From: Tunturiibacter empetritectus
Lineage (GTDB): Bacteria; Acidobacteriota; Terriglobia; Terriglobales; Acidobacteriaceae
Reading direction: 5' to 3'
Length of the DNA: 64,000 nucleotides
NCBI RefSeq assembly: GCF_013410875.1
Contig: NZ_JACCCU010000001.1
Location: 2,046,001 to 2,110,000 of the forward strand
In this document: positions 1-64,000 of the stretch, piece by piece
Numbering within the stretch: the stretch's first letter is position 1
Layout: every line of letters begins with the position of its first letter
Notes under the pieces: model-generated
What the model was told of the DNA's origin: nothing
Database searches by the model: none
Seen by the model: only the letters and a program-made list of their open reading frames with translations
Translations under genes and position numbers: made by a program

Positions 1-331
1 GACTGTCGTCCAACCCAAAAACCTGTCACGCCCCCAAACATTTCAGTACCGCACGAAACCCAATAAGGACGCACCTTTTCAGCCGCCCCCGGTGTAGCGT
101 AATTCCAGCTCCCAACGCGTATCATAGAAGTAGTTCAGAAGTAGTTCGCAGTAGCAGGGAAAGCACGCAACGTACGAGCCCAGAAAGCTTCACTGCACAC
201 GGCTTCAGGACACATTGCACGCTTCAAGTCCAGACTTGCCCCCGCTGTTTGAAGACTTTGACACAGATCAGTATCCCCGCGAGGGAGTCCACGTGAAGTG
301 CGCCGCCAAGGCAGAGAGGAGACCCGAGAAC
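1..331. other. Non-coding left edge upstream of holB
   Basis: I see no convincing gene here. An 11-base unit (agaagtagttc) is repeated directly in tandem at 126-136 and 137-147. A reading frame in phase with the downstream gene runs back to an ATG at 215. The added 39 residues do not resemble the polymerase clamp-loader fold, so the region is better read as leader or upstream spacer. Confidence 0.5.
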
Positions 332-1525
332 ATGACGATACCGATATCCAAAACCGCTCTCCCTGCCACCTTCAACGACTTCCTCGGCAACAGCACCGCC
401 ATTGAGCACCTCCGCACCGCCATCGCCGCAGGCCGCCTTCCCCACTCCCTCATCCTCGCCGGCCCCAGCGGAGCAGGAAAGTACACCCTCGCCCTCATGC
501 TCAGCATGGCCGTCGAGTGCGAACGCCAGCCGCGCGAGCTACGCTCCTACAGCGAAGCTCTCGGGTCCAACGGCCAGTCCCTCGCCAGCTTCTGCGGCGT
601 CTGCCACAACTGCACCCGCATCGCCTCCGCCGCCAACCTCGAAGACGAGGTCGAGAAGGCTGTAGCCGCCCGTGAAGAGCTCAAGACCGAAGCCGACAGG
701 AAGGACACCCGCGTCCTCGTCCAGCCGCACCCCGACGTCCTCATCGTTCCACCCGACCCCCCGCAGCTCCTCATCAAACTCGGACAGATCCGCACCGTCA
801 TCCAGCGCTCCCACTACCTCCCCAACGAGGCCCCGCGCAAGATCTTTATCCTCACCGCAGCGAACATGATGAAGGAGGCCGCCAACTCCCTACTCAAAGT
901 CCTTGAGGAACCACCCGCGACGGTCCACATCATCATCCTCGCCGAAAACCCCGGCGAACTCCTCCCCACCATTCGCTCCCGCTGTGCCACCGTCCGCCTG
1001 GGCGCACTGCCCGTCGAAGAGATCGAGATGCTCCTCACCGACCGCCGTCCAGACATACCGCCCAAGCAGCGCACCCTCATCGCGCGCCTCGCCCAGGGAG
1101 CCGCCGGCAAGGCCCTCAGCTTCGACCTCGAAGCCTACACCGCCTCTCGCGCCGACGCGCTTCTCTTCCTGCGCAACGCCGCCGCAGCCAACTCCGGCTC
1201 CGCTGAACCCGACCATACCGCCCTCTTCAAGATGACCGAGACCTACCGCGCTGGAGCCGAAGGCCAGCAGAAAACATCAGCTCTCCTCCGCAGCCTCTCC
1301 CTGCTTCTTGAAGACCTGCTCCTCCTCGGGGCAGGCACACCCGAACTGGTTCGCAACACCGACCTACGCCCAGAGCTCGATCGCCTCAGCAGCACCCTGA
1401 GCTTCGCCTGGATCGAATCCGCCTCTCGCGCCCTTGACCAGGTGCAGAGCGGGATGCGCCGCAACCTCCTCCGCAGCCTCTCGCTCGACGCCCTCGCCGG
1501 GCAGCTCACGACCTCGGCGCAATAG
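332..1525 (+). CDS. holB: DNA polymerase III subunit delta-prime (HolB-like AAA+ ATPase)
   Basis: Clamp-loader subunit that helps open and load the beta sliding clamp at the replication fork; 397 aa from the chosen start. An N-terminal AAA+ module holds a Walker A motif (GPSGAGK, about residues 44-50) and a four-cysteine zinc module (Cys 63, 88, 91, 94). These are followed by a sensor-1-like NSLLKVLEEPP stretch and the SRC motif (RSRC). The charged insertion after the zinc module (about residues 108-125) is longer than usual. I start at ATG 332 because a GAGAGGA purine run lies just upstream and the protein then begins close to the AAA+ fold; an in-frame ATG at 215 is possible. A short DnaX-type protein is the alternative, but there is no long C-terminal tau-like region. 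It is convergent with tsaC. Confidence 0.85.
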   Translation: MTIPISKTALPATFNDFLGNSTAIEHLRTAIAAGRLPHSLILAGPSGAGKYTLALMLSMAVECERQPRELRSYSEALGSNGQSLASFCGVCHNCTRIASAANLEDEVEKAVAAREELKTEADRKDTRVLVQPHPDVLIVPPDPPQLLIKLGQIRTVIQRSHYLPNEAPRKIFILTAANMMKEAANSLLKVLEEPPATVHIIILAENPGELLPTIRSRCATVRLGALPVEEIEMLLTDRRPDIPPKQRTLIARLAQGAAGKALSFDLEAYTASRADALLFLRNAAAANSGSAEPDHTALFKMTETYRAGAEGQQKTSALLRSLSLLLEDLLLLGAGTPELVRNTDLRPELDRLSSTLSFAWIESASRALDQVQSGMRRNLLRSLSLDALAGQLTTSAQ

Positions 1526-1741
1526 AAAATAGATCCATCCCAGGCAGTTTTTTCTATTTGTGGTGGCTAGGCGTTTTTGCTGGGGGTTTTGAGAAAAAGT
1601 GGGTGCAGAACGTGGTTTTTTGCTGGTGAGGGTGTGGTGAATTGCGTGGTAAACGTGGTGCGCTGACCGTCACTTTTTCTAGGCCTAAAAATACGCCACG
1701 TCTTTCAACTTTATTTTCAGTTCTTTGATTACCGCCTGCGG
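1526..1741. other. Intergenic region with clustered GTGGT motifs
   Basis: This is the 216-base space between convergent holB and tsaC. GTGGT occurs five times within 100 bases (1560, 1612, 1634, 1646, 1655), with T-runs between copies. No clear terminator hairpin is visible. It looks like a degenerate intergenic repeat rather than a gene. Confidence 0.4.
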
Positions 1742-2788
1742 TCACTTTTTGCGGGCGGCTTTTTGCAGGCGATCCCGCAACGCGAGACCAACTCCATTCG
1801 CATCGGGCAATGGGCAGAGGATCACGGTGGCCCCTGCTTCGTCCAGCATGCGCAGTCCGGCGAAGAGTCTCCGTGCCAGAACTTCGTTGTTGCCCCACGG
1901 CCCCCACGGAAAGACATACTTCGCGGAGTGAGCATCCCAATCATCCGGCAGCATCACTCCGAGCAGATCCCCGAGCAGATCCGAAGTGCGCTCATAGCGT
2001 TCGATCGCCGGGTTGAGAGCGTAGATCAAATCGGAGTCGGAGACCACATCCACTAATACCAGCTTCGCCCGCGGAGCATAGTGCCGCAGCCCGACGCCCG
2101 GCGAAGGGAGGCTCTCAGGAGGCTCCGCAATCCCCGACAGCTCCACCGCCTCAGACTGGAAGATAGTGACTTCGCCCGCAACCGAGGCGATCATCTCCGC
2201 AGTCACCGCTCCCGGCCGATAGATCGTCATCGCTTCCACATCCAGCACCGTGGACTCGACTCCCACCGAGGTCGCACCTCCATCCAACACGGCGTCGATC
2301 CTCCCGTCCAGATCCTCCAACACATGGGCCGCAGTGGTGGGACTCGTTCTTCCGAACAGGTTCGCGCTTGGCGCTGCCACCGGCACAGACGCGCTGCGGA
2401 TCAACTCCAGCGCCACCGGATGCGCAGGCATCCTGACCCCCACCAGCTCGCGTCCCGCCGTGACAGCATCCGGCACCGCTGAGGTCCGCGGCAGCAGAAG
2501 CGTCAACGGCCCCGGCCAGAAGGCCTCCATCAACGCCTCCGCTTTCGCTGAGACGACGGCAACCCGCTGCAACATCTCGCGATCGCTCACATGGACGATC
2601 ACCGGGTCCCACGCAGGCCGCTTCTTCGCCGCAAATATCTTCGCAACTGCGGCAGCGTCAAGAGCATTCGCGCCCAGTCCGTACACGGTCTCGGTCGGAA
2701 ACGCCACCGTCCCACCCGCGCGCAGCATCTCGGCGGCCTGCGAAACTCCATCTTCCGCAGCGAACCGTACCGTTTTTCCACTGAACAT
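1742..2788 (-). CDS. tsaC: L-threonylcarbamoyladenylate synthase (TsaC/Sua5 type)
   Basis: Makes threonylcarbamoyl-AMP from threonine, bicarbonate and ATP, the first step of t6A37 modification of ANN-decoding tRNAs, in the cytoplasm. At 348 aa it is the long Sua5 form: an N-terminal YrdC domain (about residues 12-200) carrying the conserved FPTETVYGLG and KRP segments and an APSAN motif, then a C-terminal Sua5 domain. The ATG at 2788 has no ribosome-binding site. Instead a TAGAAT box ends exactly six bases upstream, so the message may be leaderless. It is divergent from the CYTH gene, with 49 bases between start codons. Confidence 0.93.
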   Translation of the reverse strand: MFSGKTVRFAAEDGVSQAAEMLRAGGTVAFPTETVYGLGANALDAAAVAKIFAAKKRPAWDPVIVHVSDREMLQRVAVVSAKAEALMEAFWPGPLTLLLPRTSAVPDAVTAGRELVGVRMPAHPVALELIRSASVPVAAPSANLFGRTSPTTAAHVLEDLDGRIDAVLDGGATSVGVESTVLDVEAMTIYRPGAVTAEMIASVAGEVTIFQSEAVELSGIAEPPESLPSPGVGLRHYAPRAKLVLVDVVSDSDLIYALNPAIERYERTSDLLGDLLGVMLPDDWDAHSAKYVFPWGPWGNNEVLARRLFAGLRMLDEAGATVILCPLPDANGVGLALRDRLQKAARKK

Positions 2789-2794
2789 ATCGCC

Positions 2795-2800
2795 ATTCTA
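2795..2800 (-). promoter_or_regulatory. Putative -10 box (TAGAAT) for leaderless tsaC
   Basis: On the minus strand TAGAAT is followed by six bases and then the tsaC ATG. Transcription would be expected to begin at or next to the start codon. I see no good -35 hexamer. This is one of several identically placed boxes in the window. Confidence 0.5.
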
Positions 2801-2825
2801 TCGTCGCGAATCTACCTGCCAGCCG

Positions 2826-2831
2826 TATACT
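2826..2831 (+). promoter_or_regulatory. Putative -10 box (TATACT) for leaderless CYTH gene
   Basis: TATACT is followed by six bases (ccatcc) and then the ATG at 2838. There is no Shine-Dalgarno sequence between them. The placement predicts transcription starting at the A of the ATG. The -35 region is not recognisable. Confidence 0.55.
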
Positions 2832-2837
2832 CCATCC

Positions 2838-3467
2838 ATGCAGAACTCTGAGATCGAACTCAAGTTCCCCGTCCCCGATCCAGAAGCTCTCCAGGCCCGC
2901 CTCGCGCAGTTAGGCTTCCACCTCGTCACTCCCCGCACCTTCGAGCACAACACCCTCTACGACACCCCCAGCCGCGACCTCCGCGCCCGCAAACAAATCC
3001 TCCGCCTGCGGCAGTACGGCAGCCTCTCGACCCTCACTCACAAGCGCCTCCCGGACCAAGAGGACCCCGTCGACACCACCCGCTATAAGATCCGTGTCGA
3101 GACCGAGACCACCATCGCCGAACCCGAGGCCATGGCCGAGATCTTCAAGCAGCTGGGCTACCTCCCTGCCTTTGTCTACGAGAAGTACCGCACCGAGTGG
3201 TCGCACTCCGCAGACCCCGGCTCCGAAGTCACCGCGCACCTCGTCGCCCATCTTGTCCTTGACGAGACCCCCATCGGCACCTACGCCGAGCTCGAAGGCC
3301 CCACCGCCTGGATCGACCAGACCCTCGCCGCACTCAACATCGACCTAGCAACCTGCCTCACCGACAGCTACGGCAAGCTCTTTCTCGACTGGAAGCAGCG
3401 CACCGCCAGCCCCGCCGAAAATCTCACCTTCGCCGAAGTAACCTCCCCCGTCCTCTCTCTCCGCTAA
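2838..3467 (+). CDS. CYTH domain protein (class IV adenylate cyclase / triphosphatase family)
   Basis: CYTH proteins bind triphosphates in a metal-containing beta tunnel. Members include class IV adenylate cyclases, thiamine triphosphatase and inorganic triphosphatases, and the reaction here cannot be told from sequence. The protein is 209 aa and opens with the diagnostic ExExK motif (E5-I-E-L-K9). Alternating basic and acidic strand motifs follow, such as LRLRQY, YKIRVETE and YAELEG. The ATG at 2838 is chosen because the family signature starts at residue 5; a longer upstream frame overlaps tsaC in antisense and is not credible. Confidence 0.88.
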   Translation: MQNSEIELKFPVPDPEALQARLAQLGFHLVTPRTFEHNTLYDTPSRDLRARKQILRLRQYGSLSTLTHKRLPDQEDPVDTTRYKIRVETETTIAEPEAMAEIFKQLGYLPAFVYEKYRTEWSHSADPGSEVTAHLVAHLVLDETPIGTYAELEGPTAWIDQTLAALNIDLATCLTDSYGKLFLDWKQRTASPAENLTFAEVTSPVLSLR

Positions 3468-3468
3468 A

Positions 3469-3574
3469 GCAATTTCCCTGTAGGTGTGGGGTGAGTCAAT
3501 GGATTGATGGCCGTCTTCTCTCAAGGAAGACGGCACTGCGGTAGATCCTCCGTTCCCAGCAACAGGGAAATTGC
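3469..3574. repeat. Nested inverted repeat, possible MITE-like or REP-like element
   Basis: A perfect 13-base inverted repeat (3469-3481 and 3562-3574, gcaatttccctgt and its complement) encloses a perfect 9-base hairpin (3510-3518 with 3526-3534, loop tctcaag). It lies directly after the CYTH stop codon and before the TonB-domain gene. No open reading frame is credible inside. Confidence 0.55.
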
Positions 3575-3627
3575 GCTAAAGCCTCCCGCCCTTCCGCCGA
3601 TACAACCTCTGTACCCGGAGGTTTTCC

Positions 3628-3960
3628 TTGGCAATCCCACTTCGCTCTTCGCGCCCCCTTCTTCTTGCCGGAAGCGTCGCCCTCTGCGTTGGCACTGCCT
3701 TCGCAGGCAACGTTCATCGCGCAATCGTCTCCCGCACGAGCCCCTCCTACCCCGAACTGGCGAAACGTATGCACGTAGGCGGCAAGGTTGTTCTTCTCGT
3801 CACCATTCAGGCAGACGGAACAGTATCGGCCACCAAAGTAGAGTCCGGCCACGCGCTTCTCGCTCCCGCCGCCCAGGACGCGGTCACCCACTGGCGCTTC
3901 GCCCCGAACTCCGAAGCCTCCGAGTCGGAGATCGAAGTCAACTTCAACCTCGACCAGTAG
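3628..3960 (+). CDS. Small exported TonB C-terminal-domain protein
   Basis: 110 aa: a signal-peptide-like N terminus (about residues 1-26, ending TAFAG) followed directly by a TonB C-terminal domain of about 80 residues, with the typical YPELAKR, GGKVVLLVTI and HWRFAP segments. The usual TonB membrane anchor with its ExbD-contacting residues and the proline-rich spacer are absent, so it is unlikely to transduce energy by itself. It may be a periplasmic accessory that binds TonB boxes (inference). The start is TTG, decided by a GGAGG at 3617-3621 six bases upstream; no ATG fits. Confidence 0.75.
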   Translation: MAIPLRSSRPLLLAGSVALCVGTAFAGNVHRAIVSRTSPSYPELAKRMHVGGKVVLLVTIQADGTVSATKVESGHALLAPAAQDAVTHWRFAPNSEASESEIEVNFNLDQ

Positions 3961-4090
3961 CCCAAAGCATCACCAGGCCAACGCAGCATCAGCACAAACA
4001 GCATCGCGACAGAGCCACCGTCAGGAGCCATCCGGCGGTGTCTCTTAAACCCTGGAATCAATCACCTCTCAACTCTGCTCCGAGGTCCAC

Positions 4091-5797
4091 ATGCAACTGC
4101 AGTCGAAGATGTTCCTGATGACTGGCGCCATCGTCGCCACTACCGTTTTCAGCGCATGTATCGCCCACCGGTACATCGGAGAGGCCAACGCTCTCTCGAA
4201 CATGGTCACGGAGAATCGCATCCCCGTCATCATGTCCAGTCGCGACATCCGCTCCCACTTCACCGACACCGTTCGCCTGCTGGAGTCCTACATGCTCTTC
4301 GGCATCGACGCGAACGCTTCGGCTACCTATCGCAACGCCCGGCGCCAGGAGTTCGAGCAGGCCGAGGCTTCGCTGGCCCTGCTCCACCAGCAGACCTCGC
4401 ACTTCGACCTGGGCTCCGATGCCCCGCGGCTCATCGCCCTCGACAACGACCTCGCAGCGCTCAAGGTCCTCGAAGAGAAGGTCGAAAGCCTTAATGAATC
4501 GAAGACCCCGCAGGGCTCGGCCGCCGCCTACGACACCCTGCAGAACCAGATTCTCCCTCTCGAAAACACCCTCTTCTCCAACATTAGCGAGATCACGCAG
4601 TCCCAGACCCGGCTCGCCAACGAAGAGCAGGCGCACCTCCGTGAGGCCAACCACTTCACTCTCATCGTCCTCTGGTTCGGCACCATCATCGCCTCCCTCA
4701 TCGGAATCACGGTATCGATCTATCTGGCTCGCAAGATCACCTACGCCCTAAATCTGGTCATGCACCGCGCCGACGCCATCGCCTCCGGCGATCTCAGCGG
4801 CCAGCCTCTGGTGCTGGACACCAGCGACCAGACCGGAGCCCTCGCTAACGCCGTTCAGAAGATGCAGTCCAACCTCGCCGGCATCATCGGCACGCTGGCT
4901 CAAACCGTCTCCACCATCACCGGCAGCGCCGCGACTATGGGCACCGCCAGCGATCAGATTCATCGCCGCATGGACCAGCAGAGTCAGCAGACCCAGCAGG
5001 CCGCCACCGCCATGCAGGAGATGTCGGCCTCCATCGCCGAGGTCTCCCGCCACACCCAGTCCGCCGCCGAGACCGCCCGCAGCGCCGCCGAGACCGCCCG
5101 CGAAGGCGGCACTATCGTCAAGCAGGTTCTCGGCAGCATGCACTCTATCGCCACCGCTGTCAGCGACACCTCCGCCACCGTCGGCCTGCTTGGCGACGAC
5201 TCACGCCGCATCTCGCAGATCGTCACCGTCATTGACGAGATCGCCCGCAAGACCAACCTGCTCGCCCTCAACGCCGCCATCGAGGCCGCCCGCGCAGGCG
5301 ATCAGGGCCGCGGATTCGCTGTAGTCGCCGGAGAGGTTCGCCGCCTCGCCGAATCTACCGCACAGGCCACCGGCGAGATCGCCAGCATGATTCAAGGCAT
5401 TCAGGACCGCACCCTCACCGCCATCGCCAGCATGGAGAGCGGCACCGGAACTGTGCAGCAGGGCGTCATCACCACCAATCAGGCTGGTGAAGCTCTCGAA
5501 CGCATCATCGGCATGGCGGAACGTGTCGACCGCATGATCGCCCAGATCGCCATCGCCGCCTCCCAGCAGACCGCCGCGGCCGACCAGTCCAGCGCCAGCC
5601 TGCACTCGATCCACTCTCTCAGCCACGAAAATCTCACCGAGATGGCCACTACTGCAGCCGGAATCGAATCGCTCCGCTCCACAGCAGTCACACTCGAGCA
5701 ACAGGTTGAGCGCTTCAGCCTCAGCTCGGCACCCGACTCAAGGCTGATTCGCGTCGCAAAGACCTCTGAGCGTCATGCCACCTTCCAGCACGCATAA
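4091..5797 (+). CDS. Methyl-accepting chemotaxis protein
   Basis: 568-aa transmembrane receptor expected to control CheA/CheW and so motility or another Che-type pathway. An N-terminal membrane segment (about residues 8-25) precedes a roughly 165-residue helical periplasmic domain of the four-helix-bundle MCP type. A second membrane segment (about 197-217), a HAMP linker and a long signalling coiled coil follow. The highly conserved hairpin tip ([20 protein letters not shown]) lies near residues 380-400. The ligand cannot be predicted. No other chemotaxis genes are in the window, so it is an orphan receptor here. A strong terminator follows. Confidence 0.93.
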
Positions 5798-5815
5798 CCG
5801 AACCATCGCTCGCCA

Positions 5816-5852
5816 AAACAAAGAGGCCCGCTTTGCGCGGGCCTCTTTGTTT
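5816..5852. terminator. Bidirectional Rho-independent terminator
   Basis: A perfect 16-base stem (5816-5831 with 5837-5852) with a five-base loop. The arms begin with A-runs and end with T-runs on both strands. It sits between the convergent MCP and TonB genes and should end both transcripts. Confidence 0.92.
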
Positions 5853-5865
5853 GAACAACCATCGT

Positions 5866-6948
5866 TTAGAAGATCTGGAAGTTAACCTCAACGTTCAGTT
5901 CCACCAGAACAGGCTTCCCATTTTCCATGGCCGGCTTGAACTTATACTGCCTCACAGCTTCCATTGCCTTCTCATCCAGACCCATGCCAACGCCGCGAAT
6001 CACATGGACGTGGCTGGGATTTCCATTGGTATCGACCCACAGGTTGACTAGAACATTTCCGGCAACCTTCGCCTTCCGAGCTTCCTCAGAAAACTCCGGT
6101 TCCACCGAAAAGATCAGCACCGGAGCCGAGACGCCGCCGCCAATACGCCTTGGTCCGCCACCGGTATTGCCGCCCGACCCAGGTCCAAGCCCCGATCCGT
6201 TGCCCGATCCGAGACCGGTACCCGTCCCGCCGCCACCCGAATATGGGCCAATGATCGGCGAGTTAGGAACTCCGACCTGCGGCAGGTTGCTCGCCATCTT
6301 CACATCCTGCTGCACTTCAATCGTCGGCTCAATCTTGATCTTAGGCTCAACGAGCGGGGGCTTGTTCGGCGGCACAATCTGCGTATCCGCAAACTTCGGC
6401 GGGGATCCCTTGACTACTGGAGTTGGCCCTTTTTGACCACCGCCTCCACCCATCGCCTGAGCCCGAGGCGGCGCCTGCGGTGGAATCGAAAGATCCGTCA
6501 CCTGAATAGTCCTCACGGGAGCCGCAAACTGAACCTTCTTCGCCAGCAAAAACGCGATCAGCAGAATAATCAATCCATAGATCACGACGGCGGATGTCGT
6601 CGCAATAGGATTCTGCTTCGTCTTCATCCGGTCGACAACCGCTATCGGCTTCGACTCCAGCACCAGTGGCGGCAGCTTCACTGGGAAGAACACATCCCGG
6701 ATGCTGTTCCACAGGGAAGAAAAGACTCCCTCTTCTTCAATCACCATATCGCTCTCAGCCGGCCGGGATTCCAGCTGTAGCGGAGCTTCGTCGGATCGGC
6801 TGAACGCATCCCGCAGGTTCGCGAAGAACGAGGTCCACATGGATCCATCGGTCTCTTCGTTCAACTTTGGAGCATCTGCCGGTCGCAGGGTCGGAGCCTG
6901 TCTCTCTGGATCTATCTGCGGTGGAGGTGTCAATAAACTATTTGCCAT
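5866..6948 (-). CDS. TonB-family energy transducer
   Basis: 360-aa TonB-type protein. A long cytoplasmic N terminus (about 115 residues, unlike E. coli TonB) is followed by one membrane helix (about 118-137). A proline-rich and then a very glycine-rich periplasmic linker (glycine-rich about 240-275) leads to a C-terminal TonB domain (about 275-360) that would contact TonB-dependent receptors. The N-terminal extension repeats a motif around residues 38-50 and 77-88 (SMWTSFFANLRDAF and SLWNSIRDVFFP), which may be a protein-interaction or membrane-associated segment. No exbB, exbD or receptor gene is adjacent. It is divergent from ileS. Confidence 0.88.
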   Translation of the reverse strand: MANSLLTPPPQIDPERQAPTLRPADAPKLNEETDGSMWTSFFANLRDAFSRSDEAPLQLESRPAESDMVIEEEGVFSSLWNSIRDVFFPVKLPPLVLESKPIAVVDRMKTKQNPIATTSAVVIYGLIILLIAFLLAKKVQFAAPVRTIQVTDLSIPPQAPPRAQAMGGGGGQKGPTPVVKGSPPKFADTQIVPPNKPPLVEPKIKIEPTIEVQQDVKMASNLPQVGVPNSPIIGPYSGGGGTGTGLGSGNGSGLGPGSGGNTGGGPRRIGGGVSAPVLIFSVEPEFSEEARKAKVAGNVLVNLWVDTNGNPSHVHVIRGVGMGLDEKAMEAVRQYKFKPAMENGKPVLVELNVEVNFQIF

Positions 6949-7280
6949 AAGCTGCTTCGCCTCGGTGCAGTAAGCCGCAGCCCCCGCACACCACTTCCAA
7001 AAAATCTCACCGCCTCGAAAACCTGCTGCTCTTCTTACGCGCCAAATGCCAGGTCGGTTCTCTTTCCGGCTCTGGCCAACATCACCTGGTCATTAACATT
7101 CTACAAACATTCACCAACCGGCGCTTGTACTCATAGGCGCTTATACCCTTGGACGCACGCCGACAGGGGAATGTCTCCTAAGGAGTATCGACTGCCATCC
7201 TATGTACCATCCCTCCTCCCCGTCTACAATAGAGGTTTGCCACAAACCGCAACTTTGTTATCAGCAACCAAGAGGATCGA
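6949..7280. other. Divergent intergenic region tonB / ileS
   Basis: 332 bases holding the promoters of the divergent TonB-family gene and ileS. A TACAAT hexamer at 7224-7229 is a candidate -10 for ileS, without a recognisable -35. I see no T-box-like leader or other riboswitch and no small gene. Confidence 0.4.
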
Positions 7281-10256
7281 ATGTCGGAAGCAACCCAGGC
7301 AAAACCCGAGCTCAAAGCGCTGAAGTCGACGCTGAATCTGCCGCAGACGGCCTTCCCGATGAAGGCCAATCTGCCCCAGAACGAGCCAGCGCGCCTCCAA
7401 GCGTGGCAGCACAGCGACTTATACGCCCAGATTCGCACCGCCCGGACCGGCCAGCCGAAGTACATCCTCCACGACGGCCCTCCCTACGCCAACGGAGCTA
7501 TCCACCTCGGTCACGCGCTCAACAAGTGCATCAAGGACTTCGTCGTCAAGACCAAGACCATGGCCGGGTTCGACGCCCCTTATGTGCCCGGCTGGGACTG
7601 CCACGGCCTGCCTATAGAAATTAAGGTGGACGAGCAGCTAGGCCGCAAAAAACTCGAGATGGACCCCATCGCCGTGCGCCGCGCCTGCCGCGAGTACGCG
7701 CAAAAGTATGTCGACCTCCAGCGCAGCCAGTTCGAGCGCATCGGCGTCTTCGGCCGCTGGAACGACCCCTACCTCACCATGAGCTTCGGCTACGAGGCCA
7801 GCATCGTCGAGACCTTCTACGACTTCTTCGAGAAGAAGTTCGTCTACAAAGGCCTGAAGCCCGTCTACTGGTGCATCCACGACCGCACCGCACTGGCCGA
7901 AGCCGAGGTCGAGTACGACCAACACACCTCGCCCAGCGTGTACGTACGCTACGCCCTCACCAGCGATCCCGCTGTCGTCGCCCCGTCCCTCGCTGCGATA
8001 AAAGACCTCTACACCATCATCTGGACCACCACGCCGTGGACGCTGCCGGCATCGCAGGCCGTAGCTTTCAACCCGCTGCTCGAATACGTTGCACTCGCCT
8101 GCGAAGGGGGCACCTACATCGTCGCGCAGGCGCTCCTGTCCTCGGTCATCGCTCACTGCCGTCTGATGAGCGCAAAGAAACCCACCGAGCCCGCGTCGCA
8201 GGCGGACATCGTCGCCGTCTTCACCGGCAATCATCTGGAGCACGCCACCTTCCAGCACCCATTCCTCGATCGCAGCATCCTCGGTGTTACTGCTGACTAC
8301 GTCACCGCCGAACAAGGCACCGGAGCTGTTCACACCTCGCCCGCTCACGGCGTCGACGACTTCTACACTGGCCAGCGCTACAAACTCCCTGAGATCCAGT
8401 ACGTCGACAACGCCGGCCGCCAACGCCACACCGGCACCAACGGCGGAGGCGGAGTTGCCCAACCCTACGAAGACCTCACTGTCTTCAAGTCCAACGCGTC
8501 CATCATTGAGCTCCTCAAAGAAAAAGGCGCACTCCTCAGCGACACTACCTTCGAGCACTCCTATCCCCATTGCTGGCGCTGCCACAACCCCGTCATCGTT
8601 CGCGCCACCGAGCAGTGGTTCATCGGCATGGAAACTCCGATGGTCACCGACGAAGGCACCATCACCACCTTCCGCCAGCGTGCCCTCGACGAGATCAAGC
8701 AAGTCGTCTGGGATCCCGCCTGGGGCGAAGAGCGAATCTCCAACATGATCGCCACCCGGCCCGACTGGTGCATCTCCCGCCAACGAATCTGGGGCGTTCC
8801 CATCGCCGTCTTCCTCTGCGAAAAGTGCGGCGAGCCGCTCAACGAACCCGCCGTCAACAAAAGCATCGTCGATCTCTTCAAAAAAGAGGGAGCCGACGCC
8901 TGGTATGCCCACGATGTCGCTAGTCTCCTGCCAGCCGGAACCGCCTGTGCAAAGTGCGGACACAAAGAGTTCCGCAAAGAGATGGACATCCTCGATGTCT
9001 GGTTCGAATCCGGCTCCAGCTGGCACGCCGTCCTCGACCTCGAACCCGAGCTCCACTCCCCCGCCGACCTCTACACCGAAGGCGGCGACCAGCACCGCGG
9101 CTGGTTCCACTCTTCCCTGCTCACCTCTGTTGCCGTGCGCAACCACGCACCCTACAAGATGGTCGCGACCTCCGGCTGGACCCTCGATGAACAAGGCCGC
9201 GCCTTTTCAAAGAGCCTGGGAAATGGAGTGGACCCTGTCGACATCGCCAAGCGTCTCGGCGCGGAGGTGATCCGTCTCTGGGTAGCCTCCGTCGACTTCC
9301 GCGAGGACGTAGCCGCGAGCGAAAACCTCATGCAGCGCGTCAGCGACAACTACCGCAAGCTGCGTAACACTCTGCGCTTCCTCCTCGGCAACCTCCACGA
9401 CTTCAACCCTTCCACGGATGCCATCCATGACTTTGCGAAGCTGGAACATTTAGACCAGTACATCCTCGCCCGCACCGCCGAGCTCGACGCCAAGATCCGC
9501 GCCGCTTACGACAGCTTCGAGTTCCACCGCGCCTATCACGCTCTCAACGAGTATGTGAACACCGACCTCAGCGCACTCTACCTCGACGTCCTCAAAGACC
9601 GTCTCTACACCTTCGCGCCGAACCATCCTGGCCGCCGCAGCGCACAGACTGCTCTCTGGCGCATCGCTGAAACTCTCACCCGCCTCATCGCCCCCATCCT
9701 CAGCTTCACCGCCGACGAAGTCTGGGGGCTCCTACCCAAGATGGAAGATCGCGAATCAAGCGTCCACCTGGCGCTCTTCCCCACCATGTCCGAGATCGTC
9801 CCTGTCACCACCCGCAAACTCGAGGAAGACTTCGGCCACCTCCTCACACTGCGCGACGAGGTCCTCAAGGTTCTCGAAGAGGAACGCACCGCGAAGACCA
9901 TCAGTAATAAATCCTCCGAGACCCAGATCGTCCTCGGCTGGCTCAACAGCGTCGCCGAGCAGCCCAACCCCGTCTTCGAGCACTACGAAGCCATCCTCCC
10001 CGAGCTCTTCGGCGTGGCCCAGGTAAAAATCTCAAACGCCATCATCACCGAAGGCAACGTAGAAAAGGGAGCCTTCTATGTTCAGGCCAAACCCGCCGCA
10101 GGCTCGAAGTGCGAACGCTGCTGGCGCTTCACCGAAGACGTAGGCCAAGAAGCCAACTACCCAACCGTCTGTCTTCGCTGCGCCGACGCTCTCGAAGCCA
10201 TCCACTTCCCACCCTACGACGCACCACCCAGCAATACCACGGAGCCGCAAGCCTGA
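7281..10256 (+). CDS. ileS: Isoleucine--tRNA ligase
   Basis: Charges tRNA-Ile with isoleucine in the cytoplasm. At 991 aa it is a full-length class I synthetase: HIGH motif as HLGH at residues 75-78, an editing (CP1) domain in the middle third, the KMSKS loop as AFSKS near residue 642, an anticodon-binding domain, and a C-terminal zinc finger (CERC near 943, CLRC near 963). This is the ordinary bacterial form rather than the mupirocin-resistant eukaryote-like type. The ATG at 7281 is preceded by AAGAGGA. Its stop codon overlaps the lspA start (TGATG), so the two are translationally coupled. Confidence 0.98.
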   Translation: MSEATQAKPELKALKSTLNLPQTAFPMKANLPQNEPARLQAWQHSDLYAQIRTARTGQPKYILHDGPPYANGAIHLGHALNKCIKDFVVKTKTMAGFDAPYVPGWDCHGLPIEIKVDEQLGRKKLEMDPIAVRRACREYAQKYVDLQRSQFERIGVFGRWNDPYLTMSFGYEASIVETFYDFFEKKFVYKGLKPVYWCIHDRTALAEAEVEYDQHTSPSVYVRYALTSDPAVVAPSLAAIKDLYTIIWTTTPWTLPASQAVAFNPLLEYVALACEGGTYIVAQALLSSVIAHCRLMSAKKPTEPASQADIVAVFTGNHLEHATFQHPFLDRSILGVTADYVTAEQGTGAVHTSPAHGVDDFYTGQRYKLPEIQYVDNAGRQRHTGTNGGGGVAQPYEDLTVFKSNASIIELLKEKGALLSDTTFEHSYPHCWRCHNPVIVRATEQWFIGMETPMVTDEGTITTFRQRALDEIKQVVWDPAWGEERISNMIATRPDWCISRQRIWGVPIAVFLCEKCGEPLNEPAVNKSIVDLFKKEGADAWYAHDVASLLPAGTACAKCGHKEFRKEMDILDVWFESGSSWHAVLDLEPELHSPADLYTEGGDQHRGWFHSSLLTSVAVRNHAPYKMVATSGWTLDEQGRAFSKSLGNGVDPVDIAKRLGAEVIRLWVASVDFREDVAASENLMQRVSDNYRKLRNTLRFLLGNLHDFNPSTDAIHDFAKLEHLDQYILARTAELDAKIRAAYDSFEFHRAYHALNEYVNTDLSALYLDVLKDRLYTFAPNHPGRRSAQTALWRIAETLTRLIAPILSFTADEVWGLLPKMEDRESSVHLALFPTMSEIVPVTTRKLEEDFGHLLTLRDEVLKVLEEERTAKTISNKSSETQIVLGWLNSVAEQPNPVFEHYEAILPELFGVAQVKISNAIITEGNVEKGAFYVQAKPAAGSKCERCWRFTEDVGQEANYPTVCLRCADALEAIHFPPYDAPPSNTTEPQA

Positions 10257-10810
10257 TGTCCTCAATGTCATCACCGAACAAGACGACCTACGAAGCCGCA
10301 ATGCCCGCCATTGCGACCGAACCGCGCGACCGACGCGGTGTTGCGCTCGCGATCGCCGTAGCAGTCGTCCTCCTCGACCGCATTACCAAGCGCATCGTCG
10401 TGCAGCAACTCCCCAACGGCCAAGCCCACACCGTCATCCCCGGCATCTTCCGCATCACCGACGTCCACAACACCGGCGCCGCCTTCAGCATGTTCGCCGA
10501 ATCCGCCTCGCCTACCACCGTGCGCAACATCCTCATCGCCTTCTCCGTCATCGCGGTCGTCGTCCTGCTCGGAATGCTCTGGCGAGCAGGGCGCGTCCTC
10601 TCGGTCAGCTCAGTAGCCCTCGCGCTCATCCTTGGAGGAGCCTTCGGAAATCTCTACGACCGCGTCCGCTACAGCTACGTCGTCGATTTTCTGGAAGTCC
10701 ACATCGGCAGCTACCACTGGCCCGACTTCAACGTCGCCGACAGCTGCATCGTCATCGGAGCCTGCCTCCTCTTAATCGAAATCTTCCGCCCACAACCAAC
10801 AGACTCCTAA
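10256..10810 (+). CDS. lspA: Lipoprotein signal peptidase (signal peptidase II)
   Basis: Aspartic protease of the inner membrane that removes the signal peptide from diacylglyceryl-modified prolipoproteins; 184 aa with about four membrane helices. The family signatures are present: NTGAAFS, then GNLYDR and NVADSC, whose two aspartates form the catalytic dyad. About 25 hydrophilic residues precede the first helix, more than usual, so a downstream start is possible. I chose ATG 10256 because it overlaps the ileS stop codon. The ileS-lspA order is common in bacteria. Confidence 0.95.
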
Positions 10811-10843
10811 GCCCTGTTTCCTAAGCTCCACTTCCTTTCCTCT

Positions 10844-13831
10844 ATGAATGACCAGATCACAATCCGCGGCGCCCGCACCCACAATCTCAAGGGCATCGAC
10901 GTCGACATCCCGCACAACGCCCTCACCGTAGTCTCCGGCGTCAGCGGCTCCGGCAAATCCTCGCTGGCTTTCGACACCGTCTACGCTGAAGGCCAGCGCC
11001 GCTACGTCGAATCGCTCTCCGCCTACGCCCGACAGTTCCTCGAGCGCATCGAAAAGCCTGACGTCGACTTCATGGACGGCCTCGCCCCCGCGATCGCCAT
11101 CAAGCAAAAAAATCAGACTCGCAACCCCCGCTCCACCGTAGCCACAGCGACCGAGATCTACGACTACCTCCGCCTCCTCTACGCCCGCTGCGGCACCGTC
11201 ACCTGCCTGCACTGCGGCGGCATCGTCAAGCACGACACCGTAGACGAGATCATCACCACACTCTTCGCCCTGCCTGAAGGCACACGCACCTACGTCCTCT
11301 TTCCCATCCTCCGCGCCGAGCTCAAACTCGAGCCTATGCAGATCGCGACCGCGGAGCCCGGAACTGAAGCCCCAACACCAAAGAAGGCCGCCGCAAAGAA
11401 ATCTTCGAAAGCCGCAAAGTCTTCCACCGAGGCTCTCACTCTCACCGACGCACTCAAAGATCGGCTCACTGAACTGCGACGCCGCGGCTACAATCGCCTC
11501 TACCAGTCAGGAAAAATCGTAGAGTTCTCCACTCCCGAATCCCTCCTCGAACTCGACTTCACCCAGCCCATCTTCGCCCTCATCGACCGCCTCGCCATCA
11601 GCCCCGAGAGCCGCGCCAGAGTTGTCGATGCCATCGAGACCGGCTACCGCGAATCCGGCGAGGTCCAGTTCCACTTGCTTCCCCGCCACGACAACGAGAA
11701 CGGTACGAAGTACCGTTTCTCCGCAGCCTTCGAGTGCACCACCTGCCACCGCGCCTATCGCGAACCCGAACCGCGCCTCTTCTCCTTCAATAATCCCTAC
11801 GGCGCATGCCCCCGCTGCCAGGGCTTCGGCAACACCATCGACTTCGATCCAAATCTGATCATCCCCGACAAGTCGAAGACCCTCGACGAAGGCGCCATCG
11901 CCCCCTGGACCACCACCAAATACCGCCCCCACCACGGCGAGATGAAGCGCGCTGCCAAGGCTGCAGGCATCCCCACCGACGTCCCCTGGTACGATCTCAC
12001 ACCCGCCCAACAAGCTTTTATCGAAGACGGCAACGGCACCTTCCCCGGAATCCGCGGCTTCTTCGCCGCGCTCGAACGCAAAAAATACAAGCTCCACGTC
12101 CGAGTCTTCCTCTCGAAGTACCGCGGCTACGCCCTCTGCCCCGACTGCCGCGGCCAGCGTCTCCGCGCCGAAGCCCGCGCCGTCCTTATCAACAACCAAA
12201 ATATCTGCGAGACCTCCGCCCTCACGATCACAGGCGCCCAGGAGTTCTTCGATAATTTGCAACTCACGCAGGCACAATTAGAGGTCGCCGGAAAGATCCT
12301 CGAAGAGGTCCGCCAGCGCATCCACTTCCTCCACCAGGTCGGCCTCGACTATCTCACCCTCGACCGCCTCAGTTCCACGCTCTCCGGTGGCGAAGCCCAG
12401 CGCATCCAACTCGCCACCTCGCTGGGTTCGCGCTTAGTCGGCGCCCTCTACGTCCTCGACGAGCCCAGCATCGGCCTCCACACCCGGGACACCGCCAAGC
12501 TTATCAGCATCATGAAAGACCTCCGCGACCTCGGCAACACCATCCTCGTCGTCGAGCATGACCCCGACGTCATCCGCGCCGCCGACCACCTCCTCGACCT
12601 CGGTCCCGGAGCCGGCGAGCTAGGCGGTCATCTACTCGCCGAAGGTACAGTCGCTGAAGTCATCGCAAACCCAAACTCCATCACGGGCAAATATCTATCC
12701 GGCCGCGCCACCATCCCCATCCCAAAGCACCGCCGCGAGCCCGGCCGCGAGCACCTCAAGCTCACCGGAGCCCGCATCCACAACCTCCGTGGGGTCGACA
12801 TCGACATCCCCCTCGGCCTGCTCTGCTGCGTCACCGGCGTCAGCGGCTCCGGAAAATCCACCATCGTCCACCAGGTCCTCTATCGTGCCCTTATGCAGTC
12901 GCTCGGCCAGACCGAAGGCGCAGATCCAGCCCACCTCTATCGCGAGCTCTCCGGCACCCAGCACCTCAACGATGTCATCCTCGTCGACCAGTCGCCAATC
13001 GGCCGCACTCCGCGATCCAATCCAGTTACCTATATCAAAGCCTTCGACGATATCCGCGCCCTCTTCGCCGCCCAACCGGACGCCAAGCGCAAAGGCTTCG
13101 GACCCGGCCACTTCTCCTTTAATGTCCCCGGCGGGCGCTGCGACGTCTGCGAAGGCGACGGCACCGTCACAGTCGAGATGCAGTTCCTCGCCGACATCGA
13201 ACTCCCCTGCGAAGAGTGCAACGGAACACGTTACAAATCCACCATCCTCGACATCCGCTACAAGGGCAAGAACATCCACGACGTTCTCAATATGACCGTC
13301 AAGGAAGCCCTCGTCTACTTCGCAGGCCACCCCAAGATCGTCGACAAGCTCTACGTCCTCGACGAGGTCGGCCTCGGCTACGTCCGTCTCGGCCAATCCG
13401 CCACCACGCTCTCCGGCGGCGAAGCCCAGCGTGTCAAACTCGCCTCCCACCTCGCCACCGCTCGCTCCATCACCAACCGCAGCGCCAACGACACAGCCGC
13501 CAAGGTCCGCAGCCGCACCCTCTACATCCTCGACGAGCCCACTACTGGCCTCCACTTCGACGACGTCGCCAAGCTCCTCGCAGCTTTCCGCAAGCTCATC
13601 GAAGGCGGCGGCTCCCTCCTCGTCATCGAGCACAATCTCGACGTCATCAAATCCGCCGACTGGGTCATCGACATGGGCCCCGAGGGCGGCAGCGGCGGCG
13701 GCCAGATCGTAGCCACCGGCACACCCGAAGAGATCGCCGTCAACCCCGCATCCCACACCGGCCATTGGCTGGCCCCCGTCCTCAACCTAGCCACCCCGAA
13801 GGCCGAACCAGAACTCCAGGTCACCGCATGA
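10844..13831 (+). CDS. uvrA: UvrABC excinuclease subunit A
   Basis: DNA-damage recognition ATPase of nucleotide excision repair, acting as a dimer with UvrB. The 995 aa contain two ABC-type ATPase modules. Walker A motifs are GVSGSGKSS (about residue 32) and GVSGSGKST (about 665), and two LSGGEAQR signature motifs are present. Two Cys4 zinc modules are seen, CTTC with CPRC and CDVC with CEEC. About 25 residues near 176-200, in the UvrB-binding region, are low-complexity Lys/Ala/Ser. It lies 33 bases after lspA and may belong to the same transcription unit. Confidence 0.97.
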
Positions 13832-13838
13832 AACGTTT

Positions 13839-13884
13839 GTCATTCTGAACGAAGCGAAGAACCGCTGTCTTTTGCTCGCAGCGG
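13839..13884. repeat. Intergenic repeat-like sequence (tcattctgaacgaagcgaag) with hairpin
   Basis: Directly after uvrA is a sequence resembling a widespread intergenic repeat motif I recall from several bacterial phyla (tcattctga-n-cgaagcgaag). It is followed by a 6-base hairpin (13862-13867 with 13879-13884). Only one copy is seen in this window, so the repeat assignment relies on memory. Confidence 0.35.
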
Positions 13885-13931
13885 CAACACTCTATCGTCG
13901 GGAAAAATCGATAAGCAAATGAGGCTCGCTC

Positions 13932-13937
13932 TACAAT
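13932..13937 (+). promoter_or_regulatory. Putative -10 box (TACAAT) for leaderless ASCH gene
   Basis: TACAAT is followed by six bases and then ATG 13944, with no ribosome-binding site between. It has the same geometry as upstream of the tsaC, CYTH and miaB genes. Confidence 0.5.
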
Positions 13938-13943
13938 CCTCGA

Positions 13944-14303
13944 ATGGCAGCAATTATTCGAGCAATTAGCGTCAAGCAGCCTTTCGCCGAACAGATCCTA
14001 CGCGGCTCGAAGCGTTACGAGTACCGTACCGTTCCGACAAATATCCGAGAACGTGTCTACATATACGCTTCCCTCAAGCCTCGTCGCGAAGAGGAATTCT
14101 GGCGCAAAATGGACAAGTCCGCCGAACAACTGCCAAAGGGAAAGATAGTCGGTAGTGTGCAGATCGTGGGCTGCATAGAGATTGCCGGCTGCAAGTCGAA
14201 TCGCAAAGAATTTGCCTACAAGCTCGCAAATCCAAAACGCCTTCGTACTCATCTCGTACCGACGAACCAGCCCGGTCCCGTCTTCTGGCGTCCACACTTT
14301 TAA
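13944..14303 (+). CDS. ASCH domain protein
   Basis: 119-aa single-domain protein of the ASCH/PUA-like fold, whose members bind or modify RNA; some act as ribonucleases or N4-acetylcytidine amidohydrolases. The N-terminal signature is clear: SVKQPFAEQILRGSKRYEYR (about residues 9-28), followed by the VYIYAS strand and GKIVGSVQIVGC. The substrate is unknown. It stands alone between uvrA and a secreted protein gene, with intergenic debris on both sides. Codon use is less C-biased than in uvrA, which fits an acquired gene. Confidence 0.78.
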   Translation: MAAIIRAISVKQPFAEQILRGSKRYEYRTVPTNIRERVYIYASLKPRREEEFWRKMDKSAEQLPKGKIVGSVQIVGCIEIAGCKSNRKEFAYKLANPKRLRTHLVPTNQPGPVFWRPHF

Positions 14304-14450
14304 CGGAATTTGAAGGCCGAACCAGAACTAGTCACCGCCTAGCTTGCAGCATCCCTCGTTTGCTCTTTCGCGTTCCATCGGTCTAGTATCTGATTCTCTC
14401 CTCCCCAGGCATTGCGGGCCAGGCACCTCAGAAAACTCCAGGGGGATACT

Positions 14451-16472
14451 ATGGGTCCATCCTGTCTGAACCGGCGTCATTCTAGCTTTCGACTAGCCAC
14501 AGCAACGTTATTTGGCTTGTGCGCCCTCTCTGTCGCTGCCGCTCAGGCCAACGATCCACTCCTCCCCGGCGTCGTCTACGTCTGCAGCGGCGAGCGCATG
14601 TTCATCGAGAACTGCAACGTCCGCGACACCTCCGACACCTCCACCTGCATGGTCGGCCACCCCGACCACATCCAGCCGAACGGCCTCATGCAGTACACCA
14701 ACGCCACTCGTGGAGCGCTGAAAAAACTCTTCCCCACCTGCACCCAACCATCCACCAGACAGGTCGCCGCCGCAAAGGCCTTCCAACAGAAGCAGCAGGA
14801 CACCTACAACGCGAACGTCCAGAAAGCCGACACCCAGCTCAAAGCCTCCACGCAACCGATCCCTCAACCCGGCCAACCCGCTCCTCTCAAAAACGCCGAA
14901 GAGCGTGAGATGCGCCGCTGCGTCAGCTCCGGCAGGCTACCTTCCAGCTGCACCGGCAACCAACTCCTCGGCGCCTTCACCCAGATGTTCACTCAAGTGA
15001 CCTCTGCGCTCGCTCCAGGAGAAGTCAAAAAAGAGCAGCCCTCCTCCGGCCCCAATATGGCAGGTGTCTTCGAAGGCCCCGGCCACTGGCGTCTCGACTT
15101 CATCGACGGTGGCGTCCTCGTCAACTGCTCCTTCCTCTCACCCAATCAAGAGGCCTATTCCCTAGACTTCAGAGGCGGCCGCGCTGTCCTCACCATCAAC
15201 ACCAGGCCCAGGCCTCTTGTCCTCACCCTCCACGGTACTGAAACCATCACCGGGCCGCCCGGCCCCGTCACCATCGATGGCGTCGTCGCCGGCGGCTATA
15301 CCCCAGGTACCTCCTCCCCCGGCCACACCGAAACCTCCCAGACCACCACCCACGAAGCCGTCAGTCAAAGCCAGGCCGGCAGCTACAACCAATCCCAGCT
15401 CACCTACCAGGGCAATGGCCAATACGACGCCGCGACCACTCACACCAGCAGCACCTACGTCCCCGGCGCATCCACCCCCGGCTCCACCAACTTCGTTCCT
15501 AAGCGCGCAACCTGCTCCGCCATCAACCTCTCCTCGAAGGGAGCCGGCACAGGCATCCAGACCATGCAGACAGACCTTCTCAAATCCGTGTTCGGCGGAG
15601 ACAAAGGCGCACCCGCACCACCCGGAGTCCGCATGCACGGCATCTTCGCCGCACCCACCGGCTTCAGTGTCCAATTCTTCCCCGAGTCCGTCATCCTCGG
15701 CTGCGGTCCCGATGCCGCACGAGCCTATCCCTACACGGTCGAGCCTGGCGCAACAGGTGTAGCCATCAAAATCGCCGCCCCCGATCATCCCCTAGCCCTC
15801 GCCATCAAACCCGATGGGTCGCTCGACCCTGACGCCTCCGGCCCCTACCAAGTCCACGGACGCGTCGTCACCGGCCAGAACGACAACGACGACTTCACCT
15901 TCGCTCCACTCGAACAGACCTGCAACCTCGCCGTCCTCACTCCCAGCAAAACGATTCCCTCGTCGGGCGGCGGCTCCACCATGCTTGCATCTGCTGGAAG
16001 TCCGGCAGCATCCCCGGCCAACAACAGCGGCACCCTCTCCTCCTCTGCCACGCCCCTCGGCAACGCCACTCTGTCCATAGTCTCCGGGCTCCCGCCACAA
16101 GCCGGCACTCCTAACCCTCTCGCCGGACACCCCTACACCCTTCTGCGCAACAGCGTTGCCGACATACTGGCACAGCAAGGCGTCGCCGTTCCTCCCGGGT
16201 CGTCCCCTTATAAAGTCCTCGGCACCGCCTGCGGAAATCGGACCCCTGACTGTCAAAAGATTCTGGATGCGGTCAAGGCAAACGCCGCCTCCGCCATCCG
16301 CGCCGACGCCAACGGCAGCGCAACCTTCCCCGGCGTCCCTCCCGGAACCTACTACCTGATGATCTCAGCCCGCTACAACAATCAGGCTCTGGTCTGGGAC
16401 CACCCCCTACAACTAAAGCCCGGGCCAAACACACTCTCGCTCGATCAACGCAACGCAACTCCGATCAATTGA
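14451..16472 (+). CDS. Large secreted protein of unknown function
   Basis: 673 aa from ATG 14451, which follows a GGGGGA ribosome-binding site; an in-frame start at 14412 is less likely. A signal peptide (about residues 16-34, ending AAAQA) marks export. The mature protein has a cysteine-containing N-terminal domain, a Gln/Ala/Pro-rich helical stretch, and a middle region with two similar segments (GVFEGPGHWRLDFIDGGVLV and GIFAAPTGFSVQFFPESVIL), an internal duplication. It ends in a Ser/Thr/Gly-rich linker and a final domain with a carboxypeptidase-regulatory or Cna-B-like ending (FPGVPPGTYYLMIS). No enzymatic motif is recognised. I can only call it an exported, probably surface or periplasmic protein. 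Confidence 0.75.
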   Translation: MGPSCLNRRHSSFRLATATLFGLCALSVAAAQANDPLLPGVVYVCSGERMFIENCNVRDTSDTSTCMVGHPDHIQPNGLMQYTNATRGALKKLFPTCTQPSTRQVAAAKAFQQKQQDTYNANVQKADTQLKASTQPIPQPGQPAPLKNAEEREMRRCVSSGRLPSSCTGNQLLGAFTQMFTQVTSALAPGEVKKEQPSSGPNMAGVFEGPGHWRLDFIDGGVLVNCSFLSPNQEAYSLDFRGGRAVLTINTRPRPLVLTLHGTETITGPPGPVTIDGVVAGGYTPGTSSPGHTETSQTTTHEAVSQSQAGSYNQSQLTYQGNGQYDAATTHTSSTYVPGASTPGSTNFVPKRATCSAINLSSKGAGTGIQTMQTDLLKSVFGGDKGAPAPPGVRMHGIFAAPTGFSVQFFPESVILGCGPDAARAYPYTVEPGATGVAIKIAAPDHPLALAIKPDGSLDPDASGPYQVHGRVVTGQNDNDDFTFAPLEQTCNLAVLTPSKTIPSSGGGSTMLASAGSPAASPANNSGTLSSSATPLGNATLSIVSGLPPQAGTPNPLAGHPYTLLRNSVADILAQQGVAVPPGSSPYKVLGTACGNRTPDCQKILDAVKANAASAIRADANGSATFPGVPPGTYYLMISARYNNQALVWDHPLQLKPGPNTLSLDQRNATPIN

Positions 16473-16657
16473 AGCAAACGACACGTCGGCGGGAGTGCCT
16501 GGCACGGAGCAGAGAGACCTGCTTCCAAATCAGGACTGCTTGCACCTCATTCGATGAGAATGATACGCGGTTGTGGTGGCATATGGCTCTTAATGTCTAA
16601 CCCTCGAAAATAAGAGCGAACCTGACGCACCGGCGCAATCCGTCGGGCGAGTCGCGA

Positions 16658-17188
16658 TTAAGCGGGAACGTACGTCAACCTGACCACGTCCTCGCCAATT
16701 AGATCGCTGGCCACAAAGCGGAGTGGCGGCCGAGGACCGGAGAAGAATGGCTTGCCGCGACCAAGTACGACGGGGTGAAGGTAAAGTCGATACTCATCAA
16801 TAAGACCAAGGTCGGTTAGGCTTCCTGCCAAGTCTGGTCCGGCAACCTCAAATTCTCCGACGTGCTGTGCCTTCAGCCCGCGTATAACCGTCTCGATGTC
16901 ATCTTCGATAAGCGTGGCGTTGGGCCCGACCGACTTCAACGCGCGCGACACAACCCACTTCGGCTTGCTCCGCCATGCCGCCGCGAAGTCGTGCTCCTCC
17001 GCGGCCCAGTCCGGAAGGTCTTCGTCCCAATAACGCATTACCTCATACATGCGGCGACCGTACACAATGCCCGCTAGCTCCTGTATGTGCTCTATGAAGT
17101 GACGAAAGAGCGCCACGCTTGGCTTAAATTTCAGATGGTCGACGTAGCCATCCAAAGACTGATTCAATCCATAAACAAGCTTTGCCAT
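16658..17188 (-). CDS. RibD C-terminal / dihydrofolate-reductase-like protein
   Basis: 176-aa protein of the RibD-C/DHFR fold. Members include the riboflavin reductase domain and many NADPH-dependent reductases of unknown substrate. Family marks are the opening KLVYGLNQSLDGYV, the GRRMYEVM helix, EFEVAGPDLAGSL and the strand pair YRLYLHPVVLGRGKPFF. It lacks the deaminase domain of true RibD, so a role in riboflavin synthesis is unlikely. It is isolated, with low-C codon use compared with uvrA or ileS. Confidence 0.8.
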   Translation of the reverse strand: MAKLVYGLNQSLDGYVDHLKFKPSVALFRHFIEHIQELAGIVYGRRMYEVMRYWDEDLPDWAAEEHDFAAAWRSKPKWVVSRALKSVGPNATLIEDDIETVIRGLKAQHVGEFEVAGPDLAGSLTDLGLIDEYRLYLHPVVLGRGKPFFSGPRPPLRFVASDLIGEDVVRLTYVPA

Positions 17189-17397
17189 GGTACAAACTGC
17201 GCCCCGGATTCTTCAGAATAGTTGAGGCGACAATACGCGAGCGTGAGGTTTAGGTGCAAACTGCACGCCGCTTCGTCGGTGTGGCGAATGACCGAAGGGG
17301 TTCGCTGGGATCAGTAAAAAGCTCTCGTCTACCTTTACCGATAAGTTCGCCGGGTGTAGCCGAACTGACGGCTGTTATCGTAGAGGCGATGACAAAG

Positions 17398-17880
17398 ATG
17401 ACAAAAAAGAAAGCAGCAACCGTGAACGCCATTCAGCAGGCTGAACTGATTCTGAAACTGTATGAACTCCGGCGGGAGGCGGTCATGCGTGAAGCGCGCT
17501 CCTATGTAGGCGGCGATTTTCTACCCGCATCCGCCAGCGAATTGATCCAGATCGTGAGTACAGGAGACAGGCGCAGTAGTTTTGTTCTTCAGGTGTATGG
17601 GTACTGGGAGATGGTCGCTGCTTTTGTAACTAGCGGTGCCCTTGACGCCGAGTTGCTCTATAACACCTGCCCCGAGGTCTACTTCCAATACGCCAAAATT
17701 CAGACCTACCTGGCACAGTTCCGCGAAGAGATGAACCTGCCCGAGTTCCTGATAAACGTCGAACAGCTTATCGAAGGATCACGCAAGGGCCGCAAGCGTC
17801 TCGAAGCCATGCAAAAGAACCTGGCAGCTATCGCCGAAGCACGAAGCCGCCCTCCAATAAAGCCACGCGCAAAGAAATAA
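17398..17880 (+). CDS. Conserved hypothetical protein, helical
   Basis: 160 aa, no function recognised. It looks all-helical and cytoplasmic, with no signal peptide and no membrane segment. It contains LYELRREAVMREARSYV near the N terminus, GYWEMVAAFVTSGALDAELL in the middle, and a Lys/Arg-rich tail. I believe similar proteins recur in Acidobacteriota, but that is from memory. The start at ATG 17398 is preferred because GAGG at 17383-17386 lies 11 bases upstream; an ATG at 17389 and a longer frame from 17254 are possible. Confidence 0.6.
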   Translation: MTKKKAATVNAIQQAELILKLYELRREAVMREARSYVGGDFLPASASELIQIVSTGDRRSSFVLQVYGYWEMVAAFVTSGALDAELLYNTCPEVYFQYAKIQTYLAQFREEMNLPEFLINVEQLIEGSRKGRKRLEAMQKNLAAIAEARSRPPIKPRAKK

Positions 17881-18225
17881 CTCCCCACAAAAAACACTGC
17901 CCGCCAACGAAGAACCTTGTTGAAAACAACACCCACAACGTTTATGCAAAGGCATTAGCACTTACCGGAAACAGCCCCTCTTGAAGTGTCCCGGAGAAAC
18001 TTCCAAGCTGACGGTAGTAATGCTGAAGTGCCTGACGAGTGACTCGCCGATTTGGCGTCAACGGAGAATGTCTATAGCTCAAATCCGAGAAATGCGTTCA
18101 TCAGGACTATCGCGAGTGTCGAGACGTCGGCCTGAGGCTCGGGCTTGTCGCACCTCAGCTGGATCTGGGCACAAATGCAGCGATGGCCGATGAGGCGGTG
18201 AGCGCACTATAGTAGAAGCAACATC
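17881..18225. other. Intergenic region without recognised gene
   Basis: 345 bases. A short frame at 17981-18193 has no ribosome-binding site and an unconvincing Arg/Ser-rich translation, so I do not call it. TATAGT at 18208-18213 is a possible -10 for the acyltransferase gene. Confidence 0.5.
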
Positions 18226-19425
18226 ATGAATAGCGTCTCAGATCTTTCCAGCGGTTCCCAGTCAAAAAATCATTACGAAGTCCTGGATGGCTTGCGCGGC
18301 GTCGCAGCACTCCTGGTCGTCGCCTTCCACATCCTGGAACCGAACGACCACGGCATCCGGTTCAACCAGATCATCAACCACGGTTATCTGGCCGTCGACT
18401 TCTTTTTCCTGCTCTCCGGCTTTGTAGTGGCCTACGCCTACGACGACCGCTGGCCCCGCATGAGCCAATGGAACTTTTACAAGCGCCGCCTTATCCGTCT
18501 TCAGCCCATGATCGTTATGGGTAGCCTCATCGGCGCCGCGCTTTTCTACTTCCAACGAGGCTCTGCCTTTCCGCTCATTGCCACAACTCCATCGTGGAAG
18601 CTGCTCGCCGTCATGTTTTTCGGCTGCACGCTTCTTCCGCTGCCGACCCAATTCGATATCCGCGGCTGGGACGAGATGCATCCGCTCAATGGCCCCGCCT
18701 GGTCTCTCTTCTTCGAGTACATCGCCAATATCCTTTACGCTTGCTGGCTGCGCAAGCTCTCGACTCGTTGGTTAAGCCTGCTTACAGCACTTTCTGCCAT
18801 TCTTCTCCTTCACATGCTGGTCACCGGGGAGGGCGACGCCATCGGAGGTTGGGCGCTCAACGGAGCGCAGCTTCACATAGGGTTTGCACGCTTGCTCTAT
18901 CCCTTCCTTGCAGGCATGCTGCTCATGCGCTCGGGTAAGCGAATTCATGTACGCCATGGTTTCTATCTGTGCAGCCTGTTACTGGTCATTTGCTTTGCGC
19001 TGCCGCGCTTCGGTAGTCTTAACCATCTCTGGATGAACGGCCTCTACGAAGCATTTTGCATTATCGCCGTCTTCCCGATTATCGTTGCCATTGGGGCCGG
19101 AAATCTGAAGGCCACCGTTGCTTCCAATCGGCTCTGCCGCACTCTGGGGGACATCTCCTACCCGCTTTACCTGACCCACTACCCCCTGATCTACCTCTAC
19201 ACCGCCTGGATTGGGCAAGGCGTGCACAGCCTGGGTCAGCGCGCTGCATGGGGCACTCTTCTCTGGTTTACAGCCGTGGCGATTGGGTATGCCTGCCTCA
19301 AACTTTACGACGAACCCGTCCGCGCATGGCTGAGCCGGCGTTTTCTTCAAAGTACTAGCCCTGGTGCAGCAGTCCACATTCCAGGTACCGACCCAGCATT
19401 CCCAGTTGATCCAGCACGCTTCTGA
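18226..19425 (+). CDS. Acyltransferase family 3 membrane protein (OafA/YrhL-like)
   Basis: Integral membrane acyltransferase that typically adds acetyl or other acyl groups to extracytoplasmic glycans. 399 aa with about ten hydrophobic segments. Family marks are the N-terminal LDGLRGVAALLVVAFH (the His is the proposed catalytic residue), GYLAVDFFFLLSGFV, the arginine-rich FYKRRLIRLQP and a C-terminal LGDISYPLYLTHYPLIYL. There is no SGNH domain at the C terminus. No polysaccharide genes are adjacent, so the acceptor is unknown. Codon use is less C-rich than in neighbouring housekeeping genes. Confidence 0.9.
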   Translation: MNSVSDLSSGSQSKNHYEVLDGLRGVAALLVVAFHILEPNDHGIRFNQIINHGYLAVDFFFLLSGFVVAYAYDDRWPRMSQWNFYKRRLIRLQPMIVMGSLIGAALFYFQRGSAFPLIATTPSWKLLAVMFFGCTLLPLPTQFDIRGWDEMHPLNGPAWSLFFEYIANILYACWLRKLSTRWLSLLTALSAILLLHMLVTGEGDAIGGWALNGAQLHIGFARLLYPFLAGMLLMRSGKRIHVRHGFYLCSLLLVICFALPRFGSLNHLWMNGLYEAFCIIAVFPIIVAIGAGNLKATVASNRLCRTLGDISYPLYLTHYPLIYLYTAWIGQGVHSLGQRAAWGTLLWFTAVAIGYACLKLYDEPVRAWLSRRFLQSTSPGAAVHIPGTDPAFPVDPARF

Positions 19426-19835
19426 ACTTGGATGAGGCTTGATGCAGCGCAAGCCTTGCATGCGCTGGGCCACTAGGATCATGCGATTGGGTCTTGGCAA
19501 GCCGCATTTGTTTGCTAAATCCAGGTGGGCACAGATCCTCGGTCGGCGATAACAAGACGAGTCACTCATCGAGGCGCGACATCAAACCTGTTTTGCAACT
19601 TCTGCTTTGACAGCAAATCGGATATTACCTAGCGATAGATTCGTCTACCCATAAAGTTTCGTACAGTCTCCAGCCGCACCCTCTCGACTCGTCTGTTACT
19701 CTTAAAACAGAGAAAGCTGTCGAAGCCCGGCCATTCCAGGTCGGGCTTCCGCACTTAAGAATCACAGAAGGTCCAGACCTAAAGTGTCGCGATCACAGAC
19801 TTTGCCTACTTACGGTAGGAGGGAAAATACCACCG
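19426..19835. other. Intergenic region with one hairpin, no gene seen
   Basis: 410 bases between the acyltransferase and TPR genes. The only structure I see is a hairpin at 19722-19749. A GGAGGG at 19818-19823 is the probable ribosome-binding site of the next gene, with a spacing of 12 that is rather long. Confidence 0.5.
19722..19749 (+). terminator. Hairpin, possible terminator or leader structure
   Basis: An 11-base stem with one G-U pair (19722-19732 with 19739-19749) and a six-base loop. No T-run follows, so termination is doubtful. It could equally be a leader hairpin of the TPR gene. Confidence 0.3.
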
Positions 19836-21224
19836 ATGCAGACCGCAAGCCACACCGGGTCGAAGCCGCTACGCCAGTCCCTCGGCCGTCCCTCCGTCAT
19901 CCTGTCGCTGATACTTTCCACACTTCTCCTCGCGTCCATTCCGGCCCTTGCCCAACTCCCGGCAGGTGCCATCGACACCACCGCTCCCCCGAAAACCGCC
20001 GCACAAGACCCCGCCCGCGCTCAGGCCAACGACGCCCTTGACAAGCGGGACTACCCCACCGCCCTCAAAATTCTCACCCCACTCGCTGACAAGAATCCTA
20101 CCGACGCCCACCTCCTCTACGACCTGGCCTTCACCCAGGACGCGCTCGCTGAAACTCCAGCCCAGACCACCGCCGCTGAGCAAACCTATCGGCGCGCCAT
20201 CGCTGCCGACCCCGCCTACTTTGACCCCCATCTCGCCCTCGGCCTCCTCCTCGCTCGCGGCGGCCGGCTCACCGACGCCCACAACGAGCTTCAAAAAGCC
20301 ATTACCCTCACCACCGATAACCCAGCCTTGAAAGGCCGCGCCTACCGCGCCCTCGCCCGCATCGATCAGTCCGTCAATCCCCCCGCCGCCAGCGATGAAC
20401 TCCTCTCTGCCATCAAAATCACCCCCGAAACCCCAGGAGACATCCTCCTCTCCGGCGAGCTAGCCGAGGCCTCCGGCGACTCCACCGCCGCCGAACTAGC
20501 GTACCGTCGCCTCCTCGCCGTCGACCCGCAGAATCACGACGCCACCGCCGCCCTCACCCATCTCCTCCTCCACCAGCAACAACCCGAAAAGGCCGAATCA
20601 CTCCTGACTGCCGCCCTCGCCAAAGACCCCGATAACCCCACCCTCAACGCCCAGCTCGCCAGCCTCTACGAGCAGCAGGGCAAGACCGCCCAGGCCATCC
20701 CCCTCGCCGCCAAACTCCACGCTGCACACCCCGAAGACTCCGCCATCACCCGCCTCCTCGCCCGTCTCTACAGCCGAAACCAGCAGTACGACCAGGCCGC
20801 GCCGCTCTACAACGGCCTCCTGACCCGATCCACGCAGGATCCCACTCTCCTCGACGACAGCGCCGATGTTCAGATTCATCTCAAAAACTTCGCCGAGGCC
20901 GAAGCCCTCCTCAAACGTGCCCTCGCCCAGACCAGCGCCTTCCCCACCAAAGACGATCTTGCCCAGGCGGCCAGCCATCTCGCCTTCGCAGCGTCCGCAA
21001 ACAACGACCCCACAACAACCTTGCAAGCTCTCGATATTCGTGGTAAAGTGCAGCCACAGTCACCGTCGTCCCTGTTCCTCGCGGCAACTGCGCACGACAA
21101 GCTGCACCACACCAAACAGGCGACCGACCTGTACAAACAGTTCCTCTCCGTGGCAAACGGCCAGTTTCCGGACGAGGAGTGGGAGGCCCGCCACCGCCTC
21201 CTCACCCTCGATCACATGAAGTAG
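19836..21224 (+). CDS. Secreted TPR-repeat protein
   Basis: 462 aa. A signal-like N terminus (hydrophobic about residues 20-40, ending PALAQ) is followed by about ten tetratricopeptide repeats, with typical AYRRLLAVDPQNHDA and LNAQLASLYEQQGKTAQAI units. It probably acts as a periplasmic protein-interaction scaffold; the partner is unknown. Two further exported small proteins follow with short spacers (25 and 19 bases), suggesting one operon. Confidence 0.85.
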   Translation: MQTASHTGSKPLRQSLGRPSVILSLILSTLLLASIPALAQLPAGAIDTTAPPKTAAQDPARAQANDALDKRDYPTALKILTPLADKNPTDAHLLYDLAFTQDALAETPAQTTAAEQTYRRAIAADPAYFDPHLALGLLLARGGRLTDAHNELQKAITLTTDNPALKGRAYRALARIDQSVNPPAASDELLSAIKITPETPGDILLSGELAEASGDSTAAELAYRRLLAVDPQNHDATAALTHLLLHQQQPEKAESLLTAALAKDPDNPTLNAQLASLYEQQGKTAQAIPLAAKLHAAHPEDSAITRLLARLYSRNQQYDQAAPLYNGLLTRSTQDPTLLDDSADVQIHLKNFAEAEALLKRALAQTSAFPTKDDLAQAASHLAFAASANNDPTTTLQALDIRGKVQPQSPSSLFLAATAHDKLHHTKQATDLYKQFLSVANGQFPDEEWEARHRLLTLDHMK

Positions 21225-21249
21225 GCAAGCGCTCCCTTCGAGGTGCGTG

Positions 21250-21717
21250 ATGAAATCGATCCATCGTTTCGCTCTTCTTCTCTCCCTGCCGCTGCTTCTG
21301 TCCTCTCCAGCAACCGCCCGCGCCGCCTCCTTTGACGACAACCTTCCAACCGCCGAAGCTCTTGTCCAGCTCGAACTCCGCGCCCAGCAGGCCAACCCGC
21401 GCGACCAATGCTACCTCTACACCGAGCTCGTTCACGTCATGACCGAGGTCGCAGGCAAGCAGATGCTCAACGGCGACGTCGATCAGGCCACCGCGACCCT
21501 CAAAAAGGTCAACGCCTACGCGAGGCTCATCCACATGGACCTCGCCAGCAACTCCAAGCGCCTCAAGAACGCAGAAGAGTTGATGCATCACACCTCCTAT
21601 CGCCTCGGCGAGTATCTCCATAAAGCCTCCAATGAAGATCGCGACACCCTGCAGGCAACTCTCAAGCAGCTCGACCAGGTCCACGACGAACTTCTAGCTC
21701 AGGTCTTCAAACACTAG
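21250..21717 (+). CDS. Small exported protein of unknown function
   Basis: 155 aa with an N-terminal signal peptide (about residues 1-24, ending TARAA). The rest is helical and polar with repeated EL/QL leucine spacing. It contains QCYLYTELVHVMTEVAGKQM and ends in a coiled-coil-like stretch (LQATLKQLDQVHDELLAQVF). I start at ATG 21250, six bases after GAGG 21240-21243, rather than the adjoining GTG at 21247. It is probably co-transcribed with the TPR gene before it and the next exported protein. Confidence 0.7.
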   Translation: MKSIHRFALLLSLPLLLSSPATARAASFDDNLPTAEALVQLELRAQQANPRDQCYLYTELVHVMTEVAGKQMLNGDVDQATATLKKVNAYARLIHMDLASNSKRLKNAEELMHHTSYRLGEYLHKASNEDRDTLQATLKQLDQVHDELLAQVFKH

Positions 21718-21736
21718 AATCAAACACCAGGAACCG

Positions 21737-22273
21737 ATGCTCCGCAGACTCTCGCTCGTCCTTCTTCTGCTCTCGCTTGCTCCGTGCCTTCCCGCCCAGC
21801 GTACCGACGCCTCCCTCTCCGACGGCGAAGTCGAGCAACTCCGAGAGGTCGCTTACTATCCCAATGACCGCGTACTCCTCTTCATCAAGCTCCTCGACGC
21901 CCGCAATAAATCCATCCAGGATCTCTTCGCCATTCCACGTAAACCCGGCCGCGAGCAGGACACCCACGATCTCCTCGAACAGTTCACCGCAATCGCAGAC
22001 GAGCTGAACGACAACCTCGACGACTACGGCCCCCGTCACCGCGACATTCGCAAAGCCCTGCCTAAGCTGGTCGAAGCCACCGAGCGCTGGTCTTCCAACC
22101 TGAAGTCCCCACCCGACAACGAGACTTACAACGTCTCCCGCCGGCTCGCCCTTGAAGCTGTCCACGACCTCCACGATCAAGCCACCCAGCTTATCGACGA
22201 GCAGAAGGCCTGGTTCCTCGCCCACCCGCCCCCAAAAGAAAACAAGAACGCTCCTCTAGACCTTCCCCGATAG
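21737..22273 (+). CDS. Small exported protein of unknown function
   Basis: 178 aa with a signal peptide (about residues 1-21, ending CLPAQ). The mature part is helical and charged, with two similar helix pairs and a proline-rich tail. Its general composition and size resemble the preceding gene, and it lies 19 bases after it, so the two may interact. No known motif is seen. Repeat element copy A follows the stop codon by 12 bases. Confidence 0.7.
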   Translation: MLRRLSLVLLLLSLAPCLPAQRTDASLSDGEVEQLREVAYYPNDRVLLFIKLLDARNKSIQDLFAIPRKPGREQDTHDLLEQFTAIADELNDNLDDYGPRHRDIRKALPKLVEATERWSSNLKSPPDNETYNVSRRLALEAVHDLHDQATQLIDEQKAWFLAHPPPKENKNAPLDLPR

Positions 22274-22285
22274 CTTCGAAGAAGT

Positions 22286-22464
22286 TGTCCTGCCGGACGG
22301 GCCTCCTGCGCGGAGTGCGGGCGTTCGCACGCCTTTTTAAAGCTTCGCGTGATCCTCCCGTTGGTCGGAATCATCTTTATCGCGACCAACGGGAGCGCCA
22401 ACCAAAGGGGTATACAAGTCACGAAGTGACCGCCCTCCGCGCAGGAGGCCCGTCCGGCAGGACA
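22286..22464. repeat. Dispersed repeat family copy A with 30-base perfect terminal inverted repeats
   Basis: The most complete of four related elements. Arms 22286-22315 and 22435-22464 are perfect 30-base reverse complements. Inside them is a second perfect 13-base inverted repeat (22355-22367 with 22383-22395). The right half holds the shared core, which includes gtatacaagtcacgaagtga and a small hairpin (22434-22438 with 22444-22448, loop gcgca). No coding capacity is seen. Confidence 0.85.
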
Positions 22465-22549
22465 GCCAAGCACGAACCATCCAACGCACCTCCTGCACAG
22501 CCTCACCTCTTATAAAATCGTCTTATAGCACCAAGACAAGGACGAAGCC

Positions 22550-23401
22550 CTGACCACCCCGAAGCATCCCGGCCCCTCCCCCCTGCGCCAATTCCTGCAG
22601 CTCTTCTCTTCGCCCTCGCCCACTCTCTTCGACCACCTTCCAGCCCCACCACCCGCAGTCCCGATTCGTCCGCCCACCCTTCGCAAGCCCCGCGCCGCAA
22701 AATCCAAGTCCACCGCCTCCACCTCCCTCGTAGCCGTCTTCGAGGAGCAGTACCGCGAACTCCGTCCACGCGCCCCCATCCCCCCACTCGACATTCGCTT
22801 CCGCCGCTTCACCTCTCTCAACACCACCATCCGCCTGCGCGAAGGCCATCTCCACGTCCGTCTCTCCGACCTGCTCGAGTCCGCGCCCGACTCCATCCAC
22901 CACGCCATCGCCCACATCCTCCTCGCCAAGCTCTACAAGAAGCCCATCGCGTCGGTCCACGCCGACCGCTACCGCCGCCACGTCTCCTCTGAGGCAATCT
23001 CCCGCCAGGCCGAGCACATCCGCCAGACCCGTGGCCGCAAACGCCTCTCCACCCCCTCCGGCCATCACTACGACCTCAACGAAGTCTTCGAATCTTTGAA
23101 TATCCGTTTCTTCCACGGACTTCTCGGACGCCCCACCCTCACCTGGTCGGCTCACCACGCCCGCCGCATGCTGGGCCACTACGACGCCGCCCACAACACC
23201 ATCGTCGTCAGCCGCGTCTTCGACCGTCCCGACACCCCGCGCTGCGCCATCGAGTACCTCCTCTATCACGAGATGCTCCATCTCAAACATCCCGTCCGCG
23301 TCAAGGCCGGCCGTCGCTGCGTCCACTCCCGCGAGTTCCAGGCAGAAGAGCGCCTCTTCCCCGAACTCGAAGCCGCCAAATCCTACCTCAAGCGCCTCTA
23401 A
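22550..23401 (+). CDS. SprT-like zinc metalloprotease domain protein, probable CTG start
   Basis: The C-terminal third carries a SprT-like core with the HExxH-type zinc site HEMLH, followed by LKHPVRVKAGRRCVHSREF. Relatives are predicted zinc metalloproteases. The open frame runs back to a stop at 22526-22528 and shows strong C-biased third positions throughout, so it is coding well before the first TTG (23096). There is no in-frame ATG, GTG or TTG between 22529 and 23096. CTG 22550 has AAGGA (22538-22542) seven bases upstream and gives 283 aa. A start at TTG 23096 would leave only 101 aa and cut into the fold. I am sure of the gene, less so of the start. Confidence 0.7.
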   Translation: MTTPKHPGPSPLRQFLQLFSSPSPTLFDHLPAPPPAVPIRPPTLRKPRAAKSKSTASTSLVAVFEEQYRELRPRAPIPPLDIRFRRFTSLNTTIRLREGHLHVRLSDLLESAPDSIHHAIAHILLAKLYKKPIASVHADRYRRHVSSEAISRQAEHIRQTRGRKRLSTPSGHHYDLNEVFESLNIRFFHGLLGRPTLTWSAHHARRMLGHYDAAHNTIVVSRVFDRPDTPRCAIEYLLYHEMLHLKHPVRVKAGRRCVHSREFQAEERLFPELEAAKSYLKRL

Positions 23402-23628
23402 ACCCTTCCCCTGCAATCAGCGCAAACCAAAATTTCATGCGCAGGCATAAAATCCCGTGCTACGATTCCGCAACGCAAATCCACCAGCGTTTCTTGCATC
23501 CAGAACTACGCATGAATCGTCGAACTTGGCCTTTACTGCCAATTCGACCAGTCGCACGGGCCTCGTCCTCCAGATATCTTTTCCGTCGGGCGAAAATCCA
23601 AATCACGAGAAAGAGCAGGTAGACCCCA

Positions 23629-24363
23629 ATGGATCTCTCCAAACGAGCAGCAGCGGAGTTCTTCGGCACCTTCTGGCTTGTCTTCGGCGGCTGCGGCAGC
23701 GCCGTCCTCGCCGCGGCGTTCCCCAACCTGGGAATCGGATTCGTCGGCGTATCCCTGGCCTTCGGTCTCACCGTCCTCACGATGGCCTTCGCCATCGGCC
23801 ACGTCTCCGGCTGCCACCTGAACCCCGCCGTCTCCATCGGCCTGGTCGTCGGCAAACGCTTCGCACCCTCCGAACTGCTGCCCTACATCATTGCGCAAGT
23901 TCTCGGAGCCGTTGCCGGCTCCGGCGTCCTATATCTCATCGCCAGCGGCAAACCTGGTTTCTCCCTCGCCGCCGGCTTCGCCTCCAACGGCTACGCCGAC
24001 CACTCCCCCGGCGGCTACTCTCTCCTGGCCTGCTTCGTAGCCGAGGTCGTTCTCACCGCCTTCTTCCTTCTCGTCATCCTCGGCGCCACCGACGAGCGCG
24101 CCCCCAAAGGCTTCGCGCCAATCGCCATCGGCCTCTGCCTCACGCTGATCCACCTCATCAGCATTCCCGTCACCAACACCTCGGTGAACCCCGCCCGAAG
24201 CACCGGTCCCGCAATCTTCGTAGGAGGCTGGGCACTCAGCCAGCTCTGGCTCTTCTGGGTAGCGCCAATCTTAGGTGCCGTCCTCGGCGGGCTCGTCTCC
24301 ACCGCCTTCTTCGCCGCCCCGCAGCCACCCATCCGCGAAGAGATGGCCCGCGATAAGCCCTAG
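23629..24363 (+). CDS. aqpZ: Aquaporin Z-type water channel
   Basis: 244-aa major intrinsic protein forming a tetrameric inner-membrane pore for water. Six membrane helices and both NPA half-helices are present (HLNPAVS at residues 63-69 and SVNPARS near 185-191). The arginine after the second NPA is the selectivity-filter residue. The VSGCHLNP and TGPA contexts are those of AqpZ rather than glycerol facilitators, which usually have an Asp after the second NPA-R. It is monocistronic, and repeat copy B follows the stop. Confidence 0.93.
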
Positions 24364-24381
24364 ACAGTCATTAGTCGCGTT

Positions 24382-24487
24382 CTCCCGTTAGTCGAAGCAT
24401 GTTTCCGACCAACGGGAGGACCACGCAAAGCGGTATACAAGTCACGAAGTGACCGCCTCGCGCTCAGCGAGCCCGTCCGGCAGGACA
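24382..24487. repeat. Dispersed repeat family copy B
   Basis: It has a near-perfect 13-base inverted repeat (24382-24394 with 24406-24418, one A-C mismatch) followed by the shared core. The small hairpin (24457-24461 with 24467-24471, loop gctca) has a stem different from the other copies but still fully paired. It lies between convergent aqpZ and lgt. Confidence 0.85.
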
Positions 24488-24522
24488 CAATCCCCTAAGA
24501 ATTCACCATTTCGCCTTTCAGG

Positions 24523-25395
24523 TCAAGTTCGAGGATCAGCAGTCAGCTCCGGAGCCCACTGCACCTTCTTCGTCTTCGCTACGCCGATCAGCACAAATCC
24601 CACAACGACTGATCCCAGCGCAGCCACCTGCGCATTGCTCATCCCCAAGTAAAGTCGAGGATTCACACGCACAAACTCCACCAAAAACCGGCCTACTCCA
24701 CTGAGTACTAAATACTCGCCCGTGATCGTGCCAACCGACAGGTTTTTTGTGCCGCGCCGCCATAACCACCATGCCAGCACCAGCGAAAAAAGCAGTTCAT
24801 ACACAGGCGTAGGTTGCACCAGAGCATCAGGAGGAGTCGGGAGCACCAGCGCATTCTTCGCCATATGCACGCCCCACGGCAGAGTCGTGTTGATTCCGTA
24901 GTCCCCATCGCCTGAGAGCAGACACCCAATCCGCCCCACACCATACCCAATCGCCGCCGCAGGAGCCGCGAGGTCCAGCATCCGCAAGGGTCCGACCGCC
25001 TTCCCCTGAGTACCTTCCAAAGCCCCCTTGAATCTCGCCATCCGACCCTGCCACATCAGCATCGCGATCCCGGCCAGCATCCCGCCAAACCACGCAAATC
25101 CAGCCTGAAACCAGTGCAGAAAATCCATCGCCACCGCAAACGGCCGATGCCACCCCGGCGCAATAATCTGCCGATATGCCGCATAAAGATCCGCCGGATT
25201 CTGCAGCTCATGCCACGCCTTCGCGCCCAGCACCCCCGCGATCACGACGAAAGCCACGACGTTCAGTGCATCCGCATCCACACCGTTCCGGACAAAGTTT
25301 TTATGCAGCACCACCGTCGCCGCCACCGCCGCCAGCCACAACAACAACCCAAACGTACCCAGGTGAATCGGGCCAATATCGATATAGGGAAACAT
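24523..25395 (-). CDS. lgt: Prolipoprotein diacylglyceryl transferase
   Basis: Inner-membrane enzyme that moves diacylglycerol from phosphatidylglycerol to the lipobox cysteine of prolipoproteins, the step before LspA (encoded at 10256). 290 aa with about seven membrane helices. Family marks are the opening YIDIGPIHLGTFGLL, a GYGVGRIGCLLSGDGDYG loop corresponding to the Lgt signature, and the C-terminal GRFLVEFVRVN. Its ATG has a GAGCGAGG ribosome-binding site, and a TATACT lies further upstream. Confidence 0.93.
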   Translation of the reverse strand: MFPYIDIGPIHLGTFGLLLWLAAVAATVVLHKNFVRNGVDADALNVVAFVVIAGVLGAKAWHELQNPADLYAAYRQIIAPGWHRPFAVAMDFLHWFQAGFAWFGGMLAGIAMLMWQGRMARFKGALEGTQGKAVGPLRMLDLAAPAAAIGYGVGRIGCLLSGDGDYGINTTLPWGVHMAKNALVLPTPPDALVQPTPVYELLFSLVLAWWLWRRGTKNLSVGTITGEYLVLSGVGRFLVEFVRVNPRLYLGMSNAQVAALGSVVVGFVLIGVAKTKKVQWAPELTADPRT

Positions 25396-25461
25396 AATCC
25401 TCGCTCTATAAAAGTATAGCGGCCTTTGCCTCAGCCCCCTACTCGCGATAGCCTATCCCTT

Positions 25462-26025
25462 ATGTCCACCAGCACGCCCGTCTTTCCCCCCGCAGCAGAG
25501 ATGGAGATTCTCTTCTCCAAACAACAGATTGCCGACCGCACCCGCGAGATAGGAGCCCAGATCTCCGCCGACTACAAGGGTCAATCCATCGTCCTCATCG
25601 GCGTCCTCAAAGGCGCAGCCATCTTCCTCGCCGACCTCGCTCGTGCCATCCAGGTCGACAACACCTTCGACTTCGTCGCCGTCTCGAGCTACGGCCGCGC
25701 CCGCGTCTCCTCCGGCGCCGTCAAGCTCATCAAGGACATCGACAACCCCATCGAAGGTAAGCACGTCATCATCGTCGAAGACATTCTGGACACCGGCCTC
25801 ACCCTCAGCTATCTCCGCGGCCTCATGCTGCAACACAAGCCTGCGTCGCTCAAGATCGCCTCCTGCCTCGACAAGCCCGAGCGCCGCCTCGTCCCCATCG
25901 AAGCCGACTACGTAGCCTTCAAGATCCCCAACAAATTTGTAATCGGCTACGGCATGGACTACGCCGAACGCTACCGCGGCGTAGAAGACATCCGCATCTT
26001 CCCCTCTGAAGTCGCCGGCCACTAG
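25462..26025 (+). CDS. hpt: Hypoxanthine phosphoribosyltransferase
   Basis: Purine salvage enzyme converting hypoxanthine (and often guanine) plus PRPP to IMP or GMP; 187 aa, usual length. The PRPP-binding motif VIIVEDILDTGLTL is near residues 100-113. The substrate loop and the late DYVAFKIPNKFVIGYGMDY segment match Hpt rather than adenine or uracil enzymes. ATG 25462 is preferred over an upstream frame because the protein then starts just before the conserved EILFSKQQI. Confidence 0.95.
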   Translation: MSTSTPVFPPAAEMEILFSKQQIADRTREIGAQISADYKGQSIVLIGVLKGAAIFLADLARAIQVDNTFDFVAVSSYGRARVSSGAVKLIKDIDNPIEGKHVIIVEDILDTGLTLSYLRGLMLQHKPASLKIASCLDKPERRLVPIEADYVAFKIPNKFVIGYGMDYAERYRGVEDIRIFPSEVAGH

Positions 26026-26069
26026 TCAACGCCACAACATGAAATGCGCAACACGCGCAACAAACGCGC

Positions 26070-26100
26070 AGGCTTCCTATGCCCGTAACAGAGGAAGCCT
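26070..26100. terminator. Possible terminator hairpin between hpt and propeller gene
   Basis: A perfect 9-base stem (26070-26078 with 26092-26100) with a 13-base loop lies between two convergent genes. Only two T follow on the plus strand, so efficiency is uncertain. Confidence 0.4.
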
Positions 26101-26107
26101 TTCGCAG

Positions 26108-27256
26108 TTACTCCAAATTCAGCGTCCAGATCGTCAACGTCGCCGTATTGTCATCGACCGCCGCCAGGATCGCCTTGTCTTCCGTTGTGTGCACTGCTAA
26201 ACCGAACGATCCGCCCTGTGCCGGATCCACTGGGATCTCCTTCACAAACCGTCCGTCCTTCGTAACCTCGACGATCTCGCTCGGTTGATTTGCATCGGGG
26301 TTGATGCCATCGTTGTTCGTCACCAGCAGGTGGCCATTCGGAGCCATCGCCAGCCCCAGCGCCCCATGCAGATGAATATTGTCCTGGTAGACAATGGTTC
26401 CCAGTCCACCATCAGATTTACGATCCGCCGCATCCCGCACCGCGAAGACGGCATTGTCTCCCGTCGAAGCAACAAACAGCATGTCGCGACGGTCGTCGTA
26501 CACCAGTCCCGTAGGAGCAACAAACAGCGTCACCGGATCGCCGCGGTGAACATACCCCGAAGCAATCGTCTTCGTACTCTCCAGCTTCAGACCACCAGAG
26601 CTCACCTTGAAGTCCATTCGAATGACAGTCCCGGTCAGGGCGTTGGAGACAAACGCAATCGCCCAATCTCCACCATCTACCAACGCCATGTCCCACGGCC
26701 CCTGGATCGCCGCATTCGTGATGGTCTGTATCAGCTTGCCCTGATTGTTGATCACCAGCAGCGACCCGGGCCCTGCCGTTGCTGCGGTGCCGTCCGCCGT
26801 CGGCGCATTCCCGACAACCACAAACCCATACTGCTGCAGCGTTCCCAGCGCCGTAGAAAGTCCAAGCCCCGCTGCACCCTGGAAGAACAAGGTCGGCGAT
26901 CCGCTCTTCGGCACCCTGACGATCGTCGTTCCCGTCCCCTGCAGACTCATGCTGTTGTTGAAGTTCGAGACCAGAATGTCTCCACGCTTCAACGGCCCGG
27001 ACCCAGCCTGAAAGTTATCCCCGACGAACGCAACCCCGTACGGATTCACATCCCCATTACTCGGTACCGTTGAGACACTTCTCACCGGGCTCGGCAGAAA
27101 AGCATCGTCGCCGTCATGGCGCTGTGCGAGTCCCACTCCAGTCGCACAGACCAACAGCGTAACGGCTGTAAGAGTTTTGCTACAACCAGACCTGCTTCCG
27201 TGGCGAAGCAGCGGCGCATCTGTTTCACAGTGCGAGAAACATTCGTAGATTCGCAT
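26108..27256 (-). CDS. Secreted NHL/beta-propeller-like protein
   Basis: 382 aa. It has an unusually long basic N terminus before the signal hydrophobic segment (about residues 29-44, ending GLAQ), so the true start may be further downstream. The mature protein shows repeated blades of the type GLVYDDRRDMLFVAST-n-NAVFAV and LGLAMAPNGHLLVTNNDG, as in NHL or SMP-30-like propellers. Such proteins often bind ligands or act as lactonases; no catalytic set can be assigned. It lies 300 bases downstream of the luciferase-like gene on the same strand. Confidence 0.72.
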   Translation of the reverse strand: MRIYECFSHCETDAPLLRHGSRSGCSKTLTAVTLLVCATGVGLAQRHDGDDAFLPSPVRSVSTVPSNGDVNPYGVAFVGDNFQAGSGPLKRGDILVSNFNNSMSLQGTGTTIVRVPKSGSPTLFFQGAAGLGLSTALGTLQQYGFVVVGNAPTADGTAATAGPGSLLVINNQGKLIQTITNAAIQGPWDMALVDGGDWAIAFVSNALTGTVIRMDFKVSSGGLKLESTKTIASGYVHRGDPVTLFVAPTGLVYDDRRDMLFVASTGDNAVFAVRDAADRKSDGGLGTIVYQDNIHLHGALGLAMAPNGHLLVTNNDGINPDANQPSEIVEVTKDGRFVKEIPVDPAQGGSFGLAVHTTEDKAILAAVDDNTATLTIWTLNLE

Positions 27257-27556
27257 TTCGTTGTACCTCGAAGCGAGACATTTCTGCCTCGAGTGAGACC
27301 ACAGCGGCGCCCATCTCTCAGCAGCAAGCGAAACAATAGACCACTCGCATCAACCATGTCCGCCGAAGGCACAACAAGTGACAAAGTATTTACAACTTCG
27401 CAAAACAAGCGACGATCGCATCTGATCAGCGACAGACTCCATCATGTCTTACCCGGCATCGATGGGCTGGGCCAGTTCAGAGTCAAAGGAGAACTAGTCG
27501 GCACGGTCCTAATCTCCAGCCGCAGACTTTACGTTCAATCTCCCATGAATCATCGA
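27257..27556. other. Intergenic region, nothing recognised
   Basis: 300 bases between two minus-strand genes. I find no gene, repeat or hairpin that I can support. It presumably holds the promoter of the propeller gene. Confidence 0.4.
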
Positions 27557-28630
27557 CTAACTTCGAAGATCGACCATTCGCGCATCTCTCTCACCGGCAA
27601 ATACGCCCATCCCAAACTCCTCGGCCAGCAACTCATAACTCCGCAGCCGCTTCTTCTGTTCCCACACAATCGTATTCACGATCAGCTCCCCGATCCCCAA
27701 CTCCTCCGCCATCGCCTCCAGCCGCTCTCGCACCAGCGCAGGCGTTCCCACAAAGTACCGCGGCCACTCGCCCTCCTCTTGCGGCATATCGCCTAACAGG
27801 TACAACTCCCGCGCCGCTTCCTCGGGCGAAGCCACCGGCCGCCGATCCCCCTGGCGAATTCGCCGCTGCAGCAACCGCACGCTTGAAAACAGAAACTCCG
27901 CCTCCTCCTGCGTCTCTGCACAGATCACACCCACTGCCGCCGTAGCCTCCGCCGCCTTCCGGTAGATGCTCTCCGTAAACCCACGACGGTAAGTCTCAAT
28001 CGCCGCCCGCGTATTCACCGGACTGAAGAAGTGCGCAAACGAGTAAGGGAGGCCAAACTCCACCGCCGCCGCGGCGCTCCACATGCTCGACCCCAGCATC
28101 CACACATCCGGCGCTCCCGGCATCTCCGGCGAGACCCGAATCCCCGCAAAGGGATGCCCCTCCGGAAACCGGTGCCCTAGAAACGCCAGCAGCTCGCTCA
28201 CCTGGTCAGGAAAATCATCCAGCATCTTCGTCTTCCGATCACGCTTCAAAGCCAATGCCTCAATCGGCCCACCGCCCGGCGCGCGCCCAATCCCCAGATC
28301 CACTCGCCCCGGATACAGCGCATGCAGCGTCCGAAAGCACTCCGCTACCTTCAGCGGCGTGTAGTGCGGCAGCATAATTCCACCCGACCCAATCCGGATC
28401 CGCTTGGTCTCCGCACCGATCCGCGCCAGTATCACCTCCGGCGCCGTACACGCCAGCGTATCCATTGCATGGTGTTCCGACATCCAGAACCGACCATACC
28501 CCAACCCATCCACCAGCCGCGCCAGCTCAATCGAGTTCTGCAGAGCCTGTCCCGGCATGCTTCCCGCAGGCACCGGCGACTGATCCAGCACCGAAAGTCG
28601 AAGCTTTTTTTCTACGTTATCTAAAGTCAC
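27557..28630 (-). CDS. LLM-class flavin-dependent oxidoreductase
   Basis: 357-aa TIM-barrel flavin monooxygenase of the bacterial luciferase-like superfamily (MsnO8-like group), using FMNH2 or F420 and oxygen on an unknown substrate. Marks are LSVLDQSPVPAG at the N terminus, GYGRFWMSEHHAMD, RIRIGSGGIMLPHYTPLKVAE and the loop GIGRAPGGGP. The start is GTG 28630; an AGAGG sequence practically abuts it, so a GTG 13 codons on is an alternative. It is divergent from the radical-SAM gene. Confidence 0.88.
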   Translation of the reverse strand: MTLDNVEKKLRLSVLDQSPVPAGSMPGQALQNSIELARLVDGLGYGRFWMSEHHAMDTLACTAPEVILARIGAETKRIRIGSGGIMLPHYTPLKVAECFRTLHALYPGRVDLGIGRAPGGGPIEALALKRDRKTKMLDDFPDQVSELLAFLGHRFPEGHPFAGIRVSPEMPGAPDVWMLGSSMWSAAAAVEFGLPYSFAHFFSPVNTRAAIETYRRGFTESIYRKAAEATAAVGVICAETQEEAEFLFSSVRLLQRRIRQGDRRPVASPEEAARELYLLGDMPQEEGEWPRYFVGTPALVRERLEAMAEELGIGELIVNTIVWEQKKRLRSYELLAEEFGMGVFAGERDARMVDLRS

Positions 28631-28696
28631 CTCTGTTTGATGTTGAACCGCTCAAATCGAATCAACCTCTAGGAACAATATTCGCCTTTTATTCGC

Positions 28697-28702
28697 TATA
28701 AT
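28697..28702 (+). promoter_or_regulatory. Consensus -10 box (TATAAT) upstream of radical-SAM gene
   Basis: A perfect TATAAT hexamer lies about 36 bases before the radical-SAM start in the divergent spacer. No matching -35 at 17 bases. It probably drives the radical-SAM/udgX pair. Confidence 0.45.
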
Positions 28703-28738
28703 AAGGCATCAGAGAGCCTGGAGTTGCACCTAACCATC

Positions 28739-29971
28739 ATGAACGTTCAACAAAAACTCGAAATCCTCGCCGACGCTGCAAAGTACGACGCCTCGTGCGC
28801 GTCATCAGGAGCCAAGCGCAGCGGCAACGGCAAGGGTGTCGGCCACTCCGACGGCATGGGGATCTGCCACAGCTACACCCCCGACGGCCGATGCGTCTCC
28901 CTGCTCAAGATCCTGCTCACCAACTTCTGCACCTACGACTGCGTCTTCTGCGTCAACCGCATCTCCTCCGATATCCAACGCGCGCGCTTCACTCCCGACG
29001 AGGTTGTCAAACTCACGCTCGACTTTTACAAGCGCAACTACATCGAAGGTCTCTTTCTCTCCTCCGGCATCATTCAGTCCCCCGACTACACCATGGAGCA
29101 GCTCATCCAAGTCGCCAAGACCCTACGCACCGAGCATCACTTCGGCGGTTACATCCACCTGAAGGCGATTCCCGGAGCCAGCGAACGTCTCATCGAGCAG
29201 GCAGGGCTCTTCGCGGACCGACTCAGCGCGAACATTGAGCTTCCCACCCAGCAGGACCTCGTCCAACTCGCCCCGGAAAAGAAAACCACTGTCATCGAAT
29301 CCACGATGAACAAGATCGCTGTGCGCAAAGACGAGGCCGACGAAGATCGTCGCAAGCTCCCATCAACTCCGAAGTTCGCCGCCGCAGGCCAGTCCACACA
29401 GATGGTCGTAGGAGCCACGCCAGCCACCGACCGCGAGATCCTCAAGACCGCCACCCATCTCTACGGCCAGTACAAACTGCGCCGCATCTACTACACCGGC
29501 TTTAGTCCCTACCCCGATGCAGATGCTCGCCTCCCGCTGAAGCCGGCGCCTCTGATCCGGGAGCATCGCCTCTATCAATCCGACTGGCTCATGCGCTTCT
29601 ACGGCTTCACCGCAGCCGAACTCACCTCCGAAGAAGAACCCTCGCTCTCCCTCACCGAAGATCCAAAGACCACCTGGGCAAAATCCCATCCTGAGTTCTT
29701 CCCTGTCGATGTCAACGCTGCGCCGCGCGAAGTACTTCTCCGCGTCCCCGGCATCGGCTACCGCAACGTCGAGCGCATCCTCAGCATCCGTAAGTACCAT
29801 CGCCTCCTCATCGACGACCTGAAGAAACTTCACGTTCGCCTGAAGAACGCCTTACCCTATCTCATCGCTATCGACCACATTCCTCATCAGCAACCCGCCG
29901 CAGATGAGGCGCAACCTTTCACACAGCTCGATCTATTCGCACCTCTCAGCGCACTCACCGGCTCTCTTTAA
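28739..29971 (+). CDS. Putative DNA modification/repair radical SAM protein
   Basis: 410-aa radical SAM enzyme with the iron-sulfur motif CTYDCVFC (CX3CX2C, about residues 58-65), preceded by GMGICHSYTPDGRCVSLLKI. It ends in a helix-hairpin-helix DNA-binding element (APREVLLRVPGIGYRNVERI). The layout matches the family annotated as putative DNA modification/repair radical SAM protein, whose members sit next to a UdgX-type gene, as here. The reaction is unknown. The stop is 3 bases before the udgX start. Start choice: ATG 28739; a TTG at 28724 in the same frame is possible. Confidence 0.88.
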   Translation: MNVQQKLEILADAAKYDASCASSGAKRSGNGKGVGHSDGMGICHSYTPDGRCVSLLKILLTNFCTYDCVFCVNRISSDIQRARFTPDEVVKLTLDFYKRNYIEGLFLSSGIIQSPDYTMEQLIQVAKTLRTEHHFGGYIHLKAIPGASERLIEQAGLFADRLSANIELPTQQDLVQLAPEKKTTVIESTMNKIAVRKDEADEDRRKLPSTPKFAAAGQSTQMVVGATPATDREILKTATHLYGQYKLRRIYYTGFSPYPDADARLPLKPAPLIREHRLYQSDWLMRFYGFTAAELTSEEEPSLSLTEDPKTTWAKSHPEFFPVDVNAAPREVLLRVPGIGYRNVERILSIRKYHRLLIDDLKKLHVRLKNALPYLIAIDHIPHQQPAADEAQPFTQLDLFAPLSALTGSL

Positions 29972-29974
29972 AAC

Positions 29975-31564
29975 ATGAAGCGAATTCTCCTTGAACCCGA
30001 CTTCAACGCATGGCGTGAAGCAGCACGCGAAGCCCTGCACCTCGGCTATCTCCCCGAGGAACTCGAGCTGCAAGACTCGACTGTCCCCTCCACGCTGGAC
30101 CTTACCCTCGAATTGGCCGACGGTCCCACCGGCCCTCCAATTACGGCGCCGCACACCTCCAAATCCTTTCTCGAAGCTGCACAGTACGCCGCCGTCCATC
30201 GCGATCCCCAGCGCTGGAATCTCCTGTATCGCATCCTCTATCGCCTGCAGGCCAATCGCAATCTCCTTAAAGTCTCCGTCGACCCGGATATCGCCGAACT
30301 CGAACGTCTCGAATCGCAGGTCCGCCGCGACCTTCACAAGATGCACGCCTTCGTCCGCTTTCGCATGGTGCTCGAACCGGACGATCTCAACGGCCGCCCC
30401 ATCGTCGTCGACGAATCCCTCCCCACTGACCCCAATCCGCATCACCTCGTACTCGCCGTACCCACGCCCTTTGGCCTCAACCACACCGCACTTCCCCACT
30501 GCGAACCTGATCCTCACGCCACCCCCACGCCCTCCCAGCCCGACACCTGCGAACACTTCATCGCCTGGTACCAACCCGACCACCGCATCCTTCCCCTCGC
30601 TGCGCCTTTCTTTGCGGAACGCTTCGGCATCATGCGCTGGACTATTCTTACCCCCGACGCCTCCGTCTCGTGGGACCCTACCGGCAAACAACTTGCCTTC
30701 GCTCCTGGCTTGCCTCGCGAGTCTGCCCCCGCCGAAGATGAACTGGAAGATCTCTGGCGCTCCTACTACGCCAGCATCTACAACCCCGCGCGCATCAACC
30801 CGGAGATGATGCGCAGCGAGATGCCCGTTCGCTACTGGAAGAATCTTCCCGAAATTTCGCTTCTGCCCGACCTCCTCACCAAATCTCAAAGCCGAGTCTC
30901 CGACATGGTCACACGTCAACAGCAACAACCCTCGGCGCAACCTTTCGTCCCCGAAGACCACTCGCTGCCCACCCTTCGCGCCGCACTCCCGGCATGTAAA
31001 GGCTGCGAACTTTACCAGCACGCCACCCAAGTGGTTCCCGGGGTCGGAGCAGCCCGTGCCAAACTCATCCTCGTTGGCGAGCAGCCCGGCGATCAGGAAG
31101 ATCTCCAGGGTCAGCCCTTCGTTGGTCCTGCCGGCAACATATTAGATCGTGTCATGGCCGAACTCGACATCGACCGCAGCAAAGTCTACGTCACCAACGC
31201 TGTCAAACACTTCAAATTCATCCAGCGCGGCAAGTTCCGCCTTCACCAGAATCCTCGCATGTCGGAGATCACCGCCTGCCGCCCCTGGCTCCTCGCCGAG
31301 ATCGACACTATCCACCCCAACGTCGTCCTTTGTCTTGGCGCCTCAGCCTCCAAGTCCTTGCTGGGCGGAACCTTCGCCCTCATGCGCGACCACGGAAAAG
31401 TCCTCAGTACCCCCTACGCCAACCAGGTCATCGCCACCATCCACCCTAGCGCAATCCTCCGCGCCCGCGACAAAGACTCCGGCGAGCAGCTCTATCAATT
31501 TCTCCGCGACGACCTGGCGTTGGCCTGGCACACCGCACATAAGCCAGCCCTAACCTCGGTATGA
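29975..31564 (+). CDS. UdgX-family uracil-DNA binding protein fused to DUF4130-type domain
   Basis: 529 aa in two parts. The N-terminal half (about 1-270) looks like the DUF4130/TIGR03915 domain that accompanies the radical SAM enzyme. The C-terminal part (about 330-525) is a family 4-like uracil-DNA glycosylase of the UdgX type: motif A GEQPGDQ at 368-374, the R-loop KFRLHQNP with His 424, and motif B HPSAILR from His 490. In characterised mycobacterial UdgX the loop histidine forms a covalent bond with the deoxyribose after uracil excision. Its equivalent is present here, so suicidal DNA cross-linking is expected (inference). It forms a tight two-gene unit with the radical SAM gene. Confidence 0.9.
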   Translation: MKRILLEPDFNAWREAAREALHLGYLPEELELQDSTVPSTLDLTLELADGPTGPPITAPHTSKSFLEAAQYAAVHRDPQRWNLLYRILYRLQANRNLLKVSVDPDIAELERLESQVRRDLHKMHAFVRFRMVLEPDDLNGRPIVVDESLPTDPNPHHLVLAVPTPFGLNHTALPHCEPDPHATPTPSQPDTCEHFIAWYQPDHRILPLAAPFFAERFGIMRWTILTPDASVSWDPTGKQLAFAPGLPRESAPAEDELEDLWRSYYASIYNPARINPEMMRSEMPVRYWKNLPEISLLPDLLTKSQSRVSDMVTRQQQQPSAQPFVPEDHSLPTLRAALPACKGCELYQHATQVVPGVGAARAKLILVGEQPGDQEDLQGQPFVGPAGNILDRVMAELDIDRSKVYVTNAVKHFKFIQRGKFRLHQNPRMSEITACRPWLLAEIDTIHPNVVLCLGASASKSLLGGTFALMRDHGKVLSTPYANQVIATIHPSAILRARDKDSGEQLYQFLRDDLALAWHTAHKPALTSV

Positions 31565-31612
31565 TAGAAAGTACGCGGCGCGGACACCTCCCCTCGCCGA
31601 AGGAGCACTTTT

Positions 31613-32404
31613 TTGAACACGCTGTCCATCACCGATCCACTCCCCCACGGCCCAGAGCACTTTGACGCCGCAGCCTTCGCCGCACACACTCTCTCCTCCC
31701 CGCAAAACCTCGCAGCCGTCCTCGACCACACCCTGCTCAAGCCCGACGCTACCCGCACCCAGGTCCTCCAGCTCTGCAACGAGGCCGCCGAGCACCGCTT
31801 CGCCTGCGCCATGATCAACCCCACCTGGGTCTCGCTCGCCGCAGCTGCCCTGAAGGGCACCGGGATCCCTGTCGGCGTCGTCATCGGCTTCCCCCTCGGT
31901 GCCACCCTCGCCATCTCCAAGCGCGAAGAGACCGCGCACATGCTCAAACACGGCGCGCACGACATCGACATGGTCCTCAACGTCGGCCTGCTCAAATCCG
32001 CCCAGTCCGCCGACTACGAGGCCATCCGTCAGGACATCCACGGCGTCGTTGAGATCGCCCACGCCGCCGGAGCCATCGTCAAAGTCATCCTCGAAACCTG
32101 CCTCCTCACCTTCGAAGAGAAGCTCCGCGCCTCCGAGCTCGCCCTCGCCGCCGGGGCCGACTTCCTCAAGACCAGTACCGGCTTCTCTACCGGTGGCGCC
32201 ACCGCCGACGACATCAGCCTCCTCCGCGGCGTAGCCGGCACTCGCGCAGGTGTCAAAGCCTCAGGCGGAATCCGCTCCCTTGCCGACGCCACAACCATGC
32301 TTCGCGCCGGAGCCTCCCGCATAGGAGCCAGCGCCAGCGTAAAGATCGTCAACGAGCTAGCGGGGCATGCAGTCGAAGGCACTTCTGCGGCCCCTGGGTA
32401 CTAG
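31613..32404 (+). CDS. deoC: Deoxyribose-phosphate aldolase
   Basis: Cleaves 2-deoxyribose-5-phosphate to glyceraldehyde-3-phosphate and acetaldehyde in deoxynucleoside breakdown; cytoplasmic, 263 aa. The class I aldolase fold shows DHTLLKPDAT, VIGFPLG, the Schiff-base lysine K186 in FLKTSTGF and the assisting K215 in GVKASGGIR. The start is TTG 31613, fixed by AAGGAG at 31600-31605 seven bases upstream; no ATG is near. It follows udgX by 48 bases on the same strand. Confidence 0.95.
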   Translation: MNTLSITDPLPHGPEHFDAAAFAAHTLSSPQNLAAVLDHTLLKPDATRTQVLQLCNEAAEHRFACAMINPTWVSLAAAALKGTGIPVGVVIGFPLGATLAISKREETAHMLKHGAHDIDMVLNVGLLKSAQSADYEAIRQDIHGVVEIAHAAGAIVKVILETCLLTFEEKLRASELALAAGADFLKTSTGFSTGGATADDISLLRGVAGTRAGVKASGGIRSLADATTMLRAGASRIGASASVKIVNELAGHAVEGTSAAPGY

Positions 32405-32566
32405 GATTTTCGCGCAATATCATTTTTGCGAGTTTTGGCTCGAACCGAAGATCATTTCTGACTCATTCCCGCAGTTTAGATCGCGGGAATGGCGGGACTG
32501 GTTCGCCATGTCGTCTCTGGCACTCCCCAAACCCGACCTCACCCGGTAATATCAACGCAACGCAGA

Positions 32567-34453
32567 ATGCCTTCGCCCATCAAACCGAGCACGACCCCAC
32601 CCACAGGCCCAGAAGTGCCCGCGCCAGAGCACCCTTACGAGGGGGACTACCGCCCCCAGTCCCAGCAACTCTTCCACCCCCACGCCGCCGATCCCAAAAT
32701 TCGCGTCGAGCCCCTCCAGGTCGAGTTCCTCCATAATCTCGCCGACGCCCTCAACACCACCCTCGACCTCAACACCCTCATGCACCGCGTCGCCGACCTC
32801 GTCCGCGCCGTCATCGACTACAAGATCTTCGCAATCCTCCTCCTCAACGAGCGCGCCTCCGACCTCCGCATGCGCTTCCAGATCGGCCACACCACCGAGA
32901 TCGAACGCATTCGCATCAAGCTCGGTCGCGGCGTCTCCGGCCAGGCAGCACTCCATCGCAAATCCCTCCTCGTCGAAGACGTCACCACGCAGGAGAACTA
33001 CATCGACGCGAACCCCAACGTCCGCTCCGAGCTCGCTGTTCCCCTCGTGGTCAAGAACAAGGTTATCGGCGTCCTCGATCTGCAGTCCGAGACCATCGGC
33101 TACTTCACGATGGAGCACCAGCGACTCCTCGAGCTGGTCGCCTCTCGCATGGCCATTGCCATCGAGAACGCGCGCCTCTACACCCGCGTCTCCCGTCAGG
33201 CTCAAACCCTCGCCGTGCTCAACGACATCTCCCGCGAGATCACCAGCATCCTCGACCCCGACGACCTTCTCGAACGTATCGGCCAGCTCCTCAAGCGCGT
33301 CATCGACTTCCACATGTTCACCATCCTCCTGTGGAACGACCGCACCCAGCTCTTCGAGCACCGCTTCTCCTCCCGCTTCGGCGAACGCGTTACCCGCGAG
33401 CGCACCATCGCTCTCGGCGAAGGCCTCATCGGCACCTCCGCCCAGCTCCGCGAGCCCATCCTCGCCCCGGACGTCCGCAAGGATCCACGCTACGTTGAAG
33501 CCAACCCCGAGGTCCGCTCCGAACTCGCCATCCCCCTCGTCTACAAGGGAGAAGTCATCGGCGTCCTCGACCTCGAACACACCCGCGTCAACTATTACAA
33601 CGACGACCACCAGCGCACCCTCTCCACCCTTGCCTCGCAGGTCGCCATCAGCATTGCCAATGCCCGCCTTTACCAGCGCATCCACGAGGAGGAGCAGCGC
33701 ATGGAGCGCGACCTCGACATGGCCCGTCAGGTCCAGCTCCGCCTCATGCCCTCGCACCCGCCAAAGCTTGAGCGCGCAGAGATCGCCTCCCGCTTCGTCG
33801 CCGCCCGCTCCATCGGAGGCGACGTCTTTGACTACCTGGACTACGGTAACGGCCGCATCGCCATCGCCGTAGGAGATGTCAGCGGTAAAGCAGCTCCCGC
33901 CGCGCTCTACGCCGCACTGGTCAGTGGAATCCTCCGCTCCCTCGCCCCCCAACATCTCTCTCCTGCCACTATGCTCGCCGCCCTCAACGACCAGCTCCAG
34001 GAGCGCAAGCTGGACTCCCAGTACGTCACGATGCTCATGGCCGTCTGGGATGACAATAACCAGACCCTGCAGATCGCCAACGCCGGCTCCGTCCAGCCTC
34101 TCTTCGTCGCTGCCAACTCCGACACCACCAAGCCTCCGAGCGTCCGCACCATTCAGGCCGAAGGCTTCCCTCTCGGCCTCTTCCCCAACGCCGAGTACGA
34201 AGAGTTCACTCTCTCTACCCGTCCCGGCGACCTCATCGTCTTCTTCTCCGACGGCATCGTCGACGCCATCAACGCCACCGGCGATATGTTTGGCGACGAA
34301 CGACTCACTCAGCTCCTCGAGTCTCAGCACCAACCTACGGCCCAGTTCACGGTAGACGCTGTCCTGAAGGCGGTCACTGACTTTCAGGCCGGCACCGCTC
34401 ACTTCGACGACGAGACCATCGTAGTGCTGCGTGCCACCGGTCAAAGCCCCTAA
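32567..34453 (+). CDS. GAF-GAF-PP2C (RsbU/SpoIIE-type) serine phosphatase
   Basis: 628-aa cytoplasmic signalling phosphatase. After a proline-rich N terminus come two GAF sensor domains (about residues 55-205 and 225-375), then a short coiled coil and a PP2C/SpoIIE-type phosphatase domain (about 395-625) with metal-site motifs IGGDVFDY, GDVSGKA, FSDGIVDA and the final DDETIVVL. Such proteins dephosphorylate anti-anti-sigma factors in partner-switching stress pathways. No anti-sigma or STAS gene is nearby, so the target is unknown. Start is ATG 32567; the in-frame upstream extension is unlike any domain. Confidence 0.92.
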   Translation: MPSPIKPSTTPPTGPEVPAPEHPYEGDYRPQSQQLFHPHAADPKIRVEPLQVEFLHNLADALNTTLDLNTLMHRVADLVRAVIDYKIFAILLLNERASDLRMRFQIGHTTEIERIRIKLGRGVSGQAALHRKSLLVEDVTTQENYIDANPNVRSELAVPLVVKNKVIGVLDLQSETIGYFTMEHQRLLELVASRMAIAIENARLYTRVSRQAQTLAVLNDISREITSILDPDDLLERIGQLLKRVIDFHMFTILLWNDRTQLFEHRFSSRFGERVTRERTIALGEGLIGTSAQLREPILAPDVRKDPRYVEANPEVRSELAIPLVYKGEVIGVLDLEHTRVNYYNDDHQRTLSTLASQVAISIANARLYQRIHEEEQRMERDLDMARQVQLRLMPSHPPKLERAEIASRFVAARSIGGDVFDYLDYGNGRIAIAVGDVSGKAAPAALYAALVSGILRSLAPQHLSPATMLAALNDQLQERKLDSQYVTMLMAVWDDNNQTLQIANAGSVQPLFVAANSDTTKPPSVRTIQAEGFPLGLFPNAEYEEFTLSTRPGDLIVFFSDGIVDAINATGDMFGDERLTQLLESQHQPTAQFTVDAVLKAVTDFQAGTAHFDDETIVVLRATGQSP

Positions 34454-34534
34454 CCTAGAGTAAAAAAACTCGTCACGAAGTGGCCGCGTCCCCGAATGAC
34501 TCCAGCGTCATCGCCACCATCTCCTCAATTCCTT

Positions 34535-34618
34535 CGCGACCAGCGGGAGCGCCCAGCGAAGCGGTATACCAGTCACGAAGTGACCGCCCCACGCGCAGTG
34601 GGCCCGTCCGGCAGGACA
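34535..34618. repeat. Dispersed repeat family copy C
   Basis: It carries the shared core with the small hairpin at 34588-34592 paired with 34598-34602 (loop gcgca). A partial duplicate of the core (cgtcacgaagtggccgcg) lies about 60 bases upstream near 34471. The element sits between convergent genes. Confidence 0.85.
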
Positions 34619-34687
34619 AGCATCAACAAAAAAGAAAAGAGGCCCGCACAAGCAGACCTCTCCTCTTCGCTTCAATCACGCTCTAGT

Positions 34688-35566
34688 TTAGGCAAAGTTA
34701 CTGTCGTCTCCGCCACTCGACCCATCTTCACCCGAGTCGCCGCCATCATCGAACGAAGCGTCGTCGCCGGAGTTGTCCGAGTCGAAGCTCGCATCATCGC
34801 CCGAGCCGGTGTCATCCGACCCATCGAGCGAATCCCTATCGTTTGAGGACGCATCCGAACCTCCACGCGATCCATAGTCCCGATCCTCCTGCTGCCCCAG
34901 CGACCTTTCATCTGCCGAGACATCGTGCCCTCCACGATCATCGCCATAGTAGTTATTGACGACCTCCTCGGTCGGACGCTGACCACCATCGAAGCCGCCC
35001 AATCCCTGGCCGCCGCCATACCCGGCCTCATGCCCAAACCCATGCATCAGCGACTCCACGCCCTGAAACGCCAGCGCTCCTGCCGCAACCCCAGCAGCCG
35101 TCTGCAGAGCGCCCCGCATAAACCCCCCTCCGCCCATCCCCTGCGGAGCGCCATACTGCGGCGGAGCACCATACTGTACCGGAGCCCCATAGCCACCACC
35201 CACGGGTGCATACGGAGGGTAACCCGGTCCCCCTTGTTGCGGATAGCCCTGCTGTGGCTGCGGTGGAGGCGGCGCAGGCTCTTCATTGCGCCCAAGTAAG
35301 CTCCCCAAAAAACTCGTCGCATGCTTCGGCTCCGGATGCTGTTGCATCTGCTCGATCTGCGCCTTCGCCTGTGTCAGTTGTGTCTGTGCCTGATCCAGCG
35401 CATACTTCTGCACCAGCACCGTCTGCGCCAGAATGTACAGAGCATCGGGATTCCGTCCCAATCCCTGCTGCAGCATCTGTTCCGCGTCCGTATCTTTCTC
35501 TGCAAGCTGCGTCTTCTGAATGCGGTCGATCAGACCGCCAATCATATCCTGTTCCTGAGGAGTCAT
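34688..35566 (-). CDS. DUF2076 family protein
   Basis: 292 aa; the family is described as possible periplasmic or envelope sensor proteins, but no signal peptide is evident. The N-terminal helical part (MTPQEQDMIGGLIDRI, then DALYILAQTVLVQKYALDQA) is diagnostic. It is followed by a Pro/Gln/Gly/Tyr-rich linker, an Ala/Gly hydrophobic segment (about residues 150-165) and a striking Asp/Ser/Gly tail of about 80 residues. The start is ATG 35566 behind AAGGGATGG; an in-frame start ten codons upstream is less likely. Confidence 0.85.
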   Translation of the reverse strand: MTPQEQDMIGGLIDRIQKTQLAEKDTDAEQMLQQGLGRNPDALYILAQTVLVQKYALDQAQTQLTQAKAQIEQMQQHPEPKHATSFLGSLLGRNEEPAPPPPQPQQGYPQQGGPGYPPYAPVGGGYGAPVQYGAPPQYGAPQGMGGGGFMRGALQTAAGVAAGALAFQGVESLMHGFGHEAGYGGGQGLGGFDGGQRPTEEVVNNYYGDDRGGHDVSADERSLGQQEDRDYGSRGGSDASSNDRDSLDGSDDTGSGDDASFDSDNSGDDASFDDGGDSGEDGSSGGDDSNFA

Positions 35567-35911
35567 CTTCCATCCCTTTCCGTTATCCTGCACCAACTAC
35601 TCACAGTGCCCGCACAAACTCTGTGGCGCACTCCCAATGGACGTACACCACGCCATAACGTCGCACCAACCATCCAGGCGATAGCAAATCACATCCCGTT
35701 TCAACACTTATAGGATGCTCCGCGCCTCTCTCAGGACAACCTACGCAGGCCGGTCTACTTTCGTTCACTTCTCGAACCCGTGCGCTTCGTCATCCACCCT
35801 TACCTGGCTTAGCCCTTCTTCAGGTTTACTTCAGATTCACCAGTTCCTAACACAGACGGCATAGAGTCCTCTCGGTAACGCAGCACGATAAATCAACAAC
35901 ACGGAGACACT
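35567..35911. other. Divergent intergenic region, no gene seen
   Basis: 345 bases between the divergent DUF2076 and secreted-protein genes. I recognise no repeat, RNA or small gene. CGGAG at 35901-35905 serves the plus-strand gene. Confidence 0.4.
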
Positions 35912-37597
35912 ATGCAGCCCCTCTTTCCAATGTCAAAAAGTTCCTGGCAGCCGCTCCTCAAGGGAGTCGCAGCTCTTTCCTTGGCCACCGTCGCCGGTAT
36001 CCCGGCCAGCGCGCAGGACCGCGACCACGACGACCATATACGTTTCTTCCCTGGGAATCTCGTCGTCTCTCGCAGCGTCTACGACAACAACCCCAACAAC
36101 GTAAAGGTAGGCGCGCTCCTCCCGCCAAACTGCGCCAACACCACCACCCCCTGCGTCGCCGCGACCAACGACGGCACCTTCCCCTACGTCTTCAACAACG
36201 TCCTCGCCGATGGCAGCTTCGGCATCACCTCCAAGGTCTATCTCGACCAGATCACCCCCTTCGGCTTCCTCCTCAACTGCCTCGAAGTGCCCAACAGCAC
36301 CCAGCGCAACGTCCGCTCCGAGAGCAATCAGCTTGTCACCAGCTTCAGCTCGAAGTCTGAAGAAGCCCTCAACCTCTCCACCGACGGCAAGCTGCTTACC
36401 TTCATCGACTACGTCGCTCCCGTCAACACCATCGACGTCTCCAACTCCAACACCCCCGGCGTCATCGATCCCACCAACCCCGTCGGCGTCGCCTACTATC
36501 GTGCCGTCGCCACCGTCAGCCGCTCCGGCAAGTTCACCTTCACTGAAACCAACGCCTATAGCGGCAACAACGGCCGCGCCGCAATCTTCAACAACACCAA
36601 CGGCGCCGACTTCTTCTACACCTCCGGCAACGCGGGCAACGGCAGCAATCCCCAGCCCAACGGCGTCATCCTCGGCGCAGGCGCTCAGATCATCGATCCC
36701 GCCAACGCACCCGAAAGCTTCCAGAATCCCGGCACGCCCACCCCCGTCGCCAGCTTCTCCGTCATCCTGCTCGGCGATAAGGCCGACAAGATCGGCAAGG
36801 ACGACAACTTCCGCGGCCTGACCGTCTTTAACAACGTCCTCTACTACACCAAAGGCAGCGGCGGCAACGGCGTCAACACCGTCTACTTCGTCGACACCAC
36901 CGGCACCGCCTGCCCCAACGGCGTAGGCGTCCCCGCCGTCGGAGCAACCCTCCCCATCGCGCCTCTCGCCTACGATCCGACCAAGCTCCAAACCTCCGGC
37001 CTGCCCAGCAACATGTGCATCCTCGCTGGCTTCCCCACCGCCCTTGCCAAAACCGCGAACCCGCTCGCCTTTCCCTTCGGCATCTGGTTCGCCAATGCTG
37101 ACACCCTCTATGTAGCCGACGAAGGCGACGGCTACACCGGTGGATTGGATCTCTACACCCACGCCGCCGCCCAAACCACCGCAGGCATCCAGAAGTGGAT
37201 CTTCAACGCCTCCACCAAGTCCTGGAACCGCGCCTACACCCTGCAGACCGGCCTCGAACTCGGCGTCCCCTACACGGTCAACCGGTACCCCACCGGCAAC
37301 AACTCCGCCACCAGCCTTCCCTGGTCGCCAGCCACCGACGGCGTCCGTAATCTCACCGGCAGGGTCAGCGACGACGGCAAAGTCACCCTCTACGCCATCA
37401 CCTCCACCGTCAGCGGCAGCGGAGATCAGGGCGCCGATCCAAACCGCCTCGTCTTCGTCACCGACGATCTATCCAACACCGACGCGACCAAAGCAGCAAA
37501 GGAGAAGTTCTTCACCGTCCGTAAGGCCGACTTCGCCGAGGTCCTCCGTGGCGTATCTTTCACCCCCGGCACACGACCGGATCACGATCGCTGGTAG
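35912..37597 (+). CDS. Secreted protein, possible beta-propeller
   Basis: 561 aa with a signal peptide (about residues 15-35, ending PASAQ). The mature protein is Asn/Thr/Gly-rich, with repeated strand-rich units such as ADTLYVADEGDGYTGGLDLY and VTLYAITSTVSGSGDQGADP, suggesting a propeller. Its N-terminal DRDHDDHIRFF motif resembles the start of the mature propeller protein at 26108. It contains few cysteines and no recognised catalytic motif. A terminator follows. Confidence 0.72.
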   Translation: MQPLFPMSKSSWQPLLKGVAALSLATVAGIPASAQDRDHDDHIRFFPGNLVVSRSVYDNNPNNVKVGALLPPNCANTTTPCVAATNDGTFPYVFNNVLADGSFGITSKVYLDQITPFGFLLNCLEVPNSTQRNVRSESNQLVTSFSSKSEEALNLSTDGKLLTFIDYVAPVNTIDVSNSNTPGVIDPTNPVGVAYYRAVATVSRSGKFTFTETNAYSGNNGRAAIFNNTNGADFFYTSGNAGNGSNPQPNGVILGAGAQIIDPANAPESFQNPGTPTPVASFSVILLGDKADKIGKDDNFRGLTVFNNVLYYTKGSGGNGVNTVYFVDTTGTACPNGVGVPAVGATLPIAPLAYDPTKLQTSGLPSNMCILAGFPTALAKTANPLAFPFGIWFANADTLYVADEGDGYTGGLDLYTHAAAQTTAGIQKWIFNASTKSWNRAYTLQTGLELGVPYTVNRYPTGNNSATSLPWSPATDGVRNLTGRVSDDGKVTLYAITSTVSGSGDQGADPNRLVFVTDDLSNTDATKAAKEKFFTVRKADFAEVLRGVSFTPGTRPDHDRW

Positions 37598-37631
37598 TCG
37601 CACCTCACCCAAAACACCTGCCCAGCACCAC

Positions 37632-37672
37632 AACGCATCGCGGCGGAGATCCATCTCCCGCCGCGATGCGTT
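37632..37672 (+). terminator. Rho-independent terminator
   Basis: A perfect 15-base GC-rich stem (37632-37646 with 37658-37672) with an 11-base loop, starting with AA and ending with TT, then another T. It lies 35 bases after the secreted-protein stop codon. Confidence 0.75.
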
Positions 37673-37853
37673 TAATCAGCCCAGCTGCACAAAACGCCTC
37701 TAGTACATCTTCTGTTTGGAGGTATGTAAAGCAAGCGCAAGCGATATTTCACCGGCGCTCCCAGTCCCTTGAGGCTTCTACCACCCTCATCTCTACTCTG
37801 GCTTTGATCTGCAGCTCTCGCAATCACGCGAAAGGATTGTAAGCTAGAACCCA

Positions 37854-39191
37854 ATGTCTTCCTCTTCCAGCACGCAAACCATCCGCCCCGCGCGCAACTT
37901 CCAGGGCTCACTCACCCTCCCGGGCGATAAATCCATCTCCCACCGCTACGCCATGCTGGCTGGCCTCGCCGAAGGCACTACCCGCCTCTCCAACTTCTCT
38001 ACCGGCGCCGATCCCCACTCCTCGCTCGCCTGTATGGAGGCTCTTGGCGCAACCATCGTCCACAAACAAGACAAGACCATCGAGATCACCGGCACCGCCG
38101 GCAAATTTCGGCAGCCCTCCGCCCCCCTCGACTGCGGCAACTCTGGCTCGACCATGCGTATGCTCGCCGGCCTCATCGCCCCTCATCCTCACACCTTTAC
38201 TCTCATCGGCGACCACTCCCTCACCCTTCGTCCCATGGAACGCATTCGCAAACCGCTCGGACAGATGGGGGCAAAGATCGACCTCACCACGAACCCTGGC
38301 GATAAGGAAGGTCACGCCCCCATCACCATCCACGGCGGCCCGCTCCACGCCATCGACTTCGACACTCCCATCCCCAGTGCCCAGGTCAAAACCGCAGTCC
38401 TCTTCGCCGGCCTCCAGGCCAACGGCACCACCAGCCTTACCGAATCCATTCGCACCCGCGACCACTCCGAACACGCCCTCCGAGCCTTCGGCGCCACCCT
38501 CAATCGCACCAGCTCGCGAGGAGGAGAGGTAACCAAGCTAAGCATCCCCGGCAGCCAAACCCTGAAAGCGATCGACGCCACCATACCCGGCGATATCTCT
38601 TCCGCGGCCTTCTACCTCTGCGCCGCGCTCCTCTTCCCCGACTCCAATCTCATCCTCGACAGCGTCGGCATGAACCCGACCCGAGCCTCGCTGCTCGACG
38701 TCATCACCGCCCTCGGCGGCAAGATCAAAGTCCTCAACGTCGAGGAGCACCACGGCGAACTCATCGGCACCATTCAGGTCAACGTCTCACCCAACGGCCT
38801 CCGCGGCATGCATATCGGCGGAGCTCTCGCCGCCCAGATCATCGACGAGCTCCCCGTCCTCGCAGCCATCGCCCCGTACACCCACGACGGCATCACCATC
38901 CGCGACGCCAAAGAACTCCGCGTCAAAGAGTCCGATCGCATCGCCCTGGTCGCAAAGAACCTCCGCGCCATGGGAGCCGAACTCACCGAGCACGAGGATG
39001 GCCTCGTGATCCCAGGCAACCAGAGCCTTCACGGAGCGCAGATCGACTCCGGCACCGATCACCGCATCGCCATGGCCTTCTCCATCGCCGCGCTGCGTGC
39101 CACCGGAGACACTGAGATCCACGGAGCCGAAGCCGCAGCCATCAGCTTCCCAGAGTTCTTCACCCATCTCGACAATCTCTGCCAACGCTGA
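37854..39191 (+). CDS. aroA: 3-phosphoshikimate 1-carboxyvinyltransferase (EPSP synthase)
   Basis: Shikimate pathway enzyme joining shikimate-3-phosphate and PEP, leading to chorismate and aromatic amino acids; cytoplasmic, 445 aa, normal length. Marks are PGDKSISHRYAML (about residues 23-35), LDCGNSGSTMRML, and the later LRVKESDRI and DHRIAMAF motifs that close the active site. No other aro genes are adjacent. A TAAGCT box ends eight bases before the ATG, so the leader may be very short. Confidence 0.96.
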   Translation: MSSSSSTQTIRPARNFQGSLTLPGDKSISHRYAMLAGLAEGTTRLSNFSTGADPHSSLACMEALGATIVHKQDKTIEITGTAGKFRQPSAPLDCGNSGSTMRMLAGLIAPHPHTFTLIGDHSLTLRPMERIRKPLGQMGAKIDLTTNPGDKEGHAPITIHGGPLHAIDFDTPIPSAQVKTAVLFAGLQANGTTSLTESIRTRDHSEHALRAFGATLNRTSSRGGEVTKLSIPGSQTLKAIDATIPGDISSAAFYLCAALLFPDSNLILDSVGMNPTRASLLDVITALGGKIKVLNVEEHHGELIGTIQVNVSPNGLRGMHIGGALAAQIIDELPVLAAIAPYTHDGITIRDAKELRVKESDRIALVAKNLRAMGAELTEHEDGLVIPGNQSLHGAQIDSGTDHRIAMAFSIAALRATGDTEIHGAEAAAISFPEFFTHLDNLCQR

Positions 39192-39260
39192 ACCCCACAG
39201 TCAACATTGCAAGCAGTCAACACTGCAATTTGCTAAGCTGGCTTCAATCTCCACAGGTCC

Positions 39261-40376
39261 ATGCAAACACCCCCCGGCGGCTCCCGCCCCATCCTCATCA
39301 CCGAGATCGAACAGTTCGGCGGCTCCGAGCGCAGCGTCCTCGCGCTCTCCCGCTGGCTGCATCAACGCAATCTGCCCAATCACGTCGTCACCTACTTCGA
39401 CCGCTGCAACCTCGCTCAATACGCCACCCACCCCTTGCAGGTCGTCGAACTCAACCCCACACCGGGAGCACGCAACAAGATCGCCTCCCTCCGCACTTAC
39501 TTCAATCAGCAGCCCACGAACTCACCCAAGCCACTCGCCTCCGGCTATCAACCTACCCTCCACGCAACCCTCGCTGGGCAGCGCGGATTCCACAGCCTCA
39601 TGCACGACACGCCCTCTCTCTTCGGAGATCAGGACACCCGCCGCCTCCCCACCGACCTTCGCATCGCCGTCTCAAATCGCATCATCGGCTACGGCCTGCG
39701 CTCCGGCGGCAACACCATCGTCACCAGCGAATACCTCCGCAGCGAATGCCGCAACGACTTCAATGTCGACGCAAAGATCGCCCGCATGGGCGGCCTAGTT
39801 ACCAGCGCCTCAGCCCCACCCCCTCACCCGGTAAAAGACCAACTTCGGATGTTCTCCGTCTGCCGCATCGAACCCAACAAGCGCATCGACTGGATCATCC
39901 GCGCCCTCGCTGAACTTGAGCGCGGCAACAAACCACTCTCCTCCATCATCGACTGGAGGCTCGACCTCGCAGGCAAAGGCTCTCTCATCCCCAGTCTTAC
40001 CCAGATGGCACAAACCCTCGGCATTGGCGATCGAATACACTTCCACGGCTTCGTCCCCGACGACGATCTCGAGCGACTCTTTTCACAGACCCACCTGTTC
40101 CTCATGCCTGCCGTTCAAGGCTACGGAATCCCCGCCATCGAATCGCTGCACCGCGGCATCCCCGTTCTGCTCCATCGCGAATCAGGCGTCAGCGACATTC
40201 TGCTCGACACCCCCTGGGCAACCGTCTTCACCGGAGGGGAAGATAACATGACCCCGGCGCTCCAATCTGCAATAGAAGCCATTCTCCAGGGCAAGCACCT
40301 CACCATCCCGCAGCCTCATCTCCCCACCGAAGACGAGTGGGCCAAACGCGTTGCAACACTTTGCAATTGGCTGTAA
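39261..40376 (+). CDS. Glycosyltransferase family 4-like protein
   Basis: 371-aa GT-B fold glycosyltransferase, probably cytoplasmic and acting on a lipid-linked or envelope glycan. The N-terminal ITEIEQFGGSERSVLALSRW is the acceptor-side loop. The C-terminal half has the nucleotide-sugar site, with FSVCRIEPNKRIDWII, IHFHGFVPDDDLERLFS and PAVQGYGIPAIE in place of the usual EGFGLPxxE. Donor and acceptor are unknown. It is a single gene, convergent with the nuclease gene. Confidence 0.85.
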   Translation: MQTPPGGSRPILITEIEQFGGSERSVLALSRWLHQRNLPNHVVTYFDRCNLAQYATHPLQVVELNPTPGARNKIASLRTYFNQQPTNSPKPLASGYQPTLHATLAGQRGFHSLMHDTPSLFGDQDTRRLPTDLRIAVSNRIIGYGLRSGGNTIVTSEYLRSECRNDFNVDAKIARMGGLVTSASAPPPHPVKDQLRMFSVCRIEPNKRIDWIIRALAELERGNKPLSSIIDWRLDLAGKGSLIPSLTQMAQTLGIGDRIHFHGFVPDDDLERLFSQTHLFLMPAVQGYGIPAIESLHRGIPVLLHRESGVSDILLDTPWATVFTGGEDNMTPALQSAIEAILQGKHLTIPQPHLPTEDEWAKRVATLCNWL

Positions 40377-40385
40377 CCGAAACCG

Positions 40386-40910
40386 TTACATTTTGTAGCG
40401 GCCCATGTCATCGTCGTTCAGATTCTCAAGCCACCGCCGCATCTCCTCAGCATTCACATTCGGCGAGCCGCTGACAGCCTGCTTTGAGTTCTCAAGTACT
40501 GTGCGATTGACATAGATCGGGCAGTCCCACCGCAGCGCCAGCGCAATCGCATCTGACGGCCGCGCATCCATCGTCACTGTCTCGCCCGCATGGTCCATCC
40601 AGATCACGGCAAAAAACGTATCGTCTCGCAGCTCCGACACAACTACCTTACGAACTTCAGCATTCAGACCACGAGCCATATTCTGCAGAAGGTCGTGCGT
40701 CATCGGCCGCGGAGTAGCCGTCTTCTCCAGCTCAAGCGCAATTGCATTCGCCTCGAAGATCCCCACCCAGATCGGCAGCACCAGATCGCTCCCAACATCC
40801 TTCAGCACAATGATGGGCATATTCGTGACCGGGTCCATCATCAAGCCGCGAATCTGCATCTCCACTTCGTCGGGAGCCTGCACGACGGGTTGAACTGAAG
40901 AAGAATTCAT
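40386..40910 (-). CDS. Bifunctional nuclease (BFN/DUF151) family protein
   Basis: 174-aa protein of the BFN domain, described for plant and bacterial relatives as having RNase and DNase activity. Marks are PIIVLKD, LPIWVGIFEANAIALELE, the RPMTHDLL segment and the late DARPSDAIALALR helix. Its ATG shares one base with the miaB stop codon (TAATG), so it is translationally coupled to miaB and may act in RNA metabolism. Confidence 0.9.
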   Translation of the reverse strand: MNSSSVQPVVQAPDEVEMQIRGLMMDPVTNMPIIVLKDVGSDLVLPIWVGIFEANAIALELEKTATPRPMTHDLLQNMARGLNAEVRKVVVSELRDDTFFAVIWMDHAGETVTMDARPSDAIALALRWDCPIYVNRTVLENSKQAVSGSPNVNAEEMRRWLENLNDDDMGRYKM

Positions 40911-42286
40911 TAGTTGAGCACCACAAAATCCGCAACCCGTTGCAGCGCAACGAACGGCAAAGCCTCCGCATCGGCGATAGCCTCACCCACCAGGCAGTTC
41001 GGCAGCGTCTGCGTAATCCGCACCGACAGATAACTTCCAATCGGAGGCTGCGCAATCTGTGCTGTCGAAAAATTCACCGTCTTATTCTGCGAGCTGCGCC
41101 CCACCACCTGGTTACGCGAAGGATTGTAGCTCTCCACCATCACCTCCTGCATCTCGCCCAGGTGTCGTCCGTAGTGTTCCCGCTGAATCTCCCGCTGCCG
41201 GTCCATCAAGATTCGCAGCCGCTCCGACTTCAGCTCATCGGGAATACTGTCCGCCATCGTCACCGCCGGCGTATTCGGTCTCGGCGAAAACTTGAACGCA
41301 AACACCGCGTCATACTTCACCTCGCCCACCAGCGTAATGGTCTCCTCAAAGTCCGCGTCCGTCTCACCCGGAAAACCCACAATCATGTCGCTCGTAATGC
41401 TGATGTCGCGTTTAGCGGCCTTGATCCAGCTCATCCGCTCCAGATACCACTCCCGCGTATACTCCCGCGACATAGCCTTCAGTACCGCAGACGAACCCGA
41501 CTGCACCGGCAAATGAATATGGTCGCAGAGCGTCGGAGTATCGTCGATCGCCTGCACAATATCTCGCGTAAAGTCCCGCGGATGCGACGTCGTAAAACGC
41601 ACGCGCCGAATCCCCGGCAACTCCCCTACCGCAACCAGCAGCTCCGCAAACGACATCCGCCCCGAAGGATCGCGATACGAGTTCACATTCTGTCCCAGAA
41701 ACTGAATCTCCGTGAACCCAAGATCCACCATCTTCTTCGCCTCAACCAGCACCGAAGCCGCAGTCCGGCTGCGTTCCTTGCCCCGCGTGTAAGGCACAAC
41801 ACAATATGCGCAAAACTTGTCGCACCCCTCAATGATCGTGATGTACCCACGATGCGGATTCGACCGTGCCGTAAACTCCGTCTCAAACGTCAGATCGGTC
41901 TGCCGGTCGTCGAGCCCCGTAATCCGCTCCTCCCCAGCCTCCAGCCGCCGCAGCATCTCCGGCAGGTTCCGGTACGAAGCCGACCCCGCCACCATCGACA
42001 CATACGGAGCCTTCTCAAAGATCTTCTCGCCCTCCTGCTGAGCGACGCAACCCAGCACAGCGAACTTCTTCCCCTCACCCTGCAGCTTCTTGTACTCGTT
42101 CAGTCGATGAAACACCTTCTGCTCAGCCTTATCGCGAATCGAGCAGGTGTTATACAAGATCAACCCGGCCGCATCTTCCTCCTGCACACGGGCATACCCC
42201 TGCTGCTCCAGCGTCCCGATGACCTTCTCCGAGTCATGAGCATTCATCTGGCAGCCAAACGTCTCAATGTAAAAAGTCTTACTCAC
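40910..42286 (-). CDS. miaB: tRNA-2-methylthio-N6-dimethylallyladenosine synthase
   Basis: Radical SAM methylthiotransferase modifying i6A37 to ms2i6A37 in tRNAs that read UNN codons. 458 aa from GTG 42286. An N-terminal UPF0004 domain carries three cluster-binding cysteines (FGCQMN, NTCSIRD, LGCVAQ), the radical SAM motif is CDKFCAYC (CX3CX2C), and a TRAM domain ends the protein. An in-frame GTG at 42316 would add ten residues. I prefer 42286 because the family starts right at KTFYIETFGCQ and a TATACT box ends six bases upstream. Confidence 0.94.
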   Translation of the reverse strand: MSKTFYIETFGCQMNAHDSEKVIGTLEQQGYARVQEEDAAGLILYNTCSIRDKAEQKVFHRLNEYKKLQGEGKKFAVLGCVAQQEGEKIFEKAPYVSMVAGSASYRNLPEMLRRLEAGEERITGLDDRQTDLTFETEFTARSNPHRGYITIIEGCDKFCAYCVVPYTRGKERSRTAASVLVEAKKMVDLGFTEIQFLGQNVNSYRDPSGRMSFAELLVAVGELPGIRRVRFTTSHPRDFTRDIVQAIDDTPTLCDHIHLPVQSGSSAVLKAMSREYTREWYLERMSWIKAAKRDISITSDMIVGFPGETDADFEETITLVGEVKYDAVFAFKFSPRPNTPAVTMADSIPDELKSERLRILMDRQREIQREHYGRHLGEMQEVMVESYNPSRNQVVGRSSQNKTVNFSTAQIAQPPIGSYLSVRITQTLPNCLVGEAIADAEALPFVALQRVADFVVLN

Positions 42287-42292
42287 AGTTAC

Positions 42293-42298
42293 AGTATA
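42293..42298 (-). promoter_or_regulatory. Putative -10 box (TATACT) for leaderless miaB
   Basis: On the minus strand TATACT is followed by gtaact and then GTG. No ribosome-binding site is present. This supports the GTG at 42286 as the start of a leaderless message. Confidence 0.5.
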
Positions 42299-42353
42299 GC
42301 CGTTCGCTAACGCCACTCATCGACTGTCACGGAAGTTGATGACCCAGAGCCGT

Positions 42354-44042
42354 TCAGTGAACTTCTTGAATAAAGAGCATACGCTGATGTGGTGCAAACC
42401 ATGTGTGATAGAGGACAGGCGAAAACTGCGACGGTTTAAAACAGGACGTCTGATCGAAGGTCAGTACATAACGAGGGTTCACCGCAGGAGTGTGTGCTGC
42501 AAACCATGAGTAACAATTCTCTGGAATATCTTCCGGACGGCTCCAAGGGTGATAGGCACCGACCGGAATGCGCAGCCGATCATCGTTCACATACCCCGCG
42601 ACTTCAAGTTGCGTCCATGCGTCATACTCAAAGGTTCCTTGAATCTCCGTTCTGGGCACGCCTGCTCTGAGGACCTCGTCTGCCGCAGCAAGTTGTGCTC
42701 GATAGAAGGCGAAAAGATCATGCATTCTCGTGACAGCGAAGGCGCCGAAGAGAAGAAGCAGAAACAGGCACACCGATGGCAACCGGCCGCCAATCTTCTT
42801 TTCATAAAGTCTTAGAAGTACCGCGACAGCCACAATCAGAAGAGGCAGCAGATAGCGATCATAGAGATGTACCCTCGTCAGCAGCAGGAGAAGATAGGCA
42901 ACAGTGAACGGACCTAAAAGAACGAGAAAGGATCTTGTTGAAGGCGCAGCCTTGTACGCCAGAGCATGGTCCGTCAGGCAGGAAGCGTTTCGGTAAAAAA
43001 GCAGCAGGCCGCCGATGCCAGCCAAAGTCAGGACAGACAGAGCCAGTTGCAGAGTGTAGGAAAGATCATCCACGACGACAATACTGCCCGCATAGGTCCC
43101 AAGCAGTACAAGTAGGCTCTCCGGCTTATGTAAAAAGATAAGCAATGCCACTGCAACTAAGACGACGGCTGCCGCAGCGATAGCTTCATTGCGGGGTCGC
43201 CGCTCAGCGAAAGGAAACTTTGCGATAAATGCAACTAAGATCGGTAGCACGAACAAAAAAAGTGCGAGACCGTTCCTTATCACCGAGTTCGCCCATTGAG
43301 CTTTTTCTGATCCGTGAGGCCTATGAAACATTGGCTCCGGAACCGAGTAAGGTTGATGACTGAACCAATGCATGCAAGCGCCAATAAAAATAACGCTAAT
43401 CATCCATAACGCGGCGCCTACTACTGGAACCCGTGACCTTTTCCTCATCTGCCATGCAGCGGACGGCACAATAATCAAAGCACCCAGCCATGCGATTTGG
43501 CGCACAGTGCCTCCCACATCATTTGAGAGCGCAGCAAACACGAGCCATCCTATGGCTGCCCGGTCCGTGCGTTCCTCAATCGCGCGTGTACAACTGTAGA
43601 TACAGAGAACAAGGCAGAAGATACCCGGAATGTCCGACATAAAACTAAAAGCAAGCGGTAAAAACAGTGGCGAAAGTGCAATTGCAAGAGTCCCCATCGT
43701 TGCGTTCCACTCATTGATGCCGAAGCGCACAAAGAGACGCTGGATCAGCATGACCGTCGCCATCGCAACCATCAGGATAGAGACGCGAGCGAGCAGGAAA
43801 GAAAACCCAAAGAGCTTAAAGAAAAGTGCGCCTAGATAGAGTTGCCAACCGAGCATGGCGGTCGACCAACCGTTATAGACAATGTGTCCCGTCTCGGAAA
43901 GTACACGGGCACTCCATATGTACGACCAGTCGTCATAGATACCCATTTCGAGCATCGGACGGGCGAGTATAACTCCTATCAAAAGGGCGAACGCACAAAA
44001 TGAAGCAGGACTGCAAATCGTGGACCGAATTTTTGTAAACAA
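42354..44042 (-). CDS. Multi-membrane-span protein, glycosyltransferase-39-like
   Basis: 562 aa with about eleven membrane helices. An early extracytoplasmic acidic motif (MGIYDDWSYIWSARVL, about residues 32-47) resembles the metal- and donor-binding loop of GT-C enzymes such as ArnT and protein mannosyltransferases. A roughly 110-residue soluble C-terminal domain follows. The likely role is transfer of a sugar from a polyprenyl donor outside the membrane (inference). The start is TTG 44042 behind a GAGGGAG ribosome-binding site. Third codon positions are far less C-rich than in neighbouring genes, suggesting transfer. Confidence 0.75.
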   Translation of the reverse strand: MFTKIRSTICSPASFCAFALLIGVILARPMLEMGIYDDWSYIWSARVLSETGHIVYNGWSTAMLGWQLYLGALFFKLFGFSFLLARVSILMVAMATVMLIQRLFVRFGINEWNATMGTLAIALSPLFLPLAFSFMSDIPGIFCLVLCIYSCTRAIEERTDRAAIGWLVFAALSNDVGGTVRQIAWLGALIIVPSAAWQMRKRSRVPVVGAALWMISVIFIGACMHWFSHQPYSVPEPMFHRPHGSEKAQWANSVIRNGLALFLFVLPILVAFIAKFPFAERRPRNEAIAAAAVVLVAVALLIFLHKPESLLVLLGTYAGSIVVVDDLSYTLQLALSVLTLAGIGGLLLFYRNASCLTDHALAYKAAPSTRSFLVLLGPFTVAYLLLLLTRVHLYDRYLLPLLIVAVAVLLRLYEKKIGGRLPSVCLFLLLLFGAFAVTRMHDLFAFYRAQLAAADEVLRAGVPRTEIQGTFEYDAWTQLEVAGYVNDDRLRIPVGAYHPWSRPEDIPENCYSWFAAHTPAVNPRYVLTFDQTSCFKPSQFSPVLYHTWFAPHQRMLFIQEVH

Positions 44043-44324
44043 AGCTCTCCCTCAATTCGCAAATCGCTTACTTGTCTTTGTAAGATCAGCATAAGCTATC
44101 GACCAACCTGGAGTCGTCGAACTAATGGTATCTAGTTTCAACTCTCTCCTGTTAGAGGACGCTGAAGCTAACGCCTAGGGCGCAATACCAGTACTACAAT
44201 CCGGAATAGGCCGTGTCGTAGTTATGAGAGGCGCATCAGCCTGGCCGCTGCTTACTGAGCATGTTAAAAACAGAATCGCCGCAAGCCAAATGCCATGCGC
44301 CGCTAAGTTTGCTGATTGATAGTT

Positions 44325-44401
44325 TGGTAGCGCCAACGGGGATCGAACCCGTACTCTCAGCCTTGAAAGGGCCGCGTGTTAACCAGTTACACCATGGCGC
44401 C
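44325..44401 (-). tRNA. tRNA-Glu (anticodon TTC)
   Basis: Full cloverleaf on the minus strand. Acceptor GGCGCCA pairs with TGGCGCT (one G-U), D stem GTGT/ACAC, anticodon stem CGGCC/GGCTG around loop CTTTCAA, and T arm ACGGG-TTCGATC-CCCGT. The 3' CCA is encoded (tgg at 44325-44327). Anticodon TTC reads GAA and GAG. Confidence 0.96.
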
Positions 44402-44429
44402 AAAACACGAAGTTGCAGAAGGAAAGGAT

Positions 44430-44506
<77 letters not shown>

Positions 44507-44604
44507 AGAAACCAGACAGGAGAGGAACTGCTCCACTGCGATAAACAAATTATATCAGCTAACGACGCTGCTGAGCGACCCGCGCCCCTCTGAAAAAGAA
44601 GCCC

Positions 44605-44880
44605 TTACAGCCCCAGCTTCTTCACCTCGTCGTTGTAGTACTTGCGGTACAGGATGTCCCACTCCTGCGACCCTTCCACGATGATCTTTCGCTGCGAAGC
44701 GATCTTCTGCCGCGCCGCCGCATCGATCTTTGTCTCTTCCATCAACAGCTTCTCGAGAGCCTTCCGAGCCTCCTGCCGAATCGTGTTCCGATCCTCCAGA
44801 AAGTCGACCTCCGGAATCTCCGCCAGGGTGTCGGCCACCGTATGGGCCAGCTTGTTGAGCTTGTCGCGAGAGATTCTCAC
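44605..44880 (-). CDS. DUF507 family protein (second of tandem pair)
   Basis: 91-aa helical protein of DUF507, function unknown. It opens with RISRDKLNKLAHTVADTLAE and ends with the family-typical DILYRKYYNDEVKKLGL. The GTG start overlaps the upstream paralogue's stop (GTGA), indicating coupled translation and probably a heteromeric product. It lies downstream of the ferredoxin gene on the same strand. Confidence 0.85.
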   Translation of the reverse strand: MRISRDKLNKLAHTVADTLAEIPEVDFLEDRNTIRQEARKALEKLLMEETKIDAAARQKIASQRKIIVEGSQEWDILYRKYYNDEVKKLGL

Positions 44881-45155
44881 AGCACCGCCTTGTACTTGCG
44901 GGCCAGCTCATTCTTCACCTTTTTGAACATCTCCGGATAGCTCGCGCCGGTCTTGCGCATGTCGTCCTGAAAGGCTTCAAGGATCACGCGAACTTCATCG
45001 TTGATCCGGTCTTCCAGCGCCAGCTCATCCACCATTCCCGCAGTAACGCGTTCATTGACCACAGCCGGTTTGTCAGTGTGGATCATCTTTTCGGCGACTA
45101 AATGCTTAACGGTCTGGCGCGCCAGGTATCCAACGTAATCTTTTGAAAAAATCAT
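44877..45155 (-). CDS. DUF507 family protein (first of tandem pair)
   Basis: 92-aa paralogue of the following gene, function unknown. It opens with IFSKDYVGYLARQTVKHLVA and has a conserved LALEDRINDEVRVIL middle; the tail FKKVKNELARKYKAVL parallels that of its partner. The ATG at 45155 is preceded by AAGGAAA; an upstream in-frame start is not needed. The two likely arose by duplication. Confidence 0.85.
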   Translation of the reverse strand: MIFSKDYVGYLARQTVKHLVAEKMIHTDKPAVVNERVTAGMVDELALEDRINDEVRVILEAFQDDMRKTGASYPEMFKKVKNELARKYKAVL

Positions 45156-45218
45156 TTGACTTTCCTTCGAATATACCACGCGACTCGTCTCATCCACCGC
45201 CCACTCCTCAACGCCCCA

Positions 45219-45584
45219 TCACTTACGCTTCGGCATTGGCTTATGCGGACAACTCTCTGTATTCAGACACGTATCCGCCAGCCGTAGCCGCTCGACAGGA
45301 CGCCCACGCAGCAGATGTTCCGTCACAATCTCCTCCACATCTTTCACATGGACAAACCCGTACCACACCGCATCCGGATAGACCACGACCACTGGCCCAT
45401 GCTCGCACTGGTCAAGACAGCCAAGCTCATTCGCCCGGACCTGCCCCTTCAACCCGGCTTCCTTCACCGCATCCTTGAAGGCCGATTTCAGCTTCCCACT
45501 CCCTTCGCTGCTGCAACTGGGCCGCGATGCGCTTTCGTCCCGCTCATTCGTGCAGATAAAAACATGATGCTTGAACTTTGCCAA
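45219..45584 (-). CDS. Thioredoxin-like [2Fe-2S] ferredoxin
   Basis: 121-aa electron-transfer protein of the thioredoxin-fold ferredoxin family. The opening AKFKHHVFICTNERDE and the late ELGCLDQCEHGPVVVVYPD supply the cluster cysteines, and WYGFVHVKDVEEIV is typical of the fold. I place the start at TTG 45584 because GGAAGGGA lies seven bases upstream and relatives begin at this point. The same frame stays open far upstream, but that part is antisense to the next gene. A Cys/His/Lys tail (CLNTESCPHKPMPKRK) follows the domain. It lies 63 bases before the DUF507 pair. Confidence 0.86.
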   Translation of the reverse strand: MAKFKHHVFICTNERDESASRPSCSSEGSGKLKSAFKDAVKEAGLKGQVRANELGCLDQCEHGPVVVVYPDAVWYGFVHVKDVEEIVTEHLLRGRPVERLRLADTCLNTESCPHKPMPKRK

Positions 45585-45662
45585 TCCACAATCCCTTCCA
45601 CAAGCCGTTGGCCGGGCACGCAACGAAGTCTTTCCCGTGCGATGCACCGGCGTTTCTGAGAC

Positions 45663-45668
45663 AATACT
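45663..45668 (+). promoter_or_regulatory. Putative -10-like box (AATACT) before acidic protein gene
   Basis: AATACT ends six bases before ATG 45675, and there is no ribosome-binding site. The position matches the other putative leaderless genes, though the hexamer is weaker. Confidence 0.35.
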
Positions 45669-45674
45669 TATCGA

Positions 45675-46133
45675 ATGCAACCTGACAATCTTATCTCGCT
45701 CAAAGACGACATGGTGGCCTTCATCGCCGGCCATGGCATGCGTCGCCTCAACGCCTACGTTACAGAAGACGTCCCCACCGTCATCTTCGAAGAAGAAAAC
45801 CCCGACGGCTGGAAGGACTTCGTCGAGCACGCGAAAGCTGCCGGCTCCCCCTTCGTCACCATGAGCGAAGTCATCCTCGAAAAAGCAGACGTCGCCATCC
45901 TCCTCGATCAGCTTCGCGACCAGACCTTCCCGGACGACAACTCCGAAGAGATCGACGACGCTGAGTACCTCGTCAACCACGTCGGCAAAGTCGGCTACCT
46001 CCAGCTCGGCTTCGCCCACCAGGGCGTCATGTTTATCTTCGAAGTCGCGACCGACTGGTACGACAGCTTCCAGAACCTCATGGAGACCGTCACCGACCTT
46101 GGCGGCATCGTAGTCGACGATAGCGACGAGTAG
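45675..46133 (+). CDS. Acidic conserved hypothetical protein
   Basis: 152 aa, strongly acidic, soluble, with no signal peptide. It alternates helix and strand, with MVAFIAGHGMRRLNAYV near the start, PTVIFEEENPDGWKDFVEH, and a final LGGIVVDDSDE. No known domain is recognised. It lies 9 bases before recJ on the same strand, so it is probably co-transcribed and could be linked to DNA repair or recombination (inference). Confidence 0.72.
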   Translation: MQPDNLISLKDDMVAFIAGHGMRRLNAYVTEDVPTVIFEEENPDGWKDFVEHAKAAGSPFVTMSEVILEKADVAILLDQLRDQTFPDDNSEEIDDAEYLVNHVGKVGYLQLGFAHQGVMFIFEVATDWYDSFQNLMETVTDLGGIVVDDSDE

Positions 46134-46142
46134 CCTAAGCCA

Positions 46143-47990
46143 ATGTCCACCGCCCCCGTTGGGCTCCCAGCTGGGCTGCCAGCCTGGACCACCCGCCCCG
46201 CAGACGAGACTGCCGTTAAGACGCTCGTTGAAGCCCTCGGCTGCCCCCAGGCAATCGCTCATGTCCTAGTCTCCAGAGGCATCTCCGACACCGCAGCCGC
46301 CCAAACCTTCTTCACCCCATCGCTCGATGATCTCCTTGACCCCATGCTCATGCTCGGCATGGAAATAGCCGTCGCCCGCATCCAGCACGCCGTCCGCTCG
46401 AGCGAACCCATCCTCATCTACGGTGACTACGACGTCGACGGCACCACCGCCACCGTCCTACTCAAAACCGCCATCGAACGCATCGCTCCCAAAGAAACTC
46501 CAGCCATCGTCACCTATCACGTTCCCCATCGCATCCGCGAGGGCTACGGCATGCAGAACGGCGTCCTCGGTCAGGCCGCAGCCTCTGGCATCCGTCTCGT
46601 CATCAGCGTCGACACCGGCATCCGCGCCTTCGCTGCAGCCGAAGAAGCAAAGGCCCTCGGCATGGATCTCATCGTCACCGACCACCACCTCCCCGACGGG
46701 GTCATCGGCATTCCGGAGGCGGTTGCGGTGCTCAATCCTGCCCAGCAGAACTGCCCCTACCCCTTCAAACACCTCTGCGGCGCGGCGGTGGCCTTCAAAC
46801 TAGCCCATGCTCTCCTCCTCGCCGCAACCGAGACCGAAGAGCAGCGCACAAAGTTGAAACGCAGCCTCATTCCCTCCTTCCTCAAGCTGGTCGCCATCGC
46901 CACCATCGCCGACTCGGTCCCCCTCGAAGGAGAAAACCGGGTCATCGCGGCCCTCGGTCTTAAAGAGCTCCGCAACCCTGTCCAACCCGGCCTCCGCGCC
47001 CTCATGCAGGTGGCGCAGATCCCCATCAACCGCCCACCCACCGCGACGGAGGTCGGCTTTCGACTCGCCCCACGCATCAACGCCGCAGGCCGAATGGACA
47101 TCGCCGGCGATGTCGTCGAGCTCTTCCTCACCAAGGACCCCGCCCGCGCCAACGACCTTGCAGAGAAACTCGACCGCCTCAACGACGAGCGCCGCGCCAC
47201 CGAAGCCAAAGCCCTCGAAGCCATCGAAGCTCAGCTGGCCCCCCTGCGCGACAGCCTCGGGGACTACCTCGCCGAGTGCATCATCCTCGACGATCCCGAG
47301 TGGCACCGCGGCGTTCTCGGCATTCTCGCCTCTCGCGTCGTCGACCGCACCGGCAGACCCGCCATAGTCATGACCCACGAAGACGGCCACGCCCACGGAT
47401 CCGGCCGCTCCATCGCCGGCTTCCACCTGCTCGACGCCATCAGCGCGGTCCACGAGCCGCTCACCTCATCCGACGCCCCGCTCTTCTCCCGATTCGGCGG
47501 CCACGCTCACGCTGTCGGCTTCTCCATGCCCTCTGATCACATGCCCCTCCTGCGCGAACGCATGCAGCGCTACGGCGCCACCCGCCTCACCGGAGAGATC
47601 ACCGCACCACCGCTCGAGTGCGATGCCGAGCTCCTCCTCAGCGACCTCACGCAGAGTTTCTATGACTGGCTCATGCGCTGCGAGCCCTTCGGCATCGGCA
47701 ACCGCGAACCCGTCTTCCTCACCCGCAACCTCACCCTCTCCGAGCCAGTTCGATTCATCAAAGAGAAACACATCTGCCTTCAGCTTCAGAGCCCCAGTCT
47801 TCAGAGCTCCGGCACAACCAACCGCATCAGCGCGCTAGGCTGGAGCCGCACCATCGACTGGCCCGCCCGCTGTGCTGAAATAGGCCTCGATACAGGCTCG
47901 CAGCTCGATGTCGTTTACCGGTTGAAAGCCAAAACCAATCCTCAGTTCCCCGGTCTCGAGCTCGAATTAGTCGCTCTCAGGCCCGCCTGA
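46143..47990 (+). CDS. recJ: Single-stranded-DNA-specific exonuclease RecJ
   Basis: 5'-to-3' single-strand DNA exonuclease in recombination and mismatch repair; 615 aa. DHH phosphoesterase motifs are present: YGDYDVDGTTA near residues 93-103, VTDHHLPDG near 178-186 and the later FRLAPRINAAGRM. The DHHA1 part contains GRSIAGFHLLDAI and the GGHAHAVGFSM glycine-rich motif. An OB-fold domain closes the protein. The metal ligands (Asp, Asp, His) are intact. Confidence 0.95.
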   Translation: MSTAPVGLPAGLPAWTTRPADETAVKTLVEALGCPQAIAHVLVSRGISDTAAAQTFFTPSLDDLLDPMLMLGMEIAVARIQHAVRSSEPILIYGDYDVDGTTATVLLKTAIERIAPKETPAIVTYHVPHRIREGYGMQNGVLGQAAASGIRLVISVDTGIRAFAAAEEAKALGMDLIVTDHHLPDGVIGIPEAVAVLNPAQQNCPYPFKHLCGAAVAFKLAHALLLAATETEEQRTKLKRSLIPSFLKLVAIATIADSVPLEGENRVIAALGLKELRNPVQPGLRALMQVAQIPINRPPTATEVGFRLAPRINAAGRMDIAGDVVELFLTKDPARANDLAEKLDRLNDERRATEAKALEAIEAQLAPLRDSLGDYLAECIILDDPEWHRGVLGILASRVVDRTGRPAIVMTHEDGHAHGSGRSIAGFHLLDAISAVHEPLTSSDAPLFSRFGGHAHAVGFSMPSDHMPLLRERMQRYGATRLTGEITAPPLECDAELLLSDLTQSFYDWLMRCEPFGIGNREPVFLTRNLTLSEPVRFIKEKHICLQLQSPSLQSSGTTNRISALGWSRTIDWPARCAEIGLDTGSQLDVVYRLKAKTNPQFPGLELELVALRPA

Positions 47991-48083
47991 TCCGCTGCAT
48001 CGCATCGGTTAACTACCTTATCCTCAAAACTTTCTGGTCCGATCAGACCTCGTGCGGCGTCTTATATACTGAACCTTCGACTG

Positions 48084-49325
48084 ATGCCCACTACTGAGAC
48101 AAGACGCCTGAATCCTGTAATGCTGTGGGGCATCTTCCTCGCCATCATTGTCATCGGCTTCATCATCGTGCGCTCCTCTACCCGCGATCTGGTTGGCGTT
48201 CGCGTCGCAGTCGTCGACCACCAGAACATTGTCAGCTCCGTCTCAACCAGCGGCAAGGTTGAACCCGTCGAACAGTTCCCTGCCGTTGCGTCCACTCCAG
48301 GCGTTGTCGAAAAGGTTTACGTCGATGTTGGCCAGAAGGTCAAAGCAGGCCAGCTCCTCCTCAAGATGGATGACGCCGACGCCGTCGCCAAGATCGCCGC
48401 CGCAAACTCCGCCGTTCACACCGCCGAAGCGACCCTCCACGACATCGGCCAGGGAGGCTCGCAGGACGAGCGCATCGGATTCTCCGGCGATCTCAGCCGC
48501 GCCGAGCAGCAGCAGCAGCAGGCTGCAAAGGATCTCGCTGCGCTTAAGGCCCTCCAGCAAAAGGGTGCTGCCTCCGCCAGCGAAGTAGCCTCCTCGGAGC
48601 AGCGCCTGCAGTCCGCCGACAGCTCCCTCAAAGGCCTTCAGACTCGCAGCACCCAGCGCTACGGCGCCACGGACAGGTCCCGCGCCGAAGCCCAGCTGGC
48701 GGATGCCCGTGCCTCGCTCGCCGCCGCTCAAGCAGCCTACGCCAATGCCAACATCCGCGCGCCATTCGCCGGAACCGTCTACTCCATCCCCGTCTCCAAC
48801 TACGACTTCGTCCCCGCCGGCGAAAACCTCCTCGATGAAGCCGACCTCAACAGAATTCAGGTCCGCGCCTACTTCGACGAGCCCGAGATCGGAAAACTCG
48901 CAGTAGGCCAGGCCGTCAAGATCGTCTGGGATGCAAAGCCCGCACAAGCATGGCACGGCCATATCAGCCGCGCCCCCTCCACCGTCATCACCTATGGCAC
49001 GCGCAACGTCGGCGAGTGCATCATCACCGTCGACGACGCCCGCGGCGACCTCCTGCCCAACACTAACGTCACCGTCACCGCTACCACCTCGCAGCGCTTC
49101 AACGTCCTCAGCGTTCCCCGCGAAGCCCTCCACACCGAGGGCGGAGACTTCGTCTTTCGCGTCGTCAACAACAGGCTCGTTCGCACCCCCGTTCAGGTTG
49201 GAGTAGGAGTCAACCTCACCCGCGTCGAGATCGTCAGCGGCCTCTCCGAAAAGGACACCGTCGCCCTCAGCGCCGTCAACAACCGCGAACTCACCAATGG
49301 GCTCCCCGTCAAAATAGTCGAGTAG
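48084..49325 (+). CDS. HlyD/MacA-type periplasmic adaptor protein
   Basis: 413 aa with an N-terminal membrane anchor (about residues 13-30). A lipoyl-like half (VEKVYVDVGQKVKAGQLLLK), a coiled-coil hairpin (about 110-195), the second lipoyl half (ANIRAPFAGTVYSIPV), a beta-barrel and a membrane-proximal domain follow. It would bridge an inner-membrane exporter and TolC. The next two genes encode a TPR protein and TolC, but no exporter pump gene is in the cluster. A TATACT box at 48065-48070 may be its promoter. Its stop is 2 bases before the TPR start. Confidence 0.9.
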   Translation: MPTTETRRLNPVMLWGIFLAIIVIGFIIVRSSTRDLVGVRVAVVDHQNIVSSVSTSGKVEPVEQFPAVASTPGVVEKVYVDVGQKVKAGQLLLKMDDADAVAKIAAANSAVHTAEATLHDIGQGGSQDERIGFSGDLSRAEQQQQQAAKDLAALKALQQKGAASASEVASSEQRLQSADSSLKGLQTRSTQRYGATDRSRAEAQLADARASLAAAQAAYANANIRAPFAGTVYSIPVSNYDFVPAGENLLDEADLNRIQVRAYFDEPEIGKLAVGQAVKIVWDAKPAQAWHGHISRAPSTVITYGTRNVGECIITVDDARGDLLPNTNVTVTATTSQRFNVLSVPREALHTEGGDFVFRVVNNRLVRTPVQVGVGVNLTRVEIVSGLSEKDTVALSAVNNRELTNGLPVKIVE

Positions 49326-49327
49326 CT

Positions 49328-50317
49328 ATGTCCCCTTCGACACGCCCGTCTCCGACACACCCCCTTCGTCTTGCCCAAGCGTTCCTGCTCGCCCTTCTGG
49401 TCACGACTCCCCTACTCGCTGCTGACGAAACCCAGGCCAACGCGCTCCTCCAGCAGGGTCGCGTCGACGAAGCCGCAGCCATGCTTCAGGACATCCTCGC
49501 CACCCAGCCCAACAGTGCCCTCGCTCATCAGCTCTTCTGCCGCGTCTACTACGCCCAGGAGAAAGCCGACCCCGCAATCCGCGAGTGCGAGCAGGCCGTA
49601 GCCAACGCACCCGAGAGCAGCGAAGACCACATGTGGCTCGCCCGCGCCTACGGATTCAAAGCCGCCCATGCCAGCCCGTTCTCTGCGCTAAGCCTCGCCA
49701 TCAAAGTCCACAACGAGTTCGAGCGCGCCGTCCAGCTCGACCCGGAAAACTTCCAGGCCATGAGCGACCTCGGCGAGTACTACGTCGCAGCCCCATCGAT
49801 GATCGGCGGCGGCACCGACAGGGCCCACGCTCTCGCCGCCAGAATGGAACCCAGCTTCCCCGCTCAAGCACACCGGCTTCGCGCCCTCATCGCAGAGAAG
49901 AAAAAAAACAGTGCAGCCGCGGAAGCCGAATACCAGGCAGCCGTCGCCGCAGGCAAAACGCCCGAAGCCTACATCAACCTTGGCGACTTCTACAAACGTC
50001 AGAATCAACCGGACAAGATGCTCGAAGCCCTTCATGCGGCCGTAGCCATAGATCACCGCAAAGGGCCGCCTCTGGTCGACGCCGCCAGCACCCTCTCCGG
50101 AGCTCACAGCTCGCCTCAGCTCGCCATCAGTCTTCTTCGCACCTACCTTGCGTCCTCGGACAAGACCGACGGAGCACCCGCCTTCAAAGTTCATCTCCAG
50201 CTCGGTGATCTTCTCGCCCAAAACGGAGACACCGCCGGAGCCCATAACGAATACGTCGCAGCTCTCTCCCTCGCATCGAACTATGGTCCCGCCCGCAAAG
50301 CATTACAGGGATCCTAA
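49328..50317 (+). CDS. Exported TPR-repeat protein in efflux cluster
   Basis: 329 aa with a signal peptide (about residues 15-34, ending LLAAD). About seven TPR units follow, for example LLQQGRVDEAAAMLQDILAT, and a glycine-rich APSMIGGGTDRAHALAARM segment lies in the middle. It is predicted periplasmic. It is tightly coupled to the adaptor gene and 65 bases before TolC, so it probably belongs to the same envelope complex; a direct role is unproven. Confidence 0.82.
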   Translation: MSPSTRPSPTHPLRLAQAFLLALLVTTPLLAADETQANALLQQGRVDEAAAMLQDILATQPNSALAHQLFCRVYYAQEKADPAIRECEQAVANAPESSEDHMWLARAYGFKAAHASPFSALSLAIKVHNEFERAVQLDPENFQAMSDLGEYYVAAPSMIGGGTDRAHALAARMEPSFPAQAHRLRALIAEKKKNSAAAEAEYQAAVAAGKTPEAYINLGDFYKRQNQPDKMLEALHAAVAIDHRKGPPLVDAASTLSGAHSSPQLAISLLRTYLASSDKTDGAPAFKVHLQLGDLLAQNGDTAGAHNEYVAALSLASNYGPARKALQGS

Positions 50318-50382
50318 AGAAGATCGCAGCCAAAAGGCGATACCATGATCTCTAACCCGTCTTAAGGAATCTTCCAGCAAGT

Positions 50383-51729
50383 ATGATTCGTCTTCTTCGC
50401 CCACTGATCGCGTGCTCTGCTCTGGCTTGTTTCGTGACGCCTGCCATCGCGCAGATATCGTTTACCAGCGCGGTAGGTCTGGCCCTGAAGAACAGCCCTA
50501 AAGTCCTGACCGCCCAAGCCGACGTCAACAAGGCGCAAGCCGCCCTCGATCAGCTCAGAGATGCCTTCGTCCCAAATGTTGTCGGCGCATCCTCCATCGG
50601 TCCTCCCTCCTATGGATTCCCGCTGGGCCAGCCCTCCATCTACAACCTCACGGCGCAGTCTCTCGTCTTCAGCTATCCGCAGCGCGACTACATTCGCGGC
50701 GCCAAGGCCTCGCTCGAAGCGGCCGGCCTCGCACTGAAGGACGTTCGCGAAGCCGTCGCCGAAGACACCGCCATCACCTACCTCGCGCTCCATCGCGACC
50801 TTCAGCGGCAAGCCGTCCTCCAGCAGCAGCAAGGCTTCGCCGACCATCTCGTCTCTATCGTTGAGGATCGTCTCTCCTCCGGTCAGGACACTCCCATCGG
50901 TCTCACCACCGCCCGCCTCTCCGCCGCGCAGATCCATCTCGCCCGTCTTCGAGTGGACGACGAGGCGGCGACAGACCAGGCTCACCTTGCCCGCCTCCTT
51001 GGCCTGCCTCCGCAAGGGATCAGCACCTCAGCCAGCAGCATCCCCGCCCTCACCGGCGACGTCTCCGGCAGCCAGCAAGCCAATCTCACCGCAACCTTGG
51101 TCGGAACCAACCCAGCCGTCGAGTCTGCCTACGCTATCGCGCGGTCCAAGCGTGAGATCGCCTTCGGGGAGAACCGTTATCTCTGGCGGCCGCAGATCGT
51201 TCTCGATGCCCAGTACAGCCGCTACGCAAAGTTCAACAACCTGCAGGACTACTACTTCCGCTTCCAGCAGAACAACGCCGCCATCGGCGTCCAGATCACC
51301 ATTCCCTTCTTCGATGTCGCTCACAAGGCCAAAGCCCGCGAGGCAGACGCTGATGCCGCCCACGCCGAGCACGAAGCCGACTCGATACGCGATCAGTTCT
51401 TCGACTCCAGACTCAGAATCCAGCACGCCGTAGCAGAGCTCGCCGTCCGCGCCGAGATCGCCACCCTCGATCAGCAGCTCGCCCAGCAAAACCTCGACAT
51501 CCTCATGGTTCAACTCAATACCGGCAACGGAAACCTGGCAGGCGCCCAGATGACCCCCAAAGACGAGCAGACCTCCCGCATCGCCGAGCGGGAAAAGTTC
51601 CTCGCCGTCCTCAATGCCAACTTCGAGTTGCAACAGGCTCAGATCAATCTCATGCGAGAGAGCGGGGACCTCGAGAGCTGGATCTCCGCCGCCCTGCAGG
51701 CCCAGTCCGTCACTCCCACAAAACCCTAG
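50383..51729 (+). CDS. TolC-family outer membrane efflux protein
   Basis: 448 aa with a signal peptide (about residues 1-23, ending PAIAQ). Two repeated TolC/OEP halves follow with long helices, each opening with the family ALKNSPKVL-like and SAYAIARSKREIAFGENRYL-like segments. It would form a trimeric outer-membrane channel docking on the adaptor at 48084. A substrate cannot be named. It is the last gene of the adaptor-TPR-TolC unit. Confidence 0.9.
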   Translation: MIRLLRPLIACSALACFVTPAIAQISFTSAVGLALKNSPKVLTAQADVNKAQAALDQLRDAFVPNVVGASSIGPPSYGFPLGQPSIYNLTAQSLVFSYPQRDYIRGAKASLEAAGLALKDVREAVAEDTAITYLALHRDLQRQAVLQQQQGFADHLVSIVEDRLSSGQDTPIGLTTARLSAAQIHLARLRVDDEAATDQAHLARLLGLPPQGISTSASSIPALTGDVSGSQQANLTATLVGTNPAVESAYAIARSKREIAFGENRYLWRPQIVLDAQYSRYAKFNNLQDYYFRFQQNNAAIGVQITIPFFDVAHKAKAREADADAAHAEHEADSIRDQFFDSRLRIQHAVAELAVRAEIATLDQQLAQQNLDILMVQLNTGNGNLAGAQMTPKDEQTSRIAEREKFLAVLNANFELQQAQINLMRESGDLESWISAALQAQSVTPTKP

Positions 51730-51837
51730 CAAGATCACGAATATCCGATTTGGAATGAATCGTCTGGCGCACTCAGGCATCGCTGCAGATACCTGCTGCA
51801 AACGTCAGAAAAGCCCCTCAAGCCCTTAACGAAATGG

Positions 51838-51843
51838 TAAAAT
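51838..51843 (+). promoter_or_regulatory. Putative -10 box (TAAAAT) for hpnJ
   Basis: TAAAAT ends 12 bases before the hpnJ ATG; the bases between are AT-rich and lack a ribosome-binding site. A leader of about five bases is predicted. No -35 is recognised. Confidence 0.4.
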
Positions 51844-51855
51844 CGAGTTATTATT

Positions 51856-53343
51856 ATGCCTCTCAAGACACTGTTCCTGAACCCGCCCTCCTTCGAAAAG
51901 TTTGACGGTGGCGCCAGCTCCCGCTGGCCCGCAACCCGCGAGATCGAGTCCTACTGGTATCCCGTCTGGCTCACCTATCCGGCTGGCATGCTGGAAGGCT
52001 CCCGTCTCCTCGACGCTCCGCCCCACCACATCAAGTGGCAGGAGGTCGTCGAGATTCTCAAGGACTACGAGTTCCTCGTGCTCTTCACCAGCACCATGGG
52101 CTGGGACGGCGATCAGAAGATGGCCGAGGTCATCAAGCAGACCTATCCCAACATCAAGATCTCCTTCGTCGGCCCCCCGGTGACCACCTCCCCCGATAAG
52201 GCCCTCAACGAGTGCCCCGCGATCGACTTCATCTGCCGCCGCGAGTTCGACTTCTCCGTCGTCGAGTACGCCAACGGCAAGCCGCTCAACGAGATCCTCG
52301 GCGTCAGCTACAAGGACAAATCCACCGGAAAGATCCTTCACAATCCCGACCGCCCACAGGTCACCCCGGAAGAGCTCGACAACATGCCTTGGGCCACCGA
52401 GATCTACCATCGCGACCTAGACGTTACCAAGTACAGCGTCCCCTTCCTGCTGCATCCCTACGTCTCGCTCTACTCCACCCGCGGATGCCCCGCTCAGTGC
52501 ACCTTCTGCCTCTGGCCCCAGACCCTCTCCGGCCATGCCTGGCGCAAGCGCTCCACCGACGACGTGGCGGCCGAGATGAAGCAGGCCAAAGAGCTCTTCC
52601 CTCACGTCAAGGAGTTCTTCTTCGACGACGACACCTTCAATATCCAGAAGGTCCGTACCGTCGAGCTATGCGAGAAGCTCAAGCCCCTCGGCCTCACCTG
52701 GTCCTGCACCTCGCGCGTCACCACTGATTACGACACCCTCAAAGCCATGAAGGAAGCCGGCTGCCGGCTCCTCATCGTCGGCTACGAGTCCGGCGACCCT
52801 CAAATCCTCAAAAACATCAAAAAGGGTGCCACCGTTCAACGTGCCCTTGACTTCCAGCGCGACTGCCACAAGCTGGGCCTCGTCGTCCACGGCGACTTCA
52901 TCCTCGGCCTCCCCGGAGAAACCCGCGAGTCCATCCGCAACACCATCGACTTCGCCAAGCAGCTCGACTGCGAGACCATCCAGGTCTCCATCGCCCACGC
53001 CTTCCCCGGCACCGAGTTCTTCGACTACGCCAAGGAGAACGGCTTCATCACCAACGAAGCCATGAGCGATGAGGGTGGCCACCAGATGGCCCACATCGAG
53101 TACCCCGGCCTCCCCGTCGAGTACGTCATGGAGATGGTGCACAAGTTCTACGACGAATACTACTTCCGCCCCAAGGCTGCCTTCCGCGTAGTCTGGCAGG
53201 CCATCGTCAACCGCGACGTGCCCCGCCTCTACACCGAAGCCAAATCCTTCATGAGCCTCCGCTCCAAGCGCAACAAAGCGGTCCGTGCCGTCAAGGAAGC
53301 CAACGCCGCCAAGGCGCAGGAGTCCGTCAGCATGAACGCGTAA
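51856..53343 (+). CDS. hpnJ: Hopanoid biosynthesis radical SAM protein HpnJ
   Basis: 495-aa B12-binding-type radical SAM enzyme. The family was linked genetically to conversion of bacteriohopanetetrol glucosamine to the cyclitol ether head group of hopanoids. The N-terminal LKTLFLNPPSFEKFDGG and SFVGPPVTTSP belong to the cobalamin-type domain, the iron-sulfur motif is CPAQCTFC (CX3CX2C), and LIVGYESGDPQILKNIKKG and HGDFILGLPGETRESI follow. The hopanoid operon (hpnC, hpnD, hpnE) 1-4 kb away on the other strand supports the name. Sequence alone cannot exclude another hopanoid or terpenoid substrate. Confidence 0.88.
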   Translation: MPLKTLFLNPPSFEKFDGGASSRWPATREIESYWYPVWLTYPAGMLEGSRLLDAPPHHIKWQEVVEILKDYEFLVLFTSTMGWDGDQKMAEVIKQTYPNIKISFVGPPVTTSPDKALNECPAIDFICRREFDFSVVEYANGKPLNEILGVSYKDKSTGKILHNPDRPQVTPEELDNMPWATEIYHRDLDVTKYSVPFLLHPYVSLYSTRGCPAQCTFCLWPQTLSGHAWRKRSTDDVAAEMKQAKELFPHVKEFFFDDDTFNIQKVRTVELCEKLKPLGLTWSCTSRVTTDYDTLKAMKEAGCRLLIVGYESGDPQILKNIKKGATVQRALDFQRDCHKLGLVVHGDFILGLPGETRESIRNTIDFAKQLDCETIQVSIAHAFPGTEFFDYAKENGFITNEAMSDEGGHQMAHIEYPGLPVEYVMEMVHKFYDEYYFRPKAAFRVVWQAIVNRDVPRLYTEAKSFMSLRSKRNKAVRAVKEANAAKAQESVSMNA

Positions 53344-53366
53344 CTATCCAGTTCTTGAAGCATCTA

Positions 53367-53398
53367 AAAGCGGTCAGCATGCAGATGCTGGCCGCTTT
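53367..53398 (+). terminator. Rho-independent terminator after hpnJ
   Basis: A 14-base stem with one mismatch or wobble (53367-53380 with 53385-53398) and a four-base loop, followed by tctctta. It lies between hpnJ and the SMR-like pair, so the pair may be only partly co-transcribed with hpnJ. Confidence 0.7.
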
Positions 53399-53433
53399 CT
53401 CTTAGCCTGTATCACCGGAACGGATCGACACGA

Positions 53434-53853
53434 ATGCAACACACCCTCACTCCCCGCCGCTGGCTCGTCCTCATCGCCGTCATGCTCGGCGCATCCATTG
53501 GCGACGCGCTCCTCGGCATTGGCATGAAGCAAATCGGCCCCATCTCCCTCAATCACCTCAGCACGCTCTTCTTCGCTCTCAAGAGCCCCTGGATCATCTC
53601 CGGCATCCTCGTCCTGCTCGGCTTCATGTCCTGCTACATGACCGCCCTCAGCTGGGCCGACATCACCTTCGTCCTTCCCGCCACCGCCTTCGGCAACGTT
53701 ATCGTCACCGTTCTCTCCCGCTTCTGGCTCCACGAGCATGTCTCCCGCTCCCGCTGGCTCGGCGTAGCCCTCATCGTCATCGGCGTAGGCTTCGTCGCCA
53801 ACGGTCCCTCACGCACCGAACACGCCCCAGTAGAAGTCGAGGCCCTCCCATGA
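53434..53853 (+). CDS. Small four-helix membrane protein (SMR/EamA-like), subunit 1
   Basis: 139 aa with four predicted membrane helices, of the drug/metabolite transporter superfamily at SMR size. It contains GASIGDALLGIGMKQIG in helix 1 and WADITFVLPATAFGNVIVTV in helix 3. Small paired members include multidrug SMR pumps and the ArnE/ArnF lipid-sugar flippase. The C-terminal 20 residues are polar. The stop overlaps the next start (ATGA), and both products probably form a heterodimer. Confidence 0.82.
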   Translation: MQHTLTPRRWLVLIAVMLGASIGDALLGIGMKQIGPISLNHLSTLFFALKSPWIISGILVLLGFMSCYMTALSWADITFVLPATAFGNVIVTVLSRFWLHEHVSRSRWLGVALIVIGVGFVANGPSRTEHAPVEVEALP

Positions 53854-54233
53854 ACCCCACCCTCCACACCTGGGCCACCATCGCCGTCGTCGTCCTCACC
53901 GCTACCGCGGGCGACATCCTCATCGCCGGCGGCATGCGCAAGCTAGGCGACCTCGACGACATCCGCGCCAAGTCCGGCCTCCTCGGCGCCATCAAAGCCG
54001 TCCTCTCCAGCGGCATGTTCCTTCTAGGAATCACCTGCATGGCCCTGAGCTTCTTCTCGCTCCTCTTCGCCCTCTCCGGAGCAGACCTGAGCCTCGTCGC
54101 CCCCGCAACGGCCTCTCTCACCTTCATTACCACAGCCGCCGCCGCAAAGTTCTTCCTCAAGGAAAACGTAGACAGCCGCCGCTGGATCGCTGCCCTCTTC
54201 GTCTGCGCCGGCGTAGCCCTCCTGGCAAAATAG
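53850..54233 (+). CDS. Small four-helix membrane protein (SMR/EamA-like), subunit 2
   Basis: 127 aa, four membrane helices, homologous in layout to the preceding gene. ATAGDILIAGGMRKLGDLDD lies in helix 1, LSLVAPATASLTFITTAAAA in helix 3 and a short basic-to-hydrophobic ending follows. It overlaps the previous gene by four bases. The location between hpnJ and hpnE suggests transport of an envelope lipid or its precursor (inference); a drug exporter is the alternative. Confidence 0.82.
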   Translation: MNPTLHTWATIAVVVLTATAGDILIAGGMRKLGDLDDIRAKSGLLGAIKAVLSSGMFLLGITCMALSFFSLLFALSGADLSLVAPATASLTFITTAAAAKFFLKENVDSRRWIAALFVCAGVALLAK

Positions 54234-54267
54234 TTTTTCTAAAAGCGAGCAAGCAGTATGCCCCTTC

Positions 54268-54365
54268 CGACCAACGGGAGGTCCACTACAGATCATCTCC
54301 CCAACACAAGGTATACAAGTCACGAAGTGACCGCCCCACGCGCAGTGGGCCCGTCCGGCAGGACA
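54268..54365. repeat. Dispersed repeat family copy D
   Basis: It begins with cgaccaacgggag as in copies A and B, has an unrelated 30-base insert, and ends with the shared core. The small hairpin is at 54335-54339 with 54345-54349 (loop gcgca). It lies between the convergent SMR-like pair and hpnE. Confidence 0.85.
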
Positions 54366-54377
54366 TCTCGTTCGTAG

Positions 54378-55826
54378 TTACCGGCTAAACCAGCGCATCA
54401 ACCCACTAGGCGGAGTCTCCGCCGCCATAAATCGTTTCGCATCCCCCACCACAGCCCCCGCCGCCAGCCGTCCACTCCGAACTCCACCCTCCATCGTCGA
54501 AGGCCACTCCGTCGCAGTCCAATCCCCCGCAAGAAAGAGCCCCGGCCACTCCGTCTCCTGCTTTGGCCGAAACTGATCCAGCCCCGTCGTCACAGAAAAC
54601 GTAGCGCGCGCCTCCTTCAGCACCCCACTCTTCACCAGCTTCGCCTGCTTCACCTCAGGAAAGAACATCTCCAGCTCCCGCAAAGCCGACGAGAGGATCT
54701 CCTCCCGCGTCATACTCAGCTGCGCCTTCGACCCTGCAATCACCAGCTCGACGTAGCTCCCCCGCTTCTTCGCATACCGTCTGATTCGCGACTTGTGAAA
54801 GAACCACTCAATCGTCGTATCCAATAACCACGCATGATCAAGATTTGTAATCTCGCGGTCGTACCAAAGCAGAATCGAAGTAAACGCCGAGTGCATCTGC
54901 CGAGCCATCTTTAACTCCAGATCATCCTTAGTCTCGGCATATCGTCCCGCAAACTCCTCGTTCACCCGAACCGCCGCTAGCAGCCTCTGCGTCTGTTCAA
55001 ACGGAAGCGCCAGAATCACTGCGTCCGCCGTATAACCCGCGTCAGCTGTATACACACGCCACCGTCCATCCGCCTCCTGCACCAGCCCTTCTACGCTCGC
55101 GCGAAGCCGCACCGCCCCCCCATACGCCTCGATCATCCGCGCCTCAGCCGAATAAAACTCGCTCAGCGGAACCGTAGGTATCCCCAGCCGCCCCCCCGTA
55201 GACGACTTCACAAACAGCTCATGAAATACCTTGCCCGCATACCGAGTCGAGCAGTGCGCCGGCCGATCATTCAGCGTAGCCATCACAATCGGGTTCCAGA
55301 AGTGCCGAATCGCAAGCTCCGTCTGCTTCGTGCGCTTCAGCCAGTGCTCGACGCTCTCCGTATCCTCCGCCGGATACCCGCGAAAGAACTCCATCAACCC
55401 ACGCGCAACCCCAACCTTGTCCTTCAACCCCAGCATCGACATGCCCGCAAAGCTGGGCGCGAAGTGAAACGGTGCCGGAAGATCGCTCGTCACAATCGTG
55501 CTGGCACTTCCATTCGGCTCGAGAAAAGTCTGCTCGTCATACCAGCGAATCTTGCCCGCAGTCCCCGCCTGCTCGCAAAGCTCAATCAGGTTTGTGCAAC
55601 ATCCCAGCAGTACATGCTGCTGGTCCACCACCTCCCCCAGCGCAGGATGCTCATACGAGTAAGCTCTCCCACCCACATAAGGTTTACGTTCAAGAACAGT
55701 TACAGACTTCCCTGCCCTCGCCAGCGCACTCGCCGCAGCCAGCCCCGCCGCCCCGGCGCCGACAACAATCACATCGCAATGTTCCGCGCCATTCACAACC
55801 GCACTACTCATGACCCCGCCACTCAC
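54378..55826 (-). CDS. hpnE: Hydroxysqualene dehydroxylase HpnE
   Basis: FAD-dependent amine-oxidase-fold enzyme that reduces hydroxysqualene to squalene, the last step of the HpnCDE route. 482 aa; the FAD dinucleotide motif is VVGAGAAGLAAAS (about residues 21-33), followed by VLERKPYVGGRAYS. A C-terminal GLFLAGDWTATEWPSTMEGG completes the FAD site. The GTG start overlaps the hpnD stop (GTGA); an ATG five codons on is the alternative. It is the last gene of the hopanoid operon. Confidence 0.93.
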   Translation of the reverse strand: MSGGVMSSAVVNGAEHCDVIVVGAGAAGLAAASALARAGKSVTVLERKPYVGGRAYSYEHPALGEVVDQQHVLLGCCTNLIELCEQAGTAGKIRWYDEQTFLEPNGSASTIVTSDLPAPFHFAPSFAGMSMLGLKDKVGVARGLMEFFRGYPAEDTESVEHWLKRTKQTELAIRHFWNPIVMATLNDRPAHCSTRYAGKVFHELFVKSSTGGRLGIPTVPLSEFYSAEARMIEAYGGAVRLRASVEGLVQEADGRWRVYTADAGYTADAVILALPFEQTQRLLAAVRVNEEFAGRYAETKDDLELKMARQMHSAFTSILLWYDREITNLDHAWLLDTTIEWFFHKSRIRRYAKKRGSYVELVIAGSKAQLSMTREEILSSALRELEMFFPEVKQAKLVKSGVLKEARATFSVTTGLDQFRPKQETEWPGLFLAGDWTATEWPSTMEGGVRSGRLAAGAVVGDAKRFMAAETPPSGLMRWFSR

Positions 55827-56761
55827 GAAACCATCCGGTTGCGCACAGCCATCCCCATTCCCTGCGCCAGGATCAGCAGCTTCCGCGAGGTCGGCACACT
55901 TACGCGCTCGGAGAAGACGTCGTAGTTCTTAGCCATAATCCGCTCCAGCAACCCGCGGTAGATCGTCACCAGTACCCAAAGAGCCGCGCGACTGTCCCTA
56001 TCGATCAGCGGCAGCAACTCCTCCGCCGCAGCATAATAAACCAGCGCCCGCGCCGCCTCCTGAGCCAGCAGACTCCGGACCACCTTCGTCTCAGCCTCCC
56101 GGCGAACCACCTGCAGCAGCTGTCCCACCTCAACCCTGCCCGCAGTCAAATCCTCCATCGGAAGATAGATCCGTCCACGCTCCGCATCCTCACTCACGTC
56201 CCGCAGAATATTGGTCAACTGGAACGCAACACCAGTCTTCTCCGCCAGCACCTCAGCCCGTGGATCGCTATATCCAAAGATGCGGATGCAAACCAACCCC
56301 ACCACCGAAGCAACCAGGTAGCAGTAGCGATACAACCCTTCAAAATCCTCATACACCTGCAGCGTCTGCGTCTTATCTGCAACGATATCGGTTACAAGAA
56401 CCACATCGGCCTGCGACTCTTCGAGGTCCATCGTCGTACCCCGCACCAGATCCTCCAGCAGCGCATCCGGAATCGCAAACTTCTTCTGTGTATCGTTCAA
56501 CGCCACAAAGACCGGATCATCCGACACGCCACTGCGCCGCGCCTCACGCCAGGCACCCAGCCATTCGGTCATCACCACGCGCCGCTCCACCACCGGCATC
56601 GTCTCCTCATCAGAGATATCATCGGCCCGCCGCATAAACGCATACACCGCGCACATCGCGTTTCTCTTCGGCTCCGGAAGCACGCGAAACGAGTAATAAA
56701 AGTTCTTCGCCTCCCGCTGCGCAATCCCGGCGCACACAGCATAAGCCTCAACAGTCGTCAC
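55823..56761 (-). CDS. hpnD: Presqualene diphosphate synthase HpnD
   Basis: Condenses two farnesyl diphosphates to presqualene diphosphate. 312-aa all-helical isoprenoid synthase with the first Asp-rich motif ADDISDEE (residues 46-53) and the second (QLTNILRDVSED, near 177-190). The opening REAKNFYYSFRVLPEPKR is typical of HpnD rather than HpnC. The GTG start overlaps the hpnC stop by four bases, and its own stop overlaps hpnE, so the operon is fully coupled. Confidence 0.94.
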   Translation of the reverse strand: MTTVEAYAVCAGIAQREAKNFYYSFRVLPEPKRNAMCAVYAFMRRADDISDEETMPVVERRVVMTEWLGAWREARRSGVSDDPVFVALNDTQKKFAIPDALLEDLVRGTTMDLEESQADVVLVTDIVADKTQTLQVYEDFEGLYRYCYLVASVVGLVCIRIFGYSDPRAEVLAEKTGVAFQLTNILRDVSEDAERGRIYLPMEDLTAGRVEVGQLLQVVRREAETKVVRSLLAQEAARALVYYAAAEELLPLIDRDSRAALWVLVTIYRGLLERIMAKNYDVFSERVSVPTSRKLLILAQGMGMAVRNRMVS

Positions 56762-57699
56762 GAGGCCATCCCCGCGCTCAGCTTGCCTACAAGCGCCTCG
56801 ATCAGCAGACCCGCCTTCCGCGTCTTCGACACCACCGGTCTTCCGCGCAACACATCGAAGTCCTGTCTTGTAATGCCGTTCAGAATCGCCTCTCCCCCCT
56901 TTCGAAACAGATCCAGCACCACCTTCAACTCCTTATCCACATGCTGGCTGATCTCCCCACCCTCCAGCAGCATCACGCGCGTCCGTACCACCAGCTCCTG
57001 CATCATCCCGCGAAACTCCGGCGTAAACACCCGCCCCTCTATCTGTCCCTCGTCCACCCCGAACCGCACCATCGACTCCGCAGGAAGATACCGCCGACCC
57101 CGCTCCTTATCCTCCACCACATCCTGCCAGAAGTTCGCCAGCTGCAGCGCCGTACAAACCTTGTCTGACATCAGCGCCCGCGCCTCATCGGTATACCCGC
57201 AAACCCAAAGCACCAGCCGCCCCACCGGATTCGCCGAGTAGTGCGAGTACTCCAGCAACTCCTCCCAGCTCTCATACTCCGTCTTGTACTGATCCATCCG
57301 AAACGCATGCAGCAGATTCAGAAAGAGCTGCCGTGGCGGATCGCACTCTCGAATCGTCTCCCGCAGCGCCACAAACACCGGGTGCATCGACCGCTCCGGC
57401 GCGTCGTAGCACTCCTCCAGCATCGCGCCCCAGCTATTCAGCAGACGAGTCGCAACCTCGTGATCCTCCACCTCATCTCCCAGATCATCGGCCACCCGGC
57501 AGTACGCGTAGATACTCTCGAAGTGCGGCCTCACCTTCGCCGGAAGAAAAAAGGTCGCCACATGAAAGTTCTCATAGTGCGAAGTCGCCAGCTCCCTGCA
57601 CCAGGCCCGCGCTTCAGCAAGAGTTGGCCTCTCCAGCGGCGTCAGGTACTCATGCGGAGCACCCAGCAGCGCATGCTGCATCGCAGTCGTATCGTTCAC
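56758..57699 (-). CDS. hpnC: Hydroxysqualene synthase HpnC
   Basis: Converts presqualene diphosphate to hydroxysqualene. 313-aa squalene/phytoene-synthase-fold protein. The conserved SHYENFHVATFFLP segment (about residues 40-53), Asp-rich motif VADDLGDE (69-76) and second motif QLANFWQDVVED (near 185-196) identify HpnC. I place the start at GTG 57699, which overlaps the upstream gene's stop (GTGA). A longer frame back to 57825 only reads antisense-like Gly/Cys residues. Confidence 0.93.
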   Translation of the reverse strand: MNDTTAMQHALLGAPHEYLTPLERPTLAEARAWCRELATSHYENFHVATFFLPAKVRPHFESIYAYCRVADDLGDEVEDHEVATRLLNSWGAMLEECYDAPERSMHPVFVALRETIRECDPPRQLFLNLLHAFRMDQYKTEYESWEELLEYSHYSANPVGRLVLWVCGYTDEARALMSDKVCTALQLANFWQDVVEDKERGRRYLPAESMVRFGVDEGQIEGRVFTPEFRGMMQELVVRTRVMLLEGGEISQHVDKELKVVLDLFRKGGEAILNGITRQDFDVLRGRPVVSKTRKAGLLIEALVGKLSAGMAS

Positions 57700-58763
57700 C
57701 GCGGCCCCCCAGCAGGAAAGACCGCCGTCTTGATATCCCGCGCACTTCCATTGCGATGCATCATCCCCGCAAAGACCGCCGGCACCTCCTCCAGCCCAGC
57801 CCGTCCCGTGATGTACTCCGCGCACTTGAACCGCCCACTCGTCACCAGCTCAAACGCCGTCCTGCAGGTCGCCGGCGTGTGGTGAAAGCTCGCCTTCAAC
57901 GTAATGTCTCCGTAGTGCAGCCGGTTGGTATCCAGCTTTACCTTCGTCCCGCTCGGCGGACCCCCAAAAAAGTTCACTACTCCGCCCTTCCGCACCATAT
58001 CCACTCCCCACTCCCACGTGGCCGGAACCGCCACCGCCTCGATCACGATATCCGCGCCCCTTCCCGCAGGAGTCAGAGCACGCGTGGCCGCCACAACATC
58101 CGGCACGGAGCCCACGTGAACCACCTCGCGAGCCCCAAACAACTTCGCCGCGCCGATCTGGTCCTCGCGCTTCACCACCGCAATCACCTCTACCCCCGCA
58201 ATCTCCGCAGCATGCATAAACATCAACCCGATCGGCCCCGCTCCGATCACCACCATCGTGTCTCCGGCCTTCGCTACACTCTCCTCCAGCCCTCTCACCA
58301 CGCACGCCAGCGGCTCGGTCAGCGCCGCAAACTCCAGCGGAACCCCATCCGGCACAATTAACGTATTCTTTTCCACGATCCGCGCCGGAATCCGAATAAA
58401 CTCCGCATAAGCCCCGTTGTTAAACAAGAGATCTTCACACAGATTCTGCTGTCCATGCCTGCAAAAAAAACACACGTCGCACGGAGCCGAGTTCAAAGCC
58501 ACCACCCGGTCCCCCACCTTGAACGCCGTCACCCCAGCGCCTACCTCCTCCACCACCCCAGCCAGCTCATGCCCAAACGGTATTGGCGGCTTCAGCATCT
58601 TGGCATGGTAGCCTCGCCGATAGACCTTCAAATCCGTCCCACAGGTCAGCGCCGCCCCCACCCGAACCACCAACTCCCCGGCACCGGCCTGCGGTATCGC
58701 TACGCGTTCCAGCCGCAGGTCTTCCTTGCCGTACAACACCGCCGCCGTCATCTCAGCTTTCAC
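57696..58763 (-). CDS. Zinc-dependent alcohol dehydrogenase in hopanoid operon
   Basis: 355-aa medium-chain dehydrogenase/reductase. Catalytic zinc ligands are Cys 41 in ALTCGTDLKVY and the GHELAGVVEEVG histidine; the structural-zinc loop has APCDVCFFCRHGQQNLC. The Rossmann motif is VVIGAGPIGLMF. Similar enzymes oxidise threonine, sorbitol or other alcohols; the substrate here is unknown. It is the first gene of the hpnC-hpnD-hpnE operon with four-base overlap, so a role in terpenoid or hopanoid metabolism is likely (inference). Start GTG 58763; ATG 58751 is possible. Confidence 0.87.
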   Translation of the reverse strand: MKAEMTAAVLYGKEDLRLERVAIPQAGAGELVVRVGAALTCGTDLKVYRRGYHAKMLKPPIPFGHELAGVVEEVGAGVTAFKVGDRVVALNSAPCDVCFFCRHGQQNLCEDLLFNNGAYAEFIRIPARIVEKNTLIVPDGVPLEFAALTEPLACVVRGLEESVAKAGDTMVVIGAGPIGLMFMHAAEIAGVEVIAVVKREDQIGAAKLFGAREVVHVGSVPDVVAATRALTPAGRGADIVIEAVAVPATWEWGVDMVRKGGVVNFFGGPPSGTKVKLDTNRLHYGDITLKASFHHTPATCRTAFELVTSGRFKCAEYITGRAGLEEVPAVFAGMMHRNGSARDIKTAVFPAGGPR

Positions 58764-58879
58764 TCTTCTATCTTCTCATTCCCGACCGGATTGGTGCACA
58801 TTTCGCCATCCCTCAAATCCTTCAAGAACATGCAATCCTCGCCGCCGCCCCAGCATCTGATAATCTGAGCCACATAAAC

Positions 58880-59659
58880 ATGCCCTTTGTCTCCCCAGAG
58901 ATCTTCGCCAAGGAAAGACTCGCCGCGATCCAGGACTACTCCATCCTGGCATGGCGAGCCGTCGTCAACCTCTTCAGCAAGCCGCGTTATCTGGCCGACA
59001 TCTACACCCAGATGGACTACATCGGCGTCGGCTCCATGCCCATCGTCGTCCTCACCGGCTTCTTCACCGGCTGCGTCCTCGCCCTCCAGTCCGCCACCTC
59101 GCTCGAGGCCTTCGGCTCCGTCAGCCTCACCGGCAACCTCGTCGCCCTCTCCATGGTCAAGGAGCTGGGCCCCGTCCTCACCGGCCTCATGGTCTCCGGC
59201 CGCAACGCCTCCGGCATGGCCTCCGAGATCGGCTCCATGAAGGTCACCGAGCAGATTGACGCCATGCGAGCCCTCGGCACCGACCCCGTCCGAAAACTCG
59301 TCACCCCGCGCCTCTACGCCACCGTCTTCATGCTCTTCTTCCTCACCATCATGTCGGACGCCTGCGGCATCGCCGGAGGCGCTCTCATCAGCATCGCCCT
59401 GCTCGGACTCAACGGCTCATCCTATTTTCACAACTCCTACCGTGCTCTCCAATACGGAGACGTCGTACAGGGTCTCGCCAAGCCCCTCTTCTCCGGCTTC
59501 ATCATCGCCACCGTCGGCTGCTACTTCGGCATGAACACCAAGGGGGGTACCCAGGGCGTCGGTAAAGCCACCACTCAGGCTGTCGTCGTCTCCTCCGTCT
59601 TCATCATCATCGTCGACCTCCTCGTCACACGCGCCATGATCGGCGTCTTCGGCAGGTAA
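58880..59659 (+). CDS. mlaE: MlaE-type lipid ABC transporter permease
   Basis: 259-aa inner-membrane permease of the Mla/Ttg2/TGD1 family, which moves phospholipid or other lipids between membranes together with an MCE protein. About five membrane helices. Marks are VVLTGFFTGCVLALQSA, SLTGNLVALSMVKELGPVLT, and the coupling segment ASEIGSMKVTEQIDAMRALG. ATG 58880 starts the family-typical sequence; the longer upstream frame is not convincing. The ATPase follows 18 bases on. It is divergent from the hopanoid operon. Confidence 0.93.
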   Translation: MPFVSPEIFAKERLAAIQDYSILAWRAVVNLFSKPRYLADIYTQMDYIGVGSMPIVVLTGFFTGCVLALQSATSLEAFGSVSLTGNLVALSMVKELGPVLTGLMVSGRNASGMASEIGSMKVTEQIDAMRALGTDPVRKLVTPRLYATVFMLFFLTIMSDACGIAGGALISIALLGLNGSSYFHNSYRALQYGDVVQGLAKPLFSGFIIATVGCYFGMNTKGGTQGVGKATTQAVVVSSVFIIIVDLLVTRAMIGVFGR

Positions 59660-59677
59660 AGGCAGAATCACACTCCA

Positions 59678-60520
59678 ATGGCAGACCTCGCCCAATCCGG
59701 CTCCGCAACCCTCGAGAACAAACCCGACTCGCAGGAGCCCATCGTTGTCGTCGAAGACGTCTCCATCACCTTCGATGTAAAGCCCATCCTCCAGAACGTC
59801 TCCTTCACCGTCCAGCGCGGCGAAACCCGCATCATCCTCGGCCCCGCAGGCGGCGGCAAATCCGTCCTCCTGAAGCTCATCAACGGCCTCCTCAAGCCCG
59901 ACACCGGCTCCATTCAAGTCTTCGGCCACAACGTCTCCACCATGCGCGAGAAAGATCTCTTCAAACTCCGCAGCCGCATCGGCATGGTCTTTCAGGAGTC
60001 GGCCCTCTTCGACTCCATCTCCGTCGGCGACAACGTCTCCTACCGCCTCCACGAAGACAAACTCCCCGAAGAAGAAACTCACGCCCGCGTCATCGAGGCC
60101 CTCCGCTTCGTCGAGCTCGAAAACACCATCGAAAAATTTCCCTCTGAGCTCTCCGGAGGAATGCGCCGTCGCGTCTCCATCGCCCGCGCCATCATCACCA
60201 ATCCCGACCTCATCCTCTACGACTCCCCCACCGGCGGCCTCGACCCCATCACCTCCACCACCATCATCGACCTCGTCATCAAGCAGCGCGACGTCACCCA
60301 GACCACCTCGCTCGTCATTACCCACCGCATCCAGGACGCCTACCTCCTCGCCCGCAGCCGTTTCAACAAAGAGACCGGCAAAGTCGAACAGATCCCCAAC
60401 AACGGCATCGACGACAGCACAAAGTTCCTCGTCCTCAACGAGGGAAAAGTCGTCTTCGACGGCACCACCGAAGAGCTCGTCCACTCCACCGACCCCTGGC
60501 TCAGGGAATACCTCTCCTAG
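59678..60520 (+). CDS. mlaF: MlaF-type lipid ABC transporter ATPase
   Basis: 280-aa ABC ATPase partnering the MlaE permease. Walker A is GPAGGGKSVL (near residues 54-63), the signature motif is LSGGMRRR near 157, and the H-loop His sits in VITHRIQDAY. The Walker B end reads LILYDSPTGGLDP: the usual catalytic Glu after the Asp (position 183) is Ser. No mlaD, mlaC or mlaB is found downstream; the next gene is on the opposite strand. Confidence 0.92.
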   Translation: MADLAQSGSATLENKPDSQEPIVVVEDVSITFDVKPILQNVSFTVQRGETRIILGPAGGGKSVLLKLINGLLKPDTGSIQVFGHNVSTMREKDLFKLRSRIGMVFQESALFDSISVGDNVSYRLHEDKLPEEETHARVIEALRFVELENTIEKFPSELSGGMRRRVSIARAIITNPDLILYDSPTGGLDPITSTTIIDLVIKQRDVTQTTSLVITHRIQDAYLLARSRFNKETGKVEQIPNNGIDDSTKFLVLNEGKVVFDGTTEELVHSTDPWLREYLS

Positions 60521-60632
60521 CCCCCATCGAACGCCGAAGCACCTCGACTCCACTCTACCCACAAAAATCGCCTAGCCAACCAATTCTCAAAGCGCAGGCC
60601 CTGAGCAGCTTTGGCAGATAGTGCCACTTGCG

Positions 60633-62194
60633 CTAAAGTTTGCCATCAGGTGTGTCCTTCATGGCTGCACCTACGAGCACTCTTGGCAAGTCGTTCCATG
60701 GCGTCAGACCGATATGCATCATGAAAAACTGATTAACTACGAGGTGCTCGCGCGCAACGGCATCCATCAACTCCCCAACGGTCTGCGGATAGAAAAATGA
60801 GCCATCGTCATTCTGCTGGAAAGGGTCGCTGCCATAAAGCAGGTGATGCTCAGGAAAATAAACCATCATCTGCCGCTCGCTTGTCTCACCATGTATTGGG
60901 TAGATTTCCAGCCGATTCGGCCCCGCGCCAAGCACAGTTTTTCCGCTAACAACATGAAACTCGGGTTGTCGTGGCGAGCGCTCCAATGCATCGGGCTTGG
61001 TCGTGCGTTTTCCAGCAATTACACGTTCAAGAATGGGCCGGTTTAAGTTAAGAGCGTAGATCGGAACACCTTCTGCCACGTATTCCCGAATTCCTGCCAA
61101 GTGCGGCCATGAATCGGAAGTTGTGATGACGGCCTTAACGGGTATACCGGGGAAGCGTTTTCTGGCTTCTGCGATCACCTTTACGGAATAGCCCGAAGAG
61201 ATTGGCGCTTCCAGAATGACAATGCCATCGTCTTGGCGGACAAAAGTCGTGTTCCAAATACCCGGTACGAAACCACGCCAGGCTTTAGCTCCTTCGCTGG
61301 TTGACCGGGGATGCCGAGAGGACGAGCCTCAAGGTCAGCGGATTTCGAATCGGGGCTGTAGCGCTTACGCACTTCATCAGGGATGGTGAGTTCGGATTCG
61401 TCCAACGGTTCGTCGATCTTTAGTTCACTAATCACGAACATGCTGTCCGGCAACCCATTCTCCTCCACATTCCACTGGAGCGGCAGGTGAATGCCTCCTT
61501 TTGCCAACCACCAAAAGCTGAAGCTGGTGCGCATGGTTACATCACCTAGGTAGTTCCAGAAGTTGCTATGCGCCAGAGGGCCGGAATAATCAACCGCCGT
61601 AGGAAGATGTGTGTAGGGATTGAGATAAATCGTAACTGGTGCGCCATCGAATGTGAATAAGACTACGTTTTGCGAAATTGATTGCAAAGTGGTATCAGGT
61701 GCCACGTGCAAATCGGGTGCATCGAGCGCAGTGAGCAAGAGCCGTTCCGGACTCAACGCCATGCGTTCCTGAGCAGACTGTACCTGCTGCGGAGTTCCGG
61801 GTTGTGCAGTCTGCTGCGGCGGCGCTGCTGCCCCCTGGGATGAAACTAAGCGCATGGCAACGTAATTAGCCACAACTACGCTATTTGTGAACCTCGCTAC
61901 AGGGTAGAGAGACGACACCTGCCGGTTTAGATACCGATGAGCAGCCAAGTCGTGAATTTCGGTTAGTTCATTCATCTGAACAATGTAGGGCCCTTCAGGA
62001 CGTTCGGACTGTTCTAGTTCGTTTCGGTAACCGTTGGCTTCCCATTGCACGCTGCGCAGGGCTCGCAATTTGGCTTCACCGCCCTGTGCGGTGAGGCCGG
62101 CATGGATTAAGGTGAGAGCCGCAGAATCGGAGGCGTACAGCCGAACTGCGAAAAGAAGGAGAATCGCTGACGACACAAAGTTACGCTTCAGCAA
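60633..62194 (-). pseudogene. Frameshifted MBL-fold (metallo-beta-lactamase-like) protein gene
   Basis: One gene read in two frames. The upstream part (62194 to 61181, 337 aa from TTG 62194 with GAGG upstream and a signal peptide) ends in an off-frame tail. The downstream part (to 60633) continues an MBL-fold domain. Shifting frame at the A-run 61270-61272 (minus strand TTT) restores a continuous protein of about 519 aa with GIWNTTFVRQDDGIVILEAP across the junction. A single lost base there explains the break; sequencing error is possible. The usual HxHxDH metal motif is replaced by TTSDSWPHLAGI, so the domain may never have bound metals in the standard way. Confidence 0.85.
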
Positions 62195-62384
62195 GATTAT
62201 GACCTCAAATCTACTTGATTAAAACTTCCGCTCTGACTGCTGCGACGCTCGACGACTTGGCCGTACAAATTATCAGCCTATCCGCGTGGGTTCAGCGGCC
62301 CGAATACTAATCAGAAACAAGAAATATCCTTCTATTGATCAATCATTCCACTCGTCACTCAGCGCTCGACTCTATTGCGTTCCG

Positions 62385-63023
62385 CTAACGCTTCCCTTTC
62401 TTCCACTCCTCATAAGGAATCCGCGGAATATTCAAAAACGAATCCCGCGTCTTCACGTAAGCGCCCAGCCCATTCATGCGGCCAATCGCATGCAACTCCT
62501 CCGACAGCACATAAGGCCCCGCCGGATCGAGAAACTTATCCTCGATATAGATCGACACCACCCGACCCAGCACGATCCGCGACCGCCCAATCTCCATCGT
62601 TGTAAACTCCTTGCACTCGAGCGCCGCATGAGCCTGCGCGATCCGCGGCACCTTCACCACCTGCGAGGGCGCAGTCGTAAACCCGGCCATCTCCAACTCA
62701 TCAAACTCCGCAGGAAAATCCGTCGCGCAGATGTTCATCTGCTGCGCGATATCCTCGGTCACCACGTTCACCACGAACTCCCCCGTCCGCCGGATATTCC
62801 GCGCCGTATCCTTCGGCACAAAATGCTCCGAAGGACGATTCATTACCCCCAGCCCGACGATCGGCGGATCGGTACAAAGGTAGTTGTACGAGCTGTAAGG
62901 CGCAGCATTCATCCTGCCCTCTTCATTCATGCTCGTCACCAGAGCAATCGGCCGAGGCGCAACCAAACCGATCAGCAGGTTATAGGTCTCACGCGCCTTA
63001 ATCTTCTCAACATCAAAAATCAT
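62385..63023 (-). CDS. Flavin reductase-like FMN-binding protein
   Basis: 212-aa protein of the flavin reductase-like split-barrel domain, binding FMN and often supplying reduced flavin to a monooxygenase or acting as an oxidoreductase. Marks are APRPIALVTSMNEEGRMNAA, APYSSYNYLCTDPPIVGLGV, the FVVNVV strand and the AALECKEFTTMEIGRSRIVL segment. AGGAGTAAAG precedes the ATG. A partner such as the luciferase-like enzyme at 27557 would be distant, so its substrate is unknown. Confidence 0.9.
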   Translation of the reverse strand: MIFDVEKIKARETYNLLIGLVAPRPIALVTSMNEEGRMNAAPYSSYNYLCTDPPIVGLGVMNRPSEHFVPKDTARNIRRTGEFVVNVVTEDIAQQMNICATDFPAEFDELEMAGFTTAPSQVVKVPRIAQAHAALECKEFTTMEIGRSRIVLGRVVSIYIEDKFLDPAGPYVLSEELHAIGRMNGLGAYVKTRDSFLNIPRIPYEEWKKGKR

Positions 63024-63144
63024 CTTTACTCCTGGTACCCTTCAGCAGCCTAGCATTCCCGCCACCCGTTGTACTCGCAATCGCCTCTTTGGGTAGTGTT
63101 GCAGTTTGAATTTCCACAGAATTGCTTGGGTTTGAGGTGCGGCG

Positions 63145-63150
63145 TAGGCT
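63145..63150 (+). promoter_or_regulatory. Putative -10-like box (TAGGCT) for small gene
   Basis: TAGGCT is followed by six bases and ATG 63157, with no ribosome-binding site between. It is a weaker member of the leaderless pattern seen elsewhere in the window. Confidence 0.3.
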
Positions 63151-63156
63151 CTTGAA

Positions 63157-63384
63157 ATGGCGAAGAAACCGGAACTCATCAAGATTAGCGAAACGGAGTA
63201 CAGCTGCTCATGCGGTGCTTTCAAGATCCAACGAAACACTGCTCGCCCCAAACCTGCGACTGAAGCTGAGTGGCAGCGACTCCGGGATCAGCAATTTACT
63301 GAACATTTGGGACATCGCCATTCTGTAGAAGAGACTAGTTCTGCGACCAAATCCCCCAAGCCGAAGACCCGTGAGGTGAACTAA
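63157..63384 (+). CDS. Small Cys/His-containing hypothetical protein
   Basis: 75 aa, basic C terminus, no signal peptide. A CSCGAF motif and a later HLGHRH could together bind zinc. No family is recognised. Codon use is not C-biased, in line with the accessory right end. Confidence is limited by its size. Confidence 0.5.
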   Translation: MAKKPELIKISETEYSCSCGAFKIQRNTARPKPATEAEWQRLRDQQFTEHLGHRHSVEETSSATKSPKPKTREVN

Positions 63385-63421
63385 GCCGCCGCGCGGATCA
63401 TTAGGGAAGTCAGGCGAGAAA

Positions 63422-64000
63422 TTAGAGTTCCTCGTCAGGGAACGGCAATTCGAGCGTTGCGCCTTTTCTTGGATGCACACGGTCGACCATCTTGACAAAA
63501 CGGTTCCATCCAAATCCGCTAGATATCGCTAGGCGCTGAAACATTACCAGCGAGTACAAGTGCTGAGCCAACATTGGATCGCCAATTTCGGCTGTTAGCC
63601 ATTGATGGTTCTTGGCAGGACGCCAGCCCTTTTCGTTCTTAGGGTTCTTCTCCTCAAGTGCCTTGCGAAGCCCCGGCGCGATCCGCTCGTAAACCAGCCC
63701 GTTTGTGTAGTGAGCTACCACGCTGTATCTATTCTTAGACATTCCCGGCCACGGCCAATTCTTGAGCTTATAGATGTTTTCATAGAATTCATCGGGAAAC
63801 TTTTTCGCCCAAGCAGCTAACTCTTTAGCCACTATCTTTTCGAGGTATGCTTGCAGCGCATCCCTGGGACGCACCTCCTGATAACCAGTTGCCTCGTCAA
63901 CCAAAGCGATGATTCCGATGTGTGCTAAGCCGCGCATGAGTATGTCGCAAGCGAGAACGATGTGCTCGTATCGCTTTGGGACCGCCTTCCCAATCGATAG
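63422..64000 (-). CDS. P63C-domain protein, 5' part cut by window edge
   Basis: At least 193 residues; the frame is still open at the right edge (KRYEHIVLACDIL leads into RGLAHIGIIALVDEATGYQ), so the ATG at 63937 is internal. The KELAAWAKKFPDEFYENIYK and KGWRPAKNHQWLTAEIG segments match the P63C domain, known from phage and plasmid-borne bacterial proteins of unknown function. It suggests mobile DNA beyond the edge. Codon use differs from the core genes. Confidence 0.75.
   Translation of the reverse strand, partial: LSIGKAVPKRYEHIVLACDILMRGLAHIGIIALVDEATGYQEVRPRDALQAYLEKIVAKELAAWAKKFPDEFYENIYKLKNWPWPGMSKNRYSVVAHYTNGLVYERIAPGLRKALEEKNPKNEKGWRPAKNHQWLTAEIGDPMLAQHLYSLVMFQRLAISSGFGWNRFVKMVDRVHPRKGATLELPFPDEEL

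Follow-up and report, generated by a model that had tools for sequence, protein, structure and literature searches.

Two adjacent genes in the 64,000-nucleotide stretch of the Tunturiibacter empetritectus genome analysed here (the window) appear, on balance, to form a LexA-controlled DNA repair cassette, in which a radical SAM protein and a DUF4130 protein make up the core and a UdgX domain is optional. As read from the open reading frames of the window, the radical SAM gene runs on the + strand from an ATG at 28739 to a stop codon ending at 29971 and, after a gap of 3 bases, is followed on the same strand by a gene encoding a DUF4130-UdgX fusion protein (ATG at 29975, stop ending at 31564). 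This arrangement had been recognized in the initial annotation, and it is borne out both by the reading frames and by matches to TIGR03916, TIGR03915 and TIGR03914 that exceed their curated thresholds. Among the best 80 of 587 confirmed relatives, the nearest locus by name is that of Edaphobacter lichenicola, with a radical SAM protein 94% identical. The features of the locus are as follows:

28681..28702, + strand: putative SOS (LexA) box TTCGCCTTTTATTCGCT, overlapping a -10-like TATAAT (28697-28702); predicted LexA-binding site
28739..29971, + strand: radical SAM protein, TIGR03916 (COG4277), 410 aa; from profile, conserved cysteines and fold model
29975..30862, + strand: DUF4130 (TIGR03915) domain, fusion residues 1-296; from profile matches, without a solved relative by sequence
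30980..31561, + strand: UdgX domain with cross-linking residues (His424); from profile, alignment and fold
29975..31564, + strand: entire DUF4130-UdgX fusion gene, 529 aa; from open reading frame and profiles
28665..31539, no strand: approximate segment absent from the empty site of close relatives, spanning the SOS box and nearly all of both genes

The fusion protein scores above the curated cut-offs for UdgX (TIGR03914; 255.3 bits, cut-off 189.95) and TIGR03915 (181.8 bits, cut-off 112.25), and also above the Pfam cut-offs for DUF4130 (129.2 versus 27) and UDG. Its UdgX domain aligns with M. smegmatis UdgX at 48% identity (Z 32.3, rmsd 1.2 over 200 residues) and has the UdgX hallmarks, namely the GEQPG motif (E369, Q370), the R-loop histidine (H424), the HPS motif (H490) and the motif B arginine (R496). 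His424, within KFRLHQNP, was earlier singled out as the covalent-link residue, and it does align with the histidine of KRRIH in the M. smegmatis protein, His109, which a passage of PMC10359453 gives as the cross-linking residue. In an alignment of 59 rows, 15 of them without a UdgX domain, the 12 UdgX positions checked, which comprise catalytic residues and probable Fe-S ligands, do not vary among the 44/44 rows having the domain; these positions include C341, C344, E369, Q370, N408, R422, H424, C435, H490 and R496. With these residues kept, the fused UdgX is predicted to be a covalent cross-linker to uracil-DNA. Its catalytic residues are like those of M. smegmatis UdgX, whereas the R-loop reads KFRLH here and KRRIH there, and the domain here is fused to DUF4130 and paired with a radical SAM protein.

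In PMC3765255 DUF4130 is described as an enzyme predicted to have a role in mutagenesis, with links to SplB-like radical SAM proteins and to UDGs. Among 25 aligned sequences the residues R128, F129, P201, F213, R216, W261, R273, P284, Y287, W288 and E293 are invariant, R118 and H121 are kept in at least 90%, and the protein from the window carries an insert at approximately residues 133-190. Searched against the PDB, a profile of these 25 sequences had no match at E values up to 10, and Pfam assigned DUF4130 to 25/25 with four weak extra matches, each to 1 to 3 members. The model used for the fold search was that of the whole fusion, and DUF4130 was barely covered because the UDG domain filled the match list.

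The cassette has the radical SAM protein and DUF4130 as its core unit, to which the UdgX domain may or may not be added. Among 200 Pseudomonadota genomes, drawn evenly but not mutually independent, with the sets compared by hand, TIGR03916 and TIGR03915 were above cut-off in the identical 31, in each case sharing contig and strand and lying at most 0.7 kb apart. The recurrent pairing proposed at the outset is thus upheld. UdgX was above cut-off in 29 of the 200, of which 23 have the pair and 6 do not, and 8 of the 31 pair-bearing genomes have no UdgX above cut-off. Caulobacter vibrioides, which served as a control genome, matched all three families, with DUF4130 above cut-off. The loci of named genomes among the best 80 of 587 confirmed relatives, a set biased to close kin because only these 80 were taken, give a similar picture: DUF4130 follows the radical SAM gene in 79/80, the 80th locus ending 17 bases past that gene, and UdgX is present in 64 of the 79 (61 in the same frame and 3 in another, one of the 3 only through a match crossing a stop) and absent from 15. 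In 14 of these 15 genomes, again within the best 80 of 587, there is no UdgX above cut-off elsewhere either; MAG stands in the titles of 10 of these 15 records, and among the remaining 5 genomes 4 are likewise without UdgX. The Bacteroides, Acinetobacter, Fusobacterium and Acetoanaerobium loci likewise showed no UdgX. A tree of 86 radical SAM proteins (84 labelled) has several long branches, including that of the outgroup L098, and four distant members that are UdgX-less at the locus join it as long branches; mapping the UdgX label on this tree takes 7 changes, of which starred branches force 6.

It had been suggested that the radical SAM protein and DUF4130 free or repair the covalent UdgX-DNA adduct. 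The presence of DUF4130 and UdgX in one polypeptide, the retention of His424 wherever the domain occurs, and the presence of UdgX in 23/31 pair-bearing genomes would all suit such a role, but adduct release cannot be the core job since the pair persists without UdgX, both in the 8 Pseudomonadota genomes and in the 14 genomes with none elsewhere, and since 6 of the 29 UdgX genomes lack the pair. Nor does any column of the radical SAM alignment cleanly split rows with UdgX (32) from rows without it (13) in what is a crude comparison, the columns that best track UdgX being confounded by relatedness. Release of the adduct is rejected as the core function and, as an account of the cassette, is judged very unlikely. 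Two individual genomes show other arrangements. One pair-bearing genome (G065) has UdgX on a different contig from the pair, with no sign of fusion, and one with UdgX and no pair (G149) has 50 residues of DUF4130, with a stop, adjoining UdgX, which reads like decay of an earlier fusion.

Judged by its upstream sequence, the operon looks SOS-controlled, through a putative LexA box common to lexA, recA and a Y-family polymerase gene. Upstream regions of the radical SAM gene in Acidobacteriota share a direct repeat, TTCGC-N6-TTCGC, mostly running into a TATAAT-like hexamer, and TTCGN7TTCG precedes the gene in 9/11 Acidobacteriota loci of named relatives, a set that includes the window itself (L002) and two loci identical upstream (L007, L014). 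At 28681 the repeat takes the form TTCGCYTTTTATTCGCT, which has three exact copies in the genome: before lexA, before this operon, and before a small open reading frame followed by the Y-family polymerase gene. A one-mismatch site lies 13 bases upstream of recA. At up to 2 mismatches the genome contains 9 sites versus 1 for a reversed control, and the five remaining sites lie before a dTDP-sugar-epimerase-like gene, an unclear place, short open reading frames, mraZ and an HTH protein (gene names at these sites were read from translated open reading frames, and lexA passed TIGR00498). The box, which was derived from the same upstream regions later searched, stands out solely with its T-rich spacer; with a free spacer, TTCGCN6TTCGCTA shows no genome-wide excess over the reversed control (23 versus 28 at up to 1 mismatch). 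Across the genus, TTCGCYTTTTATTCGCT is found at up to 1 mismatch in 39/41 genomes, as compared with 3 matches in total for the reversed control, and the 30 best sites, taken one per genome, comprise 28 before lexA, 1 before a Y-family polymerase gene (43% identical) and 1 before neither.

Boxes of other types precede the radical SAM gene in several other lineages. What we take to be the alphaproteobacterial LexA consensus matches within 250 bases upstream in 35 of the 39 alphaproteobacterial loci of named relatives with enough upstream sequence (15 of the set being Bradyrhizobium), the other 4 having no exact match; it occurs at 37 sites in 21.7 kb of upstream sequence versus 14 in 802 kb elsewhere, a background that is mostly coding, and a box of this type is also found on a Phaeobacter plasmid copy. 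Among named relatives an E. coli-type box is present upstream in 2/5 betaproteobacterial and 1/8 verrucomicrobial loci, and a Gram-positive-type box, one mismatch from the pattern, is present at the Acetoanaerobium copy. No box of any type tried was found upstream in 5 planctomycete loci, at the single myxococcal locus, or at the Bacteroides, Acinetobacter and Fusobacterium copies, and TTAGN6TACTA, presumably the LexA box of Xanthomonas, had no match upstream of the radical SAM loci. In the literature library searched for an acidobacterial LexA box, no paper listed was on Acidobacteria by title. These SOS-type boxes agree with a link to DNA damage.

They would also suit uracil base-excision repair under SOS control, with the glycosylase as the main enzyme and the radical SAM and DUF4130 proteins assisting it. 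The UDG domain is intact, and the operon is called a putative base excision repair system in a passage of PMC8565304. UdgX is, however, the dispensable part of the cassette, it has the residues of a cross-linker that acts once rather than those of an enzyme that turns over (PMC10359453), and two more UDG-superfamily genes are present elsewhere in the genome, which together make this reading an unlikely one.

The radical SAM protein itself scores 561.6 bits against TIGR03916 (rSAM_link_UDG; curated cut-off 343.5) and lies just below the Pfam Radical_SAM cut-off (27.8 versus 29.5). Its predicted structure has a radical-SAM fold (pLDDT 85.4, pTM 0.84), and the CX3CX2C core motif (C64/C68/C71) is invariant in 46 aligned rows. 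Three further cysteines, C20, C43 and C52, are invariant in 46/46 rows and are kept in the Bacteroides, Acinetobacter, Fusobacterium and Acetoanaerobium members, which are 50-52% identical; they are missing in a Gemmatirosa homologue (33% identical, the single outgroup), at whose 9.1 kb locus tblastn gave no DUF4130 match. The core fold matches lipoyl synthase (Z 17.6, identity 9-14%), HydE (17.0), MqnE (16.7), biotin synthase (16.4) and RlmN (14.3), where Z scores less than 1 apart count as tied, as those of lipoyl synthase and HydE do. Spore photoproduct lyase is absent among the fold matches listed, which excludes no kinship. Lipoyl synthase, like the protein described here, has extra N-terminal cysteines ahead of the core motif, though with a different spacing. 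Given the extra invariant cysteines and a core resembling lipoyl synthase, HydE and biotin synthase, the protein probably carries an auxiliary Fe-S cluster besides the core cluster; because model pLDDT is below 50 at residues 20-31 and 38-41, it is the conserved cysteines that carry the case for this second cluster. The likeness to lipoyl synthase, biotin synthase and HydE lies in the core (Z approximately 16 to 17.6, 9-18% identity), whereas the protein here also has a C-terminal helix-hairpin-helix and a DNA context. That helix-hairpin-helix, which the initial annotation had proposed, is placed at approximately residues 318-367 by a weak ComEA sequence match (E 0.0032) and by short helices there in the model.

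Immediately beyond the fusion gene lies deoC (31613-32404), which begins 48 bases downstream and was at first thought to take up released deoxyribose phosphate. The position is correct; the functional link is not supported: deoC is present in 39/41 genus genomes, with the pair or without it, as against a radical SAM gene in 9/37. A nucleotide-salvage operon could draw on the short distance and on the occurrence of deoC near the radical SAM gene in 8 of the 9 genus genomes with the pair, but within the best 80 of 587 relatives deoC is beside the pair in only 2/80 loci, both from Acidobacteriota (some loci being short on that side), and in four genomes that lack the cassette here it adjoins LLM, 0.14-0.63 kb away. 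Two of these (G032 and G025) match the window at 89-93% identity on either side and lack 28601-31539 by BLAST, and the other two (G030 and G028) have the same LLM-deoC order with up to 0.63 kb between; in G028 the radical SAM gene is located on another contig. The BLAST flanks stop at 28600 and restart at 31540, and the left edge of the missing segment was set by eye at approximately 28665. The empty site of G032 retains some 20 bases that resemble, by eye, the last codons of the fusion gene, and because of these remaining bases the site fits loss of the cassette by deletion better than late gain. Being rare beside the pair, genus-wide, and adjacent to LLM where the cassette is missing, deoC is rejected as a part of the cassette; it is a neighbour only, and the salvage reading is scarcely credible.

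Eight phyla were seen to have the pair: Acidobacteriota, Pseudomonadota, Verrucomicrobiota, Planctomycetota, Myxococcota, Bacteroidota, Fusobacteriota and Bacillota. In the phylum of the window DUF4130 is above cut-off in 4/149 genomes, and within the genus the distribution is patchy, the radical SAM profile being above cut-off in 9/37 genomes searched. This patchiness, together with matches on 158 records of a plasmid collection, is what an anti-phage or foreign-DNA system sensing uracil or modified bases might be expected to show. Against such a system, PADLOC assigned 0 families to the two window proteins, no neighbour cluster occurred in more than 2 named bacterial families (from crude open reading frames, among the best 25 clusters listed), and the box upstream is common to lexA and recA. 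With no PADLOC match, and with SOS-type boxes instead, anti-phage defence is rejected, and the sensing of foreign DNA put forward earlier is highly improbable. As to a phage origin, a phage collection gave 10 matches, consisting of 8 unannotated faecal contigs and 2 Acinetobacter records under one name.

In the favoured reading, that of a LexA-controlled repair cassette, DNA damage would lead to LexA cleavage and production of the radical SAM-DUF4130 pair. The radical SAM protein would be held on DNA through its helix-hairpin-helix and, aided by a second Fe-S cluster on Cys20/43/52, would use a SAM-derived radical to mend or remodel a damaged nucleotide recognized or presented by DUF4130. Where fused, UdgX may excise uracil and remain covalently attached to the abasic site, a bond that could shield the site or keep the repair pair there during the work of SOS polymerases. 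More tentatively, and with the odds rather against it, the pair may constitute a second kind of radical SAM enzyme for DNA repair, one that differs from spore photoproduct lyase. It would resemble lipoyl synthase, contain two clusters and act on a damaged nucleotide in DNA, possibly inserting or removing a group by way of the auxiliary cluster; it would be spread over eight phyla and often SOS-controlled, and UdgX would serve as an optional covalent tether where uracil occurs.

The cassette resembles a known gene neighbourhood, that of TIGR03916, TIGR03915 and TIGR03914 (the COG4277-COG1573 operon), whose curated cut-offs it passes, whose gene order it shares, and whose UdgX, present in 64/79 loci from the best 80 of 587, is likewise present here. 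The part of a Bacteroidetes LexA paper that deals with this operon predicts its SOS control and cites the same for Verrucomicrobia and Alphaproteobacteria (PMC8565304). The present case differs in coming from Acidobacteriota, in its direct-repeat box and in its DUF4130 insert. Spore photoproduct lyase (SplB) likewise is a radical SAM enzyme that repairs DNA and, in several species, is under SOS regulation, but it belongs to COG1533 and not to COG4277 (PMC8565304). Within the literature library searched, no paper has both UdgX and radical SAM, one mentions DUF4130, one mentions COG4277, and none names TIGR03915 or TIGR03916. The family itself and its SOS control in other phyla are thus already known; what is new is that core and add-on are told apart, that an SOS box is proposed for Acidobacteriota, that deoC is dropped from the unit, and that a second cluster is argued for.

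A putative LexA box is now proposed for Edaphobacter, an acidobacterial genus. To our knowledge the list of radical SAM enzymes that act on DNA is very short, and the pair would be added to it should it prove to be a DNA repair enzyme. The natural role of UdgX, although the protein is used in genome methods, is described in a passage of PMC10359453 as largely unknown, and the cassette indicates where that role may be sought: the conserved unit combines a radical enzyme and DUF4130, has SOS-type control, and occurs also in hosts that have no UdgX.

The cassette formed by the radical SAM protein (TIGR03916) and the DUF4130-UdgX fusion (TIGR03915 and TIGR03914) is the subject of several side observations. 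At residue 65 of the radical SAM protein, inside the CX3CX2C motif, 27 of the 32 aligned proteins with UdgX at their locus carry I, V, or N, and the 13 without UdgX carry L, Q, or I, a comparison confounded by the relatedness of the rows; the window has T at this position. In an Edaphobacter relative (L003, genome G011), the radical SAM and DUF4130 genes lie approximately 0.9 kb apart, compared with the 3-base gap in the window. One of the 200 sampled Pseudomonadota genomes (G149, C1 5486827-5487696) encodes UdgX together with the final 50 positions of a DUF4130 match, interrupted by a stop, and has no radical SAM match genome-wide. This locus looks like a fusion in the process of losing its core. 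A more distant homologue (L098, 33% identity) is encoded on a plasmid of Gemmatirosa kalamazoonensis. It has a helix-hairpin-helix-like end, lacks the three extra cysteines (C20, C43, and C52 in the window), has no DUF4130 match found nearby, and perhaps represents a sister subfamily. Radical SAM matches occur on 158 plasmid records (58 from Phaeobacter), with the records titled as plasmids including chromosome-sized ones (e.g., Acinetobacter, 3.66 Mb; Fusobacterium, 2.1 Mb).

Elsewhere in the window's own genome, an exact copy of the SOS box, a putative LexA box, precedes a small ORF (~133 aa) followed by a Y-family polymerase gene (L123, C2 near 1190341). As read from the translated ORFs, this is an acidobacterial mutagenesis cassette whose first gene is nameless. 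An SOS-like box with two mismatches lies ~300 bases 5' of a gene that we read as a putative mraZ, often the first gene of a division gene cluster (L128, C2 near 237490); this box could be a chance match. Among gammaproteobacterial loci a palindrome, GTCTCA-N5-TGA(G/T)AC, occurs within 250 bases 5' of the radical SAM gene in 9 of 16 cases (including L026, L036, L058, L049, and L057), the pattern having been derived from part of these same loci, and has 0 matches in 802 kb of background. It is possibly a LexA box of Xanthomonadales-type bacteria.
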